51,256 nt of DNA, from assembly GCA_903900335.1 (NCBI GenBank), contig CAIUMP010000040.1, positions 1 through 51,256 of the forward strand. Reading direction: 5' to 3'. Within the stretch, counting starts at the first letter, position 1; every line of letters starts with the position of its first letter. The DNA comes from an uncultured Ignavibacteriota bacterium. Lineage in GTDB: Bacteria; Bacteroidota; Ignavibacteria; Palsa-1295. Position numbers and translations under genes: made by a program. The notes beneath the pieces are model-generated. The model saw nothing but the letters and a program-made list of their open reading frames with translations, was not told where the DNA came from and made no database searches. This document shows positions 1 to 51,256 of the stretch, piece by piece.

Positions 1-2
1 GC

Positions 3-1052
3 CGCTGCTACTTCCACGATAACCAGGAGGGGATTCTCACGGGTAACGACACTACGAACGAAGTGCTGATCGAGGCGTGCGAGTTCGATCACAATGGTGT
101 CGAGACCGGCGCAAATGCAGGGTTTCAACATAATATCTATGCTGGCCACAGCCGGGTTGCGACGATCAAGTTCTGCTATTTTCATCGCTCGATCATTGGT
201 CACGAGTTGAAGACGAGAGCCAACGTTAACTACATCCTCTATAACCACATCGTGGATGGCCCGACTGGCGACGGGAGCATCTCGATTGATATGCCGAATG
301 GTGGGCTCTGCTATGTGATCGGTAACTCTATCGAAAAGGGGCCAATGACGGCAAACTCAACGATCATCGGATATGGCGAAGAGGGGATCATCAACCCAGA
401 TTCAGAATTCTACTTCGTTAATAACACCGTTGTAACAGACCGCAACCCAACGCGATTAGATACCATCAAGCCTGGTGCGAAGGCGAAGCTGATAAACAAT
501 ATACTTGCGGGGGTGATGCACCCGCTAAATCCGACGGCGGATACCATTTCGAACATCATCTCGTCTGACGTTTCCTACTTTCAGTTTGTCGATTCGAAAA
601 ATTACGACTACAGAATTTCCTCGTCGTTTCCAGGAATGCGAAGCGGTACAGATCCTGGAAGTGTGCATGGTTTTCGTCTTTTGCCGGCTAGCGCATACAA
701 GGATCCCATTGATAGTCTCGTTGTCCCCTTGTTCCCGCTCCATGTCGGTGCATACCCGCCACCATCAGCAGGAGGAGATGTTGTCGCAATTCGGTTGATA
801 ACGGGAAGGGTGAATAATTTTCCGAATCCCTTCCACAAAGCAACCACCATTGATATTGGTAGCGGGCTCGATGGTATTGCAAGTATTGCGGTCACGGATA
901 ACCAGGGCAAGGAAATCTATCGGAGCGATGCTATGATCGATCATGGATTGCTCAGCTTCGATCGAGGTAATCTTCCAGCGGGCGTTTATCACTATTCCAT
1001 CACGACGCGCAATTACGGGGAGCCATTATCGGGAAACTTTGTGATCCGGTAG
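3..1052 (+). CDS. T9SS-sorted right-handed beta-helix protein, 5' truncated by window edge
   Basis: The reading frame is open from base 3, so the true start lies upstream of the window; the GTG at 63 is only an internal codon. The visible part carries short Asn/Gly-rich rungs (for example HNIYAGHS, NYILYNHI, YVIGNSI, YFVNNTVV, KLINNIL) of the kind found in right-handed parallel beta-helix (pectate-lyase-like) surface proteins. The last ~80 residues form a type A T9SS sorting domain: NFPNPFHKATTI, a GKEIYRSD strand, then NLPAGVYHYSI and a final FVIR. It is expected to cross the outer membrane by T9SS and stay on the surface or be released. The substrate is unknown; a structural role is as likely as an enzymatic one. 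Confidence 0.8.
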   Translation, partial: RCYFHDNQEGILTGNDTTNEVLIEACEFDHNGVETGANAGFQHNIYAGHSRVATIKFCYFHRSIIGHELKTRANVNYILYNHIVDGPTGDGSISIDMPNGGLCYVIGNSIEKGPMTANSTIIGYGEEGIINPDSEFYFVNNTVVTDRNPTRLDTIKPGAKAKLINNILAGVMHPLNPTADTISNIISSDVSYFQFVDSKNYDYRISSSFPGMRSGTDPGSVHGFRLLPASAYKDPIDSLVVPLFPLHVGAYPPPSAGGDVVAIRLITGRVNNFPNPFHKATTIDIGSGLDGIASIAVTDNQGKEIYRSDAMIDHGLLSFDRGNLPAGVYHYSITTRNYGEPLSGNFVIR

Positions 1053-1076
1053 TTCGTGCATCAGTCCGATTCATCG

Positions 1077-1084
1077 TATATTTG
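1077..1084 (+). promoter_or_regulatory. Bacteroidota-type -7 promoter element directly before a GTG start
   Basis: TATATTTG matches the TAnnTTTG -7 consensus of the Bacteroidota housekeeping sigma factor. A TTCG lies about 20 bases upstream where a TTTG-like -33 element would be. Only three bases separate the element from the GTG at 1088, so the transcript would have almost no leader. Confidence 0.45.
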
Positions 1085-1087
1085 TGT

Positions 1088-1945
1088 GTGACCAAACTCG
1101 CTATCGCCGTCTGTTCCCTTGCAAGTCTCGCTCTCATCGCTCCTTCTGTCCGTGCGCAGGAGAAGGATTCGGCGACCGTGGTCTCAGTTGCTGCGGCCTC
1201 AGCTGTCCCGGCAGGTCTCATCGCAGGGATCGTTGTGTTGAACCAACGCGCTTTCTGGCGGTATGCTACAGAAGTGCCATTCCACATTAGCAATGATCCG
1301 CCGTATGCGATGCACATTGATAAATTCTCACACATGTACGTTTCGGCAATTGGTGCCGCAGGGATGCGGGAGGCATACAAACTTTCGGGCTTATCGGACG
1401 GGGCATCAGCATGGCTAGCTGCTGGACTCTCCTTGGCAGCCGGTGTCGCAATTGAGCTGGAGGACGCTCGGCATGGCAACGATCCGCAATATGGCTTCTC
1501 ACCAGGAGATGCCGCAGGAGACCTGATTGGAGTATCGCTTCCGGTGCTACGGCATTACTATCCCATATTCGATCGACTCGATACCAAGATTAGCTTGTGG
1601 CCATCCGATGCGCTTAAAGCCGGAGCATACAAGACGATTGCGGATGATTATGAAAGCCAGATATATTGGCTCTCTTGCGACGTACACGGAGCAACACCGC
1701 TGCCGCAGTGGATCAATGTTGCGGTCGGATTCGGGTGTGAGAATCTAATGCGGCAGGCATACGCGATTCCCTCGCCCGGCGGAGCACCATACACAGACCT
1801 GTACGTTGCACCCGACATCAATCTAAAGGGACTACCGATCGAGGGTGCATTCTGGAAAACTTTGGCTTCGGTATTGAGCTATGTTCGTCTTCCACTCCCG
1901 GCCTTGCAGGTTTGGCCGAGAGTGAAGCTTTGGGGTTTACGTTAA
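1088..1945 (+). CDS. DUF2279-like exported protein
   Basis: About 285 residues with an N-terminal signal peptide (TKLAIAVCSLASLALIAPSVRA, cut before QEKD) and hydrophobic helices after it. The core DKFSHMYVS ... AGVAIELEDA ... YGFSPGDAAGDLIG resembles the DUF2279 family of predicted periplasmic or envelope proteins, in which His, Glu and Asp lie in or beside membrane helices. The function is not known. The GTG at 1088 is preferred over the TTG at 1082 because the -7 promoter element ends at 1084. The stop codon overlaps that of the convergent gene on the other strand (1942-1945). Confidence 0.65.
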   Translation: MTKLAIAVCSLASLALIAPSVRAQEKDSATVVSVAAASAVPAGLIAGIVVLNQRAFWRYATEVPFHISNDPPYAMHIDKFSHMYVSAIGAAGMREAYKLSGLSDGASAWLAAGLSLAAGVAIELEDARHGNDPQYGFSPGDAAGDLIGVSLPVLRHYYPIFDRLDTKISLWPSDALKAGAYKTIADDYESQIYWLSCDVHGATPLPQWINVAVGFGCENLMRQAYAIPSPGGAPYTDLYVAPDINLKGLPIEGAFWKTLASVLSYVRLPLPALQVWPRVKLWGLR

Positions 1946-4900
1946 TTTGTCAACAGCATCATCTTGTTGATGAACGACCCGAACTTCTGTGATTCAATAA
2001 TGTAGAAGTAGGCACCGCTCGGTGCGATCGCACCGTCTTCCGCGCGGCCATCCCAGAATGCGTCCTGTGTTCCTGGCTCCTGTGTCAATCCGTTTACGCT
2101 CGGACCACCATCCGTGCTCGTGTGCGCGTAGGCAACAAACTTGCCCAGTGAGTTATAGATCTTAATGGAAACAACGTCTTCATCCGGTAACTCGTAGCTA
2201 AAGCGGGTGCTTAACGCGGGCACCACGAGCGGAGTCAGCCCAGGATCACCGAAAAGGTTAAAGCCAGAACCGGAACCGGGCGTGCTCGGGCTACCAATGA
2301 GCAGGGGGTTGGGGTAGTTCTGATATACGATCATCTGATTCGCACCCCAGTGCACTTCTACATGGTTTGAATAGTGAAGCGTGCCGTCCAGATCAACCTG
2401 CTTAAGTTGATAGATGTATGTTCCAGCATGTCGGACGGTATCGGTGAATCCGTACTTCAGTTGAACATTCGATGTCCCGCCGCTGGCGAGGCTGGGTACG
2501 AAAGATATATCTTCGAATGTCCCGCCATCTATGCTGCGCTGAACATAGAATCCCGCATCACCTCGCTCACTATCCGTATGCCAGGAAAGCACTGTTCCCG
2601 TTTGGATCTTCGTATAGGATAACGAGGAAAGCTCGACAGGCAATGCATTCGTAGAGCCCTCCCAGATCCCGCGCCCGAAGGTGGCTACGCGGATGATGAC
2701 GCCGTTCTTCTGAACTTGCACATCGCGACAAGGGGCTAGGCCGATCCCGGAACCAGCGATAGACCAGTGGCCGCCGGAGTCGATCGTGTAGTACATTCCA
2801 TTGTCTGTTCCTGCGTACCACACCCGCAGTGGATTTGCGGAGTCCAATGCAATGCTGTTGACGCCAACCAGAGGCAGAGCCGCACCTGTTGCGCCGGAAG
2901 CATCTGTCCATTTGGTGCCTTTGTTCATCGAGCGCATCACGCGAGGCGCGCTGCTGCCGGGCGCGGTGTAGAAGCTTGCAAGCACGAAATTCGTGTCGTG
3001 CCCATTAGTGACGATGGATGTCACGATCGCTGACGGAAGTCCCGTTGATTTAGAAGCAAACGTGGTACCTGAATTCGTAGTGAGCTGAATCGAACCGGTC
3101 TTAAGCCCAACGTAGATATTGCGAGAGTCCACTTGCGAGAGACCGATCGCGCTCACGTAATCGGCAAAAGCACCGGTGCCGAGTTGCGTCCAATTGGTGC
3201 CATCGTTGGTGCTGCGCCAAAGATACTCTCTTCCAGTATACAGAATATGATACGCGGCAACTCCATTGATCGGAGTGACAGACATTGTGAAGGGCGTCGC
3301 CCAGTCGGCATTATCGGTCAGGCTTCCATCGATCGCCTCCCATTGGTTCACGCCAGCGTGGTAGCGTTCGATCTGGCCATTAGGCTGCTCTGAATAATAT
3401 GGATAGGACGTGCTGAGCGGGTTCGCGATCGGTTGCATTCCATCACCACCTTCCACGAGTGTCGCTGCTCCGCCGTTGACGATCTTCCACACTCCTTGGT
3501 CCTGCGCGCCGCCAAGGGTTGTCTTGGTGTCCGAAGTGGTAGGGCTGAGTCCGATGTGATAGAATCTATTCGTCACCATCTGGTTGGAGCGATACACCCA
3601 GTTATAACCTGCATCCTGCGAAAGGTAGATGCCACCGTCGCCCCCAATGTAAACGTTCGATGGATCCTGAGGATCAAAGGCCACGCAATGCTGATCGACA
3701 TGCGGCTGGGACTGCCAGTCGGCGATGTTCTGCGGATAGCCGCTCCACTGAACCCAACCACTTGCGTCATTATAGTTGGTGTAGCCTTCAATACCACCGA
3801 TCCAAATGGTATCGTGTCCGGCTCCAGAGTTCGGCGCGACGCCCAGAACGCAATCATACCAACCCTGCGCTCCTGGTGATGCAGCAGGGCGAAAGAGCGT
3901 CGGTGGGATGGTAATCGAATTCCAACTTACGCCGTTATCTGTTGATCTGAAGAGAGCACGGTTCGATTGAATTTCGTCTCCACCGCGATCCGACATGAGC
4001 ACGAAAATACGTTTTGGATCAGCCGTTGATGCTGCGATGGCGCAGCGTCCAACACTATCTCCACGAGGTAAAGCTGTTGTGGTGATCTTCGACCAACTTG
4101 TTCCTTCGTTAACGGACTCCCAGACGCCGCACTCTTGCGAAACGCTTCCTGCGTTATTTCCTTCGACGAAAAACAACAGCGGAATTCCCCCGACGACCGA
4201 GCCAGAGACAATATCCCACACGACACCAGCGGCGTTGCCCGTTGCTGGATAGACCTTCGACCAGGTAACACCGGAATCGGACGAACGATAGACACCCTTA
4301 TTGCTCGTGTACCGGCTCGCGAAGAGGATATTGCTATGAACAGGATCAACGAGGACTTTGCTGATAGTGCCCGTCAGTGTTGCTCCGCCAATGCGATTCC
4401 AGGTGCCGCCGCCGTCGGTGGATTTGTAGAGCCCAGTGCCGGAGAGTTCGTCAATGCTAGCATAGCCATTCCCAGTACCGACGTAAATGGTGTTTGTATG
4501 TTTGGGATCGATTGCGATCGATGCAACGGTCAAATTTGGTAAAAAGAGATCGGTAAGTACCACCCAGTGAGCCCCTCCATCAGTGGATTTCCAAACACCG
4601 CCGCTCGTTGCGCCTGCGTACAATGTCTGCGGATTTATCGGATCGATCGCAATCGCCGCCACGCAGCCTGAGGAGAAGACTCCGTTGTTGGCAGTGCCCT
4701 GCAACCCAATGTTCGTCCATGCGTCAGACAGCGGTAAGTTATTTCCTACGACACCCTTTTCCGCAATGCTGCTACGGAGCATATCCTGTCTCGATTGCTC
4801 GAAGGCACGGTATCGAGCTTCGAAATCGTATGTCCCGTCGACTCCGGCCTTGCGCGTCATCTCATCGAGCATTCGAGCGAAAGGTGCAGAGCGCCGAATT

Positions 4901-5097
4901 GCATCAGGCACGGATTGCAGATCTTGATACAGACCAATCGGGCCTGGCAATGCCTGCGCTTTGCTAAGATACTCGCCTTTCTCGGACGTGCCCTCAGTTT
5001 GGGAAAACCCTATTCCGGGATCGAAAATGGTCAGAACCAGCGAAAAAAGAGAAATCAGGGAGGGCGTTGTAGCTAACTGACGGAGATTTGACGTCAT
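1942..5097 (-). CDS. Large T9SS-sorted VPS10/BNR-repeat surface protein
   Basis: About 1050 residues. A signal peptide (LISLFSLVLTIF core, then GIGFSQ) is followed by a beta-propeller region built from at least eight sialidase/VPS10-like Asp-box repeats such as VWKSTDGGAHW, LYKSTDGGGTW, VYRSSDSGVTW, LFRSTDNGVSW, LWRSTNDGTNW and YYTIDSGGHW. The end is a T9SS type A sorting domain (YQNYPNP, VSIKIYNSLGKFV, YFYIIESQKFGSFINKMMLL), interrupted by a Gly/Ser/Pro-rich stretch. No sialidase Arg triad can be assigned, so an adhesion or glycan-binding role is as plausible as hydrolysis. An in-frame ATG at 5139 would add 14 residues; 5097 gives the shorter signal peptide n-region, and neither has a clear Shine-Dalgarno sequence. 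Confidence 0.85.
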   Translation of the reverse strand: MTSNLRQLATTPSLISLFSLVLTIFDPGIGFSQTEGTSEKGEYLSKAQALPGPIGLYQDLQSVPDAIRRSAPFARMLDEMTRKAGVDGTYDFEARYRAFEQSRQDMLRSSIAEKGVVGNNLPLSDAWTNIGLQGTANNGVFSSGCVAAIAIDPINPQTLYAGATSGGVWKSTDGGAHWVVLTDLFLPNLTVASIAIDPKHTNTIYVGTGNGYASIDELSGTGLYKSTDGGGTWNRIGGATLTGTISKVLVDPVHSNILFASRYTSNKGVYRSSDSGVTWSKVYPATGNAAGVVWDIVSGSVVGGIPLLFFVEGNNAGSVSQECGVWESVNEGTSWSKITTTALPRGDSVGRCAIAASTADPKRIFVLMSDRGGDEIQSNRALFRSTDNGVSWNSITIPPTLFRPAASPGAQGWYDCVLGVAPNSGAGHDTIWIGGIEGYTNYNDASGWVQWSGYPQNIADWQSQPHVDQHCVAFDPQDPSNVYIGGDGGIYLSQDAGYNWVYRSNQMVTNRFYHIGLSPTTSDTKTTLGGAQDQGVWKIVNGGAATLVEGGDGMQPIANPLSTSYPYYSEQPNGQIERYHAGVNQWEAIDGSLTDNADWATPFTMSVTPINGVAAYHILYTGREYLWRSTNDGTNWTQLGTGAFADYVSAIGLSQVDSRNIYVGLKTGSIQLTTNSGTTFASKSTGLPSAIVTSIVTNGHDTNFVLASFYTAPGSSAPRVMRSMNKGTKWTDASGATGAALPLVGVNSIALDSANPLRVWYAGTDNGMYYTIDSGGHWSIAGSGIGLAPCRDVQVQKNGVIIRVATFGRGIWEGSTNALPVELSSLSYTKIQTGTVLSWHTDSERGDAGFYVQRSIDGGTFEDISFVPSLASGGTSNVQLKYGFTDTVRHAGTYIYQLKQVDLDGTLHYSNHVEVHWGANQMIVYQNYPNPLLIGSPSTPGSGSGFNLFGDPGLTPLVVPALSTRFSYELPDEDVVSIKIYNSLGKFVAYAHTSTDGGPSVNGLTQEPGTQDAFWDGRAEDGAIAPSGAYFYIIESQKFGSFINKMMLLTN

Positions 5098-5217
5098 TCG
5101 GTTCGGATGATTTAGGAGCGTTACACTGTTATAACCCATAACTATAAAGCATGCAACACAGGTTCAGTTTCGATGGGCCGATTATGAACGATTTTTGAGC
5201 AGGAAGGGGCTTTTCAG

Positions 5218-6603
5218 ATGAAAAAAGGCAAGGTACTCAGCGACGTATTACCCATCGAAACGCCCCACGTGGCGGAGAGCGGAGCTTCCTCCTTCGCGCC
5301 TCTTGCCGAGCGAATGCGGCCCACCAAGATCGAAGATGTGGTGGGGCAGAGGGCGCTGCTCGGCGAAGGCAAGCCACTCAGAATGATGGCAGAGCGCGGG
5401 AAGCTGCATTCAATGATCTTCTGGGGGCCGCCCGGGTCAGGGAAAACCACGATGGCGAATATTCTCGCCAGGAGAGTCAATGCCCCCTTCTTTTCTCTGT
5501 CCGCCATCAGTGCAGGGGTGAAGGACTTGCGCGAGGCGATCGAAGCCGCTCGGCTCGCCAATGAAAGCTCGCATGATCGAAGTGTCCTCTTCATAGATGA
5601 AGTTCACCGTTTCACAAAAGCGCAGCAGGATGCACTGCTCGGTGCCGTGGAGCATGGTGTTGTTACGCTGATTGGTGCAACAACGGAGAATCCTTCGTTC
5701 GAAGTAATTTCTCCGCTGCTGAGTCGCGCTCGAGTCTTCGTCCTCGAGAATCTCTCCCGTGAAGATCTGGAGACACTTCTAGATCGGGCTCTCAATGAAG
5801 ATGTTGAACTTGCCCCGCTTGGGATTGAACTTCCAGAGGATGCCCGAAGAACACTGATGGCTCTCTCCGGTGGTGATGCCAGGAAGATGTTGAATGCTCT
5901 TGAACTTGCAGTGCAACTGGGCGAACGGGGAGGCCGGGCTGGAAGTACTGACCTACGCGTGCGGGTAGTACTCTCGCCGGAGACTATTGAAGCTGCCTAT
6001 GGACGTAAGGCCTCGCGGTATGACAAAGCAGGCGAGGAGCATTACAATATCATCAGTGCCTTCATCAAGTCGATGCGTGGCAGTGACCCGAATGCGGCGC
6101 TCTACTGGTGCGCAAGGATGATCGAGTCCGGCGAAGACATCGAGTTCATCGCACGCCGGATGATCATCTTCGCGAGCGAAGACATTGGCAATGCCGATCC
6201 GAATGCCTTGCTCCTCGCCACCGCATGCTGGGATGCGGTTCGTGCGGTTGGTTATCCCGAGGCAACGATCATCTTCGGACACGTCGTCAGTTATCTTGCT
6301 ACCGCGAGCAAATCGAACGCGACCTACATGGGTATCTCCGCTGCAATGGAGGATACGAGAAATGACCCCAACCGCCCCGTACCATTGCACATTCGCAATG
6401 CCCCGACAAAGCTCATGAAAGAGCTAGGTTATCACGCAGGCTACCGCTATGCACATTCAGAGGAGGGGCATTTCGCGCGCGGAATGACGTATCTGCCCGA
6501 GGGCTACGAGGACAAAGTGTATTACAAACCCACCGAGCAAGGGAGGGAGAAGTCCATTCTGGAGCGGCTCCGGGCACTGTGGCCGGGGAAATATAAGTCC
6601 TGA
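5218..6603 (+). CDS. rarA: Replication-associated recombination protein A (AAA+ ATPase)
   Basis: 461 residues, the usual length for RarA/MgsA/WRNIP1. Walker A GPPGSGKTT is near residues 70-78, Walker B VLFIDEVHRF near 123-132, and sensor 1 ATTENPSFEV near 154-163, followed by the lid and the C-terminal tetramerisation region with YHAGYRYAHSEEGHF and the YLPEGYEDKVYY signature. The family acts at stalled replication forks, opening duplex ends and working with RecA and SSB. The ATG at 5218 has an AGGAAGG ribosome site about ten bases upstream. Its stop is one base from the stop of the convergent T9SS gene. Confidence 0.95.
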   Translation: MKKGKVLSDVLPIETPHVAESGASSFAPLAERMRPTKIEDVVGQRALLGEGKPLRMMAERGKLHSMIFWGPPGSGKTTMANILARRVNAPFFSLSAISAGVKDLREAIEAARLANESSHDRSVLFIDEVHRFTKAQQDALLGAVEHGVVTLIGATTENPSFEVISPLLSRARVFVLENLSREDLETLLDRALNEDVELAPLGIELPEDARRTLMALSGGDARKMLNALELAVQLGERGGRAGSTDLRVRVVLSPETIEAAYGRKASRYDKAGEEHYNIISAFIKSMRGSDPNAALYWCARMIESGEDIEFIARRMIIFASEDIGNADPNALLLATACWDAVRAVGYPEATIIFGHVVSYLATASKSNATYMGISAAMEDTRNDPNRPVPLHIRNAPTKLMKELGYHAGYRYAHSEEGHFARGMTYLPEGYEDKVYYKPTEQGREKSILERLRALWPGKYKS

Positions 6604-6604
6604 T

Positions 6605-7708
6605 TTACCGCATTAGCGATAAGGGTAACATCAACTCAATAGGCTTCCCGTTCAGCGAGACGCCCGAGGCGATAACATAATAAGTCCCAGCAGGAACAGT
6701 GCTACCTTCGGTAGTCCGACCATCCCACAGCCAGTCACCATTCACGTTCTCTTCTCGAATGATTTGACCGAGGATGTTTGTGATAACAACGCGCGCATGT
6801 GCAAGATCTCTAAAGCCGAGCAGGACCGCACCCCGCGACGGATTGGGGGAAAGTGAGAGGTGGGCTGAGGAAACCAGTTTCTCGGCGACGTCAGAATTTG
6901 CCAATCGGAGGCTTTGCACATGGAATGCTTCCACAATAATTGGATCATTTGGCATCCCAATGATCAGCGAACTAAGTTTGCTTCCAGGAGCCCTGAGAAA
7001 CGAGTGGACCCAAACAGAGAATATCCCATTGCGAAGCACCTTAAAGTCCGCTCCTGCGCTATCAACTCGAAAGACAGTGTCGTCACTCGAAAAGGCAATC
7101 GAATGGATATGGATCGAGTCGGCAATATCATTCCTAAAGGATAGTCGCAACGTTGCGCTGTCCGTATTCTGATATTCGAATCCAATGACTTCCTGCGAAG
7201 CGTTCGCAAGCGAGAAAACGGTGTTATTTACTGTCGGACGTATTCCGGAGCCATAGAGTTGCAATATGAATCGACATGCGCCGTAGGCAAATTCGATGGA
7301 GCCAGTGTAGCCTTGTTGAGTGTGCGGAGTGAAGTGCACAATGACAAGTTGAGGGCTATCGACTTGCTCGACAAACGGGGCCTTATAGGAAAGGGAGAAA
7401 ACCCCTAAACTATCAGTCAGCTTGATACCGACCTGCGTCCCGCTTTTTGATGTTCCGAGTATTTGAAGCGTATCGTCGACCGTGACGCCTGCCATTGCAG
7501 AGTCCAAAACAAAGGTCCCCACAGAGTCGCACCTAAGGGTGAAAGGATGGAGCGTCGCATTTCCTTTGCTCGAAGTAAGTAATAGGAATAGAAGAACAGC
7601 GAGACCTCTGGCTGTCTTTTCGGTTAACCGGAGCGAATTCGATCGAAGGCGGATGGCGCTACATATCATTACCGCAAATTTACGCATGAATAACGGGGCG
7701 GCTCTCAT
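6605..7708 (-). CDS. T9SS-sorted protein with HYDIN/ASH-like repeats
   Basis: About 367 residues. The N-terminus has a long basic stretch and then a signal hydrophobic core (GLAVLLFLLLTSS, before KGNA). Two immunoglobulin-like segments follow that resemble ASH/HYDIN (choice-of-anchor) domains: one ends VIVHFTPHTQQGYTGSIEF, the other SSDDTVFRV to SSLIIGMPNDPIIVEAF. The C-terminus is a T9SS sorting domain (SPNPSRGAVLLGF, VVITNILGQIIRE, VPAGTYYVIAS). The ATG at 7708 overlaps the TGA of the upstream TPR-LuxR gene as ATGA, which suggests translational coupling and a shared transcript with that regulator. Function unknown. Confidence 0.75.
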   Translation of the reverse strand: MRAAPLFMRKFAVMICSAIRLRSNSLRLTEKTARGLAVLLFLLLTSSKGNATLHPFTLRCDSVGTFVLDSAMAGVTVDDTLQILGTSKSGTQVGIKLTDSLGVFSLSYKAPFVEQVDSPQLVIVHFTPHTQQGYTGSIEFAYGACRFILQLYGSGIRPTVNNTVFSLANASQEVIGFEYQNTDSATLRLSFRNDIADSIHIHSIAFSSDDTVFRVDSAGADFKVLRNGIFSVWVHSFLRAPGSKLSSLIIGMPNDPIIVEAFHVQSLRLANSDVAEKLVSSAHLSLSPNPSRGAVLLGFRDLAHARVVITNILGQIIREENVNGDWLWDGRTTEGSTVPAGTYYVIASGVSLNGKPIELMLPLSLMR

Positions 7709-9387
7709 CTTGCTTCTCCGAATGAGGTTAGGAAGGAAACGAGATTGTCGTCCGCGCGTAGCTTCAGTTTTCGCCGAACGCTTTGGCGATGGTTCTCGAC
7801 GGTTCGCGCAGATAGGCACAATAGATTAGCAATCTCCTTGCTCGTTAGATTGAGTTTGATGAGTACAGCGATCTTCACTTCAGTCGGAGTCAACGAAGGA
7901 TAGGTCGTCGAGAGCTTAATGAGGAAATCACGGTGGATCTGATTGAATTGATGCTCGAACGTCTCCCAATCCCGGTCGCTGTGAATATGGGTGTCGATGC
8001 GTTCGACAATTCCTCTTGAACCGCGCGAGTTCTTTAAGCTGGATTCGAGCTCTTCTCGCAAGGTGCCCAGAAACTCGTTCTTCTCGACGAGTTGAAGTGC
8101 TAACGCTGTAAGTTGCTGTGATTGGCGCTGGGTCTCTGTGCGCAGAATTTCCGCCCGTTCGGTAGCATCCTTAACGAGGTGTTCCATCCTCTCTCGTTCT
8201 CTATCGGCTTTCCCTATCTCAATGCGCGCCTGTAGTTCTACGAGAGCACGTTGCTGCTGCTGATTGTGGAGCGTGGCGTTGAGTTCGATGAATCGATTGA
8301 AGTACCGAATTGCATCTTTCAGTTTTCCCGAACCCTCGTAACCTTTCGCGAGTGCGTTGCATACCTCGCAAACGATTTCTGGGAGATCCGCTTCCTCGCT
8401 CATTCGGAGCGCTTCCCGTAAATGCAGAATTCCTTTGGCCGAGTTGCCTAATCCCAGTTCTGCCTTTCCAAGCCCAAGCAGACTTGAACATTGTATGCTC
8501 TTTAAGTTTATCGAGCTCGAAATTGTCTGCGCTCGACCAAACAACTTCTTGGCTGCGCTGAACCGACCTGCTTCAATTTCGATTAGACCAATAGAGTCTG
8601 ATACATACGCTTCAGTGTCCTGCCGACCGACGCGTTGAGCCAATTCGAGTGCTTCTTCATAATATCCTCGGGCGCTTGCAAGATCGCCATTCATCTGTGC
8701 GAGCCCCCCTAGGTTGTATGTCACTGTCACCAAGCCGGCAAGATCTCCAGCTTCTTTGTTCAGTACAGCGGATCGTTCAAAGAAATAGGCGGCCCGAGAG
8801 AGATCGTGTACGTATTGATAAATAAGCGCAATATTGGAAAGTACGATCGAGCGTTCAAGAATCGACTCATGAACGTCGAGGATTGCGAGAGCTTGGTATT
8901 GATATTCTAGCGCTTGCGGATAATCGGCCTTATCGAGAGCAAGATTTCCCATCGCGGTTAGTGTGCCCACTTGTCGGGATGGATCATCTTTGAACGAGGA
9001 CAGCGCGGCTTCAAAGTTTGCGAGCGCAGACTTACCATCTCCCTTTTTCTGAAATACGAGCCCCAGGCAGAGATGAGCCCCGCCGCGTTTTTTACTTGTG
9101 GAGCCTAGGTTTTCGAATAAGCTAAGCGCATTCTTCAATTCCTTTTCCGCGCGATCAAACTCGGAGATTTGGAAACTTGCGCTGCCAAGCCGCACGTAGG
9201 CCCTCGCCTCGTCCTCCACCCGCTTCGCCTTCTTCGCGATCTTCCGCGCTTCTTCGGCCCACTTGCGGGCTTCAAGCGGGTGGTTGCGGTAGAGCTCGAG
9301 ACTTTTCGCCAACAGCACAGCAAGCCGTGCGTCATCTAACGCGGCTTGTGCGATTTCCTGCCTGGCTTGTTCGAGTTCGAGCTTCAT
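7705..9387 (-). CDS. TPR-repeat transcriptional regulator with LuxR-type HTH
   Basis: 560 residues with no signal peptide. Residues ~15-380 are tandem tetratricopeptide helices (motifs such as ARAYVRLGSASF, GALLTAMGNLAL-type repeats and YFNRFIELNATL). A Glu/Arg/Gln-rich coiled coil at ~385-450 precedes a C-terminal LuxR/GerE helix-turn-helix (SLTPTEVKIAVLI, TSKEIANLLCLSARTVENHR). This layout is common among Bacteroidota regulators in which the coiled coil and TPR region sense a protein or ligand in place of a receiver domain. The downstream T9SS gene starts inside its stop codon, so the regulator is likely co-expressed with a secreted protein; the signal is not evident. Confidence 0.85.
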   Translation of the reverse strand: MKLELEQARQEIAQAALDDARLAVLLAKSLELYRNHPLEARKWAEEARKIAKKAKRVEDEARAYVRLGSASFQISEFDRAEKELKNALSLFENLGSTSKKRGGAHLCLGLVFQKKGDGKSALANFEAALSSFKDDPSRQVGTLTAMGNLALDKADYPQALEYQYQALAILDVHESILERSIVLSNIALIYQYVHDLSRAAYFFERSAVLNKEAGDLAGLVTVTYNLGGLAQMNGDLASARGYYEEALELAQRVGRQDTEAYVSDSIGLIEIEAGRFSAAKKLFGRAQTISSSINLKSIQCSSLLGLGKAELGLGNSAKGILHLREALRMSEEADLPEIVCEVCNALAKGYEGSGKLKDAIRYFNRFIELNATLHNQQQQRALVELQARIEIGKADRERERMEHLVKDATERAEILRTETQRQSQQLTALALQLVEKNEFLGTLREELESSLKNSRGSRGIVERIDTHIHSDRDWETFEHQFNQIHRDFLIKLSTTYPSLTPTEVKIAVLIKLNLTSKEIANLLCLSARTVENHRQSVRRKLKLRADDNLVSFLTSFGEAR

Positions 9388-9553
9388 GCGTGATGTGACC
9401 GAAAAGCGTGGCGCCCAGCTGTCAGAGTAAATGAGCTATGTGCATCTCAGGTTGCGAATTGTTGCTCGGGCTGCTATTCTTGAAGCAAATAACTAAGGCA
9501 GGTAGAGGAAAGTACCGTAAGCCACTACTCAATTATTACTCAGGTGAAATAGC

Positions 9554-9582
9554 GATGCTCCGGTCTTTATGACCGGAGCATC
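9554..9582 (-). terminator. Perfect 12-bp hairpin, likely terminator
   Basis: GATGCTCCGGTC pairs perfectly with GACCGGAGCATC across a TTTAT loop. It lies about 25 bases beyond the stop of the minus-strand Spy-like gene and upstream of the TPR-LuxR gene. The minus-strand tail has only a weak T-rich stretch, so it may stop transcripts inefficiently or protect the 3' end. Confidence 0.6.
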
Positions 9583-9608
9583 GGTGTGCCAAATACGATT
9601 GGATTATT

Positions 9609-10100
9609 CTACTTAGCTTTTGGGGTCTTCTTTTTGGGCTCGCTCTTGGCTTTTCGCTCGCCCTTGGTTGCGACGCGCTCCTCGTCATCGTCGATCTTCG
9701 CGAGTTTCATCTTCTTGAACTTTGCCATTTGCTCCTCATTTAGCACGCCTTTGAGCTGATCCATCATTGCAGTACGATCGGCCTTAAGTTGCTTCCGAGC
9801 GGCCTTGCGCTCGGTTGAACCAGAATCCGCCGCCTCAAACTTCTTCCGATCGGCTTGTAGCTTGTCTTGGTTCTGCGCAAGAACGGAACGTAGTTGGGAC
9901 ACCTGCTCGTCTGTCAATCCCAAATGACTCTTTGCGAGCTTCAAGCGATTATCCATTCGCTCCTCCGGCGTATTGACTTTCTTGTGGCCGGAACCAGTAG
10001 TCTTTCCCGAAGTAGCTGCTTTATCTTGCGCCACGGCAGGCCGCGCTACGAAGAACGCGCCGAAAATCAGTAGTACAAATAGAACGGTTCTGTTATTCAT
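9609..10100 (-). CDS. Spy/CpxP-like periplasmic protein rich in Lys and charged helices
   Basis: 163 residues. A signal peptide (VLFVLLIFGAFFVARPAVA, cut before QDKA) is followed by a long helical, highly charged domain with LGLTDEQVSQLRSVL and LKGVLNEEQMAKFKKM, which resemble the LTxxQ motifs of the Spy/CpxP/heavy-metal-resistance helical family and DUF4890. Such proteins act in the periplasm as chaperones or metal-stress sensors. The C-terminus is a Lys/Glu-rich tail ending KKKTPKAK. It is monocistronic, with a hairpin after the stop and a promoter-like sequence before it. Confidence 0.65.
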   Translation of the reverse strand: MNNRTVLFVLLIFGAFFVARPAVAQDKAATSGKTTGSGHKKVNTPEERMDNRLKLAKSHLGLTDEQVSQLRSVLAQNQDKLQADRKKFEAADSGSTERKAARKQLKADRTAMMDQLKGVLNEEQMAKFKKMKLAKIDDDEERVATKGERKAKSEPKKKTPKAK

Positions 10101-10111
10101 TGTTCAATCCA

Positions 10112-10141
10112 CAATTATACTCCACACAGTTTGCCGAACAA
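10112..10141 (-). promoter_or_regulatory. Candidate promoter of the Spy-like gene with an overlapping palindrome
   Basis: On the minus strand TATAATTG (10119-10112) differs from TAnnTTTG at one base and lies 19 bases after a TTG at 10141-10139. The -33 half overlaps a palindrome, GCCGAA-caa-TTCGGC at 10133-10147, which could be an operator or a short hairpin. Confidence 0.35.
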
Positions 10142-10283
10142 TTCGGCTTCTCAACTTCATTTTCAATTCTCCAATCGACGCGTGACATCGCCGCTAGAAT
10201 TGGTGTTCAACACCCCGAAAGGGCGGCGAACCCACAATCCCTTACTTCAAATATAAGCAACGGAACGTACAACCCACACAAAA

Positions 10284-11621
10284 ATGATAGAACCCACGAG
10301 ACACGGCACAGCAGAGAGTCGAGTTGGATTCCATTGGGCGCTCGTCGCATTTGCGTTGCTCGTCTTTGGGGGAAACTGGTCGCACTCGAACCAACAGCAG
10401 ATCTTCATCACTCGCTACATTTCGGTTGCTGAGGCCGTTCTTCACGGGGTGCTTCCGTACTCGGTAACTCACGTGTTCTATCCAATGTGGGGATATCCGG
10501 TTACCGTCGCTCTCGGTCTTGCCCTTGGGCACCCTACGTTTGTGATTGAGATGCTGCAACTTGTGAGTGCACTACTTTCGCTGGTTGCGGCCTACTGGTT
10601 ACTGGATCTCCAGAAGCGGCTCCGTGATATTCCGCTTTTCCTTCCGTATTTCGCGCTATGCTCGGTGAAGTGGCCGGATGCATTCGTGGCGATTCTCTTC
10701 TTGTTGCACGTTGCGCTGTCGGCCAAATTCATTCAATCAACCGCATCGACGAGAGGGCGATGGATCTACCTCACCGCAGCCGGATTTGTACTGGCGCTTA
10801 TCGTCAATTTCCGAACAGAGTATTTCCTATTCCCACTTGCTGAAATTGGCGTCGCTGGCGCCTATTTCGTTCGGAGGCGCAGCAAACCATTACTCATGGT
10901 GGCTGCCGCATCGGCCCTCGCTTGCGCGCTTGGAATTCTACCGTGGTATTTGTATACTGCTGGCTCTGCGTCCCACGCCAGACTTACCACATCAAATGGT
11001 GCCGGCGTCGCCTATATCTCGCTCGGGCAGCTTCCGGGCAACCCCTGGGGAATCCGTCATCTCGACAGTGATGCATTCAAGAAAGCAAACCAGCGGGGAA
11101 TCGCCGATCCCTACTCAGAAGCAGGGGAGCATGCACTGACGGAGGCAGTCGATAGCGCAGTAGCGGCCCATCCCGCAGCCTTTGCGATGAAGGTAGGGCG
11201 GAATCTCGGGATGGCATTGGTTGGCGGGCTCTATACTGGGGAGTACGCAAATCTACTGCTGACCGATCCACAGAGAACACAGTTAGAGCAGGCGCACTCG
11301 GTAAAAGGCATCCCGTTTTCCTCGGTTGCTATCTTCGCAGCTGAAAAAGCTTTGCGCATTCTCTCGATGCCGCTTCTGCTGCTCTTAATGCTGCTTTTTG
11401 TTCGGTTGAAGCGGCCAGGCCACGGGGCTGGAGATGGAGTCTACCCGATACTTCTTTCACTCATCCTGTATCGTCTTGCGACGGTTGCATTGATACAATA
11501 TGAGCCGCGTCACCTAAATCTCATCTATGCGCCATTGGTCTTTTACGTTCTGATCCTTTTTCAATCTCGACCTCTGGTTGCAGGCAAACGGGGCTACTCC
11601 CTGAAGTCCTTTCTCCGCTGA
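10284..11621 (+). CDS. Polytopic membrane protein, possibly a GT-C-type glycosyltransferase
   Basis: 445 residues with about ten hydrophobic segments (for example WALVAFALLVFGG, LLSLVAAYWLL, AFVAILFLLHVAL, LLMVAAASALACALGILPW and LLLLLMLLFVRL) and a larger hydrophilic region around residues 230-320. The layout, with an early extracytoplasmic loop and a late soluble region, resembles dolichyl-phosphate-mannose-type GT-C proteins (GT39/GT87-like), but no diagnostic acidic motif can be fixed. It lies convergent to the flippase and overlaps its 3' end by 28 bases, so a role in envelope glycan assembly is possible but unproven. Confidence 0.6.
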   Translation: MIEPTRHGTAESRVGFHWALVAFALLVFGGNWSHSNQQQIFITRYISVAEAVLHGVLPYSVTHVFYPMWGYPVTVALGLALGHPTFVIEMLQLVSALLSLVAAYWLLDLQKRLRDIPLFLPYFALCSVKWPDAFVAILFLLHVALSAKFIQSTASTRGRWIYLTAAGFVLALIVNFRTEYFLFPLAEIGVAGAYFVRRRSKPLLMVAAASALACALGILPWYLYTAGSASHARLTTSNGAGVAYISLGQLPGNPWGIRHLDSDAFKKANQRGIADPYSEAGEHALTEAVDSAVAAHPAAFAMKVGRNLGMALVGGLYTGEYANLLLTDPQRTQLEQAHSVKGIPFSSVAIFAAEKALRILSMPLLLLLMLLFVRLKRPGHGAGDGVYPILLSLILYRLATVALIQYEPRHLNLIYAPLVFYVLILFQSRPLVAGKRGYSLKSFLR

Positions 11622-12919
11622 GCGATGAATCGCTTCGCATCCCCCGCACGGCCAAGAATGCCGCGTGCGGATAATGTGATCTCGCCCCGCATAGCGAAGA
11701 ACTGTAGGAAAGCAAGGACGGTCATGGAGATTAGCACAGCAAGTGCCTCCCCACGAGAAGCCATGAGCGGCGCAAGGATGTAGCTCGCGGCGAAGAATGT
11801 GGCAACTGCACCAAGCGTCGCGAGGAATAGGCTCTTGGCTTTGCCCATCCCGATCAGCGCGTTGGTACCGATGAGGGAGAGGGGAAGTGTAAAACCGGAG
11901 AGAATCAGAATCTGAAATACGATCGCACCAGCATCATACTGACCATGATAGATGATGTGGAACAGGGGCTTGGCAGCAATCGCCAGGATGAACGAGACAG
12001 GCACCAGAATTAGGAAGGCCACGAAGAGCATCTGTTCCAGCAAAGCGGACAGACCATCAAAATCTCGTTGAGTGTGCATGCGCGAAGTGATCGGCACGAC
12101 GAGCAATGTAGCCCCTTCGCGAATCGCATCGAGAAAGCGATAGATATTCTTTGCGGCACCATAGACCGCAACTTCGCGAGGTGTGTAATAGAAGCCAACG
12201 ATCAGCGCATCGGACCATTGTTGGAGTGTCAGTAGCGCGCTTGTTCCAGCCTGGAATTTAGCGAAAGAGAGCATTCTGACATACTCATCACGGGGAACAC
12301 TGAAAAGCTTCATCGAGAAGAACGCGCGGGAGCAAAAGACCAGTGCTACAAGACTCGATAGCGCTGCCCCGATCATGTTGAGATACAGAAAGTCCATAGC
12401 AGTCCTGAAGAGGCCGAAAGCATTGGCAAGAACGGTTAGGATCAGGATCGAGCCGAAAAAAGCAAGGTCAACCCAAAAGATAGCGTTGATACGAAGGAAG
12501 ATCTGGAGATACCGGATGCCAACGTTTCGAAAAATACTTAGCGCAATGAGCGCTGGCAGCCAGGGAAGCATCTGTCCCAATTCCGGACTTTTAAATGTAG
12601 AGGTAAGAACACCCGAAAGCGCGGCTACGGCAAAGCCGGAGATGAACATCCCCAGCGTATAAAGATTGAAGCTACCCGCGAGCACCTGAGGGACTTCCGC
12701 TTCGTGTTCGCTCGCGAACTTCACCATTGGCTGGAGAAAGATCGAATCCGAGAGCACACAGAGGATCAAGAAGAGACTTTGGAACAACGTAAAGGCACCC
12801 CACTCATCCAGCGGCAGAACATTCACGACAAGCACGATCACGCCGAGGCCGTAAATCAGCAGCAGCGATTTATCGGCAACCGTCCAGATTCCCTTGTCGA
12901 GATGTTCGGATAATTTCAC
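11594..12919 (-). CDS. Wzx-like polysaccharide flippase (MOP superfamily)
   Basis: 441 residues with about twelve to fourteen hydrophobic segments; the start (LDKGIWTVADKSLLLIYGLGVIVLVVNVL, read in parts) and the YVRMLSFAKFQAGTSALLTLQQWSDALIVGFY region fit the polysaccharide-transport branch of the MOP superfamily, which moves lipid-linked glycans across the inner membrane. The start is GTG, and it overlaps the TGA of the heparinase-like gene as GTGA, which implies coupled expression. The stop lies inside the convergent membrane-protein gene. Confidence 0.8.
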   Translation of the reverse strand: MKLSEHLDKGIWTVADKSLLLIYGLGVIVLVVNVLPLDEWGAFTLFQSLFLILCVLSDSIFLQPMVKFASEHEAEVPQVLAGSFNLYTLGMFISGFAVAALSGVLTSTFKSPELGQMLPWLPALIALSIFRNVGIRYLQIFLRINAIFWVDLAFFGSILILTVLANAFGLFRTAMDFLYLNMIGAALSSLVALVFCSRAFFSMKLFSVPRDEYVRMLSFAKFQAGTSALLTLQQWSDALIVGFYYTPREVAVYGAAKNIYRFLDAIREGATLLVVPITSRMHTQRDFDGLSALLEQMLFVAFLILVPVSFILAIAAKPLFHIIYHGQYDAGAIVFQILILSGFTLPLSLIGTNALIGMGKAKSLFLATLGAVATFFAASYILAPLMASRGEALAVLISMTVLAFLQFFAMRGEITLSARGILGRAGDAKRFIAQRRKDFRE

Positions 12920-14718
12920 GAAATGTGTCGCTTGAGATTGAGTGTGATTGAATAGTCTCCCGTCGGTTCAGTTGCCGTAAATCGGATGAGTGTGCCCGTC
13001 TTCTCAACACCATAAGAAGGCGAAAAGTCATAGGGCTCGACGGCATAGGAATCCATCGTTCGCGAGAACTGAATCGTCAAAGAGTCTCTTTCCGTGTTAA
13101 AGAGTTGCAAGTTCTCCGCTGGGGACGATGGATCCGCCGACCACATTGGATGAAGGTGAAAGCGCCACTCACATCCGATTCTTGGAGAGCGGTCGAAGTG
13201 ATCAACGAGCGTCGCGCTATTTTTGCGGATCTCTATCCTCCGCGTATGTTCCGGGTGTTCTCCATACTCCGCACTGGTGTTGGCGAAGTCCATTTCCCTG
13301 GAGGTACTCAGGATGCTGGCACTGGGGCGCACGGTGTGCCATCCGAAGTTCATTCGCTGAACGGGTGCCGTCGAGGATCGAAATATTATCCCGTTATGGG
13401 CCTCCGCGGTGCGATACTTTGCGCGGCCTTCCCGGTTGCCATTATAGACGAAGGTGCCAGGGTCTGTAAGCACGGGTAACCCGTCCAAAAACAGGACCGG
13501 ACTAAGATAGTCGTCGTGCGCGTGAGAGCTGTAGCCAGCTCCCCCCATTCCGAATTCACCCGCTCGAAGGAAGAGAAAGGATTCGTCAAGGCGCAAGGTA
13601 ACGTGTTTTGCTTCAGGGAAGAAGTTCAGTTCTCCCTGTGACGTTGCAATTGATGGCCCGAACAGCGCCGTCTTCCATTTGGCCATGTCACCCTCAAAGA
13701 AGAGGGCCCACCCATCGTCAGCATCGCCGTATCGAACAACTTCTCCGTTCAATGTCACCGCCTCTAGGTAGGATTTCATCTTTCCGAGCCTATCTGTGAA
13801 TTGCGATGACATTGGTGCGCCCGCGCGTAGAGCAACTCGTTCTGCCAGATCGAAGAAATGTGTAACGAACTGATGATACCAACTCGTCGCTTCGCGGGTT
13901 GCGCCATCGGGATAGGTCTGGCGGAGAATTTCAGATTCTAAGAGGGTACGCGAAAGTTCTGCATGTTGCTTACAGCCCAAGTAGTCCCAGAGCTGCGATA
14001 CCACAAATAATCCCGCCGCTTCTCCGACCAGATGGTTCGTTGGCACGACCTTGTCTGTGGAGAGATCGCCAGCAAGATAGGATGACTGGACAAATATGGA
14101 TCGCGCTACCTTCTGATGAGTATCGGTTTCAAACCCAGCAGCACGAAGAAGTGAAAGTGTCGATGTCCAGGAAAGAAGGCGAATGGAGATCTCTAATGCG
14201 CTGGCCCAATTGATCGTCTTTGCGAATGGATTTTCTTCGATCCACGATAGGAGCCTTCTCTCGACTTCATCCGCATAACGCTTGTCTTTGGTCAGCAGCG
14301 CCGCTTGACCGAGCGTCGGCAGATCTTTGAATCGATTGATCTCCCAAATGATCTTTACGTCGCGCGGGGTGTCTTCGGCATGAAGCTTCGTTTCCGTATA
14401 ATGCCGCTTCGGCCACAGCTTCTGTTCCACGGGATCGTAGTCCCATGGGCGCTCGATTTCACGTGTCAGGTACGGATAAGTGAAAAAGAGATTCTCATCG
14501 CGCAGCATAGCTTCGGCTTTGGCGAGAATGATAGCGCTATGCTCGGATGTGATCTCATCGCAGTTGGAGTGAAGTGTCGCAAAGGAGCGCGATAAGGGTA
14601 CATAACGCATCATGCGCTTGTAGCGGGTTCGGCGGCGGTACTTTCGCAGTGCGAGGTCTGCGACACCGCGTGGACCGAGTCGAGCAAGCACTTGGCGAAG
14701 AGCGATATATTGACTCAC
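12916..14718 (-). CDS. Heparinase II/III family protein
   Basis: 600 residues. An all-helical N-terminal domain (INWASALEISIRLLSW near residue 165-180) is followed by a beta-sandwich C-terminal half with SSHAHDDYLSPVLFLDGLPVLTDPGT, the His-Asp signature of the heparinase II/III C-terminal family. There is no obvious signal peptide, so if it acts on an extracellular or periplasmic glycan, export or cell location remains open. Members found in exopolysaccharide operons usually cleave or trim uronic-acid polymers. Here it sits between two lipoproteins and a flippase. The start is GTG, 12 bases after the upstream stop. Confidence 0.85.
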   Translation of the reverse strand: MSQYIALRQVLARLGPRGVADLALRKYRRRTRYKRMMRYVPLSRSFATLHSNCDEITSEHSAIILAKAEAMLRDENLFFTYPYLTREIERPWDYDPVEQKLWPKRHYTETKLHAEDTPRDVKIIWEINRFKDLPTLGQAALLTKDKRYADEVERRLLSWIEENPFAKTINWASALEISIRLLSWTSTLSLLRAAGFETDTHQKVARSIFVQSSYLAGDLSTDKVVPTNHLVGEAAGLFVVSQLWDYLGCKQHAELSRTLLESEILRQTYPDGATREATSWYHQFVTHFFDLAERVALRAGAPMSSQFTDRLGKMKSYLEAVTLNGEVVRYGDADDGWALFFEGDMAKWKTALFGPSIATSQGELNFFPEAKHVTLRLDESFLFLRAGEFGMGGAGYSSHAHDDYLSPVLFLDGLPVLTDPGTFVYNGNREGRAKYRTAEAHNGIIFRSSTAPVQRMNFGWHTVRPSASILSTSREMDFANTSAEYGEHPEHTRRIEIRKNSATLVDHFDRSPRIGCEWRFHLHPMWSADPSSPAENLQLFNTERDSLTIQFSRTMDSYAVEPYDFSPSYGVEKTGTLIRFTATEPTGDYSITLNLKRHIS

Positions 14719-14730
14719 TATTGGAAAGGA

Positions 14731-15243
14731 TTACAAACTGGATTCATCCTGCCATCGAACCGCCCGCCACGGATCCGACGGCGAAGCGCGTTCGAGATGG
14801 AAGACGGCGCGGCCATCAATGTGCTCGATGTCGGCGGAGTTGAAGGTGACGTCAAGCGAAAACGTACGGGTTATGTTGAAGGATGTTGCAGTGCCGGAGG
14901 AATCCAGCGCGCTTCCCCACAGTAAGCTTAGGTCCTGTGCGGCGTCGAAAAGCCCGGAGGTGTGCCGCATGTCGTCGTCGCGGCCCCACTCAATGTCAAC
15001 GCCTCGGTCGTAATTGCGGTAGCTAAAGGTGAAGTTCGGTGAAAGCAGCGTACCGTACAGTGTGGTGTCCTTAAAGGCGTAGGCATACTTAAAGGACTGG
15101 AAGTAGCCATCAATGGTATGCGGATCGCCGAACTGAGCGCTGGCGGCGTTCTCGTCCAGTTTCGGTGCAAAGGGATTGCAGCCAAAAAAGGCGCAGGAAA
15201 GCGCAGCAATAACGCAGCATCCGATCACGGTCTTCTGCATCAT
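14731..15243 (-). CDS. Lipoprotein, NTF2-like, second of a pair
   Basis: About 170 residues. The lipobox AFFGC follows a hydrophobic run (VIGCCVIAALSCAF). The mature part has IDGYFQSFKYAYAFKD near its start and ends WRAVRWQDESS, a pattern like NTF2/SnoaL-fold proteins (an early helix, then a curved beta sheet). The start ATG at 15243 overlaps the TGA of the upstream lipoprotein as ATGA. The two lipoproteins share an early helix plus a late W-R-x-x-x-W pattern, so they may be old duplicates. Function unknown; the operon suggests an envelope-glycan role. Confidence 0.65.
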   Translation of the reverse strand: MMQKTVIGCCVIAALSCAFFGCNPFAPKLDENAASAQFGDPHTIDGYFQSFKYAYAFKDTTLYGTLLSPNFTFSYRNYDRGVDIEWGRDDDMRHTSGLFDAAQDLSLLWGSALDSSGTATSFNITRTFSLDVTFNSADIEHIDGRAVFHLERASPSDPWRAVRWQDESSL

Positions 15244-15863
15244 GAGGAGAGCTTCACTTTGAGATCGGTCCACGTGGGAGCAGAGCCGGTCTTGGGCTGA
15301 AAATCAGACCAGGACGAGATTCTCCACTCCTTAGAGCCCTGCTCGGTAGTCACATTCACAAGCTGCATTTGAAGCGAACCTTGAACGACGCTCGGTAGTG
15401 CCGTTGTGGAAGAGGCGACGGGAATCGAGATCGTATAATCTGCAGAGAAACTCGCGGATGAACTGGCGGTCTGGTCGATGACCGGATTCGAGAGTATGAC
15501 CGTTAGTTGGCTGCCCTTGACAAGGAGCGATTGTAGTTTAGAGAGCCATTGACGCTCGGACTCCGGGATCCAAACCAAGAAGACATTCCGAGATCCCTGG
15601 TCCAGGTTTGGAGAAGGCGTGAAGGTGAAGGCTTTTGATCCGGATCCAGTGGAGTCCGACGAGGCAATAAATACGCGTGCATAATTCGATGCATCCAGCG
15701 CCTGAAGCGTGCCGGTAAAATTATCGAGCAAATAACTCACCGTCGTCGCAGGTGTCCAGATGAAGGTGTTGCCGGATGTTGGAGGCTCAGGTGTACGCGT
15801 GGAGAATAGGTCGCACCCGGCGATCGGTAGTGTCAGAAGCGCGAGAACAACAAGCCGTTTCAC
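15240..15863 (-). CDS. Lipoprotein, NTF2-like, first of a pair
   Basis: 207 residues from a GTG start at 15863 that overlaps the TGA of the upstream methyltransferase gene. The short signal RLVVLALLTLPIAGC has a clean lipobox (PIAGC). The mature part contains VSYLLDNFTGTLQALD near its start, a Ser/Thr-rich middle, and ends EWRISSWSDFQP then TWTDLKVKLSS. The arrangement suggests an NTF2-like fold like the next gene. The longer frame back to 15956 lies inside the methyltransferase gene and is unlikely. Confidence 0.65.
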   Translation of the reverse strand: MKRLVVLALLTLPIAGCDLFSTRTPEPPTSGNTFIWTPATTVSYLLDNFTGTLQALDASNYARVFIASSDSTGSGSKAFTFTPSPNLDQGSRNVFLVWIPESERQWLSKLQSLLVKGSQLTVILSNPVIDQTASSSASFSADYTISIPVASSTTALPSVVQGSLQMQLVNVTTEQGSKEWRISSWSDFQPKTGSAPTWTDLKVKLSS

Positions 15864-16594
15864 TTTTGCGCGAACATGATCAGCCGTGAGGATTTGCGCG
15901 CATCGAAGGCCTCCCCGATGTAGCTTCCAAAAATATGGGAGACTCTCAGTCCGCACGCATCGAACATCCGTTGGAAATCCTGCAGTTCGAAGAGGCGGAC
16001 CGACTCAATGTATTCCGTTGCATCCAACGCGTCGCGAATTAGGAGTCGTTTCTCGACTCTGCCATTCTGCAACCAACGGGATTGCTCCAAACGACGTCCC
16101 CCACTAAGAACGCGCTCATCGTGTGCGACGAAGTGTTCGCGCACCCAGTGGCTGTTGAAAAAATCTATGACCAAATATCCACCGGCGGCGAGATGACTTG
16201 CAACGCTCGCAATAACGCTGGCATTCTCTTCGTCCTTGTCAAAATAGCCGAAGCTCGTGAACAAATTCACCGTGAGGTCGAATGGGCCTTCGGGAAGATC
16301 GCGCATATCCCGCTCCAAAAGGCGAATGGAGTAGCCCAATTCCGCTGCGAGCGCAGCACCTTCCGCTAATAAGGTTGGAGAAAGATCCACGCCAGTTACA
16401 TCCAGATACCCCCTGCGCGCAAAGGATAAGGCGTGTCGGCCCGAACCACATGCGAGATCGAGCACACGGCGCGAGGTGTCGTGGCCGACGGTCCGCTCGA
16501 TGAGGTCGATCATCTGCTCGGCTTCGCTTTCGTCGCGATGCTCATAGACCGTGCTATAGTTAGAATCGCGAAACCAGTCCTTGTACCAGGCCAC
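15860..16594 (-). CDS. Class I SAM-dependent methyltransferase
   Basis: 244 residues. Motif I VLDLACGSGRH is at about 44-54, with VTGVDLSPTLL as motif II and MRDLPEGPFDLTVNLFTSFGYF as the motif III/IV region, a Rossmann methyltransferase of the Methyltransf_25/11 type. The substrate cannot be told. The GTG start has no Shine-Dalgarno. It heads a stop/start-overlapping run (methyltransferase, two lipoproteins) that continues to the heparinase-like protein and the flippase. Confidence 0.85.
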   Translation of the reverse strand: MAWYKDWFRDSNYSTVYEHRDESEAEQMIDLIERTVGHDTSRRVLDLACGSGRHALSFARRGYLDVTGVDLSPTLLAEGAALAAELGYSIRLLERDMRDLPEGPFDLTVNLFTSFGYFDKDEENASVIASVASHLAAGGYLVIDFFNSHWVREHFVAHDERVLSGGRRLEQSRWLQNGRVEKRLLIRDALDATEYIESVRLFELQDFQRMFDACGLRVSHIFGSYIGEAFDARKSSRLIMFAQK

Positions 16595-16650
16595 GGAGGA
16601 AATTATGAATGATGAAATGGAGACTTTAGTTGTCCGGTGGATTATCCAGA

Positions 16651-17259
16651 TCAGACCGTGGTTCGACCCTCTATTGCCCTCGATAACGTAGCTTCGTCTG
16701 CATATTCCAAATCGCTGCCGATCGGGATTCCCCGCGCAATGCGGGTAACGCGCTCGACGATAGGATGTAGCAGCCGCGCAAGATAGAGCGTAGTTGCCTC
16801 ACCTTCAACGTTCGGATCCATTGCGAGAATGATCTCCCGGACGAGTTCGCCTTGTTCCCCCTGCAATCGAGCGAGGAGTTCGCGTACCTTAAGGTCTTCA
16901 GGGCCTACGCCATCCATCGGGGAGAGTGAACCGCCCAAAACGTGGTATAGCCCTTTAAATTCATTTGTGCGTTCGATTACCATGACATCATTGGGCTCCT
17001 CCACCACACAAATTACGGTTCGGTCTCGGCGCAGGTCGCAGCAGATCGGACACGGGTCCTCCTCGGTGATGTTTGCACATACGCTGCAGGCACGCACGCG
17101 AAGCTGTAGTTCACCGATCGCACTCGCCAGGGCGGAGACTTCTTCAGCTGGTCGCTTTAATAAGTAGAGCGCAAGGCGCTGCGCCGTCTTACGTCCAATG
17201 GTTGGCAGACGTGAGAGCCGTTCGATCAGGGTTTCTAATGCCGGAGATGTATAGAGCAA
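16651..17259 (-). CDS. recR: Recombination mediator protein RecR
   Basis: 202 residues, normal RecR length. It has the N-terminal helix-hairpin-helix (RLSRLPTIGRKTAQRLALYLL), a zinc finger with Cys at 58, 61, 70 and 73 (CSVC ... CPIC), a TOPRIM domain (TVICVVEEPNDVMVIE), and the C-terminal Walker-like IPIGSDLEYADEATLSRAI. With RecO and RecF it loads RecA on gapped DNA. The start is TTG; no in-frame ATG lies just upstream. The ybaB-recR neighbourhood is classic. Confidence 0.95.
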   Translation of the reverse strand: MLYTSPALETLIERLSRLPTIGRKTAQRLALYLLKRPAEEVSALASAIGELQLRVRACSVCANITEEDPCPICCDLRRDRTVICVVEEPNDVMVIERTNEFKGLYHVLGGSLSPMDGVGPEDLKVRELLARLQGEQGELVREIILAMDPNVEGEATTLYLARLLHPIVERVTRIARGIPIGSDLEYADEATLSRAIEGRTTV

Positions 17260-17343
17260 CTGAAACGTGATGGATGAAATTATACGACAAGTTGATTCGA
17301 GGCGATCAGCTGTACGGATAGCTATTGAGCGCTCAGGAAGTGA

Positions 17344-17661
17344 TTACATCGGAAACCCAGGCGGAAGGAGGGAGCGTGCGGCAGCAGACATGGTTTCCGA
17401 TGCGACTTCACTTGCGCGTTCGAGCGCGCGATTCACAGCTCCCAGAACGAGGTCTTCGAGCATCTCAATATCATTCGGATCGACGATCTCCTTTGCGATC
17501 TCAATCTTGAGGATCTGCTGATTGCCGCTCGCGGTCACTTTGACAACCCCTCCGCCAGACTCACCGGTGACCTGGATCGTCGCTACTTCATCCTGAGCCT
17601 TCGCCATTTGTTCCTGCAAGCCTTGCAGGCGTCCCAGGACTTCACTCATGTCTTCTGCCAT
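17344..17661 (-). CDS. ybaB: YbaB/EbfC nucleoid-associated protein
   Basis: 105 residues. MAEDMSEVLGRLQGLQEQMAKAQDEVATIQVTGESGGG, read in parts, followed by VVKVTASGNQQILKIEIAKE and DPNDIEMLEDLVLGAVN matches the small dimeric tweezer-shaped DNA-binding family. It lies just upstream of recR, as in most bacteria, and 33 bases downstream of a CPXCG gene. Confidence 0.93.
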   Translation of the reverse strand: MAEDMSEVLGRLQGLQEQMAKAQDEVATIQVTGESGGGVVKVTASGNQQILKIEIAKEIVDPNDIEMLEDLVLGAVNRALERASEVASETMSAAARSLLPPGFPM

Positions 17662-17694
17662 ATTGCTTCTACTATTATTATCCTAAAGTTTGCT

Positions 17695-17877
17695 CTATTC
17701 CTCGAATTCGCTCCAGATCTCGATCTCTCCGGTTTCTGGGTCAACGGTCACGTTCAGCACATTGGGCCGACAGCAAACCTGGCAATCTTCGATGTATTGC
17801 TGCTGATATCCTTGCGAAGGATCGACGATCGTCTCGATCTCTTCTCCACAAACGGCACAGAAGTAGGTTGCTGGCAT
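17695..17877 (-). CDS. CPXCG-motif cysteine-rich small protein
   Basis: 60 residues with two Cys pairs, C7-AV-C10 and C32-QV-C35 (followed by C36), and a conserved tail NVTVDPETGEIEIWSE. This matches the Cys_rich_CPXG family of small zinc-ribbon-like proteins of unknown function. The ATG at 17877 is chosen because the mature motif starts right after it; the longer frame runs into the divergent gene. It leads the minus-strand block with ybaB and recR. Confidence 0.75.
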   Translation of the reverse strand: MPATYFCAVCGEEIETIVDPSQGYQQQYIEDCQVCCRPNVLNVTVDPETGEIEIWSEFEE

Positions 17878-17908
17878 ATTACTTTCTGACAACAACAGCA
17901 TTCCCGGA

Positions 17909-17940
17909 TTTGTGCAGTCGGAATTCCGTTCGTATCTTTG
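17909..17940 (+). promoter_or_regulatory. Consensus Bacteroidota promoter abutting an ATG
   Basis: TTTG at 17909-17912, 20 bases, then TATCTTTG at 17933-17940: both boxes fit the TTTG / TAnnTTTG consensus. The ATG of the next gene is four bases beyond the -7 element, so the transcript would begin at or within a few bases of the start codon. Confidence 0.7.
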
Positions 17941-17944
17941 CAGT

Positions 17945-18454
17945 ATGAATGAACAACCGCTTTTCCAGGATTCTGAAATTCGGACCTTAAAGGTCATCTG
18001 CATCGCGCTTTCGGTCGGCGTTGCTTTATTTGCTGTAATCGCTATTTTTCTCGCTTCAGAGGAGCCGAGCCCGGGCTCGGCACGTGACTCCGCTATGGGC
18101 ATGCTCCGAGTAATTCACCTCGTGGTGACGCTTGGCGCGATCGTGCTGCAAAAGATTCTTTTTGAGAGAGTGATGTCGGGGAAAATACGACCACGCGGCA
18201 CGGTTGGGCCAACGTCGTTCTCAAAAACCTATCTTTCTGCCTCTATTATGCGGCTAGCGATTGTCGAGGGGGCGGCCCTGTTCGGATTGGTCATCGCTCT
18301 GATCGGCTCGACCGGCGGCCAAATTGCTGGTGATCCTACCTATTATCTACATCTAATTCCAGCAATCCTGCTAATTATGACAGCTCGAATGACCTATCCC
18401 TCTGCCCGAAGGGTGGAGGAGTTAGCGAGGCAATATCCTAACGAGAGAAGATAA
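17945..18454 (+). CDS. Four-helix membrane protein, unknown function
   Basis: 169 residues. Four hydrophobic segments (VICIALSVGVALFAVIAIFLA, VIHLVVTLGAIVLQKILF, LAIVEGAALFGLVIALIG and LHLIPAILLIMTARMTYP, each read within limits) suggest a four-helix inner membrane protein. I do not recognise a family beyond small conserved membrane proteins. The start at 17945 is set by the promoter just before it; the GTG at 17912 is part of that promoter's -33 region. It is divergent from the CPXCG gene and followed by a hairpin. Confidence 0.65.
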   Translation: MNEQPLFQDSEIRTLKVICIALSVGVALFAVIAIFLASEEPSPGSARDSAMGMLRVIHLVVTLGAIVLQKILFERVMSGKIRPRGTVGPTSFSKTYLSASIMRLAIVEGAALFGLVIALIGSTGGQIAGDPTYYLHLIPAILLIMTARMTYPSARRVEELARQYPNERR

Positions 18455-18494
18455 GCGGCACAATGCCTGTGTCAGCGTTAGGTCAAACCAGCAC

Positions 18495-18513
18495 GACTTC
18501 TTAAGAAGAAGTC
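18495..18513 (+). terminator. Short hairpin after the four-helix protein gene
   Basis: GACTTCTT pairs with AAGAAGTC around an AAG loop, followed by TTTC. It lies 40 bases after the stop at 18454 and about 55 bases before bshC. The stem is only eight A/T-rich pairs, so it may be weak. Confidence 0.4.
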
Positions 18514-18568
18514 TTTCGAGAGGTGTAACTGTTGATGGCCGTTGAAGATATTTCTGATCGCCAATTGA

Positions 18569-20287
18569 ATGGATATCGCCTCGCTGCCTTTCTTTACCCC
18601 GCTTGTCAAGGACTATATCTCTCGGTTTGAATCGTCGCCGGTAGGTAGGTTCTTTGCCGTTTCCCCCGATCCTTCTCCAGAGGATCTATCTAAATTGATA
18701 GACGCTCGTCTCGCTCACGAGCGGATGCTCCCGAAGCAACATAGAGAGACGATCGTCGCTTCGATCACCCAAACACACTCGGAGATCGGGGAGAGTTCAG
18801 CGGCGGTTCTACAGAATCTGGAGTTGTTGGCTTCCGCGGACTGCGTTGCGGTTGTTACCGGACAGCAGCTTGGCATTCTCGGCGGGCCGATGTATGCGTT
18901 CTACAAAGCATTCTCTGCCATACAACTGGCAAAGAAACTCTCCACAGAGTTTCCGAGCGTGAAATTTGTCCCCGTCTTTTGGCTGGAATCCGAAGATCAT
19001 GATCTGGACGAGGTCGCGCAGATACATATCGTCAATCGGAATTCCGAGGTGGAGACGATCCGCTACGTCCCCAGCGAGTTGGTGGATGGTGTTGGCGCTG
19101 ACAAGTGGCGCAAACAAGTTGGGCCCATCGTACTGGAGGAGGAGCCGAGGGCGAAGTTCTTCGCAGAATTGCGCGCGGGCTTGCCGCAGACTGCCTTCAC
19201 CGAGGAAGTGCTGGCAGAATACGAGCGATGTTATGCAACGGGAAAGACATTCGTAGATGCCTTTGCCCTTCTACTCTCGCGCTGCTTCGGCAAAGAAGGG
19301 TTGCTTCTGTTTGATGCGAATTCCCGCGAGGTGAAAGCACTCGGGCGGGAGTTGGTGAAGAAGGAGATCGAAACTTCCCCGGCGCTTTCAGAGAAGATCA
19401 TTCTTCAGTCCGTCGCGCTGGAAGAGAGTTACCATGCACAAGTCAAACCGCGCGCGCTCAATCTCTTCTACATTACGGATGATGGAGAGAGGCTTCTACT
19501 CTTGGAGCATGAGCGCTTTACCGGCCAAACAGAGAGGTCGTTCTTTTTGAAAGGATCACGCAAGACGTTCGGTTATGATGAGATTTTGAAGGAAATTGAA
19601 GCGCGTCCTGAGAGATTCAGCCCTAATGTTGTGATGAGGCCCTTGATGCAGGACGTTTTCCTACCTACTATTTCCTACGTTGCGGGCCCCGGAGAGATAG
19701 CTTATTTTGCACAGTTTCGCTCTGGATATGAGTGGGCAGATCTGCCAATGCCACTCATTCAGCCGCGAATGAGCGCGACGATCGTGGAAGAGCGCTTTGA
19801 GCGCACCTTCGCGAAATTCCAATTGACACCTGAGCAGATACTGCTTGAAGGTCGAGGTAGCAACAAGGCGCTCTTCGATTCAATGATCGACTCACCACTG
19901 ACGGGGACGTTCGAATCTGCGTTGATAGAGATCGAGCAGAGGCTTGAAGGGCTGCGGGAATCTGTCGTCGGGGTGGATGCAACGCTCGACGGTGCGTTGA
20001 CTTCTATCAAAGGGAAAGTACTCACGACAGTTCGAGACTTCCAAAATAAGACTCTCGCTGCCGAAAGAAAACAGCACGCAACCACGAAGGCACAGCTGGA
20101 TAAACTTCTTGCTGGGCTGCTGCCAGCTGGTGGATTGCAGGAACGCGAACTTAACCTGGTCTATTTCCTCAATAAGTATGGCATGGGATTCCTGGACACG
20201 TTGAAAGAAGCTCTCGTGGAGAGGGCGCTCGATTTTCATCAACACCATGTGATCCATGTCAGCCAATTGCCAGGCACGAATGTATAA
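18569..20287 (+). CDS. bshC: Bacillithiol biosynthesis cysteine-adding enzyme BshC
   Basis: 572 residues, a little longer than typical (~540). VAVVTGQQLGILGGPMYAFYK at about 91-111 and FVPVFWLESEDHDLDEV at about 133-149 are the hallmark motifs of the nucleotidyltransferase-like core of BshC; the C-terminus is a long coiled coil (AAERKQHATTKAQLDKLL). The enzyme joins cysteine to glucosaminyl-malate in the last step of bacillithiol synthesis. No bshA or bshB is in the window. The ATG at 18569 starts a canonical N-terminus. Confidence 0.93.
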   Translation: MDIASLPFFTPLVKDYISRFESSPVGRFFAVSPDPSPEDLSKLIDARLAHERMLPKQHRETIVASITQTHSEIGESSAAVLQNLELLASADCVAVVTGQQLGILGGPMYAFYKAFSAIQLAKKLSTEFPSVKFVPVFWLESEDHDLDEVAQIHIVNRNSEVETIRYVPSELVDGVGADKWRKQVGPIVLEEEPRAKFFAELRAGLPQTAFTEEVLAEYERCYATGKTFVDAFALLLSRCFGKEGLLLFDANSREVKALGRELVKKEIETSPALSEKIILQSVALEESYHAQVKPRALNLFYITDDGERLLLLEHERFTGQTERSFFLKGSRKTFGYDEILKEIEARPERFSPNVVMRPLMQDVFLPTISYVAGPGEIAYFAQFRSGYEWADLPMPLIQPRMSATIVEERFERTFAKFQLTPEQILLEGRGSNKALFDSMIDSPLTGTFESALIEIEQRLEGLRESVVGVDATLDGALTSIKGKVLTTVRDFQNKTLAAERKQHATTKAQLDKLLAGLLPAGGLQERELNLVYFLNKYGMGFLDTLKEALVERALDFHQHHVIHVSQLPGTNV

Positions 20288-20329
20288 TTGAAACCGAAGG
20301 GGCAAGTCTTGAAAACAGAGTATTGAATT

Positions 20330-21583
20330 GTGGCAACCAACAAGATTTCCATCCTTCCCCTGCTCACGGTGAGCTTCATCAGCACACTCGGTTTTGGCAT
20401 TGTGCTGCCATCGCTGGTGTATTTGGTGAAGACATTCCACGGGGGGAATTTCGTCTATGGTGTGCTTGGTGCGTCGTATTCCACGTTCCAGCTCGTCGGT
20501 GCGCCGCTGCTCGGGAGGCTCTCCGACCGCTTTGGCCGCAAGCGGTTACTATTTTTAAGTGTACTTGGGTCAGCCATAGGCTGGGCTCTTTTCCTGGTCG
20601 CACTTAAACTACCGCTCTCCTTGCTGGGAGAGTTCACCACGGGTGTAACCGGCGCCGTCGTCATTACGCTTCCGATGCTCTGCCTCTTCCTCGCGCGAAG
20701 CATTGATGGGCTGACCGCTGGAGATGTCTCCGTCGCGAATGCGTATGTGGCGGATGTCACGACCCACGAAGAGCGCAAAGCGATATTCGGGAGAATGGGC
20801 GTTGCGGGAAATCTCGGTTTTATCCTCGGGCCTGTTCTTGCCGGGGTTCTCGCGGATACTTCGATGGGACTCTCTCTGCCAATCGGTGTGGCATTGGCAA
20901 CTTCCGTCCTCGGGTTAATTCTAATCACGTTCTTTCTCCCGGAGTCGCATCCAAAATCTCCCTCCCTTGTCGCAAGCCCTGAGGCCAAAGATGCCAAGCG
21001 GATAACATTCTTCAAAGCTCTTGCACTGGAGGGAATTCCTCTCCTGATGTTGATCTACTTCGTATTCTTCATAGCGTTCAGTCTCTTCGTTGCCTCGGTG
21101 CCGCTATTTGCAACGCAAGTTCTTGGATGGAGCGTCACGCAGCTTGGGTTGTTCTTTTCGTTCTTGAGCGTTGTAATCGTACTCACGGAAGGACCGATCC
21201 TCACGCTTGCTTCAAAGCGGTTCAGCGCGGAGTCACTCACAATCTGGGGCTGCTTTATCGTTGCGGGTGGCTATCTGTCGCTCACCACGGCGAGCTTCTT
21301 CGGTGCATATCTCGGCGCGGCACTGTATGCGCTTGGGAATGGACTGATGTGGCCATCGTTCTTGTCGCTTTTGTCGGACCGAGCGGGCGAAGAAAATCAG
21401 GGGTACATTCAGGGGATCGGAACGAGCGTCGGAAGCCTTGCAAGTATCGCGGGTCTGTTTGCGGGAGGAATCATCTATACCCAACTGCACGGCGGAATCT
21501 TCTTTGTCACGGCGGGATTGGTCGCCGCCGTCGGATTTCTTTCGTTGAAATTGCGGACAGCGGCAACTGCGCGGCAAGAGTGA
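20330..21583 (+). CDS. MFS exporter, TetA/multidrug-like
   Basis: 417 residues with twelve hydrophobic segments. The N-terminal half holds GFGIVLPSLVYL and motif A GRLSDRFGRKR between helices 2 and 3, and GNLGFILGPVLAGVLAD fits motif C of drug/H+ antiporters. This places it in the DHA1 (TetA-like) group; the substrate cannot be predicted. The start is GTG, 42 bases after the bshC stop, so it may be on the same transcript. Confidence 0.85.
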   Translation: MATNKISILPLLTVSFISTLGFGIVLPSLVYLVKTFHGGNFVYGVLGASYSTFQLVGAPLLGRLSDRFGRKRLLFLSVLGSAIGWALFLVALKLPLSLLGEFTTGVTGAVVITLPMLCLFLARSIDGLTAGDVSVANAYVADVTTHEERKAIFGRMGVAGNLGFILGPVLAGVLADTSMGLSLPIGVALATSVLGLILITFFLPESHPKSPSLVASPEAKDAKRITFFKALALEGIPLLMLIYFVFFIAFSLFVASVPLFATQVLGWSVTQLGLFFSFLSVVIVLTEGPILTLASKRFSAESLTIWGCFIVAGGYLSLTTASFFGAYLGAALYALGNGLMWPSFLSLLSDRAGEENQGYIQGIGTSVGSLASIAGLFAGGIIYTQLHGGIFFVTAGLVAAVGFLSLKLRTAATARQE

Positions 21584-21646
21584 AAATAGCAGTGCTCGGC
21601 ATTATCTAAACCCGGTGACTGTTTTTGCCCGCGTCATCCAAAAAGC

Positions 21647-22060
21647 ATGCTCACGGAATTCAGCCACGTTTTCGCCTTTTTGATACTCGCGATCATTTTC
21701 GTCGCGGGCGGGCTTGTCACCAGCTGGGTATTGCGTCCGCGCAATCCGAATCGGTTCAAGCTTTCTGCATACGAGTGCGGCGAAGACCCGATAGGCGGGC
21801 CGTGGATCAAATTCAACATTCGCTATTACGTTGTCGCCTTGATCTTCATTTTGTTCGATGTCGAAATTCTTTTTCTGTTTCCGTGGGCCCTCGTGCTAAA
21901 GCCAATGGGCTGGTTCGCAATAGGCGAGATGTTCAGCTTCCTCGGAATTCTACTTGTGGGCTACATCTACGTCTGGGGCAAAGGCGATCTCGACTGGGCG
22001 CGACCGAAACCGTTCGTGGCAAGTATGAAGGACGTTGTCGCAATTCACAACTTGGATTAA
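21647..22060 (+). CDS. nuoA: NADH-quinone oxidoreductase subunit A
   Basis: 137 residues, three membrane helices, with the conserved [21 protein letters not shown] loop near residues 42-62 and [11 protein letters not shown] in helix 2. It is part of the membrane arm at the quinone-site junction of complex I. It starts the nuo locus; nuoB follows after two bases. Confidence 0.95.
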
Positions 22061-22062
22061 CT

Positions 22063-22566
22063 TTGGGACTTCTCGACAAACTCGACTACCCGATGGAATC
22101 GGGTAACATCCTCGTCACGAGCACAGAGACGCTCTTCAACTGGGCGCGGCTTTCGAGCTTGTGGCAGATGAGTTTCGGCCTCGCCTGTTGCGCGATCGAG
22201 ATGTTCGCCGCAAGTGCGTCGCATTACGACATGATGCGCTTCGGTGTTATTCCGCGTCCGAGTCCGCGGCAATCGGATATCATCATCGTCTCCGGCACCG
22301 TCACGCTAAAGATGGCGACGCGCATCAAGATGCTCTATGAGCAAATGGCCGATCCGAAGTATGTCATCTCGATGGGAAATTGTTCCAATTGCGGCGGGCC
22401 GTATTGGGAGCATGGGTATCATGTATTGAAGGGAGTCGATAGGATCATTCCCGTCGATGTCTATATTCCCGGCTGCCCACCACGACCAGAAGCACTGCTC
22501 GAAGGCTTGATGAAGTTGCAGGAGAAGGTGCGCGAGCAGAGCTTTGCAAAGAACGAGTACGCATGA
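22063..22566 (+). CDS. nuoB: NADH-quinone oxidoreductase subunit B
   Basis: 167 residues. The adjacent pair C42-C43 (GLACCAIEM), C107 (MGNCSN) and C138 ([10 protein letters not shown]) are the ligands of the N2 [4Fe-4S] cluster that reduces quinone. The start is the TTG at 22063, two bases after nuoA, because the family begins M-G-L-L-D; an internal ATG at 22093 would remove this N-terminus. Its stop overlaps the nuoC start (ATGA). Confidence 0.93.
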
Positions 22567-23066
22567 GTCAGCACTCCATTATTGAACGACTGCGCGGCAA
22601 ATTCGGTGACGCCATTGGCGCATGGCGCGAGATGGCGGAGGGAAGCGAGTATCAGCGCCGGATGGGATCCTACCTCGAAATCCTTGCACCGCAATCGCTC
22701 CTCGACATCTGCTTCTTCCTTCGTGATGAATCCGAATTGCAATTCGATTCGCTGCTGCTGATATCCTCGGTCGATAACGCCGACAGCACGCTCTCGGTCG
22801 TCTATCATATAGAGTCAACAATTCTCGGAAATCATCTTGCGTTTAAGGTGACGCTGCCAGCGGATGATGCGCACCTTCCGTCCGTAACAAGTGTGTGGGC
22901 GCACGCGAATTGGCATGAGCGCGAAGCGTGGGATATGATGGGGGTCCATTTCGACGGTCATCCCGATCATCGTCGCATATTGCTCGATGAAGATTGGCCG
23001 GGACACCCTCTTCGCAAAGATTTCAAAGAGCCCGCTTTTTACCATGGAATGAAAGTACCATATTAA
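22563..23066 (+). CDS. nuoC: NADH-quinone oxidoreductase subunit C
   Basis: 167 residues, separate from nuoD (not fused). The 30-kDa-subunit signature lies at about 118-140 ([20 protein letters not shown]), and GHPLRKDF follows. It is a peripheral-arm subunit that packs on NuoD. The start overlaps the nuoB stop by ATGA. A 74-base gap with a palindromic element separates it from nuoD. Confidence 0.93.
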
Positions 23067-23072
23067 CCAGTG

Positions 23073-23129
23073 GTGTGGTGCATGCTATAGCTTGCACCAT
23101 TTGGGGACAAGCTAAAGCATGTCCCACAC
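23073..23129. repeat. REP-like double palindrome between nuoC and nuoD
   Basis: Two tandem imperfect palindromes, each about 22 bases: GGTGCA-TGCTATAGCT-TGCACC at 23077-23098 and GGGACA-AGCTAAAGCA-TGTCCC at 23104-23125. The flanks GTGTGG (23073-23078) and CCACAC (23124-23129) also pair, and each half is close to the reverse complement of the other, so the whole 57 bases can fold as one long hairpin or as a cruciform. It resembles REP/small palindromic elements mobilised in trans. I see no second copy in the window. Confidence 0.6.
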
Positions 23130-23140
23130 GATACGATACC

Positions 23141-24352
23141 ATGCCAGAAATTCTCGAACGCCGCACAATCAAGCACAGCACGCTCGCAACAACGACGCAC
23201 GTTCACGCGCCGGAAGAAGTCGAGCGCGGACGGTTGCGAACGGAGGAGATGGTGCTCAATATGGGGCCGCAGCACCCATCGACGCACGGCGTGCTACGGT
23301 TGGAAGTTGTGCTCGATGGCGAGATAGTCGTCGATGTCATCCCACATATCGGTTATCTGCATCGCTGCTTCGAGAAGCACGCAGAGGCGCTAACCTATCC
23401 GCAGATCATCCCATACGTGGATCGTATGGATTACATCTCGGCGATGTCGGGCGAGCATGGGTATGTCACGGCGGTCGAGCGCATGATGAATGTCGAAGTG
23501 CCGGAGAAGGTGGAGTACATCCGCGTACTCTTCGCGGAGTTGCAGCGCATTGCATCGCATCTTATCGCTATCGGCACCTACGGATTGGATGCCGGAGCAT
23601 TCACTCCCTTCCTCTACTGCCTCCGCGACCGCGAATCCATTCTCGAAATGTTCGAGAAGACATGCGGCGCGCGATTCTTATACAATTACATGTGGGTCGG
23701 CGGGCTCTCGCACGATCTGCATCCTGATGTGCTCGGGATGTGCCGGGCGTTTGTGAAGGTCAATCGCGAGACGCACACGGAGGTCAACAATCTCCTTACC
23801 TTCAATCATATCTTCGTCGAGCGCACGGCGAATATCGGCATTCTCGATCCACTCGTTGCAGTGAACTGCGGCGCCTCCGGCCCGATGCTTCGCGGCTGCG
23901 GCGTGAAGTGGGACATTCGCAAGAACGATCCGTATTCCATCTACGACCGATTTGATTTCGATGTTGCCGTTGGTTCGAACGATCTCGGCACGCTCGGCGA
24001 TGCCTTCAATCGGCATTGGGTGCGAATGCTGGAATGGGAGCAATCGCTCAACATCATCGAACAAATTTTGGAACAGTATCCGAGGAATGATATGACGGAT
24101 GTGCAATCCGCCATCCCACGACGACTGAAAGCACCCGCTGGAGAAATCTACTCCCGCACCGAAACGCCTCGCGGAGAGCTTGGTTATTACATCGTCTCTC
24201 GCGGAGATGTGAAACCCTGGCGCGTCAAAGTCCGCTCACCAGCGTTTTCGAATCTGAGCATTCTGCCGCTGATCTCGCGCGGGTATTTGATTGCTGATCT
24301 TGTGGTGATCTTGGGGTCTATTGATATAGTTTTGGGGGAGGTGGATAGATAA
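23141..24352 (+). CDS. nuoD: NADH-quinone oxidoreductase subunit D
   Basis: 403 residues. [12 protein letters not shown] at about 42-53 holds the quinone-site histidines (45 and 49), and Y72 in GYLHRCFEK fits the quinone-binding tyrosine. The [12 protein letters not shown] and FDFDVAVG motifs are present. It is the 49-kDa subunit, derived from [NiFe]-hydrogenase large subunits. The ATG at 23141 follows the palindromic element; the longer frame back to 22994 overlaps nuoC. Its TAA shares a base with the nuoH ATG. Confidence 0.95.
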
Positions 24353-25455
24353 TGACAACCGTGTTCGACACCCTCCACGAATTCCTCGTCAGCCTTCTCG
24401 GCTCCGGCACGCTCTCGCTGATAGCGACAACGCTGGTCTATGCCGCGATTCCGCTTCTCTTCATCATCCTGTATGGCCTCGTCGCCATACTCGGAGAGAT
24501 GAAGATTTCCGCGTGGTTACAGGATCGGCTCGGCCCAATGCGAACTGGCCCCGTCGGTTTGCTGCAACCCATCGCGGACATCATGAAGCTTATGCAGAAG
24601 GAGGACACCACCCCGCGCGCTGCGGACAAATGGCTCTATCGCCTCGCACCGTGGATGGTCTTCGCCGGTAGTTATGCTGTCTTTGCCGCGCTGCCATTTT
24701 CGGCGATCTATATCGGAGCGCGGTTGAATACTGGCATCTTCTATATTATCAGTATCGGTTCGCTCGTCGTCGTTTCGATACTACTAGCGGGTTGGGGGTC
24801 GAATAATAAGTATTCGATGATCGGCGCGATGCGGTCGGTCGCACAGATCATTTCGTATGAGGTGCCTGTCGCGCTGGCGATACTTACCGTCGTTGTCGTC
24901 GCGGGTTCGATGGACTTGCAGTCCATCACGAACATGCAGTCGGGCGGTATCGAAAACTGGTTTCTGTTCGGCGGACCGAAACACCTCGCCGGGTTTGGTG
25001 GCACGATGAATGTCATCCTGATACCCGTCATGTTTGTCGCCTTCGCGATCTACTTCGTCGGCTCTCTTGCCGAGACGAACCGTGTGCCGTTCGATGTACC
25101 GGAAGCGGAGTCCGAACTTGTCGGCGGTTACCACACGGAGTACAGCGGCATGAAATTCGCGCTGTTCTTCCTCGCAGAATATGCTAGCATGTTCTCGGTC
25201 GGAGCCGTTGCGACGGTGCTGTTCCTCGGTGGCTGGCAATCGCCGCTGGGTGATACGCTCAATGGACCCGCGATGGGTTTCGTCTGGTTCATCCTCAAAG
25301 GACTGTCGTTCGTCTTTGTACAGATCTGGATTCGTTGGACACTTCCGCGCCTCCGCGTCGATCAGGTGATGTACGTATGCTGGAAAGTGCTCATTCCATT
25401 CGGACTCGCCGCCGTCGCAGCGGCAAGCGTTATCGCCGTCGCTCTATACTCCTAA
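24352..25455 (+). CDS. nuoH: NADH-quinone oxidoreductase subunit H
   Basis: 367 residues with about eight helices. [22 protein letters not shown] near residues 59-80 and [24 protein letters not shown] near 241-265 are the conserved quinone-tunnel loops. It connects the peripheral and membrane arms. In most loci nuoE, nuoF and nuoG come before nuoH; here nuoD overlaps nuoH directly. The gene is followed by a small-gene island, not by nuoI. Confidence 0.95.
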
Positions 25456-25464
25456 TCGCTCATC

Positions 25465-25716
25465 GTGCAAGACATCTCCACCCCGCCCGACACCACCAGC
25501 CGGTACGATAAGCAACGCTTCCTTTACGCGCTGCTATTCTTCGTCGGCTCACTCGTCGCGTTCGTCGGCTGGTTCGTCGATCTGAAGCATCTCGAACGCC
25601 TTCCATTCCTTTTCAAACACGCCGCGATCATCGCAGCCATCGGACATGCGGTGCAGGTTGTCGCGCTGTTGGGTTTTCTGTTATTGCCGGATTGGGTGGA
25701 GGAGGAGGCAGAGTAG
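25465..25716 (+). CDS. Small two-helix membrane protein directly after nuoH
   Basis: 83 residues with a GTG start nine bases after the nuoH stop. Two hydrophobic segments (FLYALLFFVGSLVAFVGWFV and HAAIIAAIGHAVQVVALLGFLLL, each read within limits) are joined by a basic loop, and the tail is acidic (VEEEAE). I do not recognise a family. Same strand and tight spacing make co-transcription with nuoH likely, so an accessory or assembly role in complex I is possible; chance neighbourhood is also possible. Confidence 0.55.
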   Translation: MQDISTPPDTTSRYDKQRFLYALLFFVGSLVAFVGWFVDLKHLERLPFLFKHAAIIAAIGHAVQVVALLGFLLLPDWVEEEAE

Positions 25717-25771
25717 GGTTCGCCGCAATGCTTTTGAAGTACTTCATGTTCGTTTCGGCAAGGAAATCATT

Positions 25772-25930
25772 ATGACGAACCCATACGTAATCTATTTTGT
25801 GCTCATCCCAATTCTGTGCTCTGCGACTGTGCTCTTTTCCTTTACGATTGGAAAAGTGATGGGGTGCCGCGAGGCTACCATGAGCCACGACGCGAAAGCG
25901 TATGAAAAGCACGGCCTCGCCTCGCACTAA
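25772..25930 (+). CDS. Tiny single-helix membrane protein
   Basis: 52 residues from an ATG with an AAGGAA ribosome site eight bases upstream. One hydrophobic segment (YVIYFVLIPILCSATVLFSF) is followed by GKVMGCREATMSHDAKAYEKH, a short soluble tail. It is 55 bases after the two-helix gene and could be on the same transcript. No family recognised. Confidence 0.5.
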   Translation: MTNPYVIYFVLIPILCSATVLFSFTIGKVMGCREATMSHDAKAYEKHGLASH

Positions 25931-25957
25931 CGGAATGAGGCCGCGAGATTCACGAGC

Positions 25958-25968
25958 GGGGGGGGGGG
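25958..25968 (+). repeat. 11-base poly-G tract
   Basis: Eleven consecutive G, within an otherwise ordinary stretch, 43 bases before the ATG of the next gene. A short frame from an ATG at 25935 passes through it and, with eleven G, stops at 25986. With ten or thirteen G it would stay open and join the ATG at 26011 in frame. It could be phase-variable, or a sequencing or assembly error. Confidence 0.8.
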
Positions 25969-26010
25969 CGGCGAACCACCATCCTTGATTTGGTAAATCT
26001 AATTGATAAA

Positions 26011-26343
26011 ATGGAACATCATGTCTTGATAGAATCCGAGATTGAAAATACTTGGATCGTATTTCAAGTCGCGGATAATGGATCACGAATCGCGGTAGGT
26101 AGTGTAAGGCTGAACGATGCTGGGTCATGGCAACTCAAGCGGAATGAACCGCTGATTACACAATGGTACAATTCCATGACTCTTCGTCAGGACGTTGATC
26201 CGGTGAGAGCACTCACGCTGGAACTGCAATCACTATTTGGCAATACTCCGTTCGACTTCGAACTATCAGACGGTAAACTAGAGGATGTTGAGAGTTATTT
26301 AATTAAACTTCGTAGAGCGACCTCTGCTGGACTCAGCGAATGA
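26011..26343 (+). CDS. Hypothetical soluble protein, acidic
   Basis: 110 residues, no signal peptide and no membrane segment. It begins MEHHVLIESEIENTWIVFQ and has LKRNEPLITQWYNS in the middle and a helical C-terminus (LEDVESYLIKLRRATSA). The base composition here is more A+T-rich than the nuo genes. The ATG at 26011 is preferred to the TTG at 25990. No family recognised; it begins just after a poly-G tract. Confidence 0.5.
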   Translation: MEHHVLIESEIENTWIVFQVADNGSRIAVGSVRLNDAGSWQLKRNEPLITQWYNSMTLRQDVDPVRALTLELQSLFGNTPFDFELSDGKLEDVESYLIKLRRATSAGLSE

Positions 26344-26370
26344 ATGTGAAGCTGAACGACGAATTCAAAT

Positions 26371-26664
26371 TCACATTTTAGTTTCACGCATACTATTCCG
26401 AATCCGATGGTACGTCCACGGATTGACCGTACCTAAGTCTATTACACGCCACTTAAAAATTGCAGCGAGCAATAGAACGGAGAGCATGAACAGAACGTCT
26501 GGTGGGTGATTGCCACTTTCAGTAATCCGATTTAATGTACCAACCGCAAAAGCGATGAACAGTATCCAGGAAATCACATTTAATGTCCCTCTGCTCGATT
26601 TCTTATATTTTTCGAAACCGGAAGCGAAGAATGGAATTGCGAGCAAAATCAGTGTGATTATCAT
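26371..26664 (-). CDS. Small three-helix membrane protein
   Basis: 97 residues. Hydrophobic segments MIITLILLAIPFFASGF, VISWILFIAFAVGTL and DVLFMLSVLLLAAIFKW suggest three helices, with a basic C-terminus (YHRIRNSMRETKM). The family is not recognised. A TAATTTTG promoter element ends four bases before its ATG, so it is probably transcribed on its own from a near-leaderless message. It runs opposite to the nuo genes. Confidence 0.55.
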   Translation of the reverse strand: MIITLILLAIPFFASGFEKYKKSSRGTLNVISWILFIAFAVGTLNRITESGNHPPDVLFMLSVLLLAAIFKWRVIDLGTVNPWTYHRIRNSMRETKM

Positions 26665-26668
26665 ATTG

Positions 26669-26676
26669 CAAAATTA
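26669..26676 (-). promoter_or_regulatory. -7 promoter element abutting an ATG
   Basis: On the minus strand TAATTTTG fits TAnnTTTG and is followed by CAAT and then ATG, the same four-base spacing as at 17933-17945. No clear TTTG is seen at the -33 position. Confidence 0.5.
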
Positions 26677-26757
26677 AGAATAGCAGCAGTAGACTTGGCA
26701 GAATGTCGATGACTGAAAGTCCTTTGTGACGCGAATGGAGAGTATAAACGTGCACTG

Positions 26758-27027
26758 CTAAAAGTGCTCGACTTCGAGGGGAGTATTAGCTACATTGACG
26801 TCCAGAGGCTCGTTCGAAATGCTCACTTCCCCTTCGAGACGAATTGGATCCCAGATTGTACGGTGTTCTCGGTCTGCCTTTATGAACTCATCGCTTGGAG
26901 GTTTAACAATTGACACAATGCGGACATTACGAGCGTCCTGCTGAAAAATGTAACCTTCAGCGGCGATTCCAGCAAGAATGACCGCGATAAGTGTGAGAAT
27001 TATATTCGTGTAAAGTTGTGTTTTCAT
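26758..27027 (-). CDS. Small membrane-anchored hypothetical protein
   Basis: 89 residues. One N-terminal hydrophobic helix (NIILTLIAVILAGIAAEGYIF) is followed by a hydrophilic tail with VRIVSIVKPPSDEF, then EGEVSISNEPLDVNVANTPLEVEHF, read in parts. It is likely anchored in the membrane with the tail outside. Tail segments of this sort occur in short Bacteroidota hypothetical proteins, but I cannot name a family. The ATG at 27027 partly overlaps an ATG on the opposite strand at 27026. Confidence 0.45.
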   Translation of the reverse strand: MKTQLYTNIILTLIAVILAGIAAEGYIFQQDARNVRIVSIVKPPSDEFIKADREHRTIWDPIRLEGEVSISNEPLDVNVANTPLEVEHF

Positions 27028-27073
27028 GGTGATGTTTTTAGACTGCTTCAATTCAAAACAAATTTTGCGAGCC

Positions 27074-27472
27074 ATGATTCTGGCTCCGGTACTATTTAAT
27101 TGCTGCGGATGCAACAAACATGAACAGGTGCGGTCTTCGAAGGACAGCCTTGCTGGTGAACGGCGGTATGATTCATTGCAGCGCGCGGAGCAGCGCGCGG
27201 AAGATTCGATTTATCGCTTGGATACATTTGCGCTCGGCGAGAGGGTAGTATACTTGAAGGATGGTTCACATGATTACCACCGTGCTACCTGTAAAGTGTT
27301 TCCTGCTGATTCTCTCCGTGTATACGGCAATCTCAACAAAAAAACAACAATAGCCGGTGCACGTTATCGAGGATTGACAGAGTGTCGGCTTTGCACGCCT
27401 GACTCGGCAAATCGCGAACGGGATGAACATTGGAAAATCGATGATCCTGATGCCGAGGAGGATGACAATTAG
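27074..27472 (+). CDS. Lipoprotein with a Cys/His metal-site-like motif
   Basis: About 132 residues. MILAPVLFNCCGCNKHEQ gives a short signal with cysteines for lipidation, then a charged linker. The C-terminal half, VVYLKDGSHDYHRATCKVF ... ARYRGLTECRLCTPD, has one His-x3-Cys and one Cys-x2-Cys, like the small metal-binding motif (Y-H-x-x-x-C ... G-x-x-x-C-x-x-C) found at the ends of some nucleases and surface proteins. An ATG at 27026 would add 16 residues. A near-consensus AAATTTTG precedes the 27074 ATG. Metal binding is inferred only from pattern. Confidence 0.5.
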   Translation: MILAPVLFNCCGCNKHEQVRSSKDSLAGERRYDSLQRAEQRAEDSIYRLDTFALGERVVYLKDGSHDYHRATCKVFPADSLRVYGNLNKKTTIAGARYRGLTECRLCTPDSANRERDEHWKIDDPDAEEDDN

Positions 27473-27609
27473 CGTTGTTCCTATGGCTACGAGGAATATG
27501 CGAGTCTACAGACATTGAGTGGACCTTCGAGCGAAGTTACTGCCCTGCGAATGGCAACCCACCCCCTGCATTTTCCCTCGGATGCAGGAAACCGAATTCT
27601 CCCGCGTTG

Positions 27610-27948
27610 TCAGTTGGTTGTGTCAACGATAATGCGTTTGCCTGTTTCGTCATCCCAAAACGTGTCTGGAAGCAGTCGCCGACCACCGAATGGGAACTCT
27701 CGAACGCCTTCGATGGAGTCGCGAATTGTGCGTTGGTAACGCAAGGCCGCGATGAGATTATGGGTCTTTGTTGCCGCGTCCGACCGCTCGATCTCGATAA
27801 CCATGTTATGATCATGCGAAATAGCCCAGATTGCACTATCGCTGATCCAGCCTGCATCCACTGCGCGAAGGCGTTCGTACCATTTGCGCTGCTCGCTTAC
27901 ACATCCGGTTAGAAGTAATAGGGCGAGCAGAATCATTGATTTGTTCAT
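27610..27948 (-). CDS. Small lipoprotein, paralogue A
   Basis: 112 residues. The lipobox LLLTGC is followed by VSEQRKWYERLRAVDAGWISDSAIW, a stretch that recurs in the next gene (C-V-S-E, W-Y-x-R-L-x-A-V, I-x-D-S-x-I). The tail has GVREFPFGGRRLLPDTFW. A GGAG ribosome site lies just before the ATG. It is the downstream member of a tandem lipoprotein pair; no family recognised. The antisense frame 27475-27912 is a shadow. Confidence 0.6.
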   Translation of the reverse strand: MNKSMILLALLLLTGCVSEQRKWYERLRAVDAGWISDSAIWAISHDHNMVIEIERSDAATKTHNLIAALRYQRTIRDSIEGVREFPFGGRRLLPDTFWDDETGKRIIVDTTN

Positions 27949-27969
27949 GTCACACTCCTTTCATTGTAC

Positions 27970-28227
27970 TTAGTTGTGAGAGAGATAATAGGTTCTCATT
28001 GAATCCTGCCGACGCATCCTCTCGACGTTAGCTTGTGCGCTGGCCCGGTTCATGGAATCCAGTTGTTCGATGTAGCGGACAAAGTTCGTGTCCGCTGACA
28101 ACACCCGAATGGTGCTGTCATTGATGTGTCCTCCCTCAACGGCTTTGAGGCGATCATACCACGTCTGTTTTTCGCTGACACATCCGGCAATGAAGAATAG
28201 CGTGAGTAGAATAGTTGCTCGTTTCAT
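27970..28227 (-). CDS. Small lipoprotein, paralogue B
   Basis: 85 residues. The lipobox FIAGC is followed by VSEKQTWYDRLKAVEGGHINDSTIR, closely matching the downstream lipoprotein. The rest is helical and charged (DSMNRASAQANVERMRRQDSMRTYY). A strong AGGAGG site precedes the ATG. The pair probably arose by duplication, and it ends shortly before paralogue A starts, 21 bases apart. Confidence 0.6.
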   Translation of the reverse strand: MKRATILLTLFFIAGCVSEKQTWYDRLKAVEGGHINDSTIRVLSADTNFVRYIEQLDSMNRASAQANVERMRRQDSMRTYYLSHN

Positions 28228-28257
28228 CTTGCCCTCCTGTTCTGTTTTCGATTGTTA

Positions 28258-28500
28258 TTAGTGTCTTCTAATTCGTGTTCGGTATGGATCAGTCGATCCG
28301 CGTTTACCGGTGTATGGATTGCTATTGCCCCGTGAACTCCAGTTATTAGCGCGCGAGTGATCGGGGGCGGTGCGAAAATAAGGTAAGACGTAAACCCCCG
28401 TACTGCGGCGTTGGTAGCCGTGAGTGTGAACCCATTGCGCGGTCGCTCCAGAGGCGATAACCGCGAGTAAGAAGAGCGTGAGTGAGATCGTGTGTTTCAT
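28258..28500 (-). CDS. Short secreted basic protein
   Basis: 80 residues. A signal peptide (ISLTLFLLAVIASGATA, cut before QWVHTHG) is followed by a short basic, aromatic, Gly/Ser-rich mature part (YQRRSTGVYVLPYFRTAPD, then GRNSNPYTGKRGSTDPYRT in part). Similar short YTGKRGSTDPYRTR-type tails occur in small exported proteins. Its function is unknown. The ATG is preceded by a GGACAGG purine stretch, and it leads the lipoprotein pair on the same strand. Confidence 0.5.
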   Translation of the reverse strand: MKHTISLTLFLLAVIASGATAQWVHTHGYQRRSTGVYVLPYFRTAPDHSRANNWSSRGNSNPYTGKRGSTDPYRTRIRRH

Positions 28501-28616
28501 CCTGTCCCCGTTTTGCTACATGATGAAGATAGACTCACTTCCCATGCCAACGCCGAGACAGGGAACGTCGCGCGCGCGGTGCAGTCAGTGGGGGCAATAA
28601 AATCACCTTCCGGGAA

Positions 28617-28656
28617 GCAACCCCTGCTAACTTGTGTTAGCAGGGGTTGCCATTTT
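28617..28656 (+). terminator. Strong intrinsic-terminator-like hairpin before nuoI
   Basis: A perfect 15-bp stem (28617-28631 with 28636-28650) with a TTGT loop, then CATTTTTT. It has the form of a Rho-independent terminator on the plus strand and sits immediately before nuoI, in the same direction. The 3' arm overlaps the TTG at 28647 that would otherwise be a possible nuoI start. Confidence 0.75.
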
Positions 28657-28664
28657 TTCTAAAC

Positions 28665-29393
28665 GTGGGTAGATACTTCTCGGATATTGGACGCGCAGTC
28701 AGTTCAGCCGCACAGGGGCTGCGGATCGTCATGCGCCATCTCGTCCGAAAGAAGGTGACGCGGCAGTATCCAGAGCTGAAGAACGAGTACATTCTCCCTG
28801 AGCGAGCGCGCAATCGGCTATATGTCAACATGGACGACTGCATCGGGTGCGACAAGTGCGCCCGCGCATGCCCGGTCGATTGTATCACGATTGACACCGT
28901 GAAGGCCGTCCCTGGTGAAGACCTCGGCATCACGACGAAGAACGCGAAGAAGAAGGCGCTCTGGGTGACGAAGTTCGACATCGACATGGCGAAGTGCTGC
29001 TATTGCTCGCTCTGCGTCTGGCCGTGCCCTACGGAGTGTATCGTCATGACGGAAGTGTTCGAGTTCTCCGAGACCAAGCGCGAGAACCTCATTTATCACT
29101 ATGCCACGATGGATGAGACTGAGGCGCAAACGCATGTTGATAATTGGAAAGTGTGGGAAGTTGAAGCAAATGCACAACGCGCTAAGCAAGCCGCTGAACG
29201 CTCTGCGAAAGTGGCGGAGCAGCAGTCCGCCGCACCGACGGCTGAGGCAACGATGAAGCCACCGCCGTTTATGGTTAAGCAATCGGGCGCAATTCCACCA
29301 CCACCGGGAGCGATCAAACCACCACCGGGAGCGATCAAACCACCGCCATTCAAGATGCCGCCACCTCCACCAAAAACGGAGGGGGCTGCCTAA
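28665..29393 (+). CDS. nuoI: NADH-quinone oxidoreductase subunit I with Pro-rich tail
   Basis: About 242 residues from a GTG at 28665. Two [4Fe-4S] motifs are clear: C59-IGC-DKC-ARACP and C111-CYC-SLC-VWPCP, ferredoxin-like clusters N6a and N6b of the peripheral arm. The usual protein is about 160-200 residues; here a ~50-residue tail (about 195-242) is rich in Pro and Ala with PPPPGAIKPPP. The GTG is chosen because the TTG at 28647 lies in a hairpin arm; an ATG at 28731 would cut the N-terminal helix. The nuoJ start overlaps its stop. Confidence 0.9.
   Translation: MGRYFSDIGRAVSSAAQGLRIVMRHLVRKKVTRQYPELKNEYILPERARNRLYVNMDDCIGCDKCARACPVDCITIDTVKAVPGEDLGITTKNAKKKALWVTKFDIDMAKCCYCSLCVWPCPTECIVMTEVFEFSETKRENLIYHYATMDETEAQTHVDNWKVWEVEANAQRAKQAAERSAKVAEQQSAAPTAEATMKPPPFMVKQSGAIPPPPGAIKPPPGAIKPPPFKMPPPPPKTEGAA
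29298..29339 (+). repeat. Exact 21-bp tandem duplication inside nuoI
   Basis: Two identical 21-base units (29298-29318 and 29319-29339) encode PPPGAIK twice in the Pro-rich tail of NuoI. It keeps the reading frame. Confidence 0.85.
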
Positions 29394-30007
29394 TGCCAAC
29401 GCTCTTCGACATATTCTTCTATCTTTTCGCGGCGACGATTGTCGTCTCGGCGGTGCTCGTCTGCTTCTCGCACAACATTGTTCACGCGGCGTTCTCGCTG
29501 CTGTTTACGTTCATGGCCGTTGCGGGTGTGTACGTGTTGCTCGGAGCGGACTTTCTCGCGGTTAGTCAAATCTTGATTTATGTCGGTGGCATACTAGTGC
29601 TGTTGGTCTTTGGTGTGATGCTGACGAACCGTGTGACGAATATTGATATTCGTGCTGCCGTGCGTGCGCGGATTCCCGCGTTCGTTTTATGCTCGGGTTT
29701 ATTGACCGTGCTGATCTTGCTTCTTACAACGGGCCATTGGATCTCTTACAAAGATCAACCATGGACGAATACTCCCTGGAATAAGAATGCAGTAGAGCAA
29801 GCACTTGCGCCAGACCAAGGGACGGAGCAGGAGAAACACGATAAGTCTGGTAGCCATGGTACAGCACCGGAAATCGGGAAGCTGATGCTCACTGATTATC
29901 TGCTCCCGTTCGAACTTGTGTCAGTCGTGTTGCTCGTTGCCCTTCTCGGCGCGGCTAGTATTGCACGCCAAGACCCCGTGCCAGCAAAACAGGAGGGGGG
30001 AGCATGA
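29393..30007 (+). CDS. nuoJ: NADH-quinone oxidoreductase subunit J
   Basis: 204 residues, five membrane helices. The ADFLAVSQILIYVGGILVLLVFGVM segment near 52-76 includes the pi-bulge helix involved in coupling, and LLPFELVSVVLLVALLGA is the last helix. A hydrophilic loop of about 40 residues between helices 4 and 5 is longer than usual. Its ATG overlaps the nuoI stop (TAATG). Confidence 0.93.
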   Translation: MPTLFDIFFYLFAATIVVSAVLVCFSHNIVHAAFSLLFTFMAVAGVYVLLGADFLAVSQILIYVGGILVLLVFGVMLTNRVTNIDIRAAVRARIPAFVLCSGLLTVLILLLTTGHWISYKDQPWTNTPWNKNAVEQALAPDQGTEQEKHDKSGSHGTAPEIGKLMLTDYLLPFELVSVVLLVALLGAASIARQDPVPAKQEGGA

Positions 30008-30321
30008 GTCTTTTCCCGGTTGGATTGTATCACTTCCTCATTCTCGCCGCTGTCCTCTTCGTGCTCGGCCTCTTTACAATGCTTACGCGGAAGAACGCCA
30101 TCGCGGTGCTGATGGGCATCGAGCTTATTCTCAATGCGGCGAATATCAACTTCGTCGCGTTCACGCGATATGGCGGCGTGAATCTCGGTGGACAGATGAC
30201 GGCGATCTTCGTGATCGTCATGGCGGCGTGCGAGGCGGCGGTGGCGCTTGCGATCGTGTTAAATCTGTATCGCCGCTCCCAGACCGTCTCCGTTGTCGAT
30301 GCAAACAAACTGCGGGACTGA
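30004..30321 (+). CDS. nuoK: NADH-quinone oxidoreductase subunit K
   Basis: 105 residues, three helices. GIELILNAANINFVAF near residue 38-53 and MAACEAAVALAIVL near 75-88 hold the two conserved membrane glutamates of the NuoK proton channel. Its ATG overlaps the nuoJ stop (ATGA). Confidence 0.94.
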   Translation: MSLFPVGLYHFLILAAVLFVLGLFTMLTRKNAIAVLMGIELILNAANINFVAFTRYGGVNLGGQMTAIFVIVMAACEAAVALAIVLNLYRRSQTVSVVDANKLRD

Positions 30322-30327
30322 CGCACG

Positions 30328-32613
30328 ATGAACGATCTCATTCTCATATCGCTCGTCGCGCTTGGACTACCGCTGGTGGCCTTTGTTCTTGTTATCTTTA
30401 ATCAAAAGGCACTTGCAGATAGAGCACATCTCATTTCTACTCCGGCGATAGCCTTCTCGCTGGTGCTCTCGCTCTATGTTGCATGGATGAAGTTGAAAGG
30501 CTTGCCGCTCACGACTTTCGAGTGGAGCATGGATTGGATTCAGTTCGGAACGCTGCCAGGCTATGGTCCGCTGAAAATAACGGTTGGTGTGTTGCTCGAT
30601 AACATCACGGCAATACTTATGGTGGTCGTTACGAGCGTCAGTTTCCTCGTCCACATTTTCTCAAGCGAGTATATGAAGCTCGATTCGAGGTACGCTCGCT
30701 ACTTCGCCTATCTGGGGCTCTTCACCGCGGCGATGATGGGCGTAATACTCGTCAATAACTTCTTCGGTCTCTACATGTGCTGGGAGTTGGTCGGCTTCAC
30801 CAGCTACCTACTCATTGGTCACTGGTATGAACAAACGGGGCCGCAGCTTGCATCGAAGAAGGCATTCATCACGAACCGCATCGGCGATGCGGTGATGTGG
30901 ATGGGTATCCTGCTTCTTTTCACGGAATTCCACACATTCAACTACCGCGAGATATTTGCGCTGATCTATCAAGGATTACCGATCACATTTAGCATATTTG
31001 GGCTTTCACCCGAGACGACCTTGACCGTTGCGGGATTACTACTCTTCTCCGGAGCCATTGCCAAGAGTGCACAATTCCCACTCCATGTGTGGCTTCCCGA
31101 TGCGATGGAAGGTCCAACACCCGTCTCCGCACTCATTCACGCAGCTACGATGGTTGCCGCTGGCGTCTATTTCACTGCACGAATCTTCCCGCTCTTGACT
31201 GGGGACGCGATGCTCATCGTCTCGTGCATCGGCGGCTTCACGGCGTTGCTTGCCGCAACAATCGCAATCACGCAAACCGACATCAAGCGCGTGCTCGCTT
31301 ACTCGACAGTCTCCCAGCTTGGGTTGATGATAATGTCCATCGGTGCAGGCGCTGTCGCGGCCGGCCTATTCCATCTGGTAACGCACGCGGCATTTAAGGC
31401 ATGTCTCTTCCTTGGTGCTGGATCGGTTATTCATGCGATTCATCGCGCCCAGCATGGCACGGCGGATAGCGAATTGGATGCGCAGGATATGCGGAACATG
31501 GGGGGGCTACTGAAGAAGATGCCGATCACAGGATGGTCGTTTATCGTGGCGACGCTTGCCATATCAGGCCTTCCTCTTTTAGCGGGGTTCATGTCGAAGG
31601 ACGAGATCCTTGCGGGAGTGACGGCGTATGGGAAACTGCAATCTACGATGCAGCACTCGGTGGAATCGCAGCCGTTTTACATTGACCATAATGCCATCGC
31701 GATACTACTTCCCTTCGTTGGAGGCATCGTAACGATCCTAACCGCATTCTACATGTGGCGGCAGGTGTTCCTCGTGTTCTTTGGCGTGCCGAGGGAGGTA
31801 TCTCTCTTCGAAAGGATCAGAGAATCATCGCGGGTGATGACGGTTCCGATCGTTGTTCTCGCAGCGCTCTGCTTATGGATATGGTATGGCCCAAATCCGC
31901 TTGCACCGGAGAGTGGCTGGTTCTTGAAAAAGTGGGTGAGGACTTCGGCGCAAGTCATTCCGCCACAAACTGCGCCTACCTACGCCATCGTGCCGCAGGT
32001 GCTTGCCACCGATGATGCTACGCACGAGGAACCCGAGGTATCACCCGCGTCTTCCCCGATTCCCTCATCACAGACAACCAGCACGCTGGACCGGTTACCA
32101 CAAATGCCGCATCAACTTGCCCTGGAGGCGGAGAGGCATACGGTAGCGCCGATAGTCGGAGAGGTCGCAATAGGATCTGCGCTCTTCGGATTGTTGCTCG
32201 CCTGGTTATTGTACATGCTTCGTCCAGGCGTCGCTTCAACGATCGGGCGAAAGCTCGGGCCGCTCTACCGATTCAGCTTGAGAGGGTGGTATATTGACGA
32301 GATCTATGAGATTGCAGTAGTAGCTCCATTCCTGTTCGTGGCGCGCGGACTGGCATGGGTTGACGATAGAGTGGTCGACGGGTTAGTGAATGCAACCGCC
32401 CGGACGACTGTTCTTCTTTCGCGTGTTGTCGGTTGGTTCGATCGCTATATTGTGGATGGCATTGTTACTCTTGTCGGAGCAACGGTGCAGTTTCTGGGTC
32501 TGATGACCCGATCGCTCCAGACCGGCCGCATTCAAACGTATCTTGCGTGGGTAGTTGCGAGTGTTGTCACATTATTCGTGGTAATTCATTACGTAGTGCT
32601 GGCCAAGCCGTGA
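30328..32613 (+). CDS. nuoL: NADH-quinone oxidoreductase subunit L
   Basis: 761 residues, an antiporter-like proton-pumping subunit. The core shows MCWELVGFTSYLLIG with the channel glutamate, SAQFPLHVWLPDAMEGPTPVSALIHAATMV with the channel lysine region, and TQTDIKRVLAYSTVSQLG. The C-terminal lateral helix region follows. Residues ~540-605 hold a hydrophilic Pro/Ser/Thr-rich insert (HEEPEVSPASSPIPSSQTTS) that I do not expect in the family. It begins six bases after nuoK. It is followed by a protease gene, not by nuoM. Confidence 0.94.
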   Translation: MNDLILISLVALGLPLVAFVLVIFNQKALADRAHLISTPAIAFSLVLSLYVAWMKLKGLPLTTFEWSMDWIQFGTLPGYGPLKITVGVLLDNITAILMVVVTSVSFLVHIFSSEYMKLDSRYARYFAYLGLFTAAMMGVILVNNFFGLYMCWELVGFTSYLLIGHWYEQTGPQLASKKAFITNRIGDAVMWMGILLLFTEFHTFNYREIFALIYQGLPITFSIFGLSPETTLTVAGLLLFSGAIAKSAQFPLHVWLPDAMEGPTPVSALIHAATMVAAGVYFTARIFPLLTGDAMLIVSCIGGFTALLAATIAITQTDIKRVLAYSTVSQLGLMIMSIGAGAVAAGLFHLVTHAAFKACLFLGAGSVIHAIHRAQHGTADSELDAQDMRNMGGLLKKMPITGWSFIVATLAISGLPLLAGFMSKDEILAGVTAYGKLQSTMQHSVESQPFYIDHNAIAILLPFVGGIVTILTAFYMWRQVFLVFFGVPREVSLFERIRESSRVMTVPIVVLAALCLWIWYGPNPLAPESGWFLKKWVRTSAQVIPPQTAPTYAIVPQVLATDDATHEEPEVSPASSPIPSSQTTSTLDRLPQMPHQLALEAERHTVAPIVGEVAIGSALFGLLLAWLLYMLRPGVASTIGRKLGPLYRFSLRGWYIDEIYEIAVVAPFLFVARGLAWVDDRVVDGLVNATARTTVLLSRVVGWFDRYIVDGIVTLVGATVQFLGLMTRSLQTGRIQTYLAWVVASVVTLFVVIHYVVLAKP

Positions 32614-32653
32614 GGGTTTGCGTCCGCTCATTCTTTTTGATTTAGGATTCATC

Positions 32654-35600
32654 ATGCAAAGCTGTATTCGCCTCCTCGTTTTGGCGTTGGTCTTCTCGTT
32701 TCCGGTAGTGTCTGTAGCAGGTACGCCTTCGACTCCGTCTCAGCCCGGAACCTCGTCCTCGCTGACTCCCTCTGCACCCGGTGTAGTCTATGTAAAGTTA
32801 AGAGCTGGATCGACCGTGTTCGGAGCCGCAGCTACTAAGGGGTCCCAGATTCAATCGACCGGGACGGGGAAGTTCGACAGAACACTAAAGGCGCTGAAGA
32901 TGAGGTTGGTCGTTCCATTTGACGCGGACGCCCCGAAGGATGAGATCACGAGAGAGTATGGAATCGACCGGATGTTCTGCATCTATTATGACAATCGCAG
33001 CGTCGACCCACATGCCGCTTTACAAATGCTGCTGGCAACCGGGGAGGTCGAGTGTGGTTCGCCTCGGTATCTGTTCCCACTTTCGAAGAAGACGAACGAC
33101 CCGCAACTGAATTCACAATGGGGTCTGACGAACATAAATGTCTTTAGCGCATGGGATGTCACGACAGGAGATCCATCGGTGATCGTTGCCGACGTGGATG
33201 ACGGCTTTAACACGAAGCATGAAGATCTGAAGAATGCCATCACTGCAGGTTGGGATCTGGTTGGTGCTGTGAGCACGGCAAGCGGCGCAGCGTTCCAACC
33301 CGATAACGATCCGACTCCGGACAATACACAGAATAGCCACGGTTCCCACACGGCAGGCTGCATTGCTGCCACTGGAGATAACAATCTTGGAATCGCTGGC
33401 GTCGCCTATGGTTGTAAGATTTTGGCGATCAAGGCGGCCGGCAGCGATGCTGACAACACGGGCGGCATTTCCGCAGGATACGAAGGCATCCACTACGCAA
33501 CGACGCACGGAGCAAAGGTGATCAACTGCTCATGGGGTGGACCGATCTCTGGAAGTAGTGCAGGTTTTGCAAACACGGTACTTGCAGAGGCGACTGCCCG
33601 CAATGTGCTGGTTGTTGCTTCGGCGGGCAATGGCACTCCAACCGGGCTGGATCTGGCCAAGAATCCTCAGTACCCCGCAACTGGCCCGGGCGTGCTTTCC
33701 GTCGGAGCATCAGATCAATCGGACGGTCCAGCGTCCTTCTCCTACTTCGGGCATCCGGTTAGCGTGTGGGCTCCGGGTACAGGAATCCTGAGTTGCAGTT
33801 ATCCAGGCAATACCTCGTACAACGCCGAAGATGGGACGAGCTTCTCCTCGCCGCTCACGGCTGGCGTCGCCGCGCTGGTGGTCTCGATGCATCCGACGTG
33901 GCCGCCACGGTTCGTTGCCAGACAAATTATTCAGACGTGCGACAACGTTGTCAGACCGGGCGACCAATACAACTATTGGGGCCGTGTAAATGCCGGTAGT
34001 GCTCTCACTTCCCCAAGTGGGCCTGGGCTTATGATCATGAGCTACACGTTGGATGGCGTGGCCTCCGATTCTCTTGGCGCTGTTGGTAAGGTATCCGACT
34101 TGAAGGTGACGTTCAAGAATGTTGTCTCGACCGGATCAAACCTGACTGCGACGATCCTCACGAGGACAGGCTACACTGCCGGCGCAACACCGACCGTTAC
34201 GATCGGTTCGATGGTCGTCGATGCAAGTTTCCAGGCGGATTTCCAGATCACTCGCACGGGTACCTACAGCGAAGGGAATATGCCGGTTCGCTTTTATGTA
34301 ACCGATGGTGCAAATTATTCAGACACACTCGACCTGCTGCTTCCACTAAAGAGGACTCCGGGCTTCGTGTTGGAACGCCCCGCTCCGTTCGGTCAGAGTA
34401 TTAAACGGGTTTCGAACACGGCAGCGTGGGCTACATTTGGTTTTGCCCAGACCGGGTTCGTGACAGTATCGCAGTACGCACGTGAGGGCAAAGGCGTGTG
34501 GTCAGACACAACAACACTGAGCGATGGGCTTGCTGCTGCGTATGATGTCGAAGCAATTGACTCAGTTTCGGCCTACTTTGGAACTGGCTCGAACAGCGTC
34601 GCAGAAGTAATATTTACGCATGATGGCGGGACAACCTTTGACTTTACGGACTGCAGCTCGTTCACACCATTTGTCAACACGATCCACTTCTTCGATGCGA
34701 ATAATGGCATCCTCATAGGAGATCCCATCACGAGCAGCACTGCCAAACAGCCGTGGGGGATTGGCGTTACAACGGATGCGGGCGTCTCGTGGAATCAGAT
34801 TCCTTCTCCGCCAATGAATTCGAAAGTTGGCGAGGCGAGTTGGAATAACTCCGCAACGTGGGTTGGCGATAACGGTTGGTTCGGTTCGAACAGCGCTCGC
34901 ATTTGGCACACGACGAACCGCGGTGTTTCCTGGACTTCCGCGACAACCTCAACCTACCTCCATGCCCTTGGGATCGGATTCGATGATGACGCGATCCATG
35001 GATTCGCTGTGTTCCGCCGGGTGGCGAATTCCTCCGGGACTGTTACTGGGGTGAAGGGGATCATGGGCTCCGCCGACGGTGGCACAACATGGAAAGTCGT
35101 GAAGATGCCGGCCGCTGGGATGACCCCGGGTGCAGTTCGGTTTGTACCGGGTTCCCATACTGCGATCCTTACTTCCGACAGCGGTATTTGGCGAACCGCG
35201 GATTTCGGTGCAACCTGGACGCCTATCGGAATGCCCGTGACGTATGTGCCGATGGATGGAGACCTGAGCATCTACTCAGCCCAGGGCACGACGACAGCCA
35301 GCTTCGTTTCGAACGGGGAGGGAATTGCAACCTATCAGGAAGTCATTTCCGGTTTGAATGCGACGCCAGGTTCACTCTCATTTGGTAATGTTATCGTAGG
35401 TCAGGACAGCTCGCTTTCCACCACCGTGAAGAACGGCGGCACCTCGTCGCTCACGATCAACAGCATCAGCGTAAGCCCTGCTGGGTCGGCGTTCTTGAAT
35501 GACACGTCCAGCGCGAGCGTCAAGACACCGAAGACATTAGCAGGTGGCGCATCGTTTGTGCAGATCGTAACATTCCGACCAGTAGCGGCGGGTCAGCAAT

Positions 35601-35965
35601 CTGCGAATCTTGTCTTCACGCTTTCCGATGGTACGACATTACAGGTGCCGTTAAGTGGAGTTGGCAAGCCGTTAGGTGGAGTCGCGCAGCAGATAGCCAA
35701 CGGTGGGCTTATTCTCAATGTCTCGACTAATCCATTCCATGGTGTGACGGGAATTGAGTATGAAATACCACATAGCGAAGTCATTCGCCTGAGCGTGTTC
35801 GATGCACTGGGACGCGAAGTTGCGGTGCTCGCAAACGGCGCGAGATCGGAGGGGTCATACTCTGCGTCTTTCGATGCCCGCAATCTTCCGGCCGGAGCGT
35901 ACTACGTAACGCTACTGACAGAGTCTGGCTTGCGGATGAACAAGGCGATTACGTTGTTGAGGTAA
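32654..35965 (+). CDS. T9SS-sorted subtilisin-like serine protease, between nuoL and nuoM
   Basis: About 1103 residues. A signal peptide (LLVLALVFSFPVVSVAG) and a propeptide-like region precede an S8 domain with catalytic Asp182 (ADVDDGF), His229 (NSHGSHTAG) and Ser396 (GTSFSSPLTAG); NCSWGG is the oxyanion-side motif. Then come beta-rich segments with GVSWNQI and GTTWKVV repeats, a HYDIN/choice-of-anchor-like domain at ~900-1010 (LSFGNVIVGQDSSLSTTV), and a T9SS sorting domain (STNPFHGVTGIEYE, LPAGAYYVTLLTE). It should act outside the cell on proteins. The ATG at 32654 has an AGGA site; the frame back to 32618 has no start logic. It is co-directional with the nuo genes, 40 bases after nuoL. 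Confidence 0.9.
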   Translation: MQSCIRLLVLALVFSFPVVSVAGTPSTPSQPGTSSSLTPSAPGVVYVKLRAGSTVFGAAATKGSQIQSTGTGKFDRTLKALKMRLVVPFDADAPKDEITREYGIDRMFCIYYDNRSVDPHAALQMLLATGEVECGSPRYLFPLSKKTNDPQLNSQWGLTNINVFSAWDVTTGDPSVIVADVDDGFNTKHEDLKNAITAGWDLVGAVSTASGAAFQPDNDPTPDNTQNSHGSHTAGCIAATGDNNLGIAGVAYGCKILAIKAAGSDADNTGGISAGYEGIHYATTHGAKVINCSWGGPISGSSAGFANTVLAEATARNVLVVASAGNGTPTGLDLAKNPQYPATGPGVLSVGASDQSDGPASFSYFGHPVSVWAPGTGILSCSYPGNTSYNAEDGTSFSSPLTAGVAALVVSMHPTWPPRFVARQIIQTCDNVVRPGDQYNYWGRVNAGSALTSPSGPGLMIMSYTLDGVASDSLGAVGKVSDLKVTFKNVVSTGSNLTATILTRTGYTAGATPTVTIGSMVVDASFQADFQITRTGTYSEGNMPVRFYVTDGANYSDTLDLLLPLKRTPGFVLERPAPFGQSIKRVSNTAAWATFGFAQTGFVTVSQYAREGKGVWSDTTTLSDGLAAAYDVEAIDSVSAYFGTGSNSVAEVIFTHDGGTTFDFTDCSSFTPFVNTIHFFDANNGILIGDPITSSTAKQPWGIGVTTDAGVSWNQIPSPPMNSKVGEASWNNSATWVGDNGWFGSNSARIWHTTNRGVSWTSATTSTYLHALGIGFDDDAIHGFAVFRRVANSSGTVTGVKGIMGSADGGTTWKVVKMPAAGMTPGAVRFVPGSHTAILTSDSGIWRTADFGATWTPIGMPVTYVPMDGDLSIYSAQGTTTASFVSNGEGIATYQEVISGLNATPGSLSFGNVIVGQDSSLSTTVKNGGTSSLTINSISVSPAGSAFLNDTSSASVKTPKTLAGGASFVQIVTFRPVAAGQQSANLVFTLSDGTTLQVPLSGVGKPLGGVAQQIANGGLILNVSTNPFHGVTGIEYEIPHSEVIRLSVFDALGREVAVLANGARSEGSYSASFDARNLPAGAYYVTLLTESGLRMNKAITLLR

Positions 35966-35978
35966 GAAGAGCGTGAAC

Positions 35979-36010
35979 TGGAAGCATCGCGCAATTCAGA
36001 GATGCTTCCA
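35979..36010 (+). terminator. Hairpin after the subtilase gene
   Basis: TGGAAGCATC pairs with GATGCTTCCA around a 12-base loop, 13 bases after the stop. No T-run follows, so termination may be weak or Rho-linked; it may also protect the end of the message. It separates the subtilase from nuoM. Confidence 0.45.
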
Positions 36011-36062
36011 CTGTGCTTGGGGTCGTCGCGCACGGCCGATTTCGGGAAATAGCTTGTCGTGA

Positions 36063-37715
36063 ATGATCTCACAAATTCCACTTTTGAGTCTGCTTACATT
36101 CCTGCCACTGGCAGGAATGTTCGTTCTTGCCTTCGTCCCCAAGGATAAGGTTCTCGTTCTGCGCGGTGTGACGGTTGCGATCACGCTTCTGCAGCTTGCC
36201 CTTGCGGTTGTCGTGTGGCTCAATTTTGACACCAGCCTTGCCGGGGTGAATAACCCGAAGACCTTCCAGTTTGTCGAGCGGTTTTCGTGGGTGAGGATCT
36301 CTGGAGTAGGGATCTTTGGAAATGTGGCGATCGATTACTTCATGGGGCTCGATGGATTGTCGGTCACCATGATCCTTCTCACGACACTGATCACCGCGAT
36401 CGCTTCGGTGGCAAGCTTTTCTGTCAACCGCAATGTCAAAGGCTATTTCTTGATGTTCCTTCTGCTGGATGTCGGAATGATCGGGACCTTCTGCGCGCTG
36501 GACTTCTTCATGTTCTACGTCTTCTGGGAGTTGATGCTGCTGCCGATGTATTTCCTCATCGGAATCTGGGGCGGGGCACGACGTGAATACGCGGCACTCA
36601 AGTTCTTCATCTACACGCTGCTGGGCTCGGTGGTAATGCTGCTTGTCATGATCGGCCTATCCTATTCAACACAAGTAATGCTCTTCTCACCGGATACCCA
36701 TTCGGTGATACTGAATCCGTTGACGCATAAGCCTGAAATGTACCATACGTTCAGTATGCTACAAATGATGAATCCGGCCGCGATGGTAAAGGATAGTATC
36801 TTCTTCGGTCTGGGTACCGATTGGCGCTACATCGGGTTTCTCGGGCTCTTTTTTGCCTTCGCGATCAAGATTCCAATGTTCCCCTTTCATACCTGGCTTC
36901 CGGATGCGCACGTGGAAGCGCCGACGGCGATCTCTGTAATCCTCGCTGGAGTGTTGTTGAAGATGGGCGGCTACGCGATACTCCGGCTGTGTTTCGGTAT
37001 CTTCCCAGAGATCGCCTTTGCTCTAAGCTGGTATATCGCGATGTTCGGCGTAATTAACATTATCTATGGGGCATTCTGCGCGATGGCGCAGAGCGATTTC
37101 AAACGACTCATCGCATACAGCTCCATCAGCCACATGGGTTTTGTGTTACTTGGAATTGCATCGCTGAACTCACAGGGAATGATGGGGGCGATTCTGCAAA
37201 TGTTCAACCATGGCATGATCAGTGCAATGCTCTTCCTGCTCGTGGGAGTCTTGTACGATCGCACACAACTGCGCGGCATACTGGAGTTCGGCGGATTGGC
37301 GAATCAGATGCCGAAGTATTTTGCGCTGATCGTGATCGCGATGTTCGCAGCGCTCGGACTGCCAGGAATGTCGCTCTTCATTTCCGAAGCATTTGTCTTT
37401 ATCGGCGCCTTCCAGGCATGGCAGATGTGGGCCATCATTGCTGCGCTCGGTATTGTGCTTACGGCGGCGTATTATCTCTGGACCCTCCAGCGGATGTTCT
37501 TCGGTGCGTTACCGGAAAGATGGAATGCGTTGACAGACGTGACCCCACGCGAGCTTGTGACGCTCATCCCGCTGGCGGGGATCATCATTGCGCTTGGTAT
37601 CTATCCAGGGCCGCTGCTTGATCTTACCACGTGCAGTGTGAATCAGTTGGTAACATTCGTCCATAGCCACGGGGTGATACCATCCGTGGTTCACGGAGCG
37701 GCAATTGTGAAATAA
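36063..37715 (+). CDS. nuoM: NADH-quinone oxidoreductase subunit M
   Basis: 550 residues, about fourteen helices. VFWELMLLPMYFLIGIWGG holds the channel glutamate, KIPMFPFHTWLPDAHVEAPTAISVILAGVLLKMGGY the central lysine region, and AMAQSDFKRLIAYSSISHMGFV a further conserved helix. It is an antiporter-like proton pump. It follows the subtilase by 97 bases and precedes nuoN by 12. Confidence 0.95.
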   Translation: MISQIPLLSLLTFLPLAGMFVLAFVPKDKVLVLRGVTVAITLLQLALAVVVWLNFDTSLAGVNNPKTFQFVERFSWVRISGVGIFGNVAIDYFMGLDGLSVTMILLTTLITAIASVASFSVNRNVKGYFLMFLLLDVGMIGTFCALDFFMFYVFWELMLLPMYFLIGIWGGARREYAALKFFIYTLLGSVVMLLVMIGLSYSTQVMLFSPDTHSVILNPLTHKPEMYHTFSMLQMMNPAAMVKDSIFFGLGTDWRYIGFLGLFFAFAIKIPMFPFHTWLPDAHVEAPTAISVILAGVLLKMGGYAILRLCFGIFPEIAFALSWYIAMFGVINIIYGAFCAMAQSDFKRLIAYSSISHMGFVLLGIASLNSQGMMGAILQMFNHGMISAMLFLLVGVLYDRTQLRGILEFGGLANQMPKYFALIVIAMFAALGLPGMSLFISEAFVFIGAFQAWQMWAIIAALGIVLTAAYYLWTLQRMFFGALPERWNALTDVTPRELVTLIPLAGIIIALGIYPGPLLDLTTCSVNQLVTFVHSHGVIPSVVHGAAIVK

Positions 37716-37727
37716 GGGAGCACACGA

Positions 37728-39428
37728 ATGCCTCCGAAACCACCGCCGGATCTCTCCACAATCGCTCACGCTGTACAGCAGTACACGGCGATCAGCATCA
37801 ATCACTTCTTACCTGAAGTCTTCCTTGTTTGTGGCTTCTTGCTCTCCATTCTACTGGATGTTGCGACGCGGAAGGGCAGGTCAAAGCGAGTCTCCGTCTA
37901 CTTTGCCGTTGCGGTGCTGGCACTTTCAGGTGCGATGGCGGCAACACAGTGGCACACCTTCGATCCGCTGCATCCAAAGGATCTGAAAGGTGGCTCACCG
38001 CTTTTCCCTTATACTCAATCGCTTTTCGCGCCGGATGTTCATAATGCGGAAATGCAAAACGGCTATGGGATGGCAGTGGTTGATAACTTCGCGGTATTCT
38101 TCAAGTTGTTCATTTCGGTGACGGGCATTCTTGTGCTCCTGATGTCACTGGTCTCTCGCGAATTGCAAGCGCGCTCATCAAGGATGGGCGAATTTACATC
38201 ACTAATTCTAGGGATGTGCATTGGTCTGTATCTGATGCCGGCCTCGATGGATCTGTTGACGATGTATGTCTCGATGGAGCTTGTCTCCATCACTGGTTAC
38301 ATACTGGCCGGTTTTTCGAAGGACGCCGAGCACAGCGCCGAGGCGTCCCTGAAATATATACTCTTCGGCGCGTTGGCCTCCGGGATGATGATCTATGGCT
38401 TCTCCCTCTTCTATGGGCTGACGGGTACGACAAGTATTATAGGCATTCGTAATGTACTGGCTCTTTCCCCCGCGACACACACCGGTGCGAATCTCTTCAT
38501 ACTATGGAGCGCCACGGTGCTGGCTCTTGTCGGGATGGGATACAAGATCAGCGCGGTGCCGTTTCATATGTGGACGCCGGACGTCTACGAAGGTGCACCG
38601 GCACCAGTCACTGCGTTCCTTTCAGTGGCTTCGAAGGCCGCAGGATTCGGGTTGCTCATTCGTTTTCTGCTTTTCATTTTTCCTGACAGTCGCGGTGCTG
38701 GATTACCACTGCTGGACTGGCACATCTTCGTCGCCGCTATAGCGGCAATAACGATGACCGTTGGTAATTTCGCCGCACTGCTTCAATCAAATGTACGGCG
38801 TATGTTGGCCTACAGCTCGATCGCCCATGCGGGCTATATGCTTGCTGCGCTCGCTGTCGGGGGTGCGCCGGGTGTGGTGGCTATCATGGTCTATCTTGGT
38901 ACGTATCTCTTCATGCAGCTTGGCGCGTTCTATGCCGTAATGCTGATCGAGAACAAACTGGGCACGGAGGAATTGGATGACTATCGTGGTCTTGTTGCGC
39001 GCGCACCCCTCGTATGTGTGGGGCTTCTGATATTCCTCATATCGCTAACCGGTATTCCTCTTACTTCTGGCTTCGTTGGCAAGTTCTATCTATTTACTGC
39101 TCTGCTCACGCCGGATCATTCAACGAATACTATTCCGTGGTTATGGTTGGCGGTCGTTGCAATTGGCAATGCGATCATTTCGCTATATTACTACATGCGT
39201 GTTGCGGGTGCGATGTTCCTGAAGAGGCCACTACGAGATCTTGCGTTAGAGCGCGTGGGAGAGCTTGGCGCGATTCCATCTGCGGCTATGGCTTTTTCCT
39301 GGCCGACGATTGTTCTCCTCCTTGTATTCATCACTCCAGTCTTAGTGCTGGGTGTGTATTTTCAGCCACTGGTGGATTTTGCAAGTGGTGTAGTTCGATT
39401 TTTCAGTTTCACCGAAATACGATATTAA
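37728..39428 (+). CDS. nuoN: NADH-quinone oxidoreductase subunit N
   Basis: 566 residues, about fourteen helices. MYVSMELVSITGYILAGF holds the channel glutamate, SAVPFHMWTPDVYEGAPAPVTAFLSVASKAAGF the Lys-containing half-helix, and LQSNVRRMLAYSSIAHAGYMLAAL a later helix, the hallmark pattern of NuoN. An AAGGGAG ribosome site lies before the ATG. The rhodanese gene follows after three bases. Confidence 0.95.
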   Translation: MPPKPPPDLSTIAHAVQQYTAISINHFLPEVFLVCGFLLSILLDVATRKGRSKRVSVYFAVAVLALSGAMAATQWHTFDPLHPKDLKGGSPLFPYTQSLFAPDVHNAEMQNGYGMAVVDNFAVFFKLFISVTGILVLLMSLVSRELQARSSRMGEFTSLILGMCIGLYLMPASMDLLTMYVSMELVSITGYILAGFSKDAEHSAEASLKYILFGALASGMMIYGFSLFYGLTGTTSIIGIRNVLALSPATHTGANLFILWSATVLALVGMGYKISAVPFHMWTPDVYEGAPAPVTAFLSVASKAAGFGLLIRFLLFIFPDSRGAGLPLLDWHIFVAAIAAITMTVGNFAALLQSNVRRMLAYSSIAHAGYMLAALAVGGAPGVVAIMVYLGTYLFMQLGAFYAVMLIENKLGTEELDDYRGLVARAPLVCVGLLIFLISLTGIPLTSGFVGKFYLFTALLTPDHSTNTIPWLWLAVVAIGNAIISLYYYMRVAGAMFLKRPLRDLALERVGELGAIPSAAMAFSWPTIVLLLVFITPVLVLGVYFQPLVDFASGVVRFFSFTEIRY

Positions 39429-39431
39429 GCA

Positions 39432-39761
39432 ATGAGCCTCGAGATACCGTTTGATATGACCGTTCAGGAGTTAAAGCAGTGGCAGGATGAAAAAAAGAAA
39501 TTCGTGCTCGTGGATGTGCGCGAACCAGCGGAATACAAGACCGCGAACATCGGTGGGAAGTTGATCCCGCTCAACTCGCTGCCACAACACTTAGCCGAAC
39601 TCGATCCTGAAGCGGAGATGGTAGTTCACTGTAAATTGGGTGGCCGTAGCGGCATGGCAGTAGAATTCCTTCGCAGGAATGGATTCCCCAAAGCGCGTAA
39701 TCTCAAGGGCGGGATCATCGCCTGGAGCAGGGAGATCGACCCCAGCGTGCCGCAGTATTAA
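39432..39761 (+). CDS. Single-domain rhodanese sulfurtransferase
   Basis: 109 residues, one rhodanese domain. VLVDVREPAEYKTANI is the entry motif, and C67 in HCKLGGRSG is the active-site persulfide cysteine. Such proteins carry sulfane sulfur for cofactor synthesis or redox signalling. Three bases after nuoN, it is probably in the same transcript; a link to Fe-S supply for the Nuo clusters is inference. Confidence 0.88.
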   Translation: MSLEIPFDMTVQELKQWQDEKKKFVLVDVREPAEYKTANIGGKLIPLNSLPQHLAELDPEAEMVVHCKLGGRSGMAVEFLRRNGFPKARNLKGGIIAWSREIDPSVPQY

Positions 39762-39778
39762 TGGTCTCGGGGTTTCCG

Positions 39779-40612
39779 CTAACGGATAAAGATCTTCTTC
39801 GACGCTCGCGCCGCACTCCCGAAGACGCCTAGGCCACCTTGAACGTCAAGCGTGGCGTTGTTGAATTGCGAGCTGGAGAGATACACACCGAGGATGAAAT
39901 CCTGGTAGTTCTTATCTAGCGCGATCGCGCGGATCGCATTCAACCCGAAGTACTTGAACTGCAGCCAGACGGCTTGTTCGCTCGTGGAAAGAATGAAGAA
40001 ACGGTAACGCCCATAGGCGTTGCTATCGGGGAGCGATAAGGTGATGTTCTGGTCTGAAATGAAATTCGAGTCTTCGGGGCGAAGACAGATCACTTCCAAG
40101 CCGTATCCGGCAGAGCCAGAACTCGGCGTCCACCAGAGGGAGATACCGGGTTTTGCAAGACTATCACGATCCGGAAAGACGATCGTATCAACACCCGTAA
40201 CCGATAGTGATCGGGAGACTAACTTCGCCGAGTCGAGCGTGATCGCTTTTGGCACGGTGGTCTGTGCGGTGAGCGTGTCGCCATTCCATGCGACAGTGAG
40301 ATGATATGTTTTGCTTGGTTGTGCAATAAATGTCCGGGTAGGGTCGGTGTAGATATAGCGGCCACGAACGCTATCCTCTCGAAGCACAAAGTTCGAGTCG
40401 CCTGTAGAGATGGTCACGGAAGCACCGCTGACACGATCCTGAGGGTTCTGATTTGTGATGGAAAGGGTTTGACGAACGATGATGGAGTCCAACGGCTCGT
40501 TCGCATAGAGAAATCCTTGCACAACAAGCTGTGAATGGAAGTTCGCATCGAGAGCAGAACTGCAGGAGTTGAGCAAAAGTAACGCAACGATCGCCAGAAG
40601 ACAATACTTCAT
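39779..40612 (-). CDS. DUF4249-family outer-membrane lipoprotein
   Basis: 277 residues. The lipobox LLNSC follows a hydrophobic signal. FLYANEPLDSIIVRQTLSITNQNP and a run of beta-rich segments with DTLTAQTTVPKAITLDS fit DUF4249, lipoproteins that lie beside TonB receptors in Bacteroidota. Its ATG overlaps the receptor's stop (TAATG). It may sit on the receptor's outer face or plug pathway; substrate unknown. Confidence 0.78.
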   Translation of the reverse strand: MKYCLLAIVALLLLNSCSSALDANFHSQLVVQGFLYANEPLDSIIVRQTLSITNQNPQDRVSGASVTISTGDSNFVLREDSVRGRYIYTDPTRTFIAQPSKTYHLTVAWNGDTLTAQTTVPKAITLDSAKLVSRSLSVTGVDTIVFPDRDSLAKPGISLWWTPSSGSAGYGLEVICLRPEDSNFISDQNITLSLPDSNAYGRYRFFILSTSEQAVWLQFKYFGLNAIRAIALDKNYQDFILGVYLSSSQFNNATLDVQGGLGVFGSAARASKKIFIR

Positions 40613-42876
40613 TAGTACGTCACCTCCATTCCGATGGTGGGGATAATGGGAAGCAACTTCACGTCCGAGATCTCCGCCGGTTGTTTGCCCGTATCAACGA
40701 CACGAAACCAGACATTGCGGTGGCTATAGAGATTGAAGATGTCGAGTGATGCCTTCGCGGGCTTACCGAAGAACTGGAACGAGTAGGTGATGCTGGCATC
40801 GGCGCGGTGGTAATCGGGCAGCCGCTGCGCCCCCATAGTGCCGGGAATATCCAGACTCTGCTCAACACCAACCTCGTCAAGACCTACGTGGTAATATCCG
40901 AGCGTAGATGTGTATGCCTGTCCTGTCGCGTATGTCCACGTTCCGCCGACCTGCCAGCGGTCGGATATTTTGTAGTTCAGGAGTAACTGCACATCCTGCC
41001 GCTGGTCATACTTGGGATAGAATTGCATCCCGTTGTTCAGTGCCGGGATCGTTTCGTTCACCCATGAAAGGGTGTAGCCGATCCAGCCGGTGAAATCCTT
41101 GTATTGCTCGCGTAGATAGAGCTCCATTCCGTAGGCCGCACCTGTGCCGCGTGGGAAGATCTCTTGAATATCATTCGAAAGAAACTTGGTCTCATTGTAC
41201 TCAACGATGTTGTCAAGCTTTTTGTAATAAAATTCAGCCGACACGAAGTGATTCTCTGTAGGATATCCGCTAATGCCGAGAATATATTGCGTGCTTCTGC
41301 TTGGCGGAAGTGGGGCCACACCCGGCACCCAAAGATCGAAGAAGGTGAACTCCCCAGCGGTAACAAGATGGAGAAATTGGTGATAAATACCAGTCGATGC
41401 TTTCAGTGTCCAGAGCGGATCGAGTTGATACGCAAGCGTAACGCGCGGATCGTACGTCAATGCATTTGCCAGATCAAGCCCTTCGACACGCAGGCCGTAT
41501 GTTGCGGTGAGTTTATCCGTTATCTTCCATTCGTCCTGGGCATAGCCGGAGAGGTAGTAGGGCGCGCCTCCCGTATCCTTGATGGGTTTGTTCGTGGTAC
41601 CGAGCGTGTTGTAGAAATTGAAATTGAAGCGAGAGAGCCCACCACCGATGCGAATGTCATGCGCCTCGTCAGCACGCCAGTCGATGTCCTCCTTGACCGA
41701 GCTCTCCTGGATACCATTGTCGAATTCGAATGGATTGTCAGTGAGATTGCCCAGCGATTGCGAAGAGTAGGCCGTGTAGCCAACGAAGCTTCGCGAGTAG
41801 AGTTTGTCAGAGAAGATGTGCGTCCACTCACCGCTCGCGAGTTTGTTTCCCCATGTCAGCGTAATGTCAATGAAGCCATTGGATGGGTAGTGGAGATGAT
41901 CGGCGCCCATATAGCCCGAGAAGGAGAGCCTGTCGGATGCTCCCAGCTCTTCGTCTATTTTTGCGTTGAGGTCATAGAAGTAATAGCGGGGAAGCAGCGT
42001 CGAGCCTCCAAGCCATCTATCCGCGTTGGTTGCGTCGAGGAAGGCGTCGATGTACGTGCGGCGACCACTAATCAGAGCCGAGCCTCCGGGTATTGGGAAT
42101 TCGAAAGTCTGTTTGGCGCTGATGAGACCGATAGAGCTCTTTCCGTGAAGTTCGTTCTTATCACCTTCCCGTGTCGTGACGTTGAGCACTCCTGTAAGTC
42201 TTCCGCCGTACTCCGGCGGGTAGCCGCCTTTGGCTAGATCGACATCCTTGATCGCATCTGTATTGAATGTGCTGAAGAATCCGAAGAGGTGCGATGGATT
42301 ATAGACGACGTTGTGATCGAGGAGGATAAGATTCTGATCCGGAGGGCCACCGCGGATATACAGCCCGCTCGAAACTTCGCTTAGCGCCTTGATACCGGGA
42401 AGCATTTGGAGCACTCGGAATAGGTCGCTTTCGCCGCCGATGGCTGGGGCCTGGGCTATGGTCGTTGGCGTAAGCGTTATGCGACTTACGCTCTTGCGTT
42501 CGATCTCACGCTCCTTCTCGGATTGAACAACGATGTCCTGCCCCCCGACGCTGGCAGAGTGCAGTGAGAAGTTGAGCGTCGTTGTAGCCCCTTCGACGAA
42601 CGTTACGATTTGGCTATCAACTGCGTAACCCAATAGGTGTGCTTCAACTTTAAACGGCCCTGCTGGTAGGTCCTTCACATCATAGTTGCCTGCTGCATCT
42701 ACTATCCCGCCACGATGCAATTCACGAATTTCTATTCGCACTCCTGGAAGAGGCTCCTTGGTTTGTACATCGCTAACATGGCCACGAAGAGCGGCGGAAT
42801 GGGAGGATTGCGCATGGAGAACCCCTTGGCTATGAAGGAGCAGGAAGAGACAGACGGCAAGCCGAAGAAAGGTCAC
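40612..42876 (-). CDS. TonB-dependent outer-membrane receptor
   Basis: About 754 residues. A signal peptide (TFLRLAVCLFLLLHS, cut near HAQ) is followed by a carboxypeptidase-regulatory-like domain (RGHVSDVQTKEPLPGVRIEI), a plug (LFRVLQMLPGIKALSEVSSGLYIRGG, read in parts) and a beta-barrel with alternating aromatic strands, ending in IGMEVTY. The GTG at 42876 gives the best signal peptide; a GTG at 42933 would overlap the glycosyltransferase gene. It pairs with the DUF4249 lipoprotein by a one-base overlap. The substrate is not evident. Confidence 0.88.
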   Translation of the reverse strand: MTFLRLAVCLFLLLHSQGVLHAQSSHSAALRGHVSDVQTKEPLPGVRIEIRELHRGGIVDAAGNYDVKDLPAGPFKVEAHLLGYAVDSQIVTFVEGATTTLNFSLHSASVGGQDIVVQSEKEREIERKSVSRITLTPTTIAQAPAIGGESDLFRVLQMLPGIKALSEVSSGLYIRGGPPDQNLILLDHNVVYNPSHLFGFFSTFNTDAIKDVDLAKGGYPPEYGGRLTGVLNVTTREGDKNELHGKSSIGLISAKQTFEFPIPGGSALISGRRTYIDAFLDATNADRWLGGSTLLPRYYFYDLNAKIDEELGASDRLSFSGYMGADHLHYPSNGFIDITLTWGNKLASGEWTHIFSDKLYSRSFVGYTAYSSQSLGNLTDNPFEFDNGIQESSVKEDIDWRADEAHDIRIGGGLSRFNFNFYNTLGTTNKPIKDTGGAPYYLSGYAQDEWKITDKLTATYGLRVEGLDLANALTYDPRVTLAYQLDPLWTLKASTGIYHQFLHLVTAGEFTFFDLWVPGVAPLPPSRSTQYILGISGYPTENHFVSAEFYYKKLDNIVEYNETKFLSNDIQEIFPRGTGAAYGMELYLREQYKDFTGWIGYTLSWVNETIPALNNGMQFYPKYDQRQDVQLLLNYKISDRWQVGGTWTYATGQAYTSTLGYYHVGLDEVGVEQSLDIPGTMGAQRLPDYHRADASITYSFQFFGKPAKASLDIFNLYSHRNVWFRVVDTGKQPAEISDVKLLPIIPTIGMEVTY

Positions 42877-42914
42877 TTCGTGTGCAGGCGACAATGGCGA
42901 ATGGCGCCTACAAA

Positions 42915-43706
42915 CTACCGGACCTCTTCCCACACCTGGTCGGAAGAGCGATGTTTAAGCAAGACTGCCACGCCATTGCGAATCCAATCAAAATAGACAC
43001 GCGCGTATCCATACTTACGATAGCGGCGCGGCGATTCGAATACCAGTAATTGGTTATCATAGCGAACTCGGCCGATAGAACGCAATCTGCGATAGAGATC
43101 GAAGTCCTCACCTGCTGCCATCTCTGGATTATACCCTTTGAGCGCCTCGAACGCTTTACGGCGGACGATCTGGCACTCGCCCCGGCCCATGCCAAGGCCG
43201 AGCACATTGGCGTACTTTACATACCGATTGAAGTAGGCGTGAAAAAGGATGTCGCTGATCCTCCGTTCGGTGGGCTGCACCTCCACGCGTGTCGCAATGG
43301 CAGAGAGCGATTCATCCACGGCGAAGCGCTGAATGGCGCGATCGAGAAAAGGGCCGACATTTGAAAGGCAACTGTCCGCATTCAGGAAGAGCAGGAGATC
43401 GGCGTGGGCCATTTGCGCACCACGGTTCCGTCCTTCGGCGATTGTTTGCCGCCAGGGTTCGAAATGCGTTGCAATATAGTCTGCGTAGGCCGTGGCAATG
43501 CCCATGGTGTCGTCGGAACTGCCACCGTCGCTGACGATCACTTCGAGCGAGTAGCGGCTTTTGATCTCTGGTGTAAACTGCTGAAGGCAGCGTTCCAGCA
43601 ATTTCTCCTCATTCTTCGTCGGAATGATGACCGAAATAGCGGGTCTGCCGGTCAGAGTGATCTGAACGGGAAGGGAACGAGAAGCAAAAACTTTTTTCTG
43701 AGCCAT
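42915..43706 (-). CDS. Family 2 glycosyltransferase
   Basis: 263 residues. SVIIPTKNEEKLLERCL and VIVSDGGSSDDT form the nucleotide-sugar binding start of a GT2/GT-A fold; LLFLNADS replaces the usual DxD, and AAGEDFDLYRRLRSIG fits the acceptor-side ED motif. The C-terminal YFDWIRNGV fits the family's end. It probably transfers a sugar to a lipid or glycan acceptor. A long A/T run precedes the ATG. Confidence 0.85.
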   Translation of the reverse strand: MAQKKVFASRSLPVQITLTGRPAISVIIPTKNEEKLLERCLQQFTPEIKSRYSLEVIVSDGGSSDDTMGIATAYADYIATHFEPWRQTIAEGRNRGAQMAHADLLLFLNADSCLSNVGPFLDRAIQRFAVDESLSAIATRVEVQPTERRISDILFHAYFNRYVKYANVLGLGMGRGECQIVRRKAFEALKGYNPEMAAGEDFDLYRRLRSIGRVRYDNQLLVFESPRRYRKYGYARVYFDWIRNGVAVLLKHRSSDQVWEEVR

Positions 43707-43754
43707 AAAAAAATACTTGGCTGCCTACTGAACGCTGTGCGTTACTATTTTAGA

Positions 43755-45884
43755 TCACGAAAGAAGCTCGAAAGCGACCACGAGAGTGGTTTCCCAGCGC
43801 GCTCCCGGCTGAAGCTCGATGTCCCAGATCGGCATTAAAATCGAGCCTTGGTAGATCCGCTCAAATCCCGCTTCACTGAGCGAAACCGATTCAAGCGGAT
43901 ACCGAAATATTTCGCTGGCATTCTCCGGTCTGAGATCAATCGCAAGACGCAGATATTCATCAACGAGCCGAAGATCGCACGGGCCAGTAACGCTCCCGGT
44001 GCTGTTCATTTTCGGTTCATTCAACTGTTTGCCTGCCGACTCGAAATATCGATCATGGGCGTCTCCTGCGAGCAGGTTAAACGCCCATTCCGAGGCGAAT
44101 CTTAAACGAAGCGCACGTTGCGATTCGTTCGTGAGCGAGTAGCCCACTTGCAGTAGGTTTCCCTCTGAAGTAAGGGAGAGCACTTTGGTCAGCCTGACCG
44201 GGTGCAACTCCCCTTGCAAATTCACGTTGCCGAGCCGCGACAATCTGAGTGTTCCCGCCGGATCATTGAAACCCCGCTCGAAGGCAGAAGTCACGAAATC
44301 TCCGAGTTCTTCGAATTTCTGTGATTTTAGCTCCTCGAGGGTGGTCTCGGCGCTTAGGAAATGCTCGATCATTGAGCCGTGCCTATAGCTATCGTAGATC
44401 AACAGCTTTTCCAGTCCGGCCTCTTTCGAGAGAACAAGATCATGAATAGACGTTGCATCCGTCGGCTTTTCCGTCGAATCCGCTGCATTAATGATCTTCT
44501 CGTGGTAGGCCTCAGCCTGCCGGGAGAAGATGTTGGTGGCGTTGAAGTTGCGGTGTTTGAAGTCGAGCTCCGCGATCATCCCTCCGAGCGATGGCTTGAT
44601 GAAGAGCGAGAAGACTTTCGATTCCATGATGACCTCATCTTCACCGTCGCAATCGAAATCCGTGGTCTCTGTCCGTACCTCGTTCGCATTCTCCAACGTG
44701 TCAAGTAAGCCGTCAGCTTGCACGAGTGCGGAGAAATTCGCGTGACGAAGATTCGGCAGGTATGCACCTCCAAAGACACCATGCCAGTAGGGATCGTTAC
44801 ACTGCGCGGAAAGAAGTGCATTTCGTGCATCATCAACGTTCACACCGGCAAAAGACAGTCGCTGGACTCTTGTACTGGTGCGGAGCATGTGCTTGTGCAG
44901 TTGATTCGTCTCAGGGTACTTGGCGAAGAAGTTACGCCAATACCCGCCTCGGACAAAGGGAAGGAATTGCTCCCACTTGGCTTTATCCTGGTTCAACTCG
45001 TGGAGGAAGTTCTCGTACTGTTGATTGGCCTTTGCTGTGGGGAGCGCCCATTGGGTCATCTCCGCGTAGCTGGCGTTGGGTAAATAGATGCGACCCACTG
45101 GTGGTGCGGCTCTCAAGGCCTCACTCGGGTGCATCATCTTGATCCAGCTTCGATTTTCATCAAGCTTGCGGAAGAACTCCTCCAACCATCCGTCTCCATA
45201 GACGTGCTCGAAGGTTTGTGGCCAAACGCCGAATTTCTCACCGTCGTCGGCAAAGCACACGATGTTTGTCCCGCCATCGCTTGAGGCATCTCTGAGTACG
45301 GCAATTGTATCATCAACATTCTTGAATGGGACCGTATATCGGAGCGCCTTTGAAATTGGAAAGACGGCCAGCGGCCTGCCTCTGTCTTCTGTGAGATAAT
45401 ATCCATTTAATGCATCTTCTGCGAGCCCGGCATACAGAAAGTGTGTGTCATCCAAGAGTACATACTTCATCCCGGCCTCATTCAGTGCGGAGGCGAGAGG
45501 CTGCTCCCACACGCGTTCGGCGAGCCACATGCCTGTGGGATCGTAGCCAAAAAGATCTCGAATCTTGCCGGAGAGCATCGCGATCTGCGATTGCTGATCT
45601 TCCGGGGGAATCACAGACAGGATCGGCTCATAAAATCCACCAGAGATGAATTCGAGCTGTCCGCGCTCGACCATTCTCCGCAGCCGCACGATATGCTCTG
45701 GATGATGTGCTTCGATCCAATTCAGGAGGATGCCAGTGAAGTGAGTAGCATAACGAATCGACGTCTTCTCCGCCATTTTGAAGAATGGAAGGTATGAACG
45801 CTGGTATGCTTCTTCGATGATATTATCGAAGTTGCCAATGGGCTGGTGGTTGTGGGTAGCAAAACAGAAGATGACGGATTTCAT
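43755..45884 (-). CDS. GH57 family alpha-glucan enzyme with DUF1925/DUF1926 domains
   Basis: 709 residues. ATHNHQPIGNF is the N-terminal GH57 motif. E123 in WLAERVWE is the probable nucleophile and D214 in FADDGEKFG the acid/base, matching the known 4-alpha-glucanotransferase positions. The C-terminal half has the beta-sandwich layout of the DUF1925/DUF1926 domains typical of 4-alpha-glucanotransferase and alpha-amylase members. It acts in the cytoplasm on glycogen or maltodextrins; no signal peptide is seen. Other glycogen genes are absent from the window. Confidence 0.88.
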   Translation of the reverse strand: MKSVIFCFATHNHQPIGNFDNIIEEAYQRSYLPFFKMAEKTSIRYATHFTGILLNWIEAHHPEHIVRLRRMVERGQLEFISGGFYEPILSVIPPEDQQSQIAMLSGKIRDLFGYDPTGMWLAERVWEQPLASALNEAGMKYVLLDDTHFLYAGLAEDALNGYYLTEDRGRPLAVFPISKALRYTVPFKNVDDTIAVLRDASSDGGTNIVCFADDGEKFGVWPQTFEHVYGDGWLEEFFRKLDENRSWIKMMHPSEALRAAPPVGRIYLPNASYAEMTQWALPTAKANQQYENFLHELNQDKAKWEQFLPFVRGGYWRNFFAKYPETNQLHKHMLRTSTRVQRLSFAGVNVDDARNALLSAQCNDPYWHGVFGGAYLPNLRHANFSALVQADGLLDTLENANEVRTETTDFDCDGEDEVIMESKVFSLFIKPSLGGMIAELDFKHRNFNATNIFSRQAEAYHEKIINAADSTEKPTDATSIHDLVLSKEAGLEKLLIYDSYRHGSMIEHFLSAETTLEELKSQKFEELGDFVTSAFERGFNDPAGTLRLSRLGNVNLQGELHPVRLTKVLSLTSEGNLLQVGYSLTNESQRALRLRFASEWAFNLLAGDAHDRYFESAGKQLNEPKMNSTGSVTGPCDLRLVDEYLRLAIDLRPENASEIFRYPLESVSLSEAGFERIYQGSILMPIWDIELQPGARWETTLVVAFELLS

Positions 45885-45956
45885 AAGCTACCGAACGCCG
45901 GATCGCCGCAAAAAGTGAGCGGCAAGTTGTGCGTCCAGCTCGTGGGTTCGCGAAAG

Positions 45957-46979
45957 TCAATTGCTGGTTTTGCCCGCGGATAACTCTCTCGGTCGAATTC
46001 GTTTCGTAAGTTCGGACCCAATTCCGATCAAGGTTCGAAGGTCGAGTGGGAATTCCAGCACGACGTGGAGCGCGCTGAGAAAGAAGAGCGCCTTGAGCCC
46101 GATGTCGTAGTCAAAAGCGTAGAGTGCTACCGCGAGGATCCACAATCCGACGACGCTTCCAAGCCTGGCCTTCGACACCTCGTGCCAGCGAATGATCTTG
46201 GTCTTGGAGAACCAATTCAAGTAGTGATAGAGGTATGCGTAGGCGATGAAACGCATAACCGCCGTAGCACCAGGTGAGAATTCGAACGGATCGGACGCGC
46301 TTGCTCCTGCGGTTGAGAGATGGAAGGTTCTCAAGAACCAGATATTCAGATCGCCAAAGGCTTTGTCATAATGTTGAACGACAAAAGCATCCGCGATGCC
46401 GCCTCCGGGCATAGGCGTAACAATGAACATCACCATTGCCAGCGCCAAGAATAGTACTCCGGAAGCATAGCCTGTTAGACTTGCCGACTTTAACGAGCCG
46501 TAGAAGATGAAGCAGCCAGTAAAGAAAAATACGTGGATCACGGTTACAAGCAACAACGAAGTAACAACCACGGAGAATGTAATGGGTATTGCAAAGAGCA
46601 GAATGGTCCCTGCGACAGCAACAAGCCAGCGCCAGCGTAGGTCCTGCGTAAGAACAAGCGCGATGGAAGCACAGAAAGCAATGATCACTGCATTCGCAAC
46701 GAGCTGCGGCAAGGCAAAGTGTGGTACTAAACTTCCCGCATAAATGAGCGTGGCGACAACCAGAAAAAGGTAATCACGCTTTCTACTTGTGAAGTACCTA
46801 CGGTCGTGGAGCCACGAGATCTCTGTCAGGTAATGGAGCGGGCCAAGCACGGCATAAGCGATCAGGAAGAGGTAAAATGGCCAAAGGAATGCTGCTAGGG
46901 CAGAGATCAGCATCAGCACCATATTCAGGATGTTTATCCTGTCGGTTGCGCGTTTAGCGATTGCGAGGTCAGATGCCAC
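45957..46979 (-). CDS. Polytopic membrane protein with conserved-looking histidines
   Basis: 340 residues, about ten hydrophobic segments. Histidines lie in or beside helices: GPLHYLTEISW, VIHVFFFTG, YLYHYLNWFSK followed by WHEV, and LHVVLEFPLD. The spread recalls membrane metal-site enzymes (for example Brp/Blh-type or fatty-acid-desaturase-like), but I cannot match any family. The start is GTG. It lies between the GH57 and rsmG genes on the same strand. Confidence 0.6.
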   Translation of the reverse strand: MASDLAIAKRATDRINILNMVLMLISALAAFLWPFYLFLIAYAVLGPLHYLTEISWLHDRRYFTSRKRDYLFLVVATLIYAGSLVPHFALPQLVANAVIIAFCASIALVLTQDLRWRWLVAVAGTILLFAIPITFSVVVTSLLLVTVIHVFFFTGCFIFYGSLKSASLTGYASGVLFLALAMVMFIVTPMPGGGIADAFVVQHYDKAFGDLNIWFLRTFHLSTAGASASDPFEFSPGATAVMRFIAYAYLYHYLNWFSKTKIIRWHEVSKARLGSVVGLWILAVALYAFDYDIGLKALFFLSALHVVLEFPLDLRTLIGIGSELTKRIRPRELSAGKTSN

Positions 46980-47065
46980 GGGGTTGGAGCGGGTACTTTT
47001 TTACAAAAAGGAGACAGTACACAACGCAAAGAGCGTGGAGTTTAGATGCAGTGTTGTTGAGAACC

Positions 47066-47737
47066 TCAATCACGAAGCCGAACGGTCACCAGCTTCTTTC
47101 CTTCGAGAACGAAGGCATCATAGCTCGTTAGTGCGAGAGGTTTCTCCTCCACGGACAGCACGTACGGCAGGCGTGAGGTGCGCTTCATTTCTTCAGCAAG
47201 ATCTCCGCCCTTAAGCGAGTACAGCACCCCACCAGGTTTGATAAGACCATGGGTCCATTTAGTGAGATCCTCCAGCGAGGCGACAGCGCGGGAGACCACG
47301 ACATCGTATGCACCTCCATGTTCCGGCGTTCTTGCTAAGTCCTCTGCCCGTCCGGCAACGGCTCGAATTCCTTTTAGCCCAAGCACGGATACCATCTCAG
47401 CACACGCAACAATCTTCTTCTGGACAGAGTCTATCAGCGTCACGTCTGAGGTGTGTGAGGCGATCTTAAGTGGGATTCCGGGAAGCCCACCTCCCGTGCC
47501 GACATCGGCAACACGCTTGGCGGCAAAGTCGTAGTTGCAAATCGCCGGCATACGAAGCGTGAGAGAATGAAGGAGGTGGCGGGCAAGAATATTGCTCTCA
47601 TCCTGTCGAGAGATGAGGTTGAGTTTACTGTTCCAGACGCGGAGTAACTCTGCGTATTGGTTGAGGAGAAGTGATTGCTCCGCCGTGAGCGTGAGCGCGT
47701 TAAGACTACAAATGTCTGTGAGTTCTAGGATATTCAA
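47066..47737 (-). CDS. rsmG: 16S rRNA (guanine-N7) methyltransferase RsmG
   Basis: 223 residues. VADVGTGGGLPGIPL is the SAM-binding motif, and the N-terminal KLNLISR and LARHLLHSL motifs are typical of RsmG (GidB). It methylates the 16S rRNA 530-loop guanine. The start is TTG; the minus-strand sequence upstream gives no nearby in-frame ATG. Confidence 0.93.
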   Translation of the reverse strand: MNILELTDICSLNALTLTAEQSLLLNQYAELLRVWNSKLNLISRQDESNILARHLLHSLTLRMPAICNYDFAAKRVADVGTGGGLPGIPLKIASHTSDVTLIDSVQKKIVACAEMVSVLGLKGIRAVAGRAEDLARTPEHGGAYDVVVSRAVASLEDLTKWTHGLIKPGGVLYSLKGGDLAEEMKRTSRLPYVLSVEEKPLALTSYDAFVLEGKKLVTVRLRD

Positions 47738-47886
47738 GCTACAGCAGATGGGTCGGATGGTTCTTGCGTGTCCAAATCAGCCTTGTCGGTCAATTACCCT
47801 ACAAAACAGTCGTTGGGGGCATTAACTTCCCGCCGCCATCAATTCTTGTCGTATCTTGTCACCTCGTTGATGAGCACCTTTTTCTT

Positions 47887-48942
47887 ATGAGCACGCTTCG
47901 CGGGACAGAACTTCGAACGCAGAATCGATTTGAGACAACACGGCTCGAATCGTTCGATGATGGCTGGGATTCTCCAGAACTGTCGGAGCTTCCCGTTATT
48001 CAGACAGAGTTTCTCCCCGACCATTCGAAGTCCATTCTTTCGAAGAATGACAGCCCCGATCTGGGATTCAGCTACTCGATCAATGCCTATCGTGGATGCG
48101 AGCATGGCTGTGCGTATTGCTATGCGCGTCCGAGTCATGAGTATCTTGGCATGAACGCTGGGATCGACTTCGAGACCAAGATCATGGTGAAGCACGATGC
48201 GCCGGAGTTGCTGCGCGAAGCGTTTGATCGTGCTTCGTGGAAGCCCACGCTTGTGGTGATGAGCGGTAACACGGACTGCTATCAGCCAGCAGAGCGAAAA
48301 TTTGGCATCACGCGGAAAGTGCTTGAGGTGTTTCTGGAGTACCGCAATCCAATTGGGATCATCACGAAGAACGCGTTAATTCTGCGGGACAAAGACATCC
48401 TTGCGGAGATGGCGCGATTGAATCTCGTTCAGGTATTTCTTTCCGTTACAACGCTTGACCGAGACTTAGCGCGTAAGCTCGAACCTCGCACCTCGACACC
48501 GGAGAGGCGGCTGCTTGCTTTGAAGAGTTTAACGGAGGCTGGAGTATTGACGGGGGTGATGATCGGCCCAGTTATTCCAGGGCTCAACGACGAGGAAATT
48601 CCGCGCATCCTTGAAGCGGCGAGCAACGCTGGCGCAAGATCCGCAGGTTACAACATGGTACGCTTGCCTTTTGCCGTGCGCCCTATCTTTGAGGCCTGGC
48701 TGACGAAGAATGTGCCGCTCGAAGCCGGCAAGATCATGAAGCGGATCCAGATGGTGCGGGATGGAGGAATGAATGATCCCAATTTCGGCAGCAGGATGCG
48801 CGGCACGGGTGGATACGCGGAGTACATAAAAGAGCTGTTCTATAAAACACGGAAGCGCCTGGGAATGAACCAGGCAGAGACGCAACTGACCACGGAGCAT
48901 TTTAGGCGGCGAGGTGAATTGACGCTGTTCGATGAACGCTGA
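47887..48942 (+). CDS. SPL-like radical SAM protein (PA0069 family)
   Basis: 351 residues from the ATG at 47887. C71-x3-C75-x2-C78 (CEHGCAYCYA) binds the [4Fe-4S] cluster and SAM. SGNTDCYQPAERKFGITRKVLE and YNMVRLPFAVRPIFEAWL fit the Rv2578c/PA0069 group related to spore photoproduct lyase. The reaction is unknown; repair of nucleic acids is a guess. The gene is divergent from rsmG. A TTG at 47764 would add 41 residues, overlapping the non-coding gap, and is unlikely. Confidence 0.85.
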   Translation: MSTLRGTELRTQNRFETTRLESFDDGWDSPELSELPVIQTEFLPDHSKSILSKNDSPDLGFSYSINAYRGCEHGCAYCYARPSHEYLGMNAGIDFETKIMVKHDAPELLREAFDRASWKPTLVVMSGNTDCYQPAERKFGITRKVLEVFLEYRNPIGIITKNALILRDKDILAEMARLNLVQVFLSVTTLDRDLARKLEPRTSTPERRLLALKSLTEAGVLTGVMIGPVIPGLNDEEIPRILEAASNAGARSAGYNMVRLPFAVRPIFEAWLTKNVPLEAGKIMKRIQMVRDGGMNDPNFGSRMRGTGGYAEYIKELFYKTRKRLGMNQAETQLTTEHFRRRGELTLFDER

Positions 48943-48993
48943 ACCTGGATTCAGGCAGCCTTATCAAGGCAAATAAAACCCAGCCCAGTTATG

Positions 48994-49025
48994 GATGTCA
49001 TTCATGCTTTCGCGGGAATGACATC
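48994..49025. repeat. Inverted repeat of the dispersed GTCATTC-type
   Basis: GATGTCATTC pairs with GAATGACATC around a 12-base loop containing CTTTCGCGG. It resembles the common dispersed palindrome of the form GTCATTCCCGCG...GGGAATGAC known in many genomes, degenerate in one arm. It lies between the radical SAM and flavoprotein genes and could stop plus-strand transcription. Confidence 0.55.
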
Positions 49026-49133
49026 TATAGCACGGTTCTGATATCTCAAGAGAAGCTCATTGCACCTTGATGAATTTTGAATTCCCAATCTCCACCATCT
49101 AATAAATCTCTCGGAATCGAGGTTCTGACAGTC

Positions 49134-50402
49134 ATGAAATCAGTTGGGATAGTTGGCGGAGGAGCTGGGGGGATATTCGCTGCCCTGGGCGCGGCGCGTG
49201 CAGCACAGGAAGTCGGTGAAGCTATCGACGTTCGTCTTTTCGAGCGCAACCCACGCATAGGAATCAAGATACTCATCTCCGGCGGAGGCAAATGCAACAT
49301 CACTCACTCCGGTAAGGTGGAGGATGTACTTCGCGAGGGATTTCCACACATCAACGAGCGCCGTTTTTTGAAGAGCCCGATGTACCGCTTTCAGAACGCG
49401 GATGTTCTGGCGTTGCTGGAGCGTCACGGAGTGAAATGGCACTCGCGCGAGAACGGCCGTATCTTTCCGGACTCGGGACGCGCGGAAGATGTGCTCGTGG
49501 CGCTTGAAACGGAATTGCGCGAAGCGGGTGTCCAGATTCGTGTTGGATCACGGATAGAATCTGCCGAACGTTCGGATAACGGATGGAGACTTACCGCGAA
49601 CGGAAAGACATTTGAACCAGACGCACTCATTCTCGCCACCGGAGGCACCAGCTACTCCAAGACGGGCACAACCGGCGATGGTATCAGCTTTGCCAAGCGG
49701 CTTGGGCACACGATAATTCGCCTGCGTCCCGCTCTTGCACCGATCTATCTGAAGCAACCTCCTCCGCAGGAATTGGTAGGAATCGCATTGAGGGACGTGA
49801 TCCTTCAAATAAGCGTGGCTGACAAACTGGAAGCATCCTGCGAAGGTGATGCGCTCATCACGCATCGCGGACTTTCTGGGCCAGCGACGCTTGCCATCAG
49901 TCGGGAGGCCGTTCTACTCAAGGAGCGGTCCTCAATCCACGCGGAGGCAAATCTGCTCGGGACATCAGAAGATGAAGCGCGGGAATTGGTAACGGAACTC
50001 CAGCGATCGCGTCAAGTTCAACTTGTGAAAACGTGGCTTGAAGAGATCTTGCCGAATCGGTTCGTGCCGTATGTTTTGGCACAATCAGAAATTTCCATCG
50101 AACGTAAATGGGGTGAGCTTACGCGGGCAGAGCGCGGACGTTTGCTCGTGAAGCTCGTGCGATATGACTTCGGCGAAATCTCCGAGATACCGATGGAACG
50201 CGGCGAGGTTACAGCGGGCGGAGTTAGTTTGAAAGAAGTCAATCCGAAGACGATGATGTCGCGCCGAGTGGCAGGACTATTCTTCGCCGGTGAAATGCTT
50301 GATATTGCTGGCGAGATCGGGGGCTATAATTTGCAGGCCGCGTATTCGACGGGATGGGTAGCAGGGGAAGAAGCCGTTCGCTACCATACTGCGGAGAAAT
50401 AA
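49134..50402 (+). CDS. BaiN/HI0933-type FAD-dependent flavoprotein
   Basis: 422 residues from the ATG at 49134. VGIVGGGAGGIFAAL is the FAD-binding Rossmann start, ISGGGKCNITHS and YRFQNADVLALLERHGV are family markers, and ILATGGTSYSKTGTTGDG is the next flavin motif; GGYNLQAAYSTGWVAGEEAV closes the fold. Members reduce steroid- or quinone-like substrates or act in unknown redox steps. The start avoids the 19-residue extension from a TTG at 49077. A terminator-like hairpin follows. Confidence 0.88.
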   Translation: MKSVGIVGGGAGGIFAALGAARAAQEVGEAIDVRLFERNPRIGIKILISGGGKCNITHSGKVEDVLREGFPHINERRFLKSPMYRFQNADVLALLERHGVKWHSRENGRIFPDSGRAEDVLVALETELREAGVQIRVGSRIESAERSDNGWRLTANGKTFEPDALILATGGTSYSKTGTTGDGISFAKRLGHTIIRLRPALAPIYLKQPPPQELVGIALRDVILQISVADKLEASCEGDALITHRGLSGPATLAISREAVLLKERSSIHAEANLLGTSEDEARELVTELQRSRQVQLVKTWLEEILPNRFVPYVLAQSEISIERKWGELTRAERGRLLVKLVRYDFGEISEIPMERGEVTAGGVSLKEVNPKTMMSRRVAGLFFAGEMLDIAGEIGGYNLQAAYSTGWVAGEEAVRYHTAEK

Positions 50403-50404
50403 AA

Positions 50405-50440
50405 CAGCCCGTACAGATGATCGCTCATCGGTGCGGGCTG
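50405..50440. terminator. Terminator-like hairpin between convergent genes
   Basis: CAGCCCGTAC pairs with GTGCGGGCTG (one T-G wobble) around a 16-base loop, starting three bases after the flavoprotein stop. The plus-strand tail CTTACTTG is only mildly T-rich. It lies between converging genes and may serve both. Confidence 0.6.
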
Positions 50441-50522
50441 CTTACTTGTTCTGCTGCTTCTAAGTGGCCCCGTTCGAAAGGGCCATGCTGTTGGACCAAT
50501 TAGGGATTGGAAACTTTATGCA

Positions 50523-50936
50523 TCAGTTGGTCTGTGCGGTAGGATTCTTGGTCGCGTCATCCAATTGACGAAGCACAACCGTGAAATCCTGACTGACTTG
50601 CTGCGTGTGATCGGCTGTTGGTGTGCTGATCAGTACGTCCTTAGCAAGGATGGAATCACCCTCTAAGTGCACCCAGTAGGATTTGCCTGGCTGGAGGATC
50701 AAGAGGTATTTTCCGGTTTCGCTGTTGGATGTGCTGCTCGTGATCTCACGAGCGGTGTCACCAACGGCGCGAACGCTAACTTTGACGGATGTCGGTCGGG
50801 CGGTCTCTTCGGAGAGAACGGTGCCCTTGAGTACGACGACTGCACGAGAAAACTGCGCGTGAGCTCCTGTTACGGCAAACAGATTCGCGATTGCGATAAG
50901 AGCTGCAGCGCTCGCGATTTTGAAAAATGACTTCAT
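50523..50936 (-). CDS. Small secreted protein with a regulatory-like beta-sandwich
   Basis: 137 residues. A signal peptide (SAAALIAIANLFAVTGAHA, cut before QFSRA) is followed by VVLKGTVLSEETARPTSVKV and SETGKYLLILQPGKSYWVHL, which resemble the carboxypeptidase-regulatory-like beta-sandwich seen in Bacteroidota envelope proteins. The ATG at 50936 is preferred to the upstream one at 51008, which lacks a signal core. It is likely periplasmic or outer-membrane linked. Confidence 0.65.
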   Translation of the reverse strand: MKSFFKIASAAALIAIANLFAVTGAHAQFSRAVVVLKGTVLSEETARPTSVKVSVRAVGDTAREITSSTSNSETGKYLLILQPGKSYWVHLEGDSILAKDVLISTPTADHTQQVSQDFTVVLRQLDDATKNPTAQTN

Positions 50937-51024
50937 GTTAATGGTTTTGTGAGTGATAGTGACGACGAGATTTCCTGATCTTCGGGGCTGCCTGGTGGGG
51001 GTCAGCATCCCGAACTGTGCGCTG

Positions 51025-51032
51025 CAAACATA
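51025..51032 (-). promoter_or_regulatory. -7 promoter element of the small secreted protein gene
   Basis: On the minus strand TATGTTTG fits TAnnTTTG, 88 bases before the ATG at 50936, so this gene has a normal leader unlike the three near-leaderless ones. No clear -33 TTTG is seen. Confidence 0.45.
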
Positions 51033-51256
51033 CTGATCAGAGATTCTGCGGTTATTACGGTTTGTTTACGTTCTGTTTCGTTATTTGCTGTTCACTAAAG
51101 GCTTCAAATAAGCTGCTGTACAGCTATATGCTCCAACCGAATGCCAGTGCATGGTCGCGTGGCAAATTGGCGCCTATCGCCACTAAAACCCACTTGAAAC
51201 ATTTTACCCCTGCCTGTTCGAGTGTACGTTCTGGGTGCGGACTGTATAGTCCGGCA
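51033..51256. other. Right-hand window end without a recognised gene
   Basis: Beyond the promoter at 51025-51032 I see no convincing gene. The palindrome GCTGTACAGC lies near 51115, and CGGACT-GTAT-AGTCCG (51238-51253) can form a small hairpin at the edge. An ATG at 51128 opens a frame that runs off the window after 43 codons with no family resemblance; it could be a gene start or chance. Confidence 0.4.

Follow-up and report, generated by a model that had tools for sequence, protein, structure and literature searches.

A subtilase gene with a type IX sorting domain between nuoL and nuoM in a family of Ignavibacteria

A gene encoding a subtilisin-like protease with a type IX secretion system (T9SS) sorting tail was identified between nuoL and nuoM of an uncultured Ignavibacteriota bacterium, within a stretch of 51,256 nucleotides (contig CAIUMP010000040.1, hereafter the window). 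The protease is located at the same site in 11 of the 12 family genomes encoding a canonical nuoM, therefore its placement is not a matter of chance. In our opinion, the gene is probably an old, vertically inherited passenger of the nuo operon (operon hitch-hiking), and the exported enzyme is selected for a function of its own and does not act on complex I. The protein as such is of an ordinary kind; what is unusual is its location, which is old and stable. In the literature library searched, the search listings gave no description of this arrangement.

The protease and its predicted export

The protease gene extends over positions 32654..35965 on the forward strand of the window, from an ATG start to the stop codon, and encodes 1103 amino acids. 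An in-frame TTG at 32618, upstream of the ATG, is a possible alternative start. The upstream neighbour nuoL (30328..32613; TIGR01974, 555.5 bits) and the downstream neighbour nuoM (36063..37715; TIGR01972, 555.7 bits) are encoded on the same strand and both score over the cut-offs of their models. The gap between the nuoL stop (32613) and the protease ATG (32654) is 40 bases, and that between the protease stop (35965) and the nuoM start (36063) is 97 bases, exact to the base as given in a preliminary description of this locus.

The domains are arranged as putative signal peptide, pro-region, Peptidase_S8 catalytic domain (33176..33964), Ig-like domain, an all-beta BNR/Sortilin/Ycf48-like (propeller-like) region (34391..35344, approximate limits, about residues 580-897), choice-of-anchor-D domain (42.3 bits against a cut-off of 45 for choice_anch_D) and C-terminal T9SS type A sorting domain (35726..35938), all on the forward strand. 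The catalytic domain is a member of PF00082 (2.5e-44; 152.1 bits, cut-off 21.8). The triad D182, H229 and S396, correctly recognized in the preliminary description as that of a secreted-type protease, was invariant in all 20 aligned subtilases, as was the oxyanion N326. The predicted structure (mean pLDDT 72, pTM 0.53) matched subtilisins, Vpr and fervidolysin in the PDB. These properties are those of an active-type subtilisin-like enzyme, which would be proteolytic. More specific identities were rejected: the protease scored 155.2 with the T7SS mycosin model (TIGR03921), for which the equivalog cut-off is 278.75, and the scores for mycosin, PrtP, PatA and QhpE were all under their cut-offs. 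The fold, triad, oxyanion Asn and pro-region are common to the subtilisin family S8 (PF00082; subtilisin BPN', thermitase, fervidolysin), while the protease of the window differs by the additional Ig, propeller-like and T9SS domains and by being encoded inside a nuo operon.

The T9SS tail, also recognized beforehand, was confirmed with TIGR04183 (28.3 bits, cut-off 23), and a match to Por_Secre_tail (4.3e-4) was below the Pfam cut-off. TIGR04183 was above its cut-off in seven of the eight nuo-linked copies scanned, the exception being that of genome G005 (21.5 against 23). The N-terminus appears hydrophobic by eye, and a helix at residues 5-13 was predicted with low confidence. SprA, the T9SS component that was searched, is present in the genome (772 bits, cut-off 200). 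The protein is predicted to cross the inner membrane by means of the putative signal peptide and the outer membrane through the type IX system. At least 150 TIGR04183 sites, all above the cut-off, are present in the genome (150 of 277 candidates were scored), so a gene for T9SS cargo as such is common here, and eight further S8 matches are located outside nuo. As in other T9SS type A cargo of Bacteroidota, the sorting domain scores over the TIGR04183 cut-off and SprA is encoded in the genome; the protease differs from such cargo in that, judged from the gene spacing, its expression is expected to go along with that of complex I genes.

Conservation, ancestry and loss at the nuoL-nuoM junction

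The taxonomic order as sampled consists of one family with 13 genomes. Twelve of them encode a canonical nuoM, and none was detected in the thirteenth, G009, which is 67% complete. The comparison of the nuoL-nuoM junction called for in the preliminary description revealed that the gene order is conserved: the protease was found between nuoL and nuoM, on the same strand, in four genera, namely in G000-G005 (g1), G007 and G011 (g2), G008 and G012 (g3) and G010 (g5). Eight of these genomes (G000, G001, G003, G004, G005, G007, G008 and G011) have the two junctions on a single contig. Because contigs end there, the junctions are interrupted in the other three of the 11 carriers; both were found on two contigs in G002 and G012, and the nuoM side alone in G010.

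Outside the family, the protease was missing at the junction in all 18 class loci inspected, which came from eight other families (30 further class genomes were left out) and in which nuoL and nuoM are 35-193 bases apart between match ends. None of the 78 named loci outside the family showed the protease at this junction; nuoL lies within 323 bases in 73 of them, and two end too close to nuoM to tell. In the remaining three (L087, L095 and L126), 1.4-1.8 kb of other ORFs separate nuoL and nuoM. By eye, the inserts of L087 and L095 resemble a complete or partial gene pair of the nucleotidyltransferase/HEPN type.

Phylogenetic analysis of 54 subtilase domains placed the nuo-linked copies and a clade of six g1 paralogues in one group (SH-aLRT 99), with the class relatives outside this group; some nodes of the tree were only modestly supported (82-92). 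Five sequences were left out of the tree (one partial sequence each of L070 and L067, and the distant L006, L007 and L008 of the window genome), and its tally counts the nuo-linked copy of G012 (L073) as a paralogue; nuoL lies directly before this copy. The proteases of g2 and g3 are 34-39% identical to the window copy and the g1 paralogue is 35-36% identical to it. Since the g2 and g3 copies are no closer to the window copy than the g1 paralogue, orthology rests on position together with the tree. The propeller-like region could be aligned among the g1 copies and is absent from the g2 and g3 copies (680-810 amino acids) and from the partial g5 copy.

Outside the operon, genes are common to close relatives only. 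None was common to the window and any relative compared, or to g1 and the other genera (six genomes upstream and 11 downstream, 1-5 kb each). Since the genes outside the operon are not shared, the conserved order inside it does not merely reflect a lack of time. We read this as a single ancestral insertion between nuoL and nuoM, before the genera split, followed by vertical inheritance.

The exception among the 12 genomes is G006, where nuoL-nuoM-nuoN is kept and nuoL adjoins nuoM with no protease gene between them. In a tree of NuoL+M+N, G006 was nested inside g1, together with G003 and G005 (support 95/97). Shortly before nuoM, the nuoL-nuoM gap of G006 reads TGAQITRSITILR-stop, which matches the last 13 codons of the protease (compare the g1 protease ends SGAHETRAITILP and SGLRMNKAITLLR). 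In an in-frame protein comparison, 0 of 20,000 shuffles of the gap scored as well; this test used three forward frames, 13-mers before a stop and single-base shuffles, and was made after the match had been seen. Plain nucleotide alignment of the gap with the protease genes did not beat the shuffles, of which 17 (G005), 47 (G003) and 187 (G004) out of 200 were as good. Because G006 is nested in g1 and a 13-codon relic is left, the loss is secondary and primary absence is ruled out; the protease was most likely lost by internal deletion. This loss suggests that complex I does not need the protease. The sequence just after nuoL in G006 resembles the start of the G005 protease, a likeness seen by eye and not counted as evidence.

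Between G001 and G002 the protease displayed a dN of 0.214 and a dS of 2.51, with 71% amino-acid identity over 823 codons, compared with a dN of 0.077 and a dS of 1.02 for nuoM; dS is near saturation in most pairs, and the other protease pairs were saturated. The dN of the protease was about 2.8 times that of nuoM in this pair and about 7 times in the pair G008-G012. These values indicate that the protease is under purifying selection, yet diverges more quickly than the neighbouring genes, as one would expect for a protein at the cell surface.

The nuo gene run and its other additions

In the window, nuoB-C-D-H and nuoI-J-K-L are separated by about 3.2 kb; the protease, nuoM-N and a rhodanese gene follow in this order. 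The genes nuoI, nuoJ and nuoK are located at 28665..30321 and nuoN at 37728..39428, all on the forward strand, and nuoN adjoins nuoM in the relatives too. The names nuoB, C, D, H, J, K and N were assigned by reading, not by subfamily cut-off (J and K from position and sequence), and the best models for nuoI score below their cut-offs. The nuoF gene is located elsewhere in this genome, outside the nuo run. The order B-C-D-H-I-J-K-L-M-N is common to canonical nuo operons of Bacteroidota, from which the present run differs by a small membrane protein gene after nuoH, the protease after nuoL and the rhodanese gene after nuoN. The protease is thus one of three family-linked additions to the operon.

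The distance from nuoL to the protease is short throughout the family. The two genes overlap by four bases in G008 (ATGA), and stop and start overlap in G012 (TAATG). The gap is 1 base in G011, 6 in G004, 8 in G005, 18 in G003, 19 in G007, 31 in G001, 40 in the window and 41 in G002; on the nuoL side, the gaps of G002, G011 and G012 were read by eye from the DNA, as were the start codons of G005, G007 and G008. From the protease stop to the nuoM start there are 18 to 158 bases across the family. This spacing suggests that nuoL, the protease and nuoM are on one transcript, so that the protease is probably co-transcribed with nuo, and the junctions of g2 and g3 suggest translational coupling of nuoL and the protease.

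A perfect inverted repeat of 15 bases, with a loop of 4 bases and T6 behind it, was observed at 28617-28658, a few bases before the GTG start of nuoI at 28665. This terminator-like hairpin may be a terminator or attenuator inside the nuo run, at which the transcript may begin or be attenuated. A nine-base perfect inverted repeat (GGAAGCATC / GATGCTTCC) without a T run closely follows the protease stop, at 35980-36009, and is not obviously present in relatives. Scans for sigma-70-type promoters and terminators between 30000 and 39800 yielded about as many sites as in shuffled sequences.

The small gene between nuoH and nuoI (25465..25716, forward strand) encodes a membrane-type protein of 83 amino acids with two hydrophobic stretches. 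It is located at this position in the window and in five other family genomes whose stretches cover the gap. The protein was found in 11 of the 13 family genomes, the two misses being 67%-complete genomes, and in none of 48 class genomes; nothing over cut-off was obtained in Pfam or NCBIfam. We regard it as a candidate for an accessory subunit of complex I or for a factor in its assembly. The rhodanese gene (39432..39761, forward strand; PF00581) directly follows nuoN, as it does in all 11 family genomes with sequence there. No such gene was observed in four outgroup regions, each of which leaves 1.8 kb or more for it.

Between the small protein gene and nuoI (25717-28650), the first part of the sequence is low in G+C. 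Three minus-strand ORFs were seen by eye in this stretch, two similar small lipoprotein-like ones and one of a secreted type (27610-27948, 27970-28227 and 28258-28500). Comparison of the stretch with 12 relatives gave a single weak match of 79 bases. At locus L039 of G001, there is between nuoH and nuoI a gene pair, presumably PIN/antitoxin-like, next to which the 5' end of nuoI is partially duplicated; this suggests that the spot takes inserts.

Why the protease stays in the operon

According to the passenger reading that we favour, the protease would have entered the nuo operon once, between nuoL and nuoM, before the genera of the family split, and would have been inherited vertically from then on. 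It would be translated from nuo mRNA, and in several species the start and stop codons at its junctions abut or overlap. After export via its putative signal peptide and the T9SS, the protein would act on the cell surface or beyond it. The gene would be kept because the protease itself is selected, and steady expression from the nuo transcript would keep its place; use of this transcript for expression level or for regulation would both fit. Operon hitch-hiking, in which functionally unrelated genes are kept for shared expression, is discussed in PMC6327494. The present locus has in common with it the stable residence of an unrelated gene within an operon, but here the passenger is predicted to be exported and its gene lies between those for two subunits of a single membrane complex.

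The preliminary description had set a chance hitch-hiker against a co-regulated exported protein. Conserved order and close spacing agree with both, and hitch-hiking and co-regulation are not mutually exclusive; what fell was the recent neutral insertion. Its expectation that conserved order would support a link held as far as the order is concerned, while the relic in G006 speaks against a need of complex I for the protease.

Functional co-regulation would mean that extracellular digestion feeds amino-acid catabolism, that complex I oxidises the NADH and that the T9SS uses the proton motive force, all being switched together. The conserved placement, the tight spacing with junctions resembling translational coupling, the preserved triad and export tail and the presence of SprA are all in agreement with this. 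However, the eight S8 matches outside nuo and the many other T9SS cargoes indicate that such a link is not general, and G006 lost its copy; we therefore regard co-regulation as rather unlikely. More doubtful still is a wider version, a feeding-and-respiration unit in which translation of the surface protease from nuo mRNA makes extracellular protein digestion, sulfur handling (rhodanese) and electron transport vary together, and in which the small nuoH-nuoI protein would serve complex I as a new, lineage-specific subunit or assembly factor.

Related subtilases might also have been inserted independently at the nuoL-nuoM junction in g1 and in g2, g3 and g5, since the architectures differ (the propeller-like region occurs only in g1), identity is low and the three named loci with other genes between nuoL and nuoM show that the junction can take inserts. 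However, the nuo-linked copies share one supported group as well as orientation and spacing, and one insertion with one loss is simpler, which makes independent insertions very improbable. Direct action of the protease in complex I assembly or turnover, for which the operon position speaks, is even harder to accept: the T9SS tail would direct the protease outside, G006 keeps nuoL-nuoM-nuoN without it, and its dN exceeds that of nuoM in both pairs compared. A subunit or assembly factor would be present wherever the operon is, whereas the protease is reduced to a relic in G006 and absent at the 18 class loci. A recent neutral insertion or an assembly artefact limited to this genome, for which no point in favour was found, is ruled out for practical purposes by the relatives carrying the protease at the same site.

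The small protein encoded between nuoH and nuoI is worth testing as an accessory subunit of complex I. For the protease, the natural loss with a relic offers a clean test between a function in the complex, co-regulation and hitch-hiking for expression. Functional predictions draw widely on operon position, and in this family a gene with no obvious biochemical connection has persisted over a long period of evolution between two genes encoding complex I subunits.
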